Origin: a virus | Virus record (IMG/VR): IMGVR_UViG_3300037193_001157 | Location: 1 to 35,769 of that record | Strand: one strand, 5' to 3' | DNA length: 35,769 bases | In this document: in pieces, positions 1 to 35,769 of the stretch | Position numbering within the stretch: position 1 is the first letter of the stretch | How the letters are laid out: each line of letters starts with the position of its first letter | Made by a program: the position numbers and the translations under genes | The notes under the pieces: model-generated | Told to the model about the DNA's origin: nothing | The model's database searches: none | The model's input: only the letters and a program-made list of their open reading frames with translations

Positions 1-23
1 ACAACCTGATCGGCGGTGTGTGA
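1..23 (+). CDS. 3' end of an upstream CDS (partial), probably head-tail connector
   Basis: Only the last codons of a gene that begins left of the window are present; they read N-L-I-G-G-V then TGA at 21-23. The stop overlaps the start of the next gene, the tight coupling used throughout this structural operon. In phages of this type the gene before an HK97-gp10-like protein is usually a head-tail adaptor or stopper, but nothing in the six visible residues proves that. Confidence 0.45.
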
Positions 24-490
24 TGCGCTTCCGGTCACGGTCCCGTCTGCGGCTCGGAACACAGGTGTCGACGCAGATCAACACCCGTCAGTACGAGCGT
101 GGCCTACGCCGGTACTTCGGCGGCATGTCCGACGACGTGAAGCGGGCCGTGGACCGCACGCGGATGGACGTGCAGAACGAGGCGCGCCGCCGGGCCCCGG
201 TCGACACCGGCCGGCTGCGCTCGTCGATCGTGTCCCGCGCCGAGGGTTCCGGGCGCAGCGTCGGCTACGTCATCGGCACGAACGTCAACTACGCGGCGGC
301 CGTCGAGTACGGCACGTCCCCGCACGTCATCACCCCGAAGAACAAGCGTGCCTTGTACTGGCCGGGCGCCGCTCATCCCGTGGCGAAGGTGAACCACCCC
401 GGCACCGCCGCGCAGCCGTTCCTCCGTCCGGCGATCGAGATGACGCCGATCTTCTGGCGGGCGCACGCCTCGCAGATCGGACGGCGCTGA
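23..490 (+). CDS. HK97 gp10-like head-tail connector / tail completion protein
   Basis: A protein of about 155 residues with the hallmarks of the HK97 gp10 family: the APVDTGRLRSSI motif in the middle, then a G-T-x-V-x-Y-A stretch followed by V-E-Y-G-T, and near the C terminus AQPFLRPA. Members of this family act at the head-tail interface of siphoviruses during tail completion. The ATG at 23 overlaps the previous stop (TGATG) and sits about six bases after GGCGG; the GTG at 20 is an alternative start adding one residue. The next gene overlaps its stop as TGATG, so translation is probably coupled. Confidence 0.85.
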   Translation: MRFRSRSRLRLGTQVSTQINTRQYERGLRRYFGGMSDDVKRAVDRTRMDVQNEARRRAPVDTGRLRSSIVSRAEGSGRSVGYVIGTNVNYAAAVEYGTSPHVITPKNKRALYWPGAAHPVAKVNHPGTAAQPFLRPAIEMTPIFWRAHASQIGRR

Positions 491-939
491 TGGCCGCCAC
501 GACCGAGGGCGCGATCAAAGCCCGGCTGGAGGCGCTCGGCTCCGGCGTGCCCTTCTTCCGCGAGGGGCCCCGGCCCGGGCAGGCTCCGCCGTACGGTGTG
601 ATCCAGCGCGAGGACATCCGCCTGAACAGTGTGGCGAACGGTGACTTCGGCGACCCGGACGCCGATCTGTCCGTCGTCGAGATCATCACCGTCGACCTGA
701 TCCAGCCCGCGCGGACCAAGGTGAACACCCGGCTGGCGCGCAACGCCGAACGCTACGGCCTGGCCGAGACGTTCGCCGCGGCCCTGCACGGCTGCCAACT
801 GCCCGACGCCCCCAGCAAGGTGTACGGCGTCCGCGTGCAGGACATCGACCGGTTCCCCGTCGCGGACAACCAGCTGCGCGAGTCCATCACCGTCGAGGTG
901 CACCGCGAGCTGCGCCGCACGGAGGTGATCCCCGTATGA
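490..939 (+). CDS. Probable tail terminator / tail completion protein
   Basis: A protein of 149 residues starting at the ATG that overlaps the previous stop. It has no motif I can name with certainty. Its place between the gp10-like connector and the major tail protein, its size, and the alternating beta-strand and helix character fit the tail terminator (lambda gpU or HK97 gp10-neighbour type) that caps the tail tube before head joining. The function is inferred from gene order. It ends in an ATGA overlap with the next small gene. Confidence 0.6.
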   Translation: MAATTEGAIKARLEALGSGVPFFREGPRPGQAPPYGVIQREDIRLNSVANGDFGDPDADLSVVEIITVDLIQPARTKVNTRLARNAERYGLAETFAAALHGCQLPDAPSKVYGVRVQDIDRFPVADNQLRESITVEVHRELRRTEVIPV

Positions 940-1211
940 GGACCACGTACACCGAGCTGCCCCGTGACGAGGTGATCGCCGCCCTCGGCCCGCACTGGCC
1001 GCCCCGCCCCGGCGCCACCGTGGCCCGCATCCGCGCCGCCATCACCAACGGCGCCGTAGCCGTGCACGGAGCCAACGCGAAGCCCGGGTGCACGTGGTGG
1101 GTGGTGGACGGGCTGATCGTGCCGCAGGACGCCGGCCCCGCACCCGATCTGCCCGCCGCCCGCTTCGAGACCGTCCCCCAGCCCGCAGCCGACGCCCCAC
1201 CCCTCACGTAA
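936..1211 (+). CDS. Small hypothetical protein in tail operon
   Basis: A protein of 91 residues beginning at the ATG within ATGA (936-939). It shows a T-W-W-V-V-D-G core that could be a small beta fold, then a Pro/Ala-rich tail. I do not recognise the family. The overlap with the upstream gene and the absence of any promoter-like gap make it part of the head-tail operon. It may be a minor connector or a tail accessory protein, but nothing in the sequence shows this directly. Confidence 0.6.
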   Translation: MRTTYTELPRDEVIAALGPHWPPRPGATVARIRAAITNGAVAVHGANAKPGCTWWVVDGLIVPQDAGPAPDLPAARFETVPQPAADAPPLT

Positions 1212-1245
1212 CCGGGCCGGACCCCGGCACCAGGAAGGAACCGAG

Positions 1246-1809
1246 ATGCCCATCTCCCGAGTCACCAAGCTGTACGCGGTGCAGGACGCGAAGATCGCGC
1301 CACTCACCTCCGACCCCGAGGGCGGTACCCCGGTGTACGGGGCCCTCGTTGACGTGCCCGGCATCAAGTCGGTGGAGATCTCCGGTGACGTCGAGGTGAA
1401 GGAACTCCGGGGTGACAACACGCTGTTGGACTCCGACGCCGCGATCTCCAACGTCACCGTGTCGTTCCCTCACGCGAAGCTGTCGCTGGACGTGCTGAAG
1501 GCGCTCATGTCCAGCACGGTCACGGACTCCGGCACCACGCCCGCGCAGAAGAGCGTGTGGAAGATGACCAAGACCGCCAAGCCCCTGCCCTTCAAGCTGG
1601 AGGCGGTCACCCCGGTCAGCGGCGGTGACCTCATCGGCGGCGACGTTCATTTCGTTCTCTACAAGTGCATCATGGCCAGCTTCCCCGGGTTGGGCCTCGC
1701 CGAGGAGGACTACAAGACGCCGGAGATCGAGGCCCGCGCCGTGCCGCTCATCAGCAACGGCGAGTGGATCGACGTGGTCATCAACGAGACCGCCGTCGCG
1801 ATCGCCTAA
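1246..1809 (+). CDS. Major tail tube protein
   Basis: A protein of 187 residues with an AAGGAA ribosome-binding site at about 1233-1238. The order of neighbours (completion proteins before; frameshifted chaperones and tape measure after) and the N-terminal pattern, a short start followed by V-P-G-I-K-S-V-E-I-S-G-D and E-L-R-G-D, match actinophage major tail proteins of the lambda gpV / HK97 type. It would polymerise into the tail tube around the tape measure. A strong GC-rich hairpin follows the stop, consistent with this being the most abundantly expressed tail gene. Confidence 0.85.
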   Translation: MPISRVTKLYAVQDAKIAPLTSDPEGGTPVYGALVDVPGIKSVEISGDVEVKELRGDNTLLDSDAAISNVTVSFPHAKLSLDVLKALMSSTVTDSGTTPAQKSVWKMTKTAKPLPFKLEAVTPVSGGDLIGGDVHFVLYKCIMASFPGLGLAEEDYKTPEIEARAVPLISNGEWIDVVINETAVAIA

Positions 1810-1810
1810 G

Positions 1811-1855
1811 GCCCCGGGTCGGGCGCGTCCTCGCTCAGCGCGCCCGCCCCGGCCC
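1811..1855 (+). terminator. Hairpin after major tail gene (terminator or attenuator)
   Basis: CGGGCGCG (1820-1827) pairs perfectly with CGCGCCCG (1839-1846) around an 11-base loop, and flanking CCGG/CCGG bases could extend the stem. There is no T-run. It lies directly after the major tail stop and before the lower-abundance chaperone and tape-measure genes, so partial termination or 3'-end protection is the likely role (inferred). Confidence 0.5.
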
Positions 1856-1904
1856 CCTCCCCATCCGCAGGCCGAAACCCGGCACTGACCCCAGGGACAC
1901 CACC

Positions 1905-2420
1905 ATGACGCAAGGCCTTGACCTGCTCGCCGAGGGCGGCGACGTCACCCTCACCGACGGCACCACCGTCTCGCTGCGCTACAGCTTCCGCGCCCTCGCG
2001 CTGCTGGAGGCCCGCTACGGTTCCGTGGCCGCCGTACAGAAGGCGATCGACACCACCGGCGAGGGCGCCGCGTTCGGCCCGATCATTCAGCTCGTCGGCG
2101 CCGGATGTGTCGGGCCCGGCGGATTCGAACCGCATTTCAGGGAGCACCAGGACGCCAAGGGCGTACGCCGCATCTCCGGCGACATCGTGTACCGGCGCCG
2201 CACGGACGGTGCGGACATTGCCGACCTGCTCCACCCCGGCCGCACCGAGGCCTATGTCGAGGCGTTCAACGCGGCGTTCTCCAAGGCGCTGGAGTCCCTG
2301 GGAAACGACGGGCCCCCGGCCGTGCCCGGGGTGACGGTCGAGACGGTTTCCCCTGGGCTGAGTGCTACTACCTCGCCGTCGGTGCCCTCCACATTCCTCC
2401 CGGAGCCTTCTGGGACATGA
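1905..2420 (+). CDS. Tail assembly chaperone (G-like, unshifted product)
   Basis: A protein of 171 residues starting at the ATG at 1905. It occupies the lambda gpG slot between the major tail protein and the tape measure. The core contains an S-L-R-Y-S-F-R-A-L-A-L-L-E-A-R-Y-G block typical of actinophage chaperones, and the C-terminal 20 residues after the frameshift point are low-complexity Ser/Thr/Pro. Such chaperones coat the tape measure during tail assembly and are absent from the virion. Most ribosomes would make this form; a minority would shift into the overlapping frame (next entry). Confidence 0.8.
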   Translation: MTQGLDLLAEGGDVTLTDGTTVSLRYSFRALALLEARYGSVAAVQKAIDTTGEGAAFGPIIQLVGAGCVGPGGFEPHFREHQDAKGVRRISGDIVYRRRTDGADIADLLHPGRTEAYVEAFNAAFSKALESLGNDGPPAVPGVTVETVSPGLSATTSPSVPSTFLPEPSGT

Positions 2421-2545
2421 CGCTCTGCCAGCTCATGACGCTGGCAGAGCAGCACCAGGCCGCCCACCAGACCGGCGGCCACCGCACAGCCGAACCCGCG
2501 GACGGGGCCTCCCTCATGGGGTTCGCGTCGATGCGCCGCACCTGA
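1905..2545 (+). CDS. Tail assembly chaperone G-T fusion via -1 frameshift
   Basis: The frame one base back from the G frame stays open to a TGA at 2543-2545 and encodes a T-like domain: W-A-E-C-Y-Y-L-A, then P-P-G-A-F-W-D-M-T, typical of the C-terminal part of siphophage chaperone fusions. There is no separate start or ribosome-binding site for this domain. A -1 shift near 2351-2354 would give a fusion of about 213 residues. The conserved architecture of this pair across siphoviruses supports the call; the exact slip site is inferred. Confidence 0.7.
2347..2356 (+). other. Probable -1 ribosomal frameshift site
   Basis: The sequence TTTCCCCTGG lies where the G frame reads TCC-CCT-GGG. A Pro tRNA on CCT (2352-2354) can slip back to CCC, after which the next codon is TGG in the T frame, giving ...V-S-P then W-A-E-C. 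This is not a canonical X-XXY-YYZ heptamer in the correct phase, so the site is a best guess. Confidence 0.4.
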
Positions 2546-2562
2546 ATCCGAGGAGGTGACCC

Positions 2563-5500
2563 GTGGCCGACGACATCAACCTGCCGAACCTGGTGTCGCA
2601 TCTGGCGGTCAACCTCGACGGGTTGCAGGGCACGGTCGCCGACGCCTCACGGCAGGGCTCCAGCGTCGGCGCCGCGCTCGGCGGTGGCATCCAGCGGCAG
2701 CTTCGGGACCTGCTCGCGAACCTGCCAGAGGTGCAGGTCGACGCGAACAGCGACCAAGCCGACCGCGACTTGGCCCGCCTGCGCGAGCAGCTCCAGGGCC
2801 TCGCCGACGAGCGGATCGGCGTGGACGTCTCGATCGACGAGGCGCTACGCCGCATCAACCAGCTCACCCCGCACCTTCAGCGGCTCTCGGGTGAACACCC
2901 CGAGATCAACGTGCAGGCCGCCACCCGGCAGGCCGCCCGGCAGCTGGACGAACTCCTCGCCGCAGCCCGCCGCGTCGACGACACGGACGTCGATATCGAC
3001 GTGGACGTGGACACCGACCGGCCCCAGCGACTCACCGGAATCATCGGCCGCCTCGGCTCGGTCGCCGGGAGCGCGGCGGGTGCGCTCGCCGGGGTGGGGA
3101 AGGCGGCGGCCGGGATCGGCGCGGCCGTGCCCCTCGCGGCTGGCCTCGTGCAGACCCTCGCGAACGTTGCCCCGGCTGCGGGTGTGGCGGTCACGGGTAT
3201 GGCTGCGATGCAGCTGGCGTCCGGCACGGTCAAGCTCGCGGCCGTCGGCATGGACGACGCCCTGTCGGCCGCGCTGGACCCCTCCAAGGCCGAGGAGTTC
3301 AACGAGGCGCTGAAGAAGCTGAGCCCGGCGGCCCGCGAGGTCGCGACGGCTGTGCGGGACATGAGCCCGGCTCTGCGCGACCTTCAGCAGTCCGTGCAGC
3401 AGGAAGTGTTCCGCGGCCTGGCGGACAACTTGGAACGCACCGCGAAGTCCGTGCTGCCGGTGCTGCGTACGAACCTCCTCAACTCGGCGACCGCGCTCGG
3501 CGACATGGCGGCCGGCGCGCTCGGTGCGGCCAAGGAGTTGGCGGACTCCGGGACGCTGGGGCAGGCCCTCGGCTCAGCGAGCACGGGCCTGCGGAACCTG
3601 TCCGGCCTGCCCGGCATGGTCGTCACCGCGCTCGGTCAAGTTGCTGCGGCGGCTGGCCCGTCGTTCGAGCGGCTGACCGCGGCGGCGGCGCACTCGGCGA
3701 ACGCGATTGGTGAGCGGATCGGCAAGGCGTTCGAGTCCGGCGCGATGGAAGACGCCATTGAGACGGCGATCGACCTGATCGGCGACCTGATGGAAGTGGG
3801 CGCCAACGTCGGGAGGATCATCGGCGGGATCTTCAACGCGGTGCCGGCCGGTGGCGGCGGGCTCGTCGGGACGCTTCAGCAGGTCACCGGAGCAATCGCC
3901 GACATCGTGAACACCGAGGGCGTGCAATCCGGGCTGCGCTCCCTGTTCGAGACGATGGGCACGATCGGCACCACCGTGGCTCCGCTGCTCGGCTCCGCCC
4001 TCAGCGCGGTCGCCCCCGTGTTCACGGCCCTCGGCCCGCCGATCCAGACGCTCGTGACGACCCTGGGCGGCGCCCTCCAGCCGATCATCGTGGCGCTCGG
4101 CCCTGTTCTTCAGGCCGTGGCCGGCGCGGTGGGGCAGCTGGTCGTGGCCGTATCGCCGCTGCTCGCCGTGTTCGGCCAGCTGATCACGGCGCTGCTGCCG
4201 GTGGTCATGCCGCTGTTCCAGGCACTACAGCAAGTGTTCGTCGCGCTGGCGCCCGTGCTCCAGCAAGTTGCTGACGCGCTGCTCGGGGCGCTCGCGCCGA
4301 TCCTCGCGCAGATGCCCACCTACGTGCAGCCGTTCGCGGACCTCCTCGCGCAGCTCGCGCAAACGCTGCTGCCGATCCTCGCGGACCTGTTCGTGCAGCT
4401 GGCGCCGAGCCTGGCCACGCTGGGCGCTGCGTTCGGCCAGCTGCTCGCCGCCGCCGCGCCGATCATGGCCGCGTTCGGTCAACTGGTCGTGCTCATCCTG
4501 AACGCCCTGATGCCGATCATCCAACCCCTGATCGGCCTGATCGCCAGCCTGGCCGGGATCCTCGCTGGGCTGCTGGCGGGGACGATCACGAACGTCGTCG
4601 TGCCCGTACTGAAGTTCATCGCCAAGCTGCTGACGGGCGACTTCTCCGGGGCCTGGCAGATGGCTCAGAACGGCGTCGGCAAGGCGGCCTCGTTCATCAG
4701 CGAGAAGGCGTCGGCCATCGGCAAGTGGATCGGCGACGCGGTGGGGAAGGCCGTCGGCTGGCTCCGCGGCATGGGCGCCCGGGCACTGTCCGCGCTGGGT
4801 AACCTCGCGGCGAGCATGGTCACGCCGGCGGTGCGGGCCGGCCAGTCGATGGTGAACGCGATCAACCAGAAGATCTCTGCGGCGATCACGTGGGTGCGCG
4901 GTCTGCCGGGTCGGGCCCGTGCGGCTCTCGGGAGCCTGAACGGCACGCTGGTCGCCGCGGGCAAGTCGTTGATCCAGGGGTTCATCAACGGCATCTCGTC
5001 CATGGTCGGCGCCGTGAAGGGCAAGCTCGGCGAGATCACGGGGAAGCTGACCAGCTGGAAGGGCCCGCCAGCCAAGGACGCCCGGATCCTCACCCCGGCT
5101 GGTCGGCTGCTGATCCAGGGATTCATCCGCGGCATCGACGACTCGACGGCCAAACTGCGGTCGCGGCTGGAGTCCATCACCAAGGCCCTGCCGGCGAACG
5201 TCCGCAACGGGGTGGGTAAGTCGCTGGCCGCCTCGACGCGCGAGTTGCAGAAGCTCGTCACGAAGCGGGACAACGTCTTCAAGGCGCTGGCCAACGTAGA
5301 GAAGAAGATCAAGGATCTCGTCTCGAAGCGGGACAAGGTCCGGGCCGACATCACGAAGGGCATCCTCGACGAGGCCAACATCACCACCGGCCACGCCGAT
5401 GTGAACAGCGTCAGCGCGATCACGGTGGGGCTACAGCAGGCACTCAAGGCGACGAAGGACTTCCAGGCGAACATCGCCAAGTTGCGGAAGGCGGGGCTGC

Positions 5501-6105
5501 GGTCGGACCTGTTGCAGCAGATCGCCGACGCCGGAGTCGAGGCGGGCGGCGCGACAGCCCGTGCTCTGGCGAACGCGACCCCCGCCGAGCTGAAGAAAAT
5601 CAACGACCTTCAGGGACAGCTTGCGAAGTCCGCCACGGCGACCGGCAACACCGTGGGCGACGCCTTGTACTCGGCGGGCATCCGCGCGGCGCAGGGCCTC
5701 CTCGCCGGTCTCCGGTCCCAAGAGGGCGCCATCGAGCGGCAGATGCGCCGGATCGCCGAGGGCATGCTGAAGACGGTCAAGAAGTCCCACAAGACCAAGA
5801 GCCCATCTCGCGCCTTCCACGACATCGGCGTCATGGACATGGAGGGCTGGCGCGGCGGCCTCACTGCCACCTCGGCCCGCGTCATGGAGGCGGCCCGGTC
5901 GGTCGCGGCCGGCGTCCTCGACGCCGCGTCCGGGGTGGGCGGTGCCCTGTCCGCCACGCCGCTGCCCGGGCAACTCGCCGCGGTGTATGCGGGCGGCGGT
6001 GGCGGTGGGAGCGACACCTACAACATCAACATGTACGGCACGCAGGCGACGCCGGGCGAGCTGGTCCGTGAGCTGTCGTGGCGCGGCCTCGTGGGGAGGC
6101 GGTGA
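2563..6105 (+). CDS. Tape measure protein
   Basis: The longest gene here, 1180 residues, with a near-perfect AGGAGGTGA site (2551-2559) before its GTG start. Residues about 55-145 are Asp/Arg-rich and helical, about 165-225 are Ala/Gly-rich hydrophobic, and about 465-690 consist of short repeats of the form A-x-x-P-x-L-x-x-L, a hydrophobic region typical of tape measures. The C terminus ends with a Gly-rich linker and an N-I-N-M-Y-G beta motif. The protein sets tail length and is ejected with DNA. Using the known rule of about 0.15 nm per residue, the tail would be roughly 175 nm (inference). No peptidase motif was recognised. Confidence 0.95.
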   Translation: MADDINLPNLVSHLAVNLDGLQGTVADASRQGSSVGAALGGGIQRQLRDLLANLPEVQVDANSDQADRDLARLREQLQGLADERIGVDVSIDEALRRINQLTPHLQRLSGEHPEINVQAATRQAARQLDELLAAARRVDDTDVDIDVDVDTDRPQRLTGIIGRLGSVAGSAAGALAGVGKAAAGIGAAVPLAAGLVQTLANVAPAAGVAVTGMAAMQLASGTVKLAAVGMDDALSAALDPSKAEEFNEALKKLSPAAREVATAVRDMSPALRDLQQSVQQEVFRGLADNLERTAKSVLPVLRTNLLNSATALGDMAAGALGAAKELADSGTLGQALGSASTGLRNLSGLPGMVVTALGQVAAAAGPSFERLTAAAAHSANAIGERIGKAFESGAMEDAIETAIDLIGDLMEVGANVGRIIGGIFNAVPAGGGGLVGTLQQVTGAIADIVNTEGVQSGLRSLFETMGTIGTTVAPLLGSALSAVAPVFTALGPPIQTLVTTLGGALQPIIVALGPVLQAVAGAVGQLVVAVSPLLAVFGQLITALLPVVMPLFQALQQVFVALAPVLQQVADALLGALAPILAQMPTYVQPFADLLAQLAQTLLPILADLFVQLAPSLATLGAAFGQLLAAAAPIMAAFGQLVVLILNALMPIIQPLIGLIASLAGILAGLLAGTITNVVVPVLKFIAKLLTGDFSGAWQMAQNGVGKAASFISEKASAIGKWIGDAVGKAVGWLRGMGARALSALGNLAASMVTPAVRAGQSMVNAINQKISAAITWVRGLPGRARAALGSLNGTLVAAGKSLIQGFINGISSMVGAVKGKLGEITGKLTSWKGPPAKDARILTPAGRLLIQGFIRGIDDSTAKLRSRLESITKALPANVRNGVGKSLAASTRELQKLVTKRDNVFKALANVEKKIKDLVSKRDKVRADITKGILDEANITTGHADVNSVSAITVGLQQALKATKDFQANIAKLRKAGLRSDLLQQIADAGVEAGGATARALANATPAELKKINDLQGQLAKSATATGNTVGDALYSAGIRAAQGLLAGLRSQEGAIERQMRRIAEGMLKTVKKSHKTKSPSRAFHDIGVMDMEGWRGGLTATSARVMEAARSVAAGVLDAASGVGGALSATPLPGQLAAVYAGGGGGGSDTYNINMYGTQATPGELVRELSWRGLVGRR

Positions 6106-6107
6106 CC

Positions 6108-7514
6108 GTGGCTCAGCAGGCAATCGGCCGGGTGCAGTGGGGCGACCTCACGTTCGGCCCCGGCAGCCCGTACGCGGTGACGGGGATCGAGGGGCTGGAC
6201 GATCTGCCGGCCATCCGGTCCGAGGACGTGGACCGGCCGGGCCAGCACGGCGACTACACCGGTCCGGACTACACCGAGGCCCGCACCGTGCAGCTGAAGC
6301 TGGGGCTGCGGGGCGAGACGCCGGACGACCTGCGGGCCCTGTCGATCGCGTTGCGGAACGCGACGCAGCCGCAGACGCAGCCCGCCCCGCTCCAGTTCCT
6401 CGATCAGAACATCCTCGTGTGGGCGAAGGTCAGGAAGCGTGCGATCCCGTACGACGCCGAGTACCTCTGGCGCATCGGGGACGCCGCGCTGGAGCTGTAC
6501 TGCGCCGACCCCTACCTCTACGGGCTGGAGGAGAAGACGGCGTGGACGACGGCGTACAGTCCGGCGGCTGGCCGGTCGTACCCGCTCGCGTACAACGGTG
6601 CCGGCGTCGAGGTGCGGAACCTCGTGCTCAACCCGAGCGCTGAGGTGGACCTCACGAACACCGTGTCGCTCGGGGCGAACATCACGCGGACTCGGGTGAC
6701 CACCGACACCAAGTTCGGCGTGGCCAGCGTCGAGCACACGCACACTTCGGGCACCGCATCGCAGGCCGGCGGGCTGTGGCTGATCCCCCCGCAGACCGAG
6801 GGCGCCACGCTCCGCATGTCGTTCTGGGTGAAGGTCGTGTCCGGGTCGCCCGCCTCCGGCTATGTGGCGCTGCGTCTGGCCACTGGTACGCCGCTCCAGC
6901 TGGCGTTGCCCGCGCTGCCTCCGGCCGGGACGTGGGGGCGGATCGACGTCGCCTACACGCTTGGCCCGGGCGAGTCCTATGACCGGATCGGTCTCGCCCT
7001 CAACGGGTCCACGGGGACGGTGTGGCGGGTGGACGGCGTCATGTGCGACCCGTCCGGCCAGCTCAACGAGTACATCGACGGCAGCCTGCCGGGCGGCACC
7101 TGGGATGGCACGGCGCACGCCTCGACGTCCCGCCGCGCGGTGTCCTGGCCCCGGGCGTACGGCGACGCTGGTGAGTCCGGGCGGCTGACCGCGGTGAACG
7201 ACGGCGCGTCCCCGGCGTTCCCGATCCTGCGGCTGGACGGGCCGGTCGCGAACCCGGCGATCGAGCAGATAGGCGGCGGCATCCTCACCCTCGACGCCAC
7301 CCTCCAGCCCGGCGAGTACCTGCTGATCGACACCCGCACCCGGGCTGTCCTGTTCATGGGCTCGACGCCGCGCCGCTCGTGGGTGCGCGCCGGTTCGGCG
7401 TGGCCCGTGCTCAAGCGCGGCTCCAACGAACTCGCCTACCGGGGCAGCGCGCTGCCCGGTGCGCCCGGCCAATCGTCCCTGCTGACCGCCACGTGGCGAG
7501 ACACCAGCCTGTAA
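6108..7514 (+). CDS. Distal tail (Dit-like) protein with inserted carbohydrate-binding-like domain
   Basis: A protein of 468 residues starting at the GTG at 6108, two bases after the tape-measure stop, with GGGGAGG upstream. Residues 1-155 resemble the N-terminal ring domain of siphophage Dit proteins. The C-terminal 120 residues carry the matching D-G-P-V-A-N-P-x-I, T-L-Q-P-G-E-Y-L-L-I-D and L-K-R-G-S-N-E-L beta elements. Between them (about 165-343) is a domain beginning N-L-V-L-N-P-S-A-E and ending Y-I-D-G-S-L-P-G-G-T-W, an actinophage carbohydrate-binding-like jelly roll. The insert is flanked by related hinge sequences, RSYPLAY and VSWPRAY. It joins the tail tube to the adsorption apparatus. 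Confidence 0.8.
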   Translation: MAQQAIGRVQWGDLTFGPGSPYAVTGIEGLDDLPAIRSEDVDRPGQHGDYTGPDYTEARTVQLKLGLRGETPDDLRALSIALRNATQPQTQPAPLQFLDQNILVWAKVRKRAIPYDAEYLWRIGDAALELYCADPYLYGLEEKTAWTTAYSPAAGRSYPLAYNGAGVEVRNLVLNPSAEVDLTNTVSLGANITRTRVTTDTKFGVASVEHTHTSGTASQAGGLWLIPPQTEGATLRMSFWVKVVSGSPASGYVALRLATGTPLQLALPALPPAGTWGRIDVAYTLGPGESYDRIGLALNGSTGTVWRVDGVMCDPSGQLNEYIDGSLPGGTWDGTAHASTSRRAVSWPRAYGDAGESGRLTAVNDGASPAFPILRLDGPVANPAIEQIGGGILTLDATLQPGEYLLIDTRTRAVLFMGSTPRRSWVRAGSAWPVLKRGSNELAYRGSALPGAPGQSSLLTATWRDTSL

Positions 7515-7531
7515 GAAGGGAGGCCTGAGAG

Positions 7532-8617
7532 ATGGCCGCTATCAACCCGCCGCCGTGGATGCAGGGCGGCACGTACCCGGCCCGGAGTGACCGGCTGGTG
7601 ATCACGTCACTGATGTCGTACCCCGGGTTCGCGGTCGACGAGCCGACACCCATGCGGATCCGGCAGGGCGTCAAGCCCAGCTACCAGAACGCGCAGATGA
7701 AGGTGCGCGCCGCAGCGACACCGAACATGACGGTGATCGTGTCCGCCGGGTTCGCGTTCATCGACCAGCACGACACGGGCGGCGTCGGCACCTACCTCTG
7801 CGTCAACGACGCAGACCTCACCCTGACGGTGCAGCCCGCCGGTGGCGCTGGACAGTACCGCAAAGACGCCGTGGTCGCCTCGGTGTACGACCAGGAGTAC
7901 GCGGGCGGCCTGTCCGAATGGCGGCTGGAGATCATCCAGGGCGCCTACGCCGCGAGCGCGGGCGCGGCGGTGCGTCCGGCGCTGCCGGCCAACGCGCAGC
8001 TGCTCGCCGAGCTGGCGATCGGCCCGAGTCAGACCTCGGTGGCGGCGGCGAACATCACGGACTACCGACAGTACGCGGTGGCTGCGGGCGGCATCGTGCC
8101 GGTGTCGTCGAACAACGCACCGAACCGACTGCACCCGGGGCAGGCGCTGTACCTCACCGACACGGACGTGCTGGAGCTTGGGCAGCTGGCGGGGACGAAG
8201 CGGCAGGTGCGCGAGTACGTGCGGCCGTCGTCGTCGCTCCAGGCCGCGAACCCGCCCTTCAACGTCGTCGCCACCTACACCGACTTCCTGTCGGCCTCGT
8301 GGGCGCCGATCACCGTCACCGTGCCCCCGTCGGGCATGGTCCGGGTGTCGATCTCGGCCAACGCGGAGAACACGAACACGTCCACGTCCACCTGCCACGT
8401 GACGTGGCGCGCGTCGGGGGCGACGACGATCACCGCTTCGTCGTTCAACTCCCTCACCGCGGCGGGCGGTCGTCTCGCAGCGACCCGTACGCGGCTCATC
8501 ACCGGGCTCACCCCGGGCGCCAGCCTCACGATCACCCCGCAGTGGAACATCAGCTCCGGCTCGTCCAGCACGGCGACGATCTCCGGCGGCACGCTGGAGG
8601 TGACCCCGATCCCGTGA
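7532..8617 (+). CDS. Minor tail / baseplate protein
   Basis: A protein of 361 residues, ATG start preceded by AAGGGAGG at 7516-7523. The first 200 residues are built like the upper baseplate or receptor-binding-base proteins of actinophages: M-A-A-I-N-P-P-P-W at the start, Y-L-C-V-N-D-A-D-L-T-L-T-V and Y-R-K-D-A-V-V-A-S-V-Y-D. The last 120 residues form a Ser/Thr-rich beta sandwich. It sits between the Dit-like protein and the hub protein, as expected for a minor tail component that may contact the host surface. Confidence 0.7.
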   Translation: MAAINPPPWMQGGTYPARSDRLVITSLMSYPGFAVDEPTPMRIRQGVKPSYQNAQMKVRAAATPNMTVIVSAGFAFIDQHDTGGVGTYLCVNDADLTLTVQPAGGAGQYRKDAVVASVYDQEYAGGLSEWRLEIIQGAYAASAGAAVRPALPANAQLLAELAIGPSQTSVAAANITDYRQYAVAAGGIVPVSSNNAPNRLHPGQALYLTDTDVLELGQLAGTKRQVREYVRPSSSLQAANPPFNVVATYTDFLSASWAPITVTVPPSGMVRVSISANAENTNTSTSTCHVTWRASGATTITASSFNSLTAAGGRLAATRTRLITGLTPGASLTITPQWNISSGSSSTATISGGTLEVTPIP

Positions 8618-9822
8618 GCGTTGACCTGTCGATGCTGTCCGCGATGCTCACCACGGACACGCAGACCTCGCCCGAGCACACGTACACGTACCTGTTCTGC
8701 GACCTGCGTACGGACACCCTGCTTGCCGAACTGCCCCTCGCAGACGTGCAGTACTCGTTCGAGCTGAACGGCATCGGCAAGCTCAGCGGCACGATCCCGT
8801 ACGCGGACGAGACGCTGCCGCTCGACCCGGAGACCGCGAGCACTCCGGGCCGGACCGCGGTGTACGTCGACCGTGACGGCGTCCTCGTGTGGGGCGGCAT
8901 CATCTGGACGCGGGACCGAGTGAAGGGCGGCAAGCAGATCCAGGCCGCGGAATTCATGTCGTACTTCCAGCACCGGTACGTCAAGAAGACCCTGTCCACG
9001 GATACGAGCCTGCTGCTGAACCCGGCCTACGTGGACGCCGGCGGTCAGCGGTTGTACAGCGACCAGAAGTTCATCATGTGGTCTCTGCTGCGGTACGCGC
9101 AGGACCAGACCGGCGGAAACGTGAACGTCGACCTGAACCCGCTCACCGCCCCGGGCCACGGCATCGACCGCACCGTCAGCTACTTCGGGTACGAGCGGAC
9201 GGAGATCTACAAAGCGATCGCCGAGCTGGCGGCGGCGGATAACGGGTTCGACTTCGGCGTAGAGGTGGGCTGGACGAGCGCGGCGAACAACCAGGCCCCG
9301 ACCCGTTACCGCCGGGCCCGCGCCTGGTACCCGCGGCGCGGCCGGACCGCGCAGGAGTCGGGCCTCGTGTTCTCCAAGGGCGGCGGCCACGGCTCGATCA
9401 TCGACTACGACTGGCCCGAGGACGGCACGTCCCTCGTCACGGAGATGTCCGGGCTGGGCGCCGGCACGGGCGAGGCGCGGATCGTGAAGACCGCAGCGGC
9501 CGGGGATCTGATCGAGTCGGGGTGGCCGCTGCTGGAGGGCGTCGAGACCTATGACGGGGTGATCGACGAGGCGCAGGTGCAGGCCCTCGCGAACGCCGAC
9601 CTCGACGCCCGGTCTAGGGCGACGACGCAGCCCACGTTCGAGGTGGCCGCCGACTCCGACCCCGAGTTCGGCTCGTATCAGGTGGGCGACGAGGCGCTGT
9701 TCGTCATCGATCCCGAGCCGCAGAGCCCGGCCGGCCGTGAGGGTGTGCTGCGCATCGTCAGCATCGAGAACACCGCGGTGAACGGGCCCGAGCGCGTGCG
9801 CCTGACCTGCGTGGGGGTGTGA
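8614..9822 (+). CDS. Minor tail protein, Gp37-like / tail-hub (Tal-type) protein
   Basis: A protein of 402 residues beginning at the GTG in the GTGA overlap with the previous stop (ATG at 8632 is an alternative). It has a V-Q-Y-S-F-E-L-N-G-I-G-K-L-S-G-T-I segment, then V-Y-V-D-R-D-G-V-L-V-W-G-G-I-I-W, and near the end V-A-A-D-S-D-P-E-F and Q-V-G-D-E-A-L-F. These match the hub-domain proteins of Gram-positive siphophages (the ReqiPepy6 Gp37-like group, as I recall it). It probably plugs the tail tip and anchors receptor-binding proteins. Confidence 0.7.
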   Translation: MSVDLSMLSAMLTTDTQTSPEHTYTYLFCDLRTDTLLAELPLADVQYSFELNGIGKLSGTIPYADETLPLDPETASTPGRTAVYVDRDGVLVWGGIIWTRDRVKGGKQIQAAEFMSYFQHRYVKKTLSTDTSLLLNPAYVDAGGQRLYSDQKFIMWSLLRYAQDQTGGNVNVDLNPLTAPGHGIDRTVSYFGYERTEIYKAIAELAAADNGFDFGVEVGWTSAANNQAPTRYRRARAWYPRRGRTAQESGLVFSKGGGHGSIIDYDWPEDGTSLVTEMSGLGAGTGEARIVKTAAAGDLIESGWPLLEGVETYDGVIDEAQVQALANADLDARSRATTQPTFEVAADSDPEFGSYQVGDEALFVIDPEPQSPAGREGVLRIVSIENTAVNGPERVRLTCVGV

Positions 9823-9823
9823 C

Positions 9824-10306
9824 GTGCCCAAGGTGCAGAAGCAGACGGACTTCCTCCAGCGCCTCGCCGAGCTGGAGGACACGGTCGCCGCGTTGCAGCG
9901 GGCGGGGTGGGAGCGGGACGAGCTGCCGTTCTACCCGACCAGCCTGCACACGTTCGTGTACGAGGACAGCACCAGCTTCGCGACGCTGTGGGAAACGATC
10001 CTCTCCCCGCGCACTGCGCAACTCTCCCTCGGCCTGGTGTTCATCGGCGATCAGGTCTCCAGCGTCAACACCGGCGGGGAGTGGCAGGTGGTGTTCAACG
10101 ACTCGACGGTGGCCGCGAGCGGGACGGTGCCGGCCACGTTCGCCTACACGCTGCCCGCGCTCACCCTCGACCTCACCCCGTACCGGGCGGCCTCGTCGCT
10201 GAAGGTGCAGATCCAAGTGCGCAGGACGAGCGGCACCAACACCGGCGGGAAGTTCGGCGGCGGCGGCTCCATCGGCGGCGCACCCCGGTACGCCCGACTC
10301 CTCTGA
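9824..10306 (+). CDS. Minor tail protein (unknown)
   Basis: A protein of 160 residues with a GTG start immediately after the previous stop. The first 30 residues form a short coiled coil (Q-R-L-A-E-L-E-D-T-V-A-A-L-Q-R), followed by about 100 residues of beta-rich sequence and a Gly-rich tail G-G-K-F-G-G-G-G-S-I-G-G. A trimerising helix followed by a small beta domain is typical of short tip or fibre proteins. It is the last tail gene before the lysis cassette. The family is not recognised. Confidence 0.6.
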   Translation: MPKVQKQTDFLQRLAELEDTVAALQRAGWERDELPFYPTSLHTFVYEDSTSFATLWETILSPRTAQLSLGLVFIGDQVSSVNTGGEWQVVFNDSTVAASGTVPATFAYTLPALTLDLTPYRAASSLKVQIQVRRTSGTNTGGKFGGGGSIGGAPRYARLL

Positions 10307-10317
10307 AAGGCCCGACC

Positions 10318-11151
10318 ATGAAACTCATCACGCGCGCACAGTGGGGAGCACGGGACTACCGACTGCCCAACGGCGCCACCCTCTACAGCGGCCAGCGCCG
10401 CGGCGTGAAGTTGCACTACCTCGGCACGCCGTACACCGACCGGCCGCACACCGGATGCGCTGCCTACGTCCGCCAGATCCAGGCCCAGCACATGGACGGC
10501 AACGGCTGGTCCGACGTGGGCTACTCCTTCCTCGTCTGCACCCACGGCTACGTGTACGAGGGCCGAGGACTGCGCCGCCGCAACAGCGCGAACGGCTCGA
10601 CCAGCCTGAACAACCAGGACTACGCGGTGCTGCTGCTCGTCGGCTCGTCGGGGCTCACCCAGCCGACGGACGAGCAGCTCGACGGGGCCCGCGACGCCAT
10701 CGACTACTGCCGCCGCGAGGGGCCGGCCGGGACATGGCTCGGCGGGCACCGCGACGGCTACGCCACATCCTGCCCCGGCGACGCCGTCTACGCCTGGGCC
10801 AAAGCCGGGGCCCCGCGCCCCACCACCGAGGAGGAAGACATGCCGCTGACCAAAGCCGACGTGGCCACGCTGTGGAAGACCGACGGGGTGATCGGCGTCC
10901 CGGCCGACTGGTCCCCGGGCAACGACCATTGGGCGCCGGCCTCCCTGCTGATCGACATGGGCAAGCGACTGCGTGTCCTCCAGGCCAACGACGCCGCACA
11001 GACCGCGGCGATCACCGCCATGGCCAACGCGCTCGGCCGTGTCGACGAGGCGCTCGACGTGGACGCGCTCGTCGCCAAGGTCCGGGCCGAGATCGCCTCG
11101 GCCGTGGAATCCATCGACGTCCGCCTGGACGTCGCCGACACCCAGAAGTGA
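10318..11151 (+). CDS. Endolysin: N-acetylmuramoyl-L-alanine amidase (Amidase_2 type)
   Basis: A protein of 277 residues that would cleave the bond between muramic acid and the stem peptide at lysis. The catalytic domain spans about residues 1-165. The zinc ligands are visible as H33 (K-L-H-Y-L-G), H144 (G-G-H-R-D) and C152 (S-C-P-G-D), the standard Amidase_2 set; the usual D-x-G-Y-H is D-V-G-Y-S here. An acidic linker P-T-T-E-E-E-D leads to a C-terminal domain of about 100 residues (T-L-W-K-T-D-G-V-I then an Ala-rich coiled coil) that may bind the wall or oligomerise. A holin gene follows eleven bases later. Confidence 0.92.
   Translation: MKLITRAQWGARDYRLPNGATLYSGQRRGVKLHYLGTPYTDRPHTGCAAYVRQIQAQHMDGNGWSDVGYSFLVCTHGYVYEGRGLRRRNSANGSTSLNNQDYAVLLLVGSSGLTQPTDEQLDGARDAIDYCRREGPAGTWLGGHRDGYATSCPGDAVYAWAKAGAPRPTTEEEDMPLTKADVATLWKTDGVIGVPADWSPGNDHWAPASLLIDMGKRLRVLQANDAAQTAAITAMANALGRVDEALDVDALVAKVRAEIASAVESIDVRLDVADTQK
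10828..10842 (+). promoter_or_regulatory. Internal Shine-Dalgarno and ATG in the endolysin
   Basis: GAGGAGGA (10828-10835) stands five bases before an in-frame ATG at 10840, exactly at the linker between catalytic and C-terminal domains. Initiation here would release a separate C-terminal domain of 103 residues. Some endolysins of Gram-positive phages are known to make such a secondary product. The site could also be only the by-product of Glu codons. Confidence 0.45.
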
Positions 11152-11162
11152 GAGGTACCGCC

Positions 11163-11429
11163 ATGTCGGAACTGAACCTGCCCAACGCTGAGACCGTGGT
11201 GAAGACGGCCGGCACTTACGCGAGAGACCTCGTCGAGCGGGTCCTCGCCACGTTCCTGGTCGCTGCGGCCGGTGTCGCCATTGCTGCCGGGCCGGGCGAC
11301 ATGTTCAGCGCGTCGTTCTGGGAGACGGTCGCCGCGGCCGGGATAGCGGCTGCGGGGTCCCTGCTGAAGGGGCTGTTCGCCCGGGTGGTCGGCGCGAAGA
11401 ACTCCGCCAGCACGGCGCCGGGCGTCTGA
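11163..11429 (+). CDS. Holin
   Basis: A protein of 88 residues with AGAGGTACC upstream of its ATG. It has two hydrophobic stretches, about residues 27-45 (V-L-A-T-F-L-V-A-A-A-G-V-A-I) and 55-72 (T-V-A-A-A-G-I-A-A-A-G-S-L-L), separated by a short polar turn, and a positively charged C terminus. Size, topology and position just after the amidase match the r1t/actinophage holin type, which opens the membrane to time lysis. Confidence 0.8.
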   Translation: MSELNLPNAETVVKTAGTYARDLVERVLATFLVAAAGVAIAAGPGDMFSASFWETVAAAGIAAAGSLLKGLFARVVGAKNSASTAPGV

Positions 11430-11860
11430 TGCGCGCGGCGGCCCGGCGGCTCACCCGACGTCTGGGCCGCCGCGGTGCAGCGCTCGTGCTGCTCGGCACG
11501 GGCAAGATGTGCTTCGGCGCTGGCTACCTGCTCACGCCGGCGCCGAACCCGCGCGGCCTCGAACTCCTCGTCGCTCTCGCGGACATCCGTTTCTGGGCTG
11601 GGCTGTGGGTGGTGTGTGGGGCGGTGACGTTCGCCGCGGGGTGGCTGCGGGTGGGACGGGACGGCGCCGGGTTCGTGGCCGCGCTGGTCCCGCCGTTCGT
11701 CTGGGGCAGCGCGTTCCTGTGGGGGGCGTTCAACGGCGACTATCCGCGGGGGCTCGCGGTCTTCGGCTGGTACGCCACCAGCCACATCGGAATGATCCTG
11801 TGGGCCGCGTCCGTGCCGGAGTTCGAGATGCCCCACCCTGCACTTGAGGAGAGACCGTGA
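11429..11860 (+). CDS. Lysis-cassette membrane protein (four predicted membrane segments)
   Basis: A protein of 143 residues coupled to the holin by a TGATG overlap. After an Arg-rich start (R-R-L-T-R-R-L-G-R-R) come four hydrophobic spans at about residues 17-36, 46-70, 80-98 and 107-127. No enzymatic motif is visible. Similar proteins are found after the holin in many actinophages; roles as second holin or lysis regulator have been proposed, but nothing here distinguishes them. Confidence 0.65.
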   Translation: MRAAARRLTRRLGRRGAALVLLGTGKMCFGAGYLLTPAPNPRGLELLVALADIRFWAGLWVVCGAVTFAAGWLRVGRDGAGFVAALVPPFVWGSAFLWGAFNGDYPRGLAVFGWYATSHIGMILWAASVPEFEMPHPALEERP

Positions 11861-12231
11861 GCGGAGGGTGGGGGGTTGCTGCGGCGGTGGCCGGGTCGGT
11901 CCTCGGCGCTGTGGCGTTGCTGGGCTCTGGGCTGTTCGCGGCGCGGGCTGCTCGGGCTGCGGCCCGTACGACGGCTGAGGCGCAACGAGCGGCGGCTCAG
12001 GTCGCGGCCGAGCCCGCGCAGCGGCAGGCCGACCTCGCCGCCTTCAAGGAGATACGCGAGGGCCTGGACCGCCGCATCGAGCGGCAGGAGCGGCGCATCG
12101 ACAGCCTGACCTCGTTGGTGCGCGCCTTCTCTTGGTACGTCTCCGAGCTGACCGGCCAGATGCGGGAGCACCGCATCGAGCCTCCCGCGCCCCCGGACCG
12201 GATCGACGAGTACAACCGAACTGGAGTGTGA
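11857..12231 (+). CDS. Small membrane protein with coiled coil (lysis cassette)
   Basis: A protein of 124 residues starting at the GTG of a GTGA overlap, with GAGGAGAGA upstream. One N-terminal membrane segment (about residues 6-28) is followed by an Ala/Arg/Gln-rich coiled coil (about 30-95) with R-R-I-E-R-Q-E-R-R-I-D. The shape, one membrane anchor and a long helix, resembles third lysis-cassette proteins of actinophages. It could be a holin partner or a spanin-like anchor; this is inference. Confidence 0.65.
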   Translation: MSGGWGVAAAVAGSVLGAVALLGSGLFAARAARAAARTTAEAQRAAAQVAAEPAQRQADLAAFKEIREGLDRRIERQERRIDSLTSLVRAFSWYVSELTGQMREHRIEPPAPPDRIDEYNRTGV

Positions 12232-12235
12232 CCCC

Positions 12236-14200
12236 ATGCCGTTCCCTGCCGGGGTGCAGACCGTCACCTTGACCGGACACCAGACCCTCGCCGACGGCGC
12301 GGGACGTCCGCTGCCGGTGCGGATCCGGCCCGTCCCGACGCGCGTCGTCTCAGCCGAACACGGCGTCGTCGTCGATAACGAACCCGTCGTCGTCAAGCCC
12401 GACAACGCAGGTCAGTGGTCCGTCGAGCTGGTGGCCGTGGACGCCGCCGGGTTCACGCCGACGGGGTGGACGTACCGCGTCGAGACGGGCGACGACGCCC
12501 TGTTCGTGTCGCTGCCCGCCGCGCTCGGCACCGTCGACATCGCCGACCTGATCCCGGCCGGGTACGACGGGGGCGAGTACGTTCTCGTCCAGGGGCCGAA
12601 GGGGGAGCCCGGCAGCAACGCGGACGCCGAGGCGTACACCGATGCCGCGATCGCTACGCACTCCTCGGCTGTGGATCCGCATGGGGACCGGGCGTGGGCG
12701 GACGGGAAGTTCGCGACGGCCCTGGACCTGACCGCGCTCGGCGGCACCGTCAACAACCTGGCCACCTCGGTCAGCTCCCTCGACACGTTCGTGGGTGACT
12801 GCCTGACCCGGGTGCAGAGCATCGAGCAGGGCAATGCGTGGCTCGCCGGGCTGAACATCAACGGCAACGCGCAGATCACTGGACGGCTCACGGCGGCCGG
12901 GTTCGTGCTGCCGCTGCTGCCGCACACGTCCCGGCCCCGGTGGCGGGACGCGTCGAGTGTGCTGACGCTGATGCAGTCGGGGCACGGCTGGACGGCGTCC
13001 GGCTCGGGCGTCGGTTCCAGCAACGCCAACGACACGGGCGCCTTCGTCAAGGGCAGCCAGTCCTTCGCCATGACCACCACGGGCACGGCGGCCGTGGCCA
13101 ACATCCGTAGGTACGGCGCGCCCGCGTTCGACCTCACCGGGAAGGCGCTCAGGCTGACGTTCCGCGTCACCGATGTGTCGCGGATCAACCAGATCAACCT
13201 GCTGGTGGGCTCCTCGACGCTCGCCAACTCCTACAGCTGGCGCGCGTTCACGCACTCCAGCAGCGCGCAGAACCAGATCCAATCCGGCGAGTGGGTGACG
13301 GTCACCCTTCAGTGGTCTGGCGTCCGGTCGCCGACCGGGACGTACACCGTGGGCCCCACCGGCGTGCCCGGCAACACGTCCGGCTTCACCGACATGGCGT
13401 TCCAAGTCGTCGACAAGGGCACCGGAGCGGCCACCGTGCACCTTCAGTCCGTCGAGATCATCGACGGCACGGCGGCCAACTTCCCCGGCGGCGTCGTCTC
13501 GATCACGTTCGATGATTGCTACCGGTCGGTGGACACCCTCGCCCGGGCCGAGATGGACAAGCGCAACATGAGGGGCACGATCTACGCGATCGCGGACGTC
13601 GTCGACACCAGCGCCGTCTACCTGACCAAGGCGCAGATGCGCGCCATGCAGGACTTGTCCGGGTGGGAGATCGCCGGGCACGCCTACTCGGTTGCGAACC
13701 ACAACGCCAAGTACACGACGTTGTCCACGGCGACCGTGCTGGACGAGCTGCGGCTCCTGCGCGCCTGGATGGTCACCAACGGATTCCCGTCGGAGCACTA
13801 CGCGTACCCCGGCGGCTGGTTCGGCCCCACCACCGACGGCGACCCGATCGACCAGTTGGTGGCCCGGACCTTCAGCAGCGGGCGGGGCATCTCCAGCGCG
13901 GACAATGCCGCCGAGACGGTCCCGCCCGGCATGGCCTACCGGATGCGCAGCATCACAGGCATCGGTTCACAGGCGGGCGCTGCCAGCCCGGCGTACCCGG
14001 CGACCATGCTCGCGGCGGGCGGCCCGCTCGATCGGTGCGCGTCGACGGGGTCGTGGCTTCAGCTGACCTTCCACGCGATCACGTCGGGCGCGGCGACCAC
14101 GACGAACGAGTGCAGCCTCGCTGACTTCACCGCGATCATGGACGGGATTCAGGCCCGCGGCATCAAGGTGCGCACCGTCGGCGAGGTGCTCGCGACCTGA
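12236..14200 (+). CDS. Tail fibre with C-terminal polysaccharide deacetylase (NodB-like) domain
   Basis: A protein of 654 residues. Residues 1-115 form a beta-rich attachment domain, followed by a short collagen-like G-P-K-G-E-P-G-S (about 121), helical and coiled segments to about 215, and a beta-sandwich region (about 230-410). The C-terminal 235 residues are NodB-like: S-I-T-F-D-D (D426, D427), G-H-A-Y-S (H482) with a second histidine at H489, Y-A-Y-P-G-G, and T-F-H (H613). Such enzymes remove acetyl groups from surface glycans, so this is probably a receptor-degrading fibre. It lies after the lysis genes, apart from the other tail genes. Spacing of the second metal motif is atypical. Confidence 0.8.
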   Translation: MPFPAGVQTVTLTGHQTLADGAGRPLPVRIRPVPTRVVSAEHGVVVDNEPVVVKPDNAGQWSVELVAVDAAGFTPTGWTYRVETGDDALFVSLPAALGTVDIADLIPAGYDGGEYVLVQGPKGEPGSNADAEAYTDAAIATHSSAVDPHGDRAWADGKFATALDLTALGGTVNNLATSVSSLDTFVGDCLTRVQSIEQGNAWLAGLNINGNAQITGRLTAAGFVLPLLPHTSRPRWRDASSVLTLMQSGHGWTASGSGVGSSNANDTGAFVKGSQSFAMTTTGTAAVANIRRYGAPAFDLTGKALRLTFRVTDVSRINQINLLVGSSTLANSYSWRAFTHSSSAQNQIQSGEWVTVTLQWSGVRSPTGTYTVGPTGVPGNTSGFTDMAFQVVDKGTGAATVHLQSVEIIDGTAANFPGGVVSITFDDCYRSVDTLARAEMDKRNMRGTIYAIADVVDTSAVYLTKAQMRAMQDLSGWEIAGHAYSVANHNAKYTTLSTATVLDELRLLRAWMVTNGFPSEHYAYPGGWFGPTTDGDPIDQLVARTFSSGRGISSADNAAETVPPGMAYRMRSITGIGSQAGAASPAYPATMLAAGGPLDRCASTGSWLQLTFHAITSGAATTTNECSLADFTAIMDGIQARGIKVRTVGEVLAT

Positions 14201-14203
14201 GCC

Positions 14204-14953
14204 TCAGGGCGCCTGCCCGTAGATGGCCACCCACCGGTCACCGCGCATCACGACGTCCGCCGTCTCCACCGCGCGGCCGGTGGCCTGGTCGTAGTAGGTC
14301 CGCTCGACCGCGAGGACCGGCCCGGGCGGCGTCATGCCGAGAGCCTGCGCTTCCTGCCGGGTGGCCATACGGGCACGCACCCTCTCGACCGGGTCCCCAA
14401 CCTCGATGCTCAGCACCCGCATCCGCGCAGCCACCCCGACACCGGCGTACGGCCCGACCTCAGGCAGCGCCACGAGCGATTGCCCGGTCAGGGCGAGCGG
14501 CTCCCACGACTCGGCCAGCTGCACCGGCCGCTCGTCGGCGAGGTACACGTAGCTGGTGTGCATGACGGGCGCGCCGGCCGGGATGCCGAGCCGCGCGGCC
14601 ACCACCTCCGAGGCCTGCTCGGTGGTGGACTCGTGCCGCCACGTGCCCACCGCGCCCTGCTCGGCCGCGCCTTGCGCGAAGGGTGAGTCCTCGGAGCGAC
14701 GGCGGTGCCGGCGAACGAGCAGCTCGGGAGTCTCAGGGCCGCGGACGTAGTGGCCGACGCCGTGCCGCGAGACGACCAGGCCGTCATCGACGAGGGTTTT
14801 GTAGGCCCTGCTCGCGACGCTGTTGCTGCCGCCGTACTGCTGGATCAGCTCGGCGACGGATGGAAGGCGGGCCCCGGGCGCGAGTTCGCCGGTGGTGATG
14901 AGGGCGCGCAGCTCGTCAGCTACGCGCAGGTACAGCGGCGGCTCGGTGCTCAC
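14204..14953 (-). CDS. GntR-family regulator with UTRA domain
   Basis: A leftward protein of 249 residues with a GTG start at 14953 and GGGAGG upstream. Residues 1-75 form a GntR winged helix (Y-L-R-V-A-D-E-L-R-A-L-I, G-A-R-L-P-S-V-A-E-L, then G-x-G-x-Y-V). Residues about 100-249 form a UTRA ligand-binding domain (Y-V-Y-L-A-D-E-R-P-V-Q-L-A-E-S-W-E). GntR/UTRA repressors are common in Streptomyces plasmids and integrative elements (KorSA, TraR types). Two palindromes lie just upstream, between it and the divergent gene at 15052, so it probably represses itself and that operon. It ends three bases from the convergent tail-fibre stop. Confidence 0.85.
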   Translation of the reverse strand: MSTEPPLYLRVADELRALITTGELAPGARLPSVAELIQQYGGSNSVASRAYKTLVDDGLVVSRHGVGHYVRGPETPELLVRRHRRRSEDSPFAQGAAEQGAVGTWRHESTTEQASEVVAARLGIPAGAPVMHTSYVYLADERPVQLAESWEPLALTGQSLVALPEVGPYAGVGVAARMRVLSIEVGDPVERVRARMATRQEAQALGMTPPGPVLAVERTYYDQATGRAVETADVVMRGDRWVAIYGQAP

Positions 14954-14980
14954 TGTCCGCCTCCCTTCCGTGTGACCTGC

Positions 14981-15010
14981 GTGACAGAGTAGTGCTGCTC
15001 TCGCTACTCT
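14981..15010 (+). promoter_or_regulatory. Candidate rightward promoter for the 15052 operon
   Basis: GTGACA (14981-14986) and TACTCT (15005-15010) are separated by 18 bases and resemble -35 and -10 boxes of a housekeeping promoter. The -10 overlaps the first palindrome, so a bound GntR protein would block it. This is pattern matching only. Confidence 0.35.
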
Positions 15011-15039
15011 CGTACGAGAGTCATTCTCTCGCACGAGAG
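14998..15039. promoter_or_regulatory. Tandem palindromic operators (probable GntR sites)
   Basis: ACTCTCGTACGAGAGT (15006-15021) is a perfect 16-base palindrome. CTCTCGCACGAGAG (15026-15039) is a near-identical second copy, centred 19 bases downstream. A lone half-site CTCTCG lies at 14998-15003. Two sites on nearly the same helical face between divergent GntR and 15052 genes are what an autoregulated GntR operator looks like. Confidence 0.7.
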
Positions 15040-15051
15040 CGGAGATGTGCT

Positions 15052-15285
15052 GTGCCTATCAGCCTGCGAGCAGCGGCTTTACGAGCCGCCTTGGAACGGG
15101 TCCTCGATGACCCCGTCCACCTGCTCGTGCTGGATGGCCGCGCCCGCTTCCACACCGCGGCGCCAGCCCCCCACGACGAAGCGGTCTGGCAGGCCGTCAT
15201 GCCTGCACTGTCCAGCGCGGATCGGTGGGGAAGCTGCGACACGACGGAGGGCCCGGAGATCTGGGCCGAGATCCACGAGGGGTAG
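15052..15285 (+). CDS. Small hypothetical protein in GntR-linked operon, contains a TTA codon
   Basis: A protein of 77 residues starting at a GTG (15052) seven bases after GGAG. The N-terminal half is an Ala/Arg-rich helix (S-L-R-A-A-A-L-R-A-A-L-E-R-V-L), followed by L-L-V-L-D-G-R and a C terminus with D-R-W-G-S-C. I do not recognise it. Leu10 is encoded by TTA (15079-15081), an extremely rare codon in Streptomyces that is normally read only by the bldA tRNA. It is first in an operon of three genes downstream of the tandem palindromes. Confidence 0.6.
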   Translation: MPISLRAAALRAALERVLDDPVHLLVLDGRARFHTAAPAPHDEAVWQAVMPALSSADRWGSCDTTEGPEIWAEIHEG

Positions 15286-15288
15286 TAG

Positions 15289-15657
15289 ATGAGCAGCGAT
15301 ACCGCAGCGGTCACGCCATCGGCCGTGGCCAAGCTGGCCATAGCCGAGCTGACCATGCCGGACCTGGCCACGCTGACCGATGCCCAGGTAGAGGGCCGCG
15401 TGTGCGTGTGGGACCGCCACGAGGAGCCGCTCACCGGCGAACTGGCCGTCGACCTCGGCGAGCGCATGGCCCCGGTCAGCGGGACCGCGTCACCGATGCG
15501 CTGGTTTCCCCGCGGCTGCCGCCGCCACGTGGGCGAGCACGCGTACCTTGCGCTCTTCGACCACACGTTGGAGACGTGCGAGCCGTGCAAGGAGAGCGAG
15601 ACGTGCGCCACCGGCCGCGCGCTGCTGCGCCTGTTCCTGCGGAGGGGGTGGCTGTGA
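15289..15657 (+). CDS. Hypothetical protein with Cys cluster
   Basis: A protein of 122 residues. The middle contains M-R-W-F-P-R-G-C-R-R-H-V-G-E-H and the C-terminal part C-E-P-C-K-E-S-E-T-C, which could hold a metal with C-x2-C and nearby His or Cys residues. Proteins of this kind are common in Streptomyces genomes and mobile elements; no function is known to me. It overlaps the next gene by GTGA. The operon context suggests control by the adjacent GntR regulator. Confidence 0.65.
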   Translation: MSSDTAAVTPSAVAKLAIAELTMPDLATLTDAQVEGRVCVWDRHEEPLTGELAVDLGERMAPVSGTASPMRWFPRGCRRHVGEHAYLALFDHTLETCEPCKESETCATGRALLRLFLRRGWL

Positions 15658-15839
15658 TCCCACTCCCTCCCCTTCCCGGGTTTCCACTTCCGGACCCAGC
15701 CCCGGTGCACGACTGCACGGAGTGCCAGGCGCTGGCCCGCCAGCGGGACGCGGCGAGGCAGAACCGCGACCACACCACCGCGGTTGACTGCAACATCAAG
15801 ATCCGCCGTCACCCGCACGGCATACCGAAGGACTCCTGA
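15654..15839 (+). CDS. Small hypothetical protein, C-x2-C motif
   Basis: A protein of 61 residues starting at the GTG of the GTGA overlap, eight bases after GGAGG; the GTG at 15648 is too close to that site. It begins with a Pro-rich stretch (P-L-P-P-L-P-G-F-P-L-P-D-P) and then H-D-C-T-E-C-Q-A-L-A-R-Q-R-D-A-A-R-Q, a zinc-knuckle-like pair leading into a helix. It is the last gene of the GntR-linked operon, just before a strong bidirectional hairpin. The function is unknown. Confidence 0.55.
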   Translation: MIPLPPLPGFPLPDPAPVHDCTECQALARQRDAARQNRDHTTAVDCNIKIRRHPHGIPKDS

Positions 15840-15926
15840 CCCCCGGTGCCGGTTCGCCGCCGACCGCGCCGGCATCGGGAAGGCCCGCCTGCTCCGCTGA
15901 CTGGTGAGGGGGAGCAGGTGCGGCGG

Positions 15927-15965
15927 AGCGGCCCGTCCCGGAAGTCCCCCGCGGGGCGGGCCGCT
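15927..15965. terminator. Bidirectional terminator hairpin between convergent genes
   Basis: A 13-bp stem (15927-15939 with 15953-15965, one G-U pair) around a 13-base loop. It separates the rightward 15052-15839 operon from the leftward XRE gene whose stop begins at 15965. There is no T-run, which is normal for Streptomyces terminators. Confidence 0.65.
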
Positions 15966-16183
15966 CACCTGACTAACTCGGCGAGCGGGATGCCGACGGC
16001 ATCGGCCAGCAGCAACAGGTCCTCCAGGTTGGGCACGCGTTGTGCGTACTCCCATCGGTGGATGGTGCGGTGGTCGCGGCCGATGCGGTGGCCGAGTTCC
16101 AGTTGCGTGAGGTTGGCGTCGAGGCGGGCCGCGCGGATGCGTGCTCCGATCTCCCGGCGGCGGGCGGGCACCCAGTCGGGCAT
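15965..16183 (-). CDS. Small XRE-type helix-turn-helix protein, contains a TTA codon
   Basis: A leftward protein of 72 residues from the ATG at 16183 (GTG at 16198 or 16276 are possible earlier starts; none has a good ribosome-binding site). Nearly the whole chain is a Cro/C1 HTH: I-G-A-R-I-R-A-A-R-L-D-A-N-L-T-Q-L-E-L-G, R-D-H-R-T-I-H-R-W-E and L-E-D-L-L-L-L-A-D-A. The third codon from the end (Leu) is TTA, at 15974-15976. An 18-base palindrome at 16232-16249 lies upstream and may be its operator. It sits on the left of attP and could be a second repressor or an attP accessory regulator. Confidence 0.7.
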   Translation of the reverse strand: MPDWVPARRREIGARIRAARLDANLTQLELGHRIGRDHRTIHRWEYAQRVPNLEDLLLLADAVGIPLAELVR

Positions 16184-16226
16184 CGGATCGAGTGGCACCC
16201 GCCAACGCTGTAACGATCTTGTGTTC

Positions 16227-16255
16227 TTGTCTTTGCCTGGGCAGGCAAATTGAAT
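16227..16255 (+). promoter_or_regulatory. Palindromic operator within a candidate rightward promoter
   Basis: TTTGCCTGGGCAGGCAAA (16232-16249) has two perfect 8-base arms around GG. On the + strand it lies in the 17-base spacer between TTGTCT (16227-16232) and TTGAAT (16250-16255), which resemble -35 and -10 boxes. It is probably bound by the adjacent XRE protein. The rightward transcript would have no clear reading frame. Confidence 0.5.
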
Positions 16256-16366
16256 GATCTTGAGAGGGGTGGGCACGTGGTCGTGGCCCCCTCCATGACG
16301 GGAGCTGAGGCTGAGTCCCTCGCGCGAGGCGCTCGTCCGTCCAGATGGCGGAGCCGCAGACTCCCT

Positions 16367-16400
16367 GCCGCCCCGAGCCCTAGAGTGGGCTCGGGGCGGC
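16367..16400. terminator. Strong hairpin left of attP
   Basis: A perfect 14-bp inverted repeat (16367-16380 with 16387-16400) around the loop TAGAGT. It lies about 105 bases after the predicted start point of the rightward promoter at 16227-16255 and before the attP arms, so it would end that transcript and shield attP from it. The 16199-16676 stretch holds no convincing gene, only these sites, attP and the integrase promoter. Confidence 0.55.
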
Positions 16401-16444
16401 ACCCGTTCGGGGCATCGGTTCCTCGCCAAATTGGGTGGAGTCTG

Positions 16445-16458
16445 ACACCAAGCGCCTT
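16445..16458 (+). repeat. attP outer-left arm repeat
   Basis: ACACCAAGCGCCTT, repeated exactly at 16630-16643 in the same orientation. The two copies lie 64 and 65 bases outside the two ends of the tRNA-like core, which suggests arm-type integrase binding sites. Confidence 0.6.
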
Positions 16459-16480
16459 TCTTTAGTTTGGTTCGGAGCGA

Positions 16481-16496
16481 CCTGCGAATACGCAGG
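16481..16496. repeat. Small inverted repeat in left attP arm
   Basis: CCTGCG and CGCAGG form a perfect 6-bp stem around AATA. It lies between the outer and inner left arm repeats and may be a recombination-accessory or regulatory site. The role is unknown. Confidence 0.4.
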
Positions 16497-16499
16497 TGA

Positions 16500-16510
16500 G
16501 CACATCGCTA
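16500..16510 (+). repeat. attP inner-left arm repeat
   Basis: GCACATCGCTA, repeated exactly at 16617-16627 in the same orientation. The two copies bracket the core and lie inside the outer repeat pair. Confidence 0.5.
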
Positions 16511-16522
16511 AATCACGTACAC

Positions 16523-16564
16523 CTTCTAAGCGCTTGGCCGCAGGTTCGAGTCCTGCCGGGGGCG
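16523..16564 (+). other. attP: attP core: 3' part of a tRNA gene (probably tRNA-Arg, UCU)
   Basis: The segment copies the 3' half of a tRNA: anticodon-type loop CTTCTAA (16523-16529), T stem GCAGG (16540-16544), T loop TTCGAGT (16545-16551), T stem CCTGC (16552-16556), acceptor strand CGGGGGC (16557-16563) and discriminator G. No 5' half is present, so it is not a gene but the kind of identity block by which a tyrosine integrase targets a host tRNA and restores it. The anticodon read would be UCU (Arg). The right edge is firm; how far identity to the host gene extends leftward cannot be known from here. Confidence 0.8.
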
Positions 16565-16576
16565 CAAGTACCCTCT

Positions 16577-16608
16577 GACCAGCGGAAACGCTGGTCTTCT
16601 TCTTTTCT
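16577..16608 (+). terminator. Rho-independent terminator after the tRNA-like core
   Basis: GACCAGCG (16577-16584) and CGCTGGTC (16589-16596) form a perfect stem with a GAAA tetraloop, followed by TTCTTCTTTTCT. After integration it would terminate the restored host tRNA transcript and insulate the integrase gene from it. It is one of the few T-rich terminators in the window, as expected if captured from a tRNA locus. Confidence 0.85.
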
Positions 16609-16616
16609 GGCGCGAT

Positions 16617-16627
16617 GCACATCGCTA
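16617..16627 (+). repeat. attP inner-right arm repeat
   Basis: GCACATCGCTA, exact copy of 16500-16510, located between the terminator and the outer-right repeat. Confidence 0.5.
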
Positions 16628-16629
16628 CC

Positions 16630-16643
16630 ACACCAAGCGCCTT
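16630..16643 (+). repeat. attP outer-right arm repeat
   Basis: ACACCAAGCGCCTT, exact copy of 16445-16458. Its last bases overlap the -35 box of the candidate integrase promoter, so integrase bound here could repress its own gene. Confidence 0.6.
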
Positions 16644-16670
16644 GACTGTCCACGACAGTGGGCACACAGT
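16642..16670 (+). promoter_or_regulatory. Integrase promoter with immunity operator
   Basis: TTGACT (16642-16647) is a good -35; CACAGT (16665-16670) is a weak -10 at a 17-base spacing. TGTCCACGACAGTGGGCA (16647-16664) fills the spacer and differs at only two central bases from the operator at 18701-18718. The predicted start point is close to the ATG at 16677, so the integrase mRNA may be leaderless. No good ribosome-binding site is present. Confidence 0.55.
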
Positions 16671-16676
16671 GGAACG

Positions 16677-17651
16677 ATGGCAGATGAGCGATACAACATC
16701 GGGCCCATGGCTGCCTCCTGGCTGCGCGCCCTCAAGTCGCAGAACAAGAGCGACAACACCATCCGTATCTACGGGAATGCGGTGAACTCGTTCGGGCGGT
16801 TCCTGCTCGACCCCGAGGACGGGTACCGGCCCGCCAACGAGGACGGCGCCACCGGCCGGCCCGCGCCCGGCGACCTCGACGAGATCCACCGCGAGCACGT
16901 CGAGGCGTACGTCGCGGCGACGATCGCCCGCACCTCACCGGCGAACGCACATCAGCACTTCCGCGCGCTCAAGACGTTCTTCAACTGGTGTATGGACGAG
17001 GAGGAACTCGACCGCTCCCCCATGCGCACGATGAAGCCGCCGCAGGTGCCCGAGAAGGAGGTGCCCGTCATCGCCGAGGAGGACCTGAAGAAGCTGTTCA
17101 AGGTCTGCAAGGGCAGGGCGTACGCCGACCGTCGAGACACCGCGATCCTGACCCTGTTCCTCGACACCGGTGTGCGGCTGTCCGAGTTGACCGAGCGTCG
17201 GGTCGGCGACCTGGACCTCGACATGATGGTGCTGCGGGTGCTCGGCAAGGGCGACAAGTGGCGCAGCGTTCCGTTCGGCCGGACGTGCGCGAGCGTCCTG
17301 GACCGGTACTTGCGTGCCGCCGCGAAACACAAGGGGCGTCCACTGGAAGAGGACATGTGGCTGTGGTGGGGCGACCAAGCCGCGCACCGCGGCCACCGGC
17401 TGACCATCTGGGGCGTCGGGCAGATGCTCAAGCGGCGGTGCGCCGAGGCCGGGATCGACGAGCTGCACCCGCACCAGTTCCGCCACACCTTCGCCCACCT
17501 GTGGAAGGTGAACGGCGGGAACGAGGACGATCTGATGCGCATCACGGGCTGGCGGTCGCGGCAGATGCTGTCCCGCTATGCGGCGTCCGCCGGAGCGGAG
17601 CGTGCCCGGTCGGCGCATGCTCGGCTGTCGCCGGCTGATCGGCTCGGCTGA
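16677..17651 (+). CDS. int: Tyrosine site-specific recombinase (phage integrase)
   Basis: A protein of 324 residues, typical for the XerD-like integrases. The N-terminal SAM-like core-binding domain covers about residues 10-115. The catalytic domain shows the full set: R167 (T-G-V-R-L-S-E-L), K191 (G-K-G-D-K-W), H266 and R269 (H-Q-F-R-H-T-F), W292 (T-G-W-R) and nucleophile Y301 (L-S-R-Y). It would recombine the adjacent attP with a host tRNA gene. The gene reads away from the core, so after integration it remains next to the attachment junction. It lacks a clear ribosome-binding site, consistent with a leaderless mRNA. Confidence 0.95.
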   Translation: MADERYNIGPMAASWLRALKSQNKSDNTIRIYGNAVNSFGRFLLDPEDGYRPANEDGATGRPAPGDLDEIHREHVEAYVAATIARTSPANAHQHFRALKTFFNWCMDEEELDRSPMRTMKPPQVPEKEVPVIAEEDLKKLFKVCKGRAYADRRDTAILTLFLDTGVRLSELTERRVGDLDLDMMVLRVLGKGDKWRSVPFGRTCASVLDRYLRAAAKHKGRPLEEDMWLWWGDQAAHRGHRLTIWGVGQMLKRRCAEAGIDELHPHQFRHTFAHLWKVNGGNEDDLMRITGWRSRQMLSRYAASAGAERARSAHARLSPADRLG

Positions 17652-17660
17652 AGGCACCTG

Positions 17661-17705
17661 CGCCCCGGCTCCGGTTCGTGTCGGCGAACCGGTGTCCGGG
17701 GCGTT
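17661..17705. terminator. Terminator between integrase and the leftward small gene
   Basis: CGCCCCGG (17661-17668) pairs with CCGGGGCG (17696-17703), and inside it CCGGTTCG (17671-17678) pairs with CGAACCGG (17685-17692) around TGTCGG. The two perfect 8-bp stems with a small internal loop lie between convergent genes. Confidence 0.7.
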
Positions 17706-17726
17706 GTGGTGCGTTCTGGTGGGGGG

Positions 17727-17912
17727 TTAGTGGGCTCGACGCACCTGGAGGTTTCCCACGAGGCGCGGGATGCGCAGGCACAGGAGTGCGAGCGCGGCGG
17801 CCTCGTTCATCTGTTGGGGATCGTGAGCAAGCCGGACGTGTGACCCGAAGTCGCGGTACATCATGGGCGTACCGCGATCGAGGTCGGCTTGCTCCACTCG
17901 CACATCTGTCAC
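17727..17912 (-). CDS. Small hypothetical protein between integrase and repressor
   Basis: A leftward protein of 61 residues from the GTG at 17912 with GGGGG just upstream; an ATG at 17972 would add 20 residues without a good site. The sequence has M-Y-R-D-F-G-S-H-V-R-L-A-H-D-P-Q-Q and an Ala/Leu-rich helix, ending basic (N-L-Q-V-R-R-A-H). I do not recognise it. Its position beside the integrase makes an excisionase-like or regulatory role possible, but it lacks a visible winged-helix motif. Confidence 0.5.
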   Translation of the reverse strand: MTDVRVEQADLDRGTPMMYRDFGSHVRLAHDPQQMNEAAALALLCLRIPRLVGNLQVRRAH

Positions 17913-18072
17913 CTGACCCCCAATCCCGCACGGACGATTCCGAGCAGCAAAAATCGTACGTGCGTTCGACACGCGCGAGGCCTGATCACTGTACGACGCA
18001 TGGAGCTGGAAACCCAGGGCGCACCACTAGCAACAGTGGGTGATCCCGTCACCAGAAAGCCGCAGGCTAAAC

Positions 18073-18090
18073 ACGTTCCCCGGGGAACGT
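18073..18090. repeat. 18-base perfect palindrome downstream of the repressor
   Basis: ACGTTCCCCGGGGAACGT is fully self-complementary. It lies 20 bases after the repressor stop (reading leftward) and about 160 bases upstream of the small leftward gene at 17912. It may terminate the repressor mRNA or be a protein-binding site. The rest of 17913-18109 shows nothing else I can support. Confidence 0.4.
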
Positions 18091-18109
18091 CACCCGATCG
18101 AGTGAGCGC

Positions 18110-18490
18110 TTACTGCTCGGCTTCCCACCGCTCCGCTACAGCCTGCGCCTTGCTGGTCGAGTCGTCATCCGACTCGGCGCCGATCGTTCGGATAAGCCGG
18201 GCCGGCGCCCCCTTGGTGAGTTCGGCGGTGGTGTAGCCGATCACTTGAAGATGCGCGGCCGCCGCGACGATCTCGCGGTCGAGCCCGAGGCCGACGGCGA
18301 TCGCGCCGACGAGTTGCGGCGTGATGTCGTACCCCTGGTCACCGATGATCTTCGCAACGAGGCTCTTGCTCGGCGACCACCCGGTGTCCGGGTCCACGGC
18401 TACAGCAGCGAACTCTCTCGTGGACATGCGGCGCCCTCGGCCGACACTCGCCTTCAAGAGTTCCGTCAGCGCGTTCCGCTGCTGTGGCAT
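18110..18490 (-). CDS. Immunity repressor candidate (XRE-type)
   Basis: A leftward protein of 126 residues from the ATG at 18490; GGAGG is almost adjacent to that ATG, and the ATG at 18427 with GAGGG seven bases upstream is a plausible alternative. It contains an HTH-like region (S-K-S-L-V-A-K-I-I-G-D, then I-T-P-Q-L-V-G-A-I-A-V-G-L-G-L-D) and an acidic C terminus. Divergent to it is a Cro-like gene, and the space between holds at least three copies of one palindrome. That arrangement is the classic lysogeny switch, so this is the best candidate for the lysogeny repressor. Confidence 0.75.
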   Translation of the reverse strand: MPQQRNALTELLKASVGRGRRMSTREFAAVAVDPDTGWSPSKSLVAKIIGDQGYDITPQLVGAIAVGLGLDREIVAAAAHLQVIGYTTAELTKGAPARLIRTIGAESDDDSTSKAQAVAERWEAEQ

Positions 18491-18512
18491 CCCTCCGCCT
18501 CTCTGGGCACTT

Positions 18513-18534
18513 TGTCCACGCCCTCACACGGGCG
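18513..18534. promoter_or_regulatory. Degenerate immunity operator with widened spacing
   Basis: Half-sites TGTCCACG (18513-18520) and CACGGGCG (18527-18534) match both halves of the operator at 18587-18604 but are six bases apart instead of two. The site lies just upstream of the repressor start and could mediate autoregulation. Confidence 0.35.
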
Positions 18535-18586
18535 TCTGTATGAAATTGCAGGTGGAGCCGTACACCCTTTTCCACCTGGGTGACAT

Positions 18587-18604
18587 TGTCCACGATCACG
18601 GGCG
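18587..18604. promoter_or_regulatory. Immunity operator O1
   Basis: TGTCCACGATCACGGGCG, an imperfect copy of the operator family TGTCCACGATCGTGGGCA. It is the copy nearest to the leftward repressor gene. Confidence 0.6.
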
Positions 18605-18654
18605 GACATGGGGCAAGGCAAGGACACCCTTCCTAACTTGGCTCAACAGAGATG

Positions 18655-18672
18655 TGCCCACGATCGTGGACA
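18655..18672. promoter_or_regulatory. Immunity operator O2
   Basis: TGCCCACGATCGTGGACA, with a perfect CCACGATCGTGG centre. It overlaps the -35 box TGGACA of the candidate rightward early promoter. Confidence 0.7.
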
Positions 18673-18695
18673 TCGCACAAGCGGTGTGCTCTACT
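18667..18695 (+). promoter_or_regulatory. Candidate rightward early (lytic) promoter
   Basis: TGGACA (18667-18672), a 17-base spacer, then TCTACT (18690-18695). The predicted start point, about 18702, falls in operator O3. Operators O2 and O3 therefore cover the -35 and the start point, so bound repressor would shut off the Cro-like gene and the early operon. Confidence 0.55.
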
Positions 18696-18700
18696 GGAGC

Positions 18701-18718
18701 TGTCCACGATCGTGGGCA
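18701..18718. promoter_or_regulatory. Immunity operator O3
   Basis: TGTCCACGATCGTGGGCA, the near-exact inverse of O2 and the best consensus copy. It lies at the predicted transcription start, upstream of the GGAGG site of the gene at 18737. Confidence 0.7.
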
Positions 18719-18736
18719 GTAACGGAGGCGCAGCTC

Positions 18737-19117
18737 ATGACCCATGCCCGACTTCGTCTGACCGACAGCCACGTGCTGCGCGGACTGATGCGGTGGGCAC
18801 CGGGCGGCACCTCCCTCGACATTCGGAGCCTCGCCGATGCGGTGGGCGTATCGAAGAGCAAGATCCACGCCCTGCTGACCGGGGAGCGACCTTCAGTCAC
18901 TCCGCAGGTTGCCGACCGCATATGCGCGGTTCTCGATGTACGACGCGACGCTCTTTTTCACCCCCCACTGCCCACGCCCATGGGCGTGGGCAACTCAGAA
19001 GAAGGAGACCGACGTGAACACGAGCGAGCGAACGATGCAGCTCCGACTCGCGGCTCACATCAGCTGGGCGAAGACGACGGACCGGTCGAGCCGTACCGCC
19101 GCCGCCCGCCGCGCTAG
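18737..19117 (+). CDS. Cro-like HTH protein, first gene of the early operon
   Basis: A protein of 126 residues with GGAGG eight bases before its ATG. Residues about 25-75 form an XRE HTH: L-A-D-A-V-G-V-S-K-S-K-I-H-A-L-L-T-G-E-R, then V-A-D-R-I-C-A-V-L-D-V. After residue 76 the chain becomes polar, and its last 104 bases overlap the start of the next gene in another frame, so the functional protein may be mostly the first 80 residues. It is divergent to the repressor and under operators O2/O3, as expected for a Cro-type switch or early activator. Confidence 0.7.
   Translation: MTHARLRLTDSHVLRGLMRWAPGGTSLDIRSLADAVGVSKSKIHALLTGERPSVTPQVADRICAVLDVRRDALFHPPLPTPMGVGNSEEGDRREHERANDAAPTRGSHQLGEDDGPVEPYRRRPPR
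18969..18992. repeat. 24-base perfect palindrome with operator half-sites
   Basis: A fully symmetric 24-base sequence whose outer halves are TGCCCACG and CGTGGGCA, the same half-sites as O2 and O3, but eight bases apart instead of two. It lies inside the Cro-like gene (encoding T-P-M-G-V-G) and ends 21 bases before the next start codon. It could be a variant operator or an mRNA hairpin. Confidence 0.5.
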
Positions 19118-19337
19118 CCACCACACCCGGTTCCTCGACATGGCGCGCCAGCAAAACCCGGGCGCGACCGAGGCCGAGCTGGCCGGCATCGCGGCGTCGC
19201 TGAAGAAGGCGCATTACCAGCAGCTGGCGCTGAAGTCCGCGCAGGCCCGCCGCATCAAGCGGGAGTTGGCGCAGCAGGCCAAGGCCAGCCGCGTCAAGGC
19301 CGAGCTGGCGCAGGCCCGTTCCGCCCCCGCCGCCTGA
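19014..19337 (+). CDS. Hypothetical early protein, basic and helical
   Basis: A protein of 107 residues from a GTG with GAAGGAGA at 19001-19008. The chain is Ala/Arg/Lys/Gln-rich and almost all helical (A-R-R-I-K-R-E-L-A-Q-Q-A-K-A-S-R-V-K-A), so it may bind nucleic acid or form a coiled coil. I do not recognise a family. It overlaps the tail of the Cro-like gene by 104 bases. Its strong ribosome-binding site makes it likely to be real. Confidence 0.65.
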   Translation: MNTSERTMQLRLAAHISWAKTTDRSSRTAAARRASHHTRFLDMARQQNPGATEAELAGIAASLKKAHYQQLALKSAQARRIKRELAQQAKASRVKAELAQARSAPAA

Positions 19338-19350
19338 CCCACCCCATGAC

Positions 19351-19400
19351 GCGCCGAAGGGCCGCCCGCTTGTCCGGCTCGGCGACCCCTCGTTCGGCGC
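19351..19400 (+). terminator. Hairpin in the early operon (weak)
   Basis: GCGCCGAA (19351-19358) and TTCGGCGC (19393-19400) are perfectly complementary around a 34-base loop that can pair further. It fills most of the gap between 19337 and 19430 and may attenuate or terminate transcription. Confidence 0.35.
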
Positions 19401-19429
19401 CCCTACCAATCACAGAAAGAGAGGCCCCG

Positions 19430-19825
19430 ATGGGCACCCAGACTACCGACTCGATGACCAAGGGCATGCAGGCCCTGGTCGCGATGGAGACGAACGCGGC
19501 GCACCTCAGTGAGGTCGCGGTGCGGCTGCTCACCGAGCACGCGGCCACCCTGCCCGAGCTGCTGGCGGTCCGCGCCGAGGCGTCGCAGGAGCGCCCGCAG
19601 CTGACCTTGCAGGCGCTGACCGTGGACGACGCCCGGCTTTGGGCGGACGCGCTGGGCGTGGCCGTGTCGGTCACGGTGGAGGACGCGAACGAGGGCACGG
19701 GCACGTTGATCGAGCGGTCGGCTGTGGAGTTTCCGGTCGACGGTGTGATGGTGCGGCTCTCCTCGTGCCAGTGGCACACAGCGGAGCAGTGGGCGGACCG
19801 CATCGCCGAGGCGGTGGCCGCATGA
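19430..19825 (+). CDS. Hypothetical early protein
   Basis: A protein of 131 residues with AAAGAGAGG before its ATG. The first half is helical and Ala/Leu-rich; the second half has alternating strands (L-T-V-D-D-A-R-L-W-A-D-A-L-G-V, V-R-L-S-S-C-Q-W-H-T-A-E-Q-W-A). I do not recognise it. It overlaps the next gene by ATGA, so it belongs to the same operon. Confidence 0.6.
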   Translation: MGTQTTDSMTKGMQALVAMETNAAHLSEVAVRLLTEHAATLPELLAVRAEASQERPQLTLQALTVDDARLWADALGVAVSVTVEDANEGTGTLIERSAVEFPVDGVMVRLSSCQWHTAEQWADRIAEAVAA

Positions 19826-20517
19826 GCCGCGAGCACCTGGTGCGCACCGTCGCGAACACGATCGCCGCGGTGGGCCTGCGCTTCAACATGACGGGCAAGC
19901 AGCCGTCGGACCTGTATCACGCGATGGCCGAGCACCTCGCCGACGCGCAGCTGCTCCAGTCGCCGGAGACGGCCGCCGAGGTGGAAGCCGAGCCGCTCGC
20001 ACTTCCGTGGGCGCACGTCATGCCGGACGACGACCTGCACGGGTTTCTTGGAGACCTGCTGTCGGCGGCGATCGGCCGATGGCAGCACTCGCCGGAGGTT
20101 CCGGACCGCGAGGTCCTGGCCGCCATCGAGAGGGCGTGCGCGGCCTGGCGGACGCCGGGGCAGGGCTACCGCAGCGATGAGCCCGCCGAGCCGGAGCGGC
20201 CGGCCGACGAGGACCCGATCCGGTACACGCTCACCGAGCAGGCGCCCGTCACCATCTACCGCGCCGAGCACCCGGACTCCGGGATCACCCTCGGCCACTA
20301 CGGCACCCAGACCGCCGCCCGCGCGCACTGCGTGGCCGAGGAGCGGCGCACGTGGGCGAAGGGCGAGACCACCGTCTTCGACTGGATCGAGGACGAGGAG
20401 GACGGCGTCGCCGAGCTGGTCACCGTGGACCAGGACGGCGAGACCGAGACCATCACGGGCTACATCGTCACCGCGCTGGAGGTCCCCTCCGAGTACGACG
20501 ACGAGGAGGACGCGTGA
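19822..20517 (+). CDS. Hypothetical early protein
   Basis: A protein of 231 residues starting at the ATG of an ATGA overlap. Residues 1-110 are mostly helical (D-L-Y-H-A-M-A-E-H-L-A-D-A-Q-L-L). After an acidic linker, residues 130-231 look like a small alpha/beta domain: Y-R-A-E-H-P-D-S-G-I-T-L-G-H-Y-G-T, then T-V-F-D-W-I-E-D-E-E-D-G. The C terminus is strongly acidic. The family is not recognised. It ends in a TGATG overlap with the next gene. Confidence 0.65.
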   Translation: MSREHLVRTVANTIAAVGLRFNMTGKQPSDLYHAMAEHLADAQLLQSPETAAEVEAEPLALPWAHVMPDDDLHGFLGDLLSAAIGRWQHSPEVPDREVLAAIERACAAWRTPGQGYRSDEPAEPERPADEDPIRYTLTEQAPVTIYRAEHPDSGITLGHYGTQTAARAHCVAEERRTWAKGETTVFDWIEDEEDGVAELVTVDQDGETETITGYIVTALEVPSEYDDEEDA

Positions 20518-20765
20518 TGCCGGCCGCGACCGCCGCCGAGTGGTTGACCGCCGCGGGGATCGGCGCGACCACGCTGCCGCCGTTGTGGCTCGTCGCCCAC
20601 TTCGCCGGGCACGACCTGCCGCACGTGTCCCTCGGCCCGGCCCGGACCGCCGCCCACCGGGCGCACGACGCCGCCGAGCACGCCGCCCTTCGGGCCCGGC
20701 TTCAGCTGGCCGCGTGGCTGCTCGCGCTGTCCTGCCACTTGGAGATGAAGGAGGGCGCCCGATGA
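20517..20765 (+). CDS. Small protein with hydrophobic N-terminal segment
   Basis: A protein of 82 residues. Residues about 8-28 (W-L-T-A-A-G-I-G-A-T-T-L-P-P-L-W-L-V) could be a membrane segment or signal anchor; the rest is an Ala/His/Arg-rich helix. It is translationally coupled on both sides (TGATG before, ATGA after). The function is unknown. Confidence 0.55.
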   Translation: MPAATAAEWLTAAGIGATTLPPLWLVAHFAGHDLPHVSLGPARTAAHRAHDAAEHAALRARLQLAAWLLALSCHLEMKEGAR

Positions 20766-20950
20766 TCCCCCGTCCCCTCGGCTGTGACGGCGACGAGTGC
20801 GACTACGAGGGCGCCGTGTGGTTCCACGTGGACTGCGAGTTGGCCCCGGGCCGTGGCGCTTCGCAGATCAAGCACCCGTCGATGCGTCCGACCCGCGCGC
20901 ACTTCGCGGCCAACCCGATGCCCACGCAGCAGGACCGGAGGGCCTCGTGA
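20762..20950 (+). CDS. Small hypothetical protein
   Basis: A protein of 62 residues. The start has C-D-G-D-E-C-D-Y-E-G-A-V-W-F-H-V-D-C, with three Cys and a His that could bind a metal. The C terminus is basic and Pro-rich. It lies in a chain of overlapping genes (ATGA before, GTGA after). The function is unknown. Confidence 0.5.
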   Translation: MIPRPLGCDGDECDYEGAVWFHVDCELAPGRGASQIKHPSMRPTRAHFAANPMPTQQDRRAS

Positions 20951-21432
20951 ACGCCCGCAAGCTTCTCACCCTCATGGTCCGAACGGACCGCGGCAGCATG
21001 ACCGTTTGGTCGCCGTCCGAGGTGAGTGACGCCCTCGACGCCTTCCACGCCGAGGTGACCGCCGAGCGCGACGCCATGACCGTGGCGTGGCTGGTGAAGA
21101 AGGCCCGCGAGTTCCGGGCCATGGGCGGCCGGATGCGCGCCGCGCAGGCCGACGCCGTCGCCGCGATGGCCTCGAAGATCGAGCGCGGCGCCGTCCGCCC
21201 GAACAACCTGCGGACGCTCCCCGCCGACTTCTTCGAGCCCGGCCACACCTACCGCGCCCACTTCTACGGGGGCCCGCTCACCGTCGACTACGTCGGCACG
21301 CACCCCGCCACCGGCGAGCGCTACGCCCACGGCTGGGTGCACTACGAGGACAACGACTCGTGGGCGCCGAACGTGGTCAGCGGCGGCCTGTTCGAGCACT
21401 TCACCGACATCACCGAACGAGGTGACGCCTGA
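20947..21432 (+). CDS. Hypothetical early protein
   Basis: A protein of 161 residues from the GTG of a GTGA overlap. Residues 1-90 are helical and charged (A-F-H-A-E-V-T-A-E-R-D-A, V-K-K-A-R-E-F-R-A-M-G-G-R-M-R); residues 95-161 look like a compact beta domain (H-T-Y-R-A-H-F-Y-G-G-P-L-T-V-D-Y-V-G-T, G-W-V-H-Y-E-D-N-D). It stands just before the exonuclease gene and shares a TGATG overlap with it. I do not recognise the family. Confidence 0.6.
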   Translation: MNARKLLTLMVRTDRGSMTVWSPSEVSDALDAFHAEVTAERDAMTVAWLVKKAREFRAMGGRMRAAQADAVAAMASKIERGAVRPNNLRTLPADFFEPGHTYRAHFYGGPLTVDYVGTHPATGERYAHGWVHYEDNDSWAPNVVSGGLFEHFTDITERGDA

Positions 21433-22322
21433 TGACGACCGTCGTGCAGGCCGGGGCTCAGGCCCCGGCCGCCGGCCCGGAACCCATCGCCGAGCCCGGC
21501 ATCTACGAGATGACGAACGAGGTCTACCACTCCCACCGGTACGCCCTGTCGTCCAGCGGCGCGCGTGACCTGCTGGACCCGTCCTGCCCCGCGATCTTCC
21601 GCTACAAGCAGGACCACCCGCAGCCGCCGAAGAAGACGTTCGACATCGGCAACGCCGCGCACAAGCTCGTCCTCGGCAACGGGCCGAAGCTCCGCCGGAT
21701 CGAGCACGAGACCTGGAACACCAACGTGGCGAAGGCCGCGGTGCGCGAGGCCCGCGAGGCTGGCGAGATCCCGCTGAAGCCCGCCGAGTGGGAGCAGGTG
21801 CACGACATGGCGGACGCCCTGCGCCGTCACCCCGTCGCCTCCCTGCTGTTCGACCCCGAGCGCGGCACCCCGGAACGGTCCCTGTTCTGGCGCGACGACC
21901 GTACGGGCGTCATGCGTCGGGCCCGGCTGGACTGGTTGCCGAACCCGCGGTCCGGGCGGCTGATCATCCCCGACTACAAGACGTGCGTCTCCGCCCACCC
22001 CGAGAAGCTCCAGCGGGCCGTGGACGACTTCGGCTACCACCAGCAAGACGACTGGTACCGGTCCGCCTGCCACGCCCTCGGCATCGCCGACGAGACCGCT
22101 GCGTTCGTGTTCGTCTGCCAGGAGAAGCAGGCCCCGTACGTGATCACCGTGATCGAGGTGAACGCGACGTCCCGGCGGATCGGTGCCGCCCGCAACCGGC
22201 GCGCCCTGGAGCGCTTCGCCGAGTGCACCCGAACCGGCTACTGGCCCGGCTACAGCGACGAGATCGCCCCCGTTTCCCTGCCCCCGTGGGCCGAGACCCG
22301 TGACTCCCTGGAGTACCTGTGA
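21432..22322 (+). CDS. PD-(D/E)XK exonuclease (RecE/RecB-like)
   Basis: A protein of 296 residues. Motifs of the phage exonuclease / RecB-nuclease superfamily are in order: N-A-A-H-K-L (H77), R-L-D-W-L (D167), D-Y-K-T (D181, K183) and the Gln/Tyr motif Y-H-Q-Q-D-D-W-Y. The N terminus I-Y-E-M-T-N-E-V-Y-H is typical of phage RecE-type exonucleases. It would resect double-stranded DNA ends to give 3' single strands for the annealing protein encoded next (overlap GTGA), forming a Red/RecET-like recombination pair. Confidence 0.85.
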   Translation: MTTVVQAGAQAPAAGPEPIAEPGIYEMTNEVYHSHRYALSSSGARDLLDPSCPAIFRYKQDHPQPPKKTFDIGNAAHKLVLGNGPKLRRIEHETWNTNVAKAAVREAREAGEIPLKPAEWEQVHDMADALRRHPVASLLFDPERGTPERSLFWRDDRTGVMRRARLDWLPNPRSGRLIIPDYKTCVSAHPEKLQRAVDDFGYHQQDDWYRSACHALGIADETAAFVFVCQEKQAPYVITVIEVNATSRRIGAARNRRALERFAECTRTGYWPGYSDEIAPVSLPPWAETRDSLEYL

Positions 22323-23248
22323 ACTACCCCGCCACCACCGACCACCAGTTCGCGGCCCCGGCCGCCCCGGCGCCCTCGTTCGTCGGGCAGGGCACCGCGG
22401 TTGAGCAGTCCCGCGCGGTCGCCGAGGTGCAGGCCGCCGTCATCGTCGCTCGCCAGTTCCCCCGCAACGAGGCCATCGCGGTGCAGAAGATGCGCACCGC
22501 CTTCCGGCAGCAGACCCTCGCCGCCCGGTCGTTCTTCCGCTTCAACCGCGGGGACGGCAACGTGAACGGCGAGACCATCCAGTTCGCCCGGGAACTGGCC
22601 CGCTGCTGGGGCAACATCCACCACGGCCTGAACGAGCTGCGCCGCGACGACGCGGCCGGCGAGTCCGAGATGCAGGCGTGGGCCTGGGATCTGGAGTCCA
22701 ACGAGCGAGCGTCGACGACGTTCGTGGTGCCGCACGTGCGGTTCACCAAGTCGTCGGGGCGGAAGCCGCTGGAGGACCCGCGGGACGTCTACGAGAACAA
22801 CACGAACAACGGCGCCCGCAGGCTCCGAGAAATGATCTTCAGCGTGCTGCCGGACTGGTACCGGGAGCAGGCCAAGGAGGTTGCGAACTACACGCTGGAG
22901 AACGGGCAGGGCGACCAGCCCCGGTCCCAGCGGATCGCGGACACCATCGCCTACTTCGAGGGCCTCGGCGTCACCGTCGATCAGCTGGAGGAGAACCGCG
23001 CCGGACGCGCCAGCGAGAAGTGGACCAACCTCGATCTGGCGCAGCTCCGCATCATCTTCGAGTCGATCAAGCGCGGTGAGGCGACGATCGACGAGGAGTT
23101 CCCCGAGCAGCGGGTGACCGTCGCCGAGATCACCAAGCAGCACCGCGAGCAGCCGCCGGCCAGCACGCCCGAACAGCTGGCGCCCACCGGTGACGGCAAC
23201 TCCTCGTGGCCCGACGCGCGGCAGCCCGGATCGGGGGCCGCCTCGTGA
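22319..23248 (+). CDS. Probable single-strand annealing / recombination protein
   Basis: A protein of 309 residues. The core has V-I-V-A-R-Q-F-P-R-N-E, F-A-R-E-L-A-R-C-W-G-N-I, E-M-Q-A-W-A-W-D-L and N-N-G-A-R-R-L-R-E, a pattern I recall from many actinophage proteins encoded beside RecE-like exonucleases. It is not a clear RecT, Erf or Bet by eye. Its coupling to the exonuclease strongly suggests the annealing partner. The last 40 residues are Pro/Gln/Ser-rich and disordered. Confidence 0.65.
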   Translation: MNYPATTDHQFAAPAAPAPSFVGQGTAVEQSRAVAEVQAAVIVARQFPRNEAIAVQKMRTAFRQQTLAARSFFRFNRGDGNVNGETIQFARELARCWGNIHHGLNELRRDDAAGESEMQAWAWDLESNERASTTFVVPHVRFTKSSGRKPLEDPRDVYENNTNNGARRLREMIFSVLPDWYREQAKEVANYTLENGQGDQPRSQRIADTIAYFEGLGVTVDQLEENRAGRASEKWTNLDLAQLRIIFESIKRGEATIDEEFPEQRVTVAEITKQHREQPPASTPEQLAPTGDGNSSWPDARQPGSGAAS

Positions 23249-23454
23249 ACGCCCGCCGCTGCTTGCGCCAGCTGATCCGCCCGACCGGCCGTCACCGCGC
23301 CCCGCGCGCCATCGAGATGCTCCGCCCGGCCGAGGTCAACGACCTGGCGCACTGCCCCGCCTGCAAGCGGGACACGATGCACGCCTTCCAGGGCCCCACC
23401 CGCACGTGCTTCGACTGCCGCACCGAGACGCCCACGGCGGTGCCCCGTGGCTGA
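23245..23454 (+). CDS. Small zinc-ribbon protein
   Basis: A protein of 69 residues from the GTG of a GTGA overlap. An Arg-rich N terminus precedes C-P-A-C-K-R-D and C-F-D-C-R-T, two C-x2-C pairs 18 residues apart that should form a zinc ribbon. It sits in the recombination module between the annealing protein and the RusA-like resolvase and may bind DNA or a partner; this is inference. Confidence 0.6.
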   Translation: MNARRCLRQLIRPTGRHRAPRAIEMLRPAEVNDLAHCPACKRDTMHAFQGPTRTCFDCRTETPTAVPRG

Positions 23455-23938
23455 CCTCACCCTGTTCACCCCCGAGGCTCCGGCCGCCACCACGGCGGCC
23501 GGGCCACGGCCCTACGTCATCGCCCTGCCCGCCGGGCTGCGGCTGCTGAACGCGAACCAGCGGGTTCACTACCGGCAGCGGGCGGAACGCACGGACAAGC
23601 TGCGCAGCGCCGCGCACGAGGCCGTCACCGAGTGCCCGAGCCTCATGGACGCGCTCGCCGCCGCCAAGCCGGGAGTCCTCTTCCAGCGAGCGCACATCCT
23701 CGGCGTGCTGCACCCCGACCGCAACGTCCGGTGCGACCCCGCGAACTGGTACCCGTCCTTCAAGGCCGCTGTGGACGGACTAGTCGACGCCGGCCTGTTC
23801 GAGGACGACGACCACACCCGCGTGCTCGGCCCGGACATGCGCCTCGGCCAGAAGCGGAAGAGTGGGCAACTCGTCCTCGTCGTCCGCGGCCTGGCCCCCG
23901 ACGAGGACCCCCTCAGCTTCGGGGCGGTGGGGCGATGA
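23447..23938 (+). CDS. RusA-like Holliday junction resolvase
   Basis: A protein of 163 residues. The RusA pattern is visible: L-N-A-N-Q-R-V-H-Y-R-Q-R near the start, then D-P-A-N-W-Y-P-S-F-K (D97, N100, K106), D110, and G-L-F-E-D-D-D-H near 117-123. The family uses a cluster of Asp residues to cleave four-way junctions. In E. coli RusA the motif is D-x-D-N; here the second Asp is Ala99, so activity may rely on neighbouring acidic residues. It completes a recombination module with the exonuclease and annealing protein. Confidence 0.75.
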   Translation: MADLTLFTPEAPAATTAAGPRPYVIALPAGLRLLNANQRVHYRQRAERTDKLRSAAHEAVTECPSLMDALAAAKPGVLFQRAHILGVLHPDRNVRCDPANWYPSFKAAVDGLVDAGLFEDDDHTRVLGPDMRLGQKRKSGQLVLVVRGLAPDEDPLSFGAVGR

Positions 23939-25014
23939 CGCTCCGGATCGGCTCCGTGTGCACCGGCTACGGCGGTCTCGACATGGCCGTACGGCAGGTG
24001 TTCGGCGGCGAACTCGCGTGGGTGTCCGACATCGACCCGGGCGCCTGCCAGATCATCGCCCACCGCCACCCGGCCGTGCCGAACATCGGCGACCTCACCA
24101 CCGCCCGGTGGGAGGACGTCGAGCCCGTCGACATCCTCTGCGGCGGCTACCCCTGCCAGCCCTTCTCCAGCGCCGGCCTCCGGAAAGGAACGGACGATGC
24201 CCGGCACATCTGGCCGTACATCGCGAACGCCCTTTGCGTACTACGACCCCGAGTCGCAGTCTTTGAGAACGTCGCAGGGCACCTTCGACTGGGATTCGAC
24301 GCCGTCCTCGCCGACCTTGCCCGCCTCGGGTTCGATGCGGAGTGGTGCCTTGTACGCGCGTCGGAGGTCGGCGCTCCCCACCAGCGAGCCCGCCTCTTCC
24401 TCTACGCCCGGGCTGCCGACACCCCGAGCCCGGGACTCCCGGGGACGGGGCTACGAGGACGGGCTACCGAACGTGGTGCAGCTGCTGCCAACACCGACCG
24501 CGTCGGAAGCGACGGGTCCTGGGCATGCAGCCGAGGGCGGAATGAACCTGCGGCATGTCGTGTCGCTGATGCCGACGCCGACGGTTGCCGACTCACGGGA
24601 CACGGCGAACTTCAGACCGGACGGGACACCGTACGGCAGCGGCAATGGCATGACGCTCACGGACGCCAGTCGGCTCCTGCTGCCGACGCCGACCGCCTCG
24701 GACGGGGAGCGGGAGAGCACGACCTTCGGCCGGGGCAACCCAACCTTGCGTGGGGCCGTTTCCTCCCCGCCATCCAACGGTGGGAAGACGTCACCGGACG
24801 ACGTGCCCCCCGGGCAACTGACGATCGCAATCGGCTGAGCCCCGTGTTCGTCGAATGGATGATGGGTCTGACCGCTGGCCATGTCACTGCCGTCCCCGGG
24901 CTCACCCGCACACAGCAGCTCAAGGCCCTCGGGAACGGCGTCGTTCCCCAGCAGGCCGCCGCCGCGCTCCGGCTGCTCGCCGCCCGCGCTGGCGTGTTGG
25001 AGCCCGCCGCATGA
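23935..25014 (+). CDS. C5 cytosine-specific DNA methyltransferase
   Basis: A protein of 359 residues. The C5-MTase motifs appear in order: motif I S-V-C-T-G-Y-G-G-L-D, motif IV G-G-Y-P-C-Q-P-F-S with catalytic C74, motif VI V-F-E-N-V-A-G, motif VIII H-Q-R-A-R-L-F, and motif X A-L-G-N-G-V-V-P. The region between VIII and X, where the target-recognition domain should be, is low complexity with repeated A-D-A-D or N-T-D-R units; there a second frame is open (next entry). It would methylate phage DNA, probably against host restriction. It overlaps RusA (ATGA) and the following gene. Confidence 0.85.
   Translation: MTLRIGSVCTGYGGLDMAVRQVFGGELAWVSDIDPGACQIIAHRHPAVPNIGDLTTARWEDVEPVDILCGGYPCQPFSSAGLRKGTDDARHIWPYIANALCVLRPRVAVFENVAGHLRLGFDAVLADLARLGFDAEWCLVRASEVGAPHQRARLFLYARAADTPSPGLPGTGLRGRATERGAAAANTDRVGSDGSWACSRGRNEPAACRVADADADGCRLTGHGELQTGRDTVRQRQWHDAHGRQSAPAADADRLGRGAGEHDLRPGQPNLAWGRFLPAIQRWEDVTGRRAPRATDDRNRLSPVFVEWMMGLTAGHVTAVPGLTRTQQLKALGNGVVPQQAAAALRLLAARAGVLEPAA
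24197..24838 (+). CDS. Nested overlapping ORF with repeated LPTPTA motif (possible second product)
   Basis: A 213-residue frame lies wholly inside the methyltransferase gene, shifted by one base. Its ATG is seven bases after AAAGGA (24184-24189), an ideal site. It reads S-L-R-T-S-Q-G-T-F-D-W, then L-P-T-P-R-A-R-D (about 73), L-P-T-P-T-A-S-E (97), M-P-T-P-T-V-A-D (125) and L-P-T-P-T-A-S-D (162). I recall similar LPTPTA-repeat proteins beside phage cytosine methyltransferases, but cannot verify this here. It may be a genuine dual-coding gene, or the frame of an ancestral gene from which the methyltransferase middle was derived. It may also be only a GC-driven open frame. Confidence 0.4.
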   Translation: MPGTSGRTSRTPFAYYDPESQSLRTSQGTFDWDSTPSSPTLPASGSMRSGALYARRRSALPTSEPASSSTPGLPTPRARDSRGRGYEDGLPNVVQLLPTPTASEATGPGHAAEGGMNLRHVVSLMPTPTVADSRDTANFRPDGTPYGSGNGMTLTDASRLLLPTPTASDGERESTTFGRGNPTLRGAVSSPPSNGGKTSPDDVPPGQLTIAIG

Positions 25015-25301
25015 ACAGCCGGGTCCCGGAGCCGTGCGACATCCCCGCCGCCCACGACGGCGAAGTGCACTTCTACGTCACCGGCTGGAAGTGCGACGCG
25101 CATAGCCCGTGGGCCGCCAAGGGACTGCCCCGACCGGAACCGGGCCCCGGCCTCCCCGCTGGCGCCTGGACGACGCCGAGCCCCCTCAGCGACTCCCGCG
25201 TCCACGACGCGCGCGCCATCGCGAGCGGCAAGCGCCGCTCCAGCTTCTACGCCTACCGCGCCGCACAGGCCGCGGTGAACCACCAGGAAGGAACCGAGTA
25301 A
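25011..25301 (+). CDS. Hypothetical protein
   Basis: A protein of 96 residues from the ATG overlapping the methyltransferase stop. It has E-P-C-D-I-P-A-A-H-D-G-E-V-H-F-Y-V-T-G-W-K-C-D-A-H, with Cys and His residues that could bind a metal, then a basic C terminus. I do not recognise it. The stop TAA overlaps the next ATG by one base (TAATG). Confidence 0.6.
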   Translation: MNSRVPEPCDIPAAHDGEVHFYVTGWKCDAHSPWAAKGLPRPEPGPGLPAGAWTTPSPLSDSRVHDARAIASGKRRSSFYAYRAAQAAVNHQEGTE

Positions 25302-25738
25302 TGCCGAAGCTCAGCCCCGCCGACGTCCCTGAGGTCAAGCTGGACTCTGCCGCCGTCGTCATCGAGGCGTGCATGTCCCGCGAGATGCGCCGCGGCCTCT
25401 TCGAGAAGCCCGGCCGGACCGTCGTCGCCATCGTCGAACTCACCTCCAAGTCCTACACCGGGCACGCCGAGGGCGAGGACAAGGACCCGCAGGTGAAGGT
25501 CCGCGTCACCGGCTGCGAGGTCGCCCGCAGCGACGAGGACGCCGCCGCCCTGCTCCAGGCCAAGCGGGCCATGTACCGCGGCCGTCAGATCGACGGGACG
25601 TTGGACGAGGTCGGCGAGGGCCCGATGCGCCCCGATGACCAGCTGGCCGGACTCGTGGCGGACAAGCCCACCGAGGACGAGCTGAAGGCCCACAAGCGGC
25701 GCGTTGAGGAGCGCCGCCAGGCCGAGTACGTCCGCTGA
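25301..25738 (+). CDS. Hypothetical protein of the replication/recombination region
   Basis: A protein of 145 residues with AGGAAGGAA upstream. Residues 1-75 look like a beta-rich domain (V-V-A-I-V-E-L-T-S-K-S-Y-T-G-H-A, V-K-V-R-V-T-G-C-E-V-A); the rest is helical and charged. Similar proteins occur next to recombination genes in Streptomyces phages as far as I recall, without an assigned role. A perfect terminator hairpin follows, so this ends the first early operon. Confidence 0.6.
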   Translation: MPKLSPADVPEVKLDSAAVVIEACMSREMRRGLFEKPGRTVVAIVELTSKSYTGHAEGEDKDPQVKVRVTGCEVARSDEDAAALLQAKRAMYRGRQIDGTLDEVGEGPMRPDDQLAGLVADKPTEDELKAHKRRVEERRQAEYVR

Positions 25739-25744
25739 CCGACT

Positions 25745-25776
25745 CCGCCCGGGGCGACGACTCCCGCCCCGGGCGG
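25745..25776 (+). terminator. Terminator ending the recombination operon
   Basis: A perfect 12-bp stem (25745-25756 with 25765-25776) around the loop ACGACTCC, seven bases after the stop at 25738 and 44 bases before the next start. Very stable, without a T-run. Confidence 0.7.
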
Positions 25777-25819
25777 CACCGCCGGAACGGTTCACCACCC
25801 GCACTGAAAGAAGCCGCAC

Positions 25820-26764
25820 ATGCCCTGGTTCAAGATCGACGACGCGTCCCACAGCCACCCCAAGTTCATGGCTGCCGGGAACGCCGCGCTCGGTCTGTGG
25901 CTGCGCTGCGGGGCCTACTCCGCCCAGCACCTCACCGAGGGCATCGTGCCGGGCGCCATCGCCACCCTGTACGGCACCGAGCCCCAGGCCCGGAAGCTCG
26001 TCAAGGTCGGCCTGTGGCACTCGGCCGGCCACGACTGCTCCCGCTGCCCGCAGCCGAACCAGGGCGACTTCGTCGTGCACGACTTCTTCGAGGGCGGCCG
26101 GAACGTCACCCGGGCCCAGCACGAGGCGAACAAGCGGAGCGCCGCCGAGCGGGCCGCGAAGAGCCGCGCGAACCGAAAAGGCCCCGGAATCGCCGACGAA
26201 ACGAAGAACATTCATCGTGCAACCGGGGACGAAAACTCTGCGAATCGTCCTCGAAAAGACCCCCTATTTCCGGAAGGCACCGCAGGTCAGGAGGGTCTGT
26301 CACACCGCACGCCCGCTGAAGGGGGTGCGCATGCCCAAGCCACTACCACGCCATACCCGGTACCTCCTACGGAGGTACCTCCTCCCCCTCCCCCCTCCGA
26401 CAGCACCCCCGGCACCGACGTCGCTCACGTCTCCGGGAGGGGAGAAGTCCAACCCCTCATCGACGCCATGCACGCCCGCGGCATGAACGTCTCGTGGACC
26501 TTCAGCGCCGCCGAATGGATCGAACTCCGCGACACCATCCGCCGCGCCGGCGTACCCGCCCTCGTCGACCACGCCGCCCGCGCCTGGCAAGCCGCCAAAA
26601 CCCAGCCCTACAGCGCGAAGTACTTCCTCCGCGGCTGGACCGGCGTCCAGGCCCCCACCGCCTACACCGGCCCCCGCCCCGTCGCCCCACCCACCGCCGC
26701 GTCCAACTACGTCGCCCAGATGGCCGCCATCGCCGAAGAACTCCGCCAGGGAGACACCGCATGA
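25820..26764 (+). CDS. Putative replication protein (replisome-organiser type)
   Basis: A protein of 314 residues with GAAAGAAG before the ATG. Residues 1-100 begin M-P-W-F-K-I-D-D and include H-P-K-F-M-A-A-G-N-A-A-L-G-L-W-L-R-C-G-A-Y, the N-terminal domain of many actinophage replication-region proteins, possibly a winged helix. C-S-R-C-P lies near 73-77. A low-complexity Pro/Thr linker (about 165-200) leads to a C-terminal helical domain (S-W-T-F-S-A-A-E-W-I-E-L-R-D). The next gene overlaps by ATGA. Initiator function is inferred from position and from this architecture. Confidence 0.6.
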   Translation: MPWFKIDDASHSHPKFMAAGNAALGLWLRCGAYSAQHLTEGIVPGAIATLYGTEPQARKLVKVGLWHSAGHDCSRCPQPNQGDFVVHDFFEGGRNVTRAQHEANKRSAAERAAKSRANRKGPGIADETKNIHRATGDENSANRPRKDPLFPEGTAGQEGLSHRTPAEGGAHAQATTTPYPVPPTEVPPPPPPSDSTPGTDVAHVSGRGEVQPLIDAMHARGMNVSWTFSAAEWIELRDTIRRAGVPALVDHAARAWQAAKTQPYSAKYFLRGWTGVQAPTAYTGPRPVAPPTAASNYVAQMAAIAEELRQGDTA

Positions 26765-27435
26765 AGCCCGCCGAGATCCCCCAGCTGCTCGCACAGATCG
26801 CCCTCGCCGACCCCCGCGTCCGCCGCGAAGACCCCATCGAGATGCGCGCACAGATCCACATGTGGGCCGGCATCCTCGCCGACGTCCCCGCCGACTTCGC
26901 CTTGACGGCCGCGCAGCAGCACTACGCCACCTCGACGTGGCCAATCCTCCCCGCCGAGATCGCCACCCGCTGGCACGCCCTCGTCCGCGACCGCATGAAC
27001 CGCGACGTCGGCACCTTCGAGCCGCGGCCCGACCTCGACCCCGACGACGTGCCCGGCTACCTCACCGCCCTCCGCGAGCAGCGGCAGGCCGTCGTCCACG
27101 GCCAGACCCCGCCGGCCGAAGTCCGCACCATCACCGCCGGACCCGCCGCCGCCGAAGCACAGCGCCGCCTCGCGCAGCTCGGCGACTACCTCACCACCGA
27201 GACCCGCACCGCCCTCGCCCCGTACCGGCCCGTCGCCGCCGAACGCCTCCGCGCCGCACAGACCGGCCAACCCGACGCCCTCACCATCGCCTGCCCCGTC
27301 GAAACCTGCCGCGCCGCACCCGGTCAGCCCTGCCAGCGCCCCGGACGCCGAGGCGGACGCCACCGCCTCCAGCACCCCCACCCCAGCCGCACCGAACACC
27401 TCGCCACCACCGGCCACGGAAGGCGCCCCGCATGA
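26761..27435 (+). CDS. Putative helicase-loader-like protein with C-terminal zinc finger
   Basis: A protein of 224 residues. The N-terminal 90 residues are helical (M-W-A-G-I-L-A-D-V-P-A-D-F-A-L, T-W-P-I-L-P-A-E-I-A), recalling loader proteins that follow phage initiators. The C terminus has C-P-V-E-T-C-R-A-A-P-G-Q-P-C with downstream His residues, a zinc finger common in Streptomyces proteins (C-x4-C-x7-C then H). It is coupled to the putative replication protein, suggesting they act together. The loader role is a guess. Confidence 0.5.
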   Translation: MKPAEIPQLLAQIALADPRVRREDPIEMRAQIHMWAGILADVPADFALTAAQQHYATSTWPILPAEIATRWHALVRDRMNRDVGTFEPRPDLDPDDVPGYLTALREQRQAVVHGQTPPAEVRTITAGPAAAEAQRRLAQLGDYLTTETRTALAPYRPVAAERLRAAQTGQPDALTIACPVETCRAAPGQPCQRPGRRGGRHRLQHPHPSRTEHLATTGHGRRPA

Positions 27436-27872
27436 ACCAGCCGACGCCGATCAGCTACCTGGGCATACCAGTCCCCGCCCACATCGCCGCCCAATGGAAA
27501 ACCTGGGAAGCCGCCGCGTGGCGCCAGCAGCAGTACCGCGCCAGCAACCGCCAGTACCCGCCAGACGAGCGGTTCAATGTGCGACCGCCCGCCGAACTCT
27601 GCCCGGAACACCGCCGCCTGTGGATCGGGCACCGGAACCTGCGCTTCAACGAAGAGACCGGCAACCGGTGGCCTGGCTACGACGGCAGCCCGTTCGAGTA
27701 CCACGGCGTTGACATGGCCGAACTGCGCGAACAGCGGCGCGTCGAGTGGGACGTGAAGGCGTCGGAACAGATGCGGCTCATCGAGTCGGTCTGCCTGTCC
27801 GGGAAGTCCCCGCAGTGCACACCCCACACCGAGACCGGGCCAGTGCAGCGCACCCTCGACTCCGCCGCATGA
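27432..27872 (+). CDS. Hypothetical protein
   Basis: A protein of 146 residues beginning in an ATGA overlap with the previous gene. It is rich in Trp, Arg and Gln (I-A-A-Q-W-K-T-W-E-A-A-A-W-R-Q-Q-Q-Y), with a C-P-E-H-R-R-L-W-I-G-H segment in the middle. I do not recognise the family. It is the last gene before the tRNA, which starts six bases after its stop. Confidence 0.55.
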   Translation: MNQPTPISYLGIPVPAHIAAQWKTWEAAAWRQQQYRASNRQYPPDERFNVRPPAELCPEHRRLWIGHRNLRFNEETGNRWPGYDGSPFEYHGVDMAELREQRRVEWDVKASEQMRLIESVCLSGKSPQCTPHTETGPVQRTLDSAA

Positions 27873-27878
27873 CCGCCT

Positions 27879-27952
27879 GCCCGGGTGGCGCAACGGCAGA
27901 CGCAGCCGCCTTAAAAGCGGACCAGCTGCGGGTTCGACTCCCGCCCCGGGCA
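27879..27952 (+). tRNA. tRNA with anticodon UAA (Leu-type identity, short variable loop)
   Basis: All arms can be drawn. Acceptor GCCCGGG (27879-27885) pairs with CCCGGGC (27945-27951), discriminator A. The D arm has TGGCG..AAC..GGCAGACGC, as in bacterial tRNA-Leu. The anticodon stem (C-C-G-C with G-C-G-G, plus a G-A mismatch) holds the loop CTTAAAA, anticodon TAA. The T stem GCGGG/CCCGC holds TTCGACT. The variable loop is only six bases (27922-27927), whereas bacterial tRNA-Leu has a long arm. CCA is not encoded. The anticodon would read UUA, the codon read by bldA tRNA in Streptomyces. Confidence 0.85.
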
Positions 27953-28015
27953 CCCCACCTGACGCCGATCAGCACCGCCGACCAACCGCCCGAGAACCAA
28001 CCCCCGGGGAGCGCC

Positions 28016-28573
28016 ATGACCACCCTCGCCGAACTCACCGCCCGAACCCCCGGCCTGCCCTGCCGCGACGAACCCGAGCCCTGGTTCAGCACCGCCGCCG
28101 CTGACCGCCGCTACGCCGCCCGGCAGTGCCACCGCTGCCCGCTGCTGCTCGACTGCATGCGGTACGCCCTCGACACCCAGCAGCAGCACGGGGTGTGGGG
28201 CGGTGTGGACTTCGAGGCCCGGGCCATGGGGTGCGGCAGCGAGCGCGGCTACCAGATCCACATCCGCCGTAAAGAGCCCGCCTGCCCGCAGTGCCAGGCC
28301 GCGCACGACGAGGCGGTGGAGGCCAACCGGCGCCGACTGCTGGCCGAGGCGCACAAGGCCGGCGGGACGGTCCGCGGCTACTGGATGCACCGGCGGCTGA
28401 AGGAGTCGGCGTGCGTGCCGTGTAAGCGGGCGGTGGCGCGGCAGTCGCAGGAGCGGCGGGACAGGGAGCGTGCGGACGCTGAGCGGGCCCGTGCGGCGTG
28501 GGGGGACTCCCGGGCCGCCGAGCCGCTCCCGGGCGCTCAGGCGGCCGTACAGCCCCTCGCGCTCGCCGGGTGA
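28016..28573 (+). CDS. WhiB-family [4Fe-4S] protein with duplicated C-terminal Cys modules
   Basis: A protein of 185 residues. The WhiB cluster ligands are C16, C38, C41 and C47 (L-P-C; Q-C-H-R-C-P-L-L-L-D-C), followed by G-V-W-G-G (59-63), the family signature. After this domain come two related units: G-Y-Q-I-H-I-R-R-K-E-P-A-C-P-Q-C and G-Y-W-M-H-R-R-L-K-E-S-A-C-V-P-C, each ending in C-x2-C. WhiB proteins bind sigma-factor region 4 and redirect transcription; phage copies can interfere with host development. The tandem modules are an extension not found in standard host WhiB proteins. It follows the tRNA by 63 bases. Confidence 0.85.
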   Translation: MTTLAELTARTPGLPCRDEPEPWFSTAAADRRYAARQCHRCPLLLDCMRYALDTQQQHGVWGGVDFEARAMGCGSERGYQIHIRRKEPACPQCQAAHDEAVEANRRRLLAEAHKAGGTVRGYWMHRRLKESACVPCKRAVARQSQERRDRERADAERARAAWGDSRAAEPLPGAQAAVQPLALAG

Positions 28574-28983
28574 CCGTCATGCCCCGGCCCCGATGCGGCA
28601 ACGACCCCCGCGCCCAACTCACCGACGGCGACCGCCAAGCCATCGCCGACTTCCGCAACTTCCTCACCCGCCGAGCCCAGGAGAAGACCATGTCCGAGCT
28701 GTCCCGCAAGGCGTTCCTCGCCGCCGCCACCGTAGGCGACCACCTCGCCGAGCAGGAGCAGGCGGCCACCGCAAAGGCCGAGGCCGCGCTCGCCCCGCTG
28801 GAGGCCAAGGCCCGCGCCCTCCGCGAGCAGCGCGACGCCGAGCACCGCGCCGAAGTGCTGCGCCAGGCTGCCGAGGAGATCGACCGTACGGAGCTGCCGC
28901 AAGACCAGGTGGACATGTTCGACAACGGCGCGCGGTGGGCTACCTCGCTGCTGCGCCGCATGGCCGACGAGGCGCAGCGATGA
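28570..28983 (+). CDS. Hypothetical coiled-coil protein
   Basis: A protein of 137 residues from the GTG of a GTGA overlap. An internal ATG at 28690 has AGGAGA five bases upstream (28679-28684) and may be the main or a second start, giving 97 residues. The N-terminal 40 residues are basic (P-R-P-R-C-G-N-D-P-R); the rest is a long Glu/Ala/Arg coiled coil (E-Q-E-Q-A-A-T-A-K-A-E-A-A-L). The function is unknown. Confidence 0.6.
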   Translation: MTVMPRPRCGNDPRAQLTDGDRQAIADFRNFLTRRAQEKTMSELSRKAFLAAATVGDHLAEQEQAATAKAEAALAPLEAKARALREQRDAEHRAEVLRQAAEEIDRTELPQDQVDMFDNGARWATSLLRRMADEAQR

Positions 28984-29336
28984 CCCGCCACCTCACCAAC
29001 GCCCTCGCCGCCCTGTACGCCCTCGCCGCCGTCGGCATGCTCCGCTGCGCCCTCCTCAGCCACAGCCGCGGCGACGTGCCCCACACGCTGTTCTTCGCCG
29101 GGGCCGCCGTCCTCCTCGCCGTCGCCATCGGCCACCACGCCTACCACCGCGACGAACTCCGCGCCGCCCTGCGCCGCCTGGAGCGCGCCGCCAGACCACC
29201 CGACGCCCGCACCCCCGCCGAGGACGCCGCCGTCGCCGTCGCCATGGCGTGGTGCTGCGACACGTGGTTCCTCACCGCCGGCACCGACCACGACCGCACC
29301 CGCTGCACCCGCCACCGGAAGGACCAGACCACATGA
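28980..29336 (+). CDS. Small membrane protein with C-terminal Cys/His motif
   Basis: A protein of 118 residues. Two hydrophobic segments lie at about 7-24 and 37-53 (L-F-F-A-G-A-A-V-L-L-A-V-A-I), followed by a basic helix and M-A-W-C-C-D-T-W-F with a downstream C-T-R-H, which may bind metal on the cytoplasmic side. The start overlaps the previous stop (ATGA), and so does the next gene. The function is unknown. Confidence 0.6.
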   Translation: MTRHLTNALAALYALAAVGMLRCALLSHSRGDVPHTLFFAGAAVLLAVAIGHHAYHRDELRAALRRLERAARPPDARTPAEDAAVAVAMAWCCDTWFLTAGTDHDRTRCTRHRKDQTT

Positions 29337-30493
29337 GCCCCCTGCCCACGTCCGGACGTGACCTGCGGGCCGTCGTCCGCGCCGCCGACGCCCTGACGAC
29401 GCAGGTCCGACGCATCGCCGACGCCCTTGAGACGCCCGTCGTCGAGCACGTGGCAGTGGCCGACGACGACGCGACGACGCCCGCGACGACGTGCAGCGCG
29501 CGGCACCAGGGCGTCCTCGGCGTCTGGCGCGAGTGCATCCGCGCGGCACACCACACCGAGGACCACAGCGACGGCACCGGCTTCCACTGGACCGAGGCCG
29601 TGGCCGTTTACCCGGTCGCCCCGGCCGTGCAGAAGATCGCGCAGCACGTCCCCGTCGAGGCGTACACCGCGTGGACCGACCAGGCCCCGGCCGCCGCCGA
29701 GCCCCGCCCCGCCCGGGTGGTCAAACACTCGGGACCCATGAGCGAGCAGCGGTTCGAGGAGATGCGGGAGAACGCCGAGCATCTGACGGGCTGGATCGAC
29801 GAGCAGGTGGCCAAGACGCGCGCCGCCGACGAGGACGCCCTCCGTGCCACCCGCCGCGAATCCGCCCGCATCATCCTCGACCGCGCCACCCGCGGCATTG
29901 CCCTCCGCAGCGACGAATCCGCCCTGCTACGGCAGCACTTCGACGCCGAGACCCGCGAACACGACACCGCCCGCGCCGTGGCCGCCGGGAACAAGCGGCA
30001 CGTCCAGACGATCGTCCCTGAGATCGACCGGCTCACCGCCGAACTCGGCGACTACGAACGGCGCGGCGAGCAGCTGGAGGAACTCCTGCGCGTCGCGCAC
30101 GAGACGTCCAACCGGTCCGAGACCGAACGCGCCGCGGCCGTGAAGCGTGCCGAGCAGGCCGACGCGGTGACCGCCGAGACGAAGCGGTTGCTGGAGCGCC
30201 GCACGACGACGCTGCGCGAGCGGGCCGAGCGGGCCGAGGCCGCCATCGAGCGCGTGCGCGCCCTGCTGCCCCGCGACCCCCGCGAGGACGAGCAGATCGT
30301 CCCCGTCAGCTACCCGCAGCTGCGCACCGCCCTCGACGGCACCGAGCAGCCCACCACGGAGCAGCCGTGCAAGACATGCGGCCACCCCGCCGACTGGCAC
30401 GACCCCTACGAAGGCTGCGTCGGCCCCAACGGGATCGGCGGCATCGGGTCAGATGACTGCCCCTGCACCCCTCCCGAGCAGCCTGACGCCTGA
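29333..30493 (+). CDS. Large coiled-coil protein with terminal Cys-rich segment
   Basis: A protein of 386 residues. Residues 1-100 contain C-S-A-R-H and W-R-E-C-I-R-A-A-H-H; about 140-320 form a nearly unbroken Glu/Arg/Ala coiled coil (E-L-G-D-Y-E-R-R-G-E-Q-L-E-E-L-L). The last 45 residues have C-K-T-C-G-H-P-A-D-W-H-D, then a C-x-C near the end, probably a zinc site. The C-terminal segment is common in Streptomyces phage proteins; no role is known. A hairpin terminator follows. Confidence 0.65.
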   Translation: MSPLPTSGRDLRAVVRAADALTTQVRRIADALETPVVEHVAVADDDATTPATTCSARHQGVLGVWRECIRAAHHTEDHSDGTGFHWTEAVAVYPVAPAVQKIAQHVPVEAYTAWTDQAPAAAEPRPARVVKHSGPMSEQRFEEMRENAEHLTGWIDEQVAKTRAADEDALRATRRESARIILDRATRGIALRSDESALLRQHFDAETREHDTARAVAAGNKRHVQTIVPEIDRLTAELGDYERRGEQLEELLRVAHETSNRSETERAAAVKRAEQADAVTAETKRLLERRTTTLRERAERAEAAIERVRALLPRDPREDEQIVPVSYPQLRTALDGTEQPTTEQPCKTCGHPADWHDPYEGCVGPNGIGGIGSDDCPCTPPEQPDA

Positions 30494-30506
30494 TCGACGC
30501 AGGCCG

Positions 30507-30550
30507 GACGCCCCGTCACCCCGTCCCACGACGGCCGGAGACGGGGCGTC
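30507..30550. terminator. Terminator between convergent genes
   Basis: GACGCCCCGTC (30507-30517) pairs perfectly with GACGGGGCGTC (30540-30550), an 11-bp stem with a 22-base loop. It separates the rightward gene ending at 30493 from the leftward gene ending at 30670. Nothing else was seen in 30494-30669. Confidence 0.6.
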
Positions 30551-30669
30551 GTCGTGTCTGCCACACTGGCACTGCGGGGCCGCGTCTGCTGCTCTGGCGC
30601 AGCGGCTGGTGGGGAGCTCTACGCGGCGTAAGTCCCACCCCGAGGCGTTGAGACTCCGGCGGCCCCGCG

Positions 30670-30954
30670 TCAATCCATGCCCTTCCAGATCCGCCACGCC
30701 CGCGACCGATCCGTACCGATCAGCTCACCGATCGCCGGGAAGTCCAACCCCTGACCCGAGTGCAGCGCGTCTACCGCCTGCTGCCGGATCTCCTTCGCCA
30801 GCGTCCGCTCACCCGGCCACTCCCGCAGCACCAGGCCAGCCGCCCGCGCCCGCAGCGCAGCGTCCGGGATCGTCTCCAGCTGACGCAGCGCAGCACGCAC
30901 CGCTTCGAGGACCTCGTCCGCCGCTACGCGCGCCTCATCCTGCTCGTCCGCCAT
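30670..30954 (-). CDS. Leftward HTH-type regulator candidate
   Basis: A protein of 94 residues on the minus strand, with GGGGAGG about eight bases before its ATG (30954). The N-terminal 50 residues are helical; the C terminus F-P-A-I-G-E-L-I-G-T-D-R-S-R-A-W-R-I-W-K-G resembles the recognition half of a sigma-region-4 or MerR-like helix-turn-helix. It is the only leftward gene in the right half of the window, and a palindrome with a repeat lies just upstream. It is probably an autorepressor that controls the adjacent rightward membrane-protein operon. Confidence 0.65.
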   Translation of the reverse strand: MADEQDEARVAADEVLEAVRAALRQLETIPDAALRARAAGLVLREWPGERTLAKEIRQQAVDALHSGQGLDFPAIGELIGTDRSRAWRIWKGMD

Positions 30955-30998
30955 ACCCCGCACCTCCCCGCCGGAGCGTAGGTCTGCACATCGGGCCC

Positions 30999-31036
30999 CG
31001 TGTCGGCTACCCTTCACCGTGTCGGCTATCCGACAC
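30999..31036. promoter_or_regulatory. Operator region: direct repeat and palindrome
   Basis: GTGTCGGCTATCCGACAC (31019-31036) has two perfect 7-base arms around CTAT. CGTGTCGGCTA occurs at 30999-31009 and again at 31018-31028, 19 bases apart. It lies between the leftward HTH gene and the rightward operon at 31147, as expected for a shared operator. The remainder of 30955-31146 shows no gene. Confidence 0.6.
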
Positions 31037-31146
31037 GAACCGCGTCACGACGGGCCGACGACGCCCGACGACGCCCCACAACAGAACGAGCCCCGCCGGT
31101 GTGCGACCACCGAACGAGGCTCTGACCACAGGAGATGAGACCTCCA

Positions 31147-31302
31147 ATGGCTGAACGCAGCGTACCCGCCCCCCGCGTCTGCGGCACCTGCCGCGGCGCC
31201 GCCGGGCACACCGAAACCACCAACCGCGACGGCGTGACCATCCAGACCTGGCACCCCTGCGGCCCCTGCCACGGCACCGGCACCCAGGGCGGTGGCATCT
31301 GA
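31147..31302 (+). CDS. Small double zinc-finger protein (C-x2-C-x-G pairs)
   Basis: A protein of 51 residues. It has V-C-G-T-C-R-G and P-C-G-P-C-H-G, two C-x2-C-x-G motifs like those of the DnaJ central domain, separated by about 25 residues. AGGAG lies 12 bases before the ATG; an in-frame ATG at 31135 is adjacent to it. It starts the operon downstream of the palindrome and overlaps the next gene by TGATG. Such small zinc proteins are frequent in Streptomyces plasmid spread clusters and phages. Confidence 0.6.
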   Translation: MAERSVPAPRVCGTCRGAAGHTETTNRDGVTIQTWHPCGPCHGTGTQGGGI

Positions 31303-31493
31303 TGGACACCCCCATGCAGCGCGCCGTACAGGCCGCCGTCAACGCCATCGCCGTCTACACCCAGACCATCAACGACTACGGCCGTACCTCCGACGAGGCT
31401 GACGCCGCACACCAGGCGGCCAAGGAGAAGACCCGCAAGGCCCGCGCGCTCGGCGCCACCGACCGCGACTTCCGCACCACCCGGCCGGCGTGA
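31302..31493 (+). CDS. Small hypothetical helical protein
   Basis: A protein of 63 residues from the ATG in TGATG. Predicted mostly helical (Q-R-A-V-Q-A-A-V-N-A-I-A-V-Y-T-Q-T-I, then A-H-Q-A-A-K-E-K-T-R-K-A-R). No motif is recognised. It is coupled on both sides to other genes of the operon. Confidence 0.5.
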   Translation: MDTPMQRAVQAAVNAIAVYTQTINDYGRTSDEADAAHQAAKEKTRKARALGATDRDFRTTRPA

Positions 31494-32272
31494 TCGCCAT
31501 GAAGACCAAAGACACCGCCACCAGCGGACTCGGCCTCGCCGTAGGCGCCGCCGTCATCATCACCGCCATCACCGGCATCGCCTTCTGGCTCAGCTACCAC
31601 CACCTGCACGACGTCGCCGCCCGCAACGGCCTCGGCATGGACCCCGCGAGAGCATGGGCCTGGCCCGCCGTCCTCGACCTGTTCTACCTCGCCGGCGAGC
31701 TGCTCATCCTGCGCGCCTCGTACCTGCGCAGCGTCGACCCGTGGGCCATCGCCCTGACCGCCGTCGGCGCGATCGGCTCCATCGGCCTCAACGTGGCCGG
31801 CGTCGGCGCAGGGGCCGGGCTGCTGGAGTACGTCGTCGCAGCCGTGCCGCCCGTGGCCGCGCTGCTCGCGTTCGGCGCCCTGATGCGGCAGCTGCACGTG
31901 TGGTTCGCCCGCCGCGCCGAGACGACGACGCAGGCCGCGCCCGTCGTCACCGTCGAGCGGACCGAGGAGCAGCAGCCCCCTGCCGTGCCGCCGAAGCCCG
32001 AGCAGCCGCCCGCGCTGGAGGCCGCAGAGGAGCAGCCGGAGCCCGAGCCGCAGCGCCCGGCCATCGTCTACCGGGACCCGCGCTGCGCCGCCGTACGGCC
32101 GCTGTACGACGACGGCACCCGCCCCGGTACGGCCGCCATGCGCGACGCGCTCATCGCTGCCGGGCACGGCCGCGTCGGAGACTCCACCATCCGCGGCACC
32201 ATCCGAGCCGAGATCGAGGAGCACGAGCCCCACCTCGCCGACTACCCGCCGGCCATCGGCCGCACCGCATAG
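31490..32272 (+). CDS. DUF2637-type membrane protein
   Basis: A protein of 260 residues from the GTG in a GTGA overlap (ATG at 31499 possible). The N-terminal half has four membrane segments at about 14-34, 57-77, 84-104 and 108-128 and the family pattern S-Y-H-H-L-H-D-V-A-A-R-N-G and A-W-A-W-P-A-V-L-D-L. Residues 145-190 are a Glu/Pro-rich linker. The C terminus (G-T-A-A-M-R-D-A-L, G-D-S-T-I-R-G-T-I-R-A-E) resembles an HTH. DUF2637 proteins are typical of Streptomyces conjugative plasmids and AICEs, where such genes are linked to intramycelial spread; here one lies in a phage. Confidence 0.8.
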   Translation: MIAMKTKDTATSGLGLAVGAAVIITAITGIAFWLSYHHLHDVAARNGLGMDPARAWAWPAVLDLFYLAGELLILRASYLRSVDPWAIALTAVGAIGSIGLNVAGVGAGAGLLEYVVAAVPPVAALLAFGALMRQLHVWFARRAETTTQAAPVVTVERTEEQQPPAVPPKPEQPPALEAAEEQPEPEPQRPAIVYRDPRCAAVRPLYDDGTRPGTAAMRDALIAAGHGRVGDSTIRGTIRAEIEEHEPHLADYPPAIGRTA

Positions 32273-32280
32273 GCCGCACC

Positions 32281-32424
32281 ATGCTCGCCGTGTTCTTCGC
32301 AGGCTCCGCCTTCCTCGGCCTGTTCGGCCTGTGCGCTGTCGCGCTGCACGACGTCCCCCGCATCACCGGGACCGTCGCCTTCATCCTCACCCTCGCCGCG
32401 CTCGGCGTGGCCGTCCTCCGATAG
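32281..32424 (+). CDS. Very small membrane protein
   Basis: A protein of 47 residues with two hydrophobic stretches filling almost the whole chain (L-A-V-F-F-A-G-S-A-F-L-G-L-F-G-L and T-V-A-F-I-L-T-L-A-A-L-G-V-A-V). It lies between two larger membrane-protein genes of the operon. The function is unknown. Confidence 0.5.
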   Translation: MLAVFFAGSAFLGLFGLCAVALHDVPRITGTVAFILTLAALGVAVLR

Positions 32425-32432
32425 GACTCAGC

Positions 32433-32954
32433 ATGCCCCCGCTCGACATCCCCACGTACGGAATCGTGTCCCTCGGCGGCGTCACCGTCGGACTGTCCCT
32501 CGCGGCCTGGGACGTCTCCCGCTGGTTCGCCAGCCACCAGAAGCGCCTCGCCCTCAAGGCGCTCCGCGACCTCGCCCCGTTCCTGCTGTGCATGGCCTAC
32601 GGGGCGCTGCTCGTCCTCTCCGCCGGCGGCATCATCGGCGCCGCCGCCGACTGGTCCCTGTGGGGCACCAATACCGTCGGCGAGGTCGTGCTCGTGTACG
32701 GCGTCGGCGGCACGAGCCCCGACGTCACCCGCACTTCGCAGCTCGCCCTCACCCCCGGCGGGCACGCGGTCGTCATCATCGTCACCGTCGTGTTCGCCGC
32801 GGTCGCCAGCCGCCGCGGGTTCCGCCTCGACTTCGTCCGCGGCGTCCTCTCCGGCGTCAGCCTCGGTCTCGCGTCGAGCATCGCGGGGGCCGTCGGCTAC
32901 GTCCTCGCGCCGGTCGTCTCCACGGCTGGTGACTACGTGGCAGGTCTGCTGTGA
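32433..32954 (+). CDS. Multi-pass membrane protein (Spd-like context)
   Basis: A protein of 173 residues with four hydrophobic segments at about 8-25, 45-65, 108-126 and 135-160, and a basic loop F-A-S-H-Q-K-R-L-A-L-K-A-L-R. No motif is recognised. It shares a GTGA overlap with the following gene. The cluster of consecutive small membrane proteins with zinc-ribbon neighbours resembles the spread genes of Streptomyces plasmids; this is an analogy based on layout, not on homology I can see. Confidence 0.6.
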   Translation: MPPLDIPTYGIVSLGGVTVGLSLAAWDVSRWFASHQKRLALKALRDLAPFLLCMAYGALLVLSAGGIIGAAADWSLWGTNTVGEVVLVYGVGGTSPDVTRTSQLALTPGGHAVVIIVTVVFAAVASRRGFRLDFVRGVLSGVSLGLASSIAGAVGYVLAPVVSTAGDYVAGLL

Positions 32955-33403
32955 GCGGGCGCGCGGCCGCGGTCGGCCGCCGTCTCGCAGTCGGTACGTG
33001 GCGGCAGCTGGAGGCCTACCCCCCTTGGCAGTTGGCCCTCGACTACGCCCCCGGGAAGGTGGGTCTGGGCGTGCATGTCCGCCGCTTCGGCGTGGCCCTG
33101 CGGCGCGCCGCCGCTGTCGTAGCCGCCCTCGTGTTCTACGGGCTGCTGCTTCAGCGGGTGCCCGGCGGGATCTACGCCGTGCCGGTCGTGTGGGCGATCG
33201 GCGCTTGGCAGATGTCCGATTCGTCCGCCACTCCCCCACCGCAGAAGGGGCGCCCCTCGTGCCGCGAATGCGCAGGTCACGAGCTTGTGGGCGTGACCCC
33301 TTCTGAGACCCGAGAGGGGATGTTGATCTACAAGTCCGCGCCCCCCGACCGGCCCAACCACACGCACATCCACATGGTCCAGGGGGAGGTGAACGCGCGA
33401 TGA
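32951..33403 (+). CDS. Membrane-associated protein with C-x2-C motif
   Basis: A protein of 150 residues from the GTG of a GTGA overlap. Basic N-terminal half, a hydrophobic region at about 53-85 (A-A-A-V-V-A-A-L-V-F-Y-G-L-L-L and V-P-V-V-W-A-I-G-A-W), then C-R-E-C-A-G-H-E-L and a His-rich end (N-H-T-H-I-H-M). The C-terminal part may bind zinc. It is part of the membrane operon; the function is unknown. Confidence 0.6.
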   Translation: MSGRAAAVGRRLAVGTWRQLEAYPPWQLALDYAPGKVGLGVHVRRFGVALRRAAAVVAALVFYGLLLQRVPGGIYAVPVVWAIGAWQMSDSSATPPPQKGRPSCRECAGHELVGVTPSETREGMLIYKSAPPDRPNHTHIHMVQGEVNAR

Positions 33404-33507
33404 TCCGTCGTCTCCTCGCCGCCGTCCTGCGGTACGAGCAGCCGCCGCTCGACTACTGCCCCAACTGCGCCGGGCACTACCCGCCGTCGCACTTCCCCTG
33501 CCGCTGA
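33400..33507 (+). CDS. 35-residue Cys/His peptide
   Basis: A very short gene with GGGGGAGG upstream (33382-33389) and an ATGA overlap with the previous stop. An Arg/Leu-rich start is followed by Y-C-P-N-C-A-G-H-Y-P-P-S-H-F-P-C-R: C-x2-C, H and C make a possible single zinc site. The strong ribosome-binding site and coupling support it as a real gene despite its size. Confidence 0.55.
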   Translation: MIRRLLAAVLRYEQPPLDYCPNCAGHYPPSHFPCR

Positions 33508-33539
33508 CCGGCCGTTGTCAGACCCCCGCCGTACAGTCG

Positions 33540-33616
33540 GAGACGCAGACCCATCCGCGTCTCTGGCTGTGACGCACTCCGGGCCCTCGCCTAAATCCCC
33601 AGGGGCGAGGGCCCGG
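33540..33616 (+). terminator. Tandem hairpins ending the membrane-protein operon
   Basis: GAGACGC (33540-33546) pairs with GCGTCTC (33557-33563). Downstream, a perfect 13-bp stem (33579-33591 with 33604-33616) encloses a 12-base loop. The second hairpin is very stable and is the likely terminator. Confidence 0.7.
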
Positions 33617-33671
33617 CCACGTTCCCCGTGCGACACTGCCCCGACCACCACCGCCGCCGGGAGGGGACCCG

Positions 33672-33851
33672 ATGCCGGAGATCGTCACACGCCGCAAAAT
33701 GGGCTGGATCGCCCTCGGCTTCCACTGGACCATGCTGATCTGCACCGTGGGCCTGTGGACGCCGTTCTACCTCGCCGCCCGCCGACGGCGCACCACCGTC
33801 ACGTACATCCCCGAGGGGTACAACGGCCCTGTGCCCGGCCAGCACGGCTGA
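33672..33851 (+). CDS. Small single-pass membrane protein
   Basis: A protein of 59 residues with GGGAGGGGA upstream of its ATG. A basic N terminus (T-R-R-K-M-G) is followed by one membrane segment at about 11-33 (W-I-A-L-G-F-H-W-T-M-L-I-C-T-V-G-L-W) and a basic C-terminal side (A-A-R-R-R-R-T). It stands alone between two terminators, left of the terminase genes. The function is unknown. Confidence 0.6.
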   Translation: MPEIVTRRKMGWIALGFHWTMLICTVGLWTPFYLAARRRRTTVTYIPEGYNGPVPGQHG

Positions 33852-33866
33852 CCACCCGCCCCACCA

Positions 33867-33896
33867 ACGCCCCGTCGACCTGCGTCGGCGGGGCGT
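33867..33896 (+). terminator. Terminator upstream of the terminase genes
   Basis: A 13-bp stem with one G-U pair (33867-33879 with 33884-33896) around the loop CTGC. It closes the early region before the packaging genes. Confidence 0.65.
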
Positions 33897-33971
33897 CGTC
33901 ATGCCCGCGAATTGCAGCCCCCAAGATCCTGCCCCGCTGAAAATCCGTACCTTCCCCACCAGGGAGGTGGC
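33897..33971. other. Intergenic region before small terminase; possible packaging-end region
   Basis: A 75-base non-coding stretch between a strong terminator and the small terminase, somewhat less GC-rich than its surroundings. In cos-type actinophages the cohesive end site lies just here. No cos can be read from sequence alone, and the phage could instead be pac-type. Confidence 0.25.
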
Positions 33972-34391
33972 ATGGCGCGGCGGCACGCGGACCACGACAT
34001 CGGCCTTGTGCGACAGCACGAGGCCGTCATCCTGCGCACCCGCGACCGCCTCCACTTCCGCGACATCGCCGAGCGCCTCGGCTGCGACATCAAGAACGCG
34101 CACACCGCGTGGAAGCGCGGCGTCGAGGCCCTCGCCAAGGAGGCCGCCGAGGCGTTCCAGCAGTACCTCGGCGAGCAACTGGCCGTCATCAACGTGGCGA
34201 TCGACGGGCTGATGCCGAAGGTCGTCAAGGGCGACGTCCGCGCGGACGAGGCCCTCGTCAAACTCCTCGACCACCAGGCCAAGCTGCTCGGCCTGTACGC
34301 CCCCGTGAAGGCCAACGTCACCGTCACCGACGAGATGACCGCCCGCATCAAGGCCCTCGCCGACGAGATCGCACAGCTGGAGGACACGTGA
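33972..34391 (+). CDS. Terminase small subunit
   Basis: A protein of 139 residues from an ATG eight bases after AGGGAGG (33961-33967). Residues 1-55 include an HTH (L-H-F-R-D-I-A-E-R-L-G-C-D-I-K-N-A-H-T-A-W-K-R-G) for recognising the packaging site; the rest is helical, with V-K-L-L-D-H-Q-A-K-L-L-G-L-Y near the end, a phrase typical of siphophage small terminases. It would bind the packaging site and recruit the large subunit encoded downstream. Confidence 0.75.
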   Translation: MARRHADHDIGLVRQHEAVILRTRDRLHFRDIAERLGCDIKNAHTAWKRGVEALAKEAAEAFQQYLGEQLAVINVAIDGLMPKVVKGDVRADEALVKLLDHQAKLLGLYAPVKANVTVTDEMTARIKALADEIAQLEDT

Positions 34392-34633
34392 CCGAACCCA
34401 CCCCCGAGCCGCCCGTCGAGGACCCGCAACCCGAACCCGACCCCAACCCCGAGCCGGACGAGCAGCCCGCGCCCGAGCCCGAGCCCGAGGAGCCGCCGGT
34501 CGAGGCGCCCGCGGCCTGCCCGCCGTACCCCAACGACCCGTCCATCACGTGCGAGCTGGAGCCCGGCCACAACGCCCGCATGATCCACCGCCGCAGCACC
34601 GGACCCGACCAGCCCTACTACGAATGGGAGTAG
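34388..34633 (+). CDS. Pro/Glu-rich small protein between terminase genes
   Basis: A protein of 81 residues from the GTG in GTGA. The first 45 residues are almost only Pro, Glu, Asp and Ala (E-P-E-P-E-E-P-P-V-E), followed by C-P-P-Y-P-N-D-P-S-I-T-C-E-L-E-P-G-H, with two Cys and a His. I do not recognise it. The acidic Pro-rich part is probably an extended linker; a DNA-mimic or packaging accessory role is conceivable but not shown. Confidence 0.55.
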   Translation: MTEPTPEPPVEDPQPEPDPNPEPDEQPAPEPEPEEPPVEAPAACPPYPNDPSITCELEPGHNARMIHRRSTGPDQPYYEWE

Positions 34634-34640
34634 CCGCACC

Positions 34641-35769
34641 GTGCACGCCGCCGCCGACCTCGACGCCAAGCTGGCCGGGATGTCCCCGGCCGAACTTGAG
34701 CTGCTCGAAACCGAGCTGGCGGACCGGCTGTGGCAGAAGCGGTGGGGGAAGTGGAAGCCGTACCCGTGGCAGGTCCCGCCCGAGCACATCCCCACTCTCG
34801 GCTGGTGGCTCCAACTCGGCGGGCGCGGCACCGGCAAGACCGACGGCTGCGCCCGCTACATGGTCGCCCACGTCAACGGCCCACCCTGCGACCCACGGCT
34901 GCCCGGCGGCCACCGCATGGCCATCATCGCCCCGACACAGGGAGACGCCGTTGAGGCCTGCGTGAACGGGCCGTCCGGGCTGAAGGCTCACGACCCCCGC
35001 GTCCTGCTCCGCACCACCGCAGGCGGCACGTTCGCCCGGTGGCCGTCCGGCGCCGAAGCGAAGCTGTTCGGCAGCCACACCCCGGACGACGTCGAGCGGC
35101 TCCGCGCCGGCGGTAACCGCTGCTTGGTGTGGATGGAGGAGGTCGCCGCGCAGCGCCGCCTCAAGGAAGCGATCACGCACAGCGAGATGGGTCTCCGCCT
35201 CGGAACGAACCCGCACTACATCGGATCGACCACGCCCAAGCCCCGGACCGAGCTGATCGAACTGACCCGCTCCGACAAGGTGCACGTCACCCGCGGCAAG
35301 ACCCGCGACGCGATCCACCTGCCCGAAGAACAGCGCCTCCACCTCATCCAGAAGTACGCCGGCACCCGCATCGCCGCGCAGGAACTCGACGGGATCCTCC
35401 TTGAGGACATCGAGGGCGCCCTGTGGTCCCGCGCGCTCCTCGACGCCACCCGCGTTGGCGCAGCCCCGCCCATGTCCCGCGTCGTCGTCGCCATGGACCC
35501 CGCCGCCACATCCCACGACGAGTCCGACGAGATGGGCATCCTCGTCGCTGGGCTCGGCCAGCAGCGGATCCCGGACGTCAACGGCACCATGCGGCAGCAC
35601 GGCTACGTCCTCGACGACCTGTCCGGCCGCATGCCGCCCGTGGAGGCCGCGCGCCGCGCCGTCGCCGCGTACCACAAGCATCGGGCCGACGCGATCGTGG
35701 CCGAGGTCAACAACGGCGGGGACCTGGTCGAGTCGGTCATACGCTCCGTCGATCCGTCCGTCCGTTACC
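34641..35769 (+). CDS. Terminase large subunit (3' end outside window)
   Basis: A reading frame open from the GTG at 34641 to the window edge (376 codons). The ATPase domain shows Walker A G-G-R-G-T-G-K-T (from residue 60, K66) and a Walker B-like C-L-V-W-M-E-E (161-167), with R-A-G-G-N-R just before it. The nuclease domain begins at V-V-V-A-M-D-P-A-A with an acidic cluster (S-H-D-E-S-D-E), the usual first metal-binding Asp of terminase nucleases. It packages DNA into the prohead and makes the genome ends. The remaining nuclease residues lie beyond the window. Confidence 0.9.
   Translation, partial: MHAAADLDAKLAGMSPAELELLETELADRLWQKRWGKWKPYPWQVPPEHIPTLGWWLQLGGRGTGKTDGCARYMVAHVNGPPCDPRLPGGHRMAIIAPTQGDAVEACVNGPSGLKAHDPRVLLRTTAGGTFARWPSGAEAKLFGSHTPDDVERLRAGGNRCLVWMEEVAAQRRLKEAITHSEMGLRLGTNPHYIGSTTPKPRTELIELTRSDKVHVTRGKTRDAIHLPEEQRLHLIQKYAGTRIAAQELDGILLEDIEGALWSRALLDATRVGAAPPMSRVVVAMDPAATSHDESDEMGILVAGLGQQRIPDVNGTMRQHGYVLDDLSGRMPPVEAARRAVAAYHKHRADAIVAEVNNGGDLVESVIRSVDPSVRY

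Follow-up and report, generated by a model that had tools for sequence, protein, structure and literature searches.

When a long reading frame lies nested inside a GC-rich cytosine methyltransferase gene, does it encode a second protein, or is it only the shadow that the gene casts in another frame? This question is raised by a 35.8 kb viral contig of 71% GC (IMG/VR record IMGVR_UViG_3300037193_001157, positions 1 to 35,769), referred to below as the window, which is the whole stretch of DNA that was analysed. As it carries tail genes as well as an integrase, the contig appears to be a temperate phage or prophage. The methyltransferase ORF (alpha), joined to an upstream ORF (23447-23938) by an ATGA overlap, and the frame nested within it (beta) are arranged as follows, with the basis for each in brackets.

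23935-25014, plus strand: alpha, C5-cytosine DNA methyltransferase ORF, 359 aa (PF00145, phrog_363)
24184-24189, plus strand: AAAGGA, likely ribosome-binding site of beta, ending seven bases 5' of its ATG (sequence)
24197-24838, plus strand: beta, nested ORF with an ATG start, 213 aa, in the +1 frame of alpha (phrog_1008, tblastn, constraint tests)

Alpha matches PF00145 over residues 4-162, which hold motifs I-VIII (5.7e-30), and phrog_363 (9e-65). PCQ (motif IV), ENV (motif VI) and QRAR are visible in it, motif VIII is present, and the closing motifs IX and X of a C5-methyltransferase follow in the same frame at 24751-25011, after a read-through shadow. Beta consists of an N-terminal domain, four LPTP modules and a shadow tail. 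Its LPTP or MPTP units begin at 24413, 24485, 24569 and 24680, and in the alpha frame the repeat bases read AADTP, NTDR, VADADADG and AADADR. A first-pass annotation had described the 213-codon frame with its ATG and an AAAGGA seven bases before it, the four L/M-P-T-P units and the A-D-A-D or N-T-D-R reading of the same bases in the methyltransferase frame, all of which are found in the sequence.

The length of the beta frame was dropped as evidence. The window holds 83 open runs of at least 213 codons, and a +1 run of that length is open in 22% of permutations of the alpha synonymous codons (ATG-started in 4%). Since such a length is unremarkable at 71% GC, the question turns on conservation.

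Searches of Pfam and NCBIfam returned no match to beta, and a sequence search of the PDB found no solved-structure relative. Phrog_1008 matches beta through profile positions 64-211 (1.5e-25), while positions 226-319 of the same profile match the alpha frame at motifs IX-X; a single viral protein family is therefore spread over both frames here. Matches to this profile were also obtained in relatives (L044, 4e-64; L156, 8e-74; L123, 8e-24). By tblastn, 51 actinophage records were retrieved with the window beta and 570 records with the beta of phage Samy. In several phage records, a second gene annotated 'DNA methylase' or methyltransferase corresponds to beta and is placed after or overlaps the first, and in the Paenibacillus phages Lily and Leyra the annotated gene lies wholly within the cytosine methyltransferase (the Lily record adds 'g62 internal gene'). 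Judged by codon use at the site, the beta start codon is conserved among relatives: GAT, which creates the beta ATG, occurs in 21 of the 23 loci with the local motif, compared with 66 of 277 Asp codons overall, and most relatives have GGA at the Gly codon that corresponds to the ribosome-binding site. A start within the ENV motif was rejected as a general rule, as many loci have an intervening stop before the beta frame, and the rule was not used for the window. These comparisons suggest that beta is very probably a real, translated gene.

To place the locus in a wider context, 17 genome loci, 88 viral contig loci and 8 phage loci were gathered, and alpha motifs I-VIII, the beta N-terminus and motifs IX-X were mapped in each. 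Among the 110 loci with all three parts, 107 have the beta N-terminus overlapping alpha motifs VI-VIII in the +1 frame over about 200 bases, at GC contents of 0.40-0.75. Two layouts dominate. The split type (48 loci, among them nearly every locus below 0.55 GC) has an alpha that ends shortly after motif VIII and a beta that carries the modules and motifs IX-X, the beta frame being open well upstream of the alpha stop. In the window-like type (56 loci), motifs IX-X are in the alpha frame. Some of these (L016, L060 and L077) are one-chain relatives with the LPTP modules in the alpha frame, so that a single chain runs through I-VIII, modules and IX-X, and most one-chain relatives still keep the beta N-terminal domain in trans. 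In more distant relatives (L123, L155, L156, L157 and L161), alpha holds motifs I-VIII and X and beta holds motif IX. These come from a Bacteroidota bin at GC 0.30, from Paenibacillus and Lacticaseibacillus phages at 0.43-0.46 and from Shinella at 0.59. Across this collection, sequence comparison indicates that the same-strand overlap is conserved from 30% to 75% GC and recurs in phages of very different bacteria. The suggestion that this is a conserved dual-coding locus beside or inside phage methyltransferases is borne out by the phrog_1008 match and by some 100 relatives with the same +1 overlap, and the beta frame is kept in genomes down to 30-50% GC rather than only as a shadow of GC-rich genes.

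Several loci depart from these layouts. In three of the overlapping loci, L051, L073 and L101, motifs IX-X (~3563-3952) lie in a third frame that is neither alpha nor beta, which may represent a three-ORF version of the locus. In L086, L067, L081 and L050, the modules are divided between the chains, some in the beta frame and later ones in the alpha frame. The Bifidobacterium loci L033 and L034 have a segment resembling the beta N-terminus after motif VIII (2757-2891; E ~1e-4), in the same frame and without overlap, with IX-X in another frame, apparently an unpacked form. L006 (Mycobacterium phage Jarcob) has a frame break within the overlap (2636-2660) and reads the beta N-terminus, then motif VIII, then modules in changing frames; this could reflect decay, an error in sequencing or an ongoing switch, and the locus was left out of the structure alignments. 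In Leucobacter luti (G013), a single genome carries the alpha/beta locus at least three times (L144/L152/L153, L145 and L149/L154).

Constraint on the two frames divides the window locus into four stretches.

24197-24420, plus strand: stretch coding in both frames, for alpha motifs VI-VIII and the N-terminal domain of beta (cross-GC codon-permutation test)
24421-24750, plus strand: module region, beta frame selected and alpha an A-D-A-D shadow (mismatch rates)
24751-24838, plus strand: C-terminal tail of beta, apparently a shadow cast by alpha around motif IX (mismatch 0.197/0.172/0.297, alpha third position fastest)
24751-25011, plus strand: motifs IX-X, WGRFLPAIQRWE, LSPVFVEWMMGLTAGHVT and LKALGNGVVPQQ (alpha frame selected)

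To assess dual coding in the overlap, the alpha synonymous codons were permuted 300 times and each +1 product was scored against a profile made from the opposite GC class of loci. No permutation scored as high as the real beta N-terminus in 37/37 loci of low GC and 62/66 of high GC (99/103), with a mild bias in that the loci tested needed a beta N-terminal match, which nearly all loci have. For the window, the first ~75 residues of beta scored 50.3 bits against 13.5 +- 6.2 after permutation (0/300), with a profile made only from loci below 55% GC. The median z was 5.2 in the overlap and 0.35 in alpha upstream of it, and in this upstream control stretch no locus went beyond all permutations. 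A signal is also obtained in the +2 frame of the overlap (z 3.4), an expected by-product of fixed alpha third positions, so that the permutation test alone does not perfectly single out +1. The clearest failures, L039 and L017, are both one-chain types and are to be expected, because such loci may no longer need beta. Open runs of 131-249 codons are seen for beta in AT-rich relatives, and 0-2 of 500 permutations are open that far. Ordinary C5-methyltransferases of the same genomes, too distant to be a strong control, had no beta N-terminus in the +1 frame. By these measures, the beta frame in the overlap is conserved far beyond the needs of the alpha protein and its codon usage.

A different picture emerges downstream. 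Mismatch rates were taken from ungapped nucleotide matches between the window and its relatives; codon-position counts on module pairs chosen by similarity in the LPTP frame had been tried and were set aside as biased by that choice. At alpha codon positions 1/2/3, mismatch was 0.286/0.243/0.379 before the overlap, 0.263/0.187/0.362 within it and 0.198/0.173/0.417 in the motifs IX-X region. In the module region, the values were 0.377/0.236/0.186, the fastest position being the third position of beta. The same region gave 0.393/0.202/0.163 across 33 window-type loci, and the pattern is repeated in 46 split loci and reversed in one-chain loci. Because the silent position of the module region is that of beta, the annotated alpha frame there is a shadow; as judged from these rates, selection between 24421 and 24750 is on the beta frame alone and the methyltransferase frame is passive. 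The idea that two proteins share the bases therefore holds only for about 24197-24420 and fails at 24421-24750, and the alternative offered with it, a methyltransferase variable region that arose by overprinting, does not stand. Codon-level selection, which had been named as a check on both frames, is found on both in the overlap, on beta only in the modules and on alpha in IX-X. The modules themselves, mostly 24-45 residues long, sort into recognisable types, vary in order and are found between loci in the alpha, beta or third frame.

In one-chain relatives, the modules sit between motifs VIII and IX, in keeping with the earlier placing of the repeats in the target-recognition position. Structure prediction, with alignments made without the phage-collection sequences, agrees with a methyltransferase core. 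For the one-chain L016, motifs I-VIII and IX-X reached pLDDT ~95 and the modules ~40; the model matched M.HhaI (Foldseek, 4.9e-15), on which both halves superpose (Z 24.2, rmsd ~4, ~258 residues). For a split-type beta, AF2 gave an N-terminal beta-strand domain of ~50 residues (pLDDT ~90), a IX-X part (pLDDT ~90) and low-confidence modules. Foldseek returned only weak matches to this model (E >=0.8), of which nearly all among those listed were DNMT3-type C5-methyltransferases, and VIA gave Z <=3.0 for residues 172-253 only; the IX-X part of beta thus weakly resembles C5-methyltransferases in the predicted model. Neither Foldseek nor VIA found a fold match for the N-terminal domain.

Computation yields two conserved frames with defined limits, a conserved start and homology to one-chain forms, and these are likely explained by a two-polypeptide C5-cytosine DNA methyltransferase encoded in overlapping frames, with alpha and beta as its subunits. 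Alpha would contribute the AdoMet-binding and catalytic motifs I-VIII and, beyond a read-through linker that is not under selection, motifs IX-X. Beta, translated from its own ATG inside alpha (24197), would supply a small beta-strand domain and an array of exchangeable LPTP modules, which would together fill the recognition side, i.e. the target-recognition position of the one-chain relatives. By analogy, the two chains would most likely assemble like the subunits of M.AquI and M.EcoHK31I, and the assembled enzyme would methylate phage DNA. Methylation can shield phage DNA from host restriction, and such protection may be the benefit here. As AF2 confidence for the modules is low, their recognition role is argued from position, from which they probably help to choose the DNA target. 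The retention of the beta N-terminal domain in trans by most one-chain relatives is only partly accounted for by this scheme. A bolder extension, which we regard as doubtful, is that the LPTP modules are combinatorial DNA-recognition units reshuffled by phages, with indels shifting them between frames and polypeptides and frame switching re-targeting methylation. When a separate target per repeat was examined, the modules were found to be common to, and reordered between, loci, and their AF2 confidence was low.

The changes of selected frame at both borders could instead reflect a single chain made by two programmed frameshifts, one into the beta frame near 24420 and one returning to alpha near 24750, which would line up I-VIII, modules and IX-X like the one-chain relatives, with no separate beta protein. 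In favour of this, one-chain relatives with in-frame modules exist, and beta almost invariably occupies the +1 frame relative to alpha. However, the beta N-terminal domain and its ATG lie upstream of any shift and are strongly conserved; double frameshifting is less likely because it would not require this conservation. The window type would also need two shifts, and split loci have the beta frame open well before the alpha stop. This explanation is therefore considered unlikely. A still slimmer chance is given to beta as a separate protein with its own function, e.g. a methylation regulator or anti-restriction factor, that merely overlaps the methyltransferase. Its own start and domain, and the lack of a solved-structure relative by sequence, would fit such a role, but in 48 loci it is beta that holds the enzyme motifs IX-X, alpha being without them there, and modules are also found within the alpha chain. 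Most likely, beta is the missing part of the enzyme itself rather than a second protein of unrelated role. It is highly improbable that the nested frame is a chance shadow cast by a GC-rich gene: open shadow frames are common at this GC content, but beta is conserved in 30-54% GC genomes, and within the repeats the shadow is the methyltransferase frame.

The two-subunit enzyme favoured here has precedents. Lee, Kam and Shaw reportedly found in 1995 that the small subunit of M.EcoHK31I is encoded within the large-subunit gene in an alternative reading frame, a layout that the window shares computationally. Known two-polypeptide C5-methyltransferases include M.AquI (CYCGRG, split) and M.EcoHK31I (YGGCCR), the latter with I-VIII and X in the large polypeptide, IX in the small one and a predicted recognition domain in the large subunit (PMC3404938). 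The window has motif IX in alpha, and its beta holds only the N-terminal domain and modules. Because motif IX in beta is a defining M.EcoHK31I feature, the window is a variant of this type, whereas L123, L155, L156, L157 and L161 share the original layout. The M.AquI-type layout, in which alpha ends after VIII and beta carries IX-X, fits 48 relatives but not the window, where alpha runs through IX-X; PMC3404938 describes no dual-coding overlap of ~200 bases for M.AquI. PHROG 1008, whose members in Samy, Upyo, Camperdownii, Lily and Leyra are annotated as genes that nest in or follow the methyltransferase gene, is labelled 'DNA methyltransferase', yet its split-type and nested members here are without catalytic motifs I-VIII, and the label makes no mention of an out-of-frame overlap. 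The C5-methyltransferases of Bacillus phages SPbeta and phi3T carry tandem exchangeable recognition units between VIII and IX, in one chain and as ordered domains. The likeness lies in several exchangeable units in tandem, whereas the modules here have low AF2 confidence and are mostly in a second polypeptide. A search of the open literature, short of a full one, found no published description of the nested arrangement in phages, nor of its breadth, frame switching or module shuffling.

These findings indicate that standard annotation of a common phage methyltransferase misses or splits one protein of the pair. The annotated gene is a meaningless shadow where the recognition part belongs, and specificity predictions from such genes would be wrong. 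The locus is also a good natural model for dual coding, its long overlap on the same strand being conserved between 30% and 75% GC, and it would offer exchangeable targeting parts if the modules read DNA.

Elsewhere in the window, a PDDEXK-type protein (21432-22322) is encoded upstream of the alpha gene. Further upstream, a 654-aa protein with a polysaccharide deacetylase domain (12236-14200; 5.1e-9) is adjoined by a GntR/UTRA regulator on the opposite strand (14204-15034), after which comes the integrase (16677-17651).
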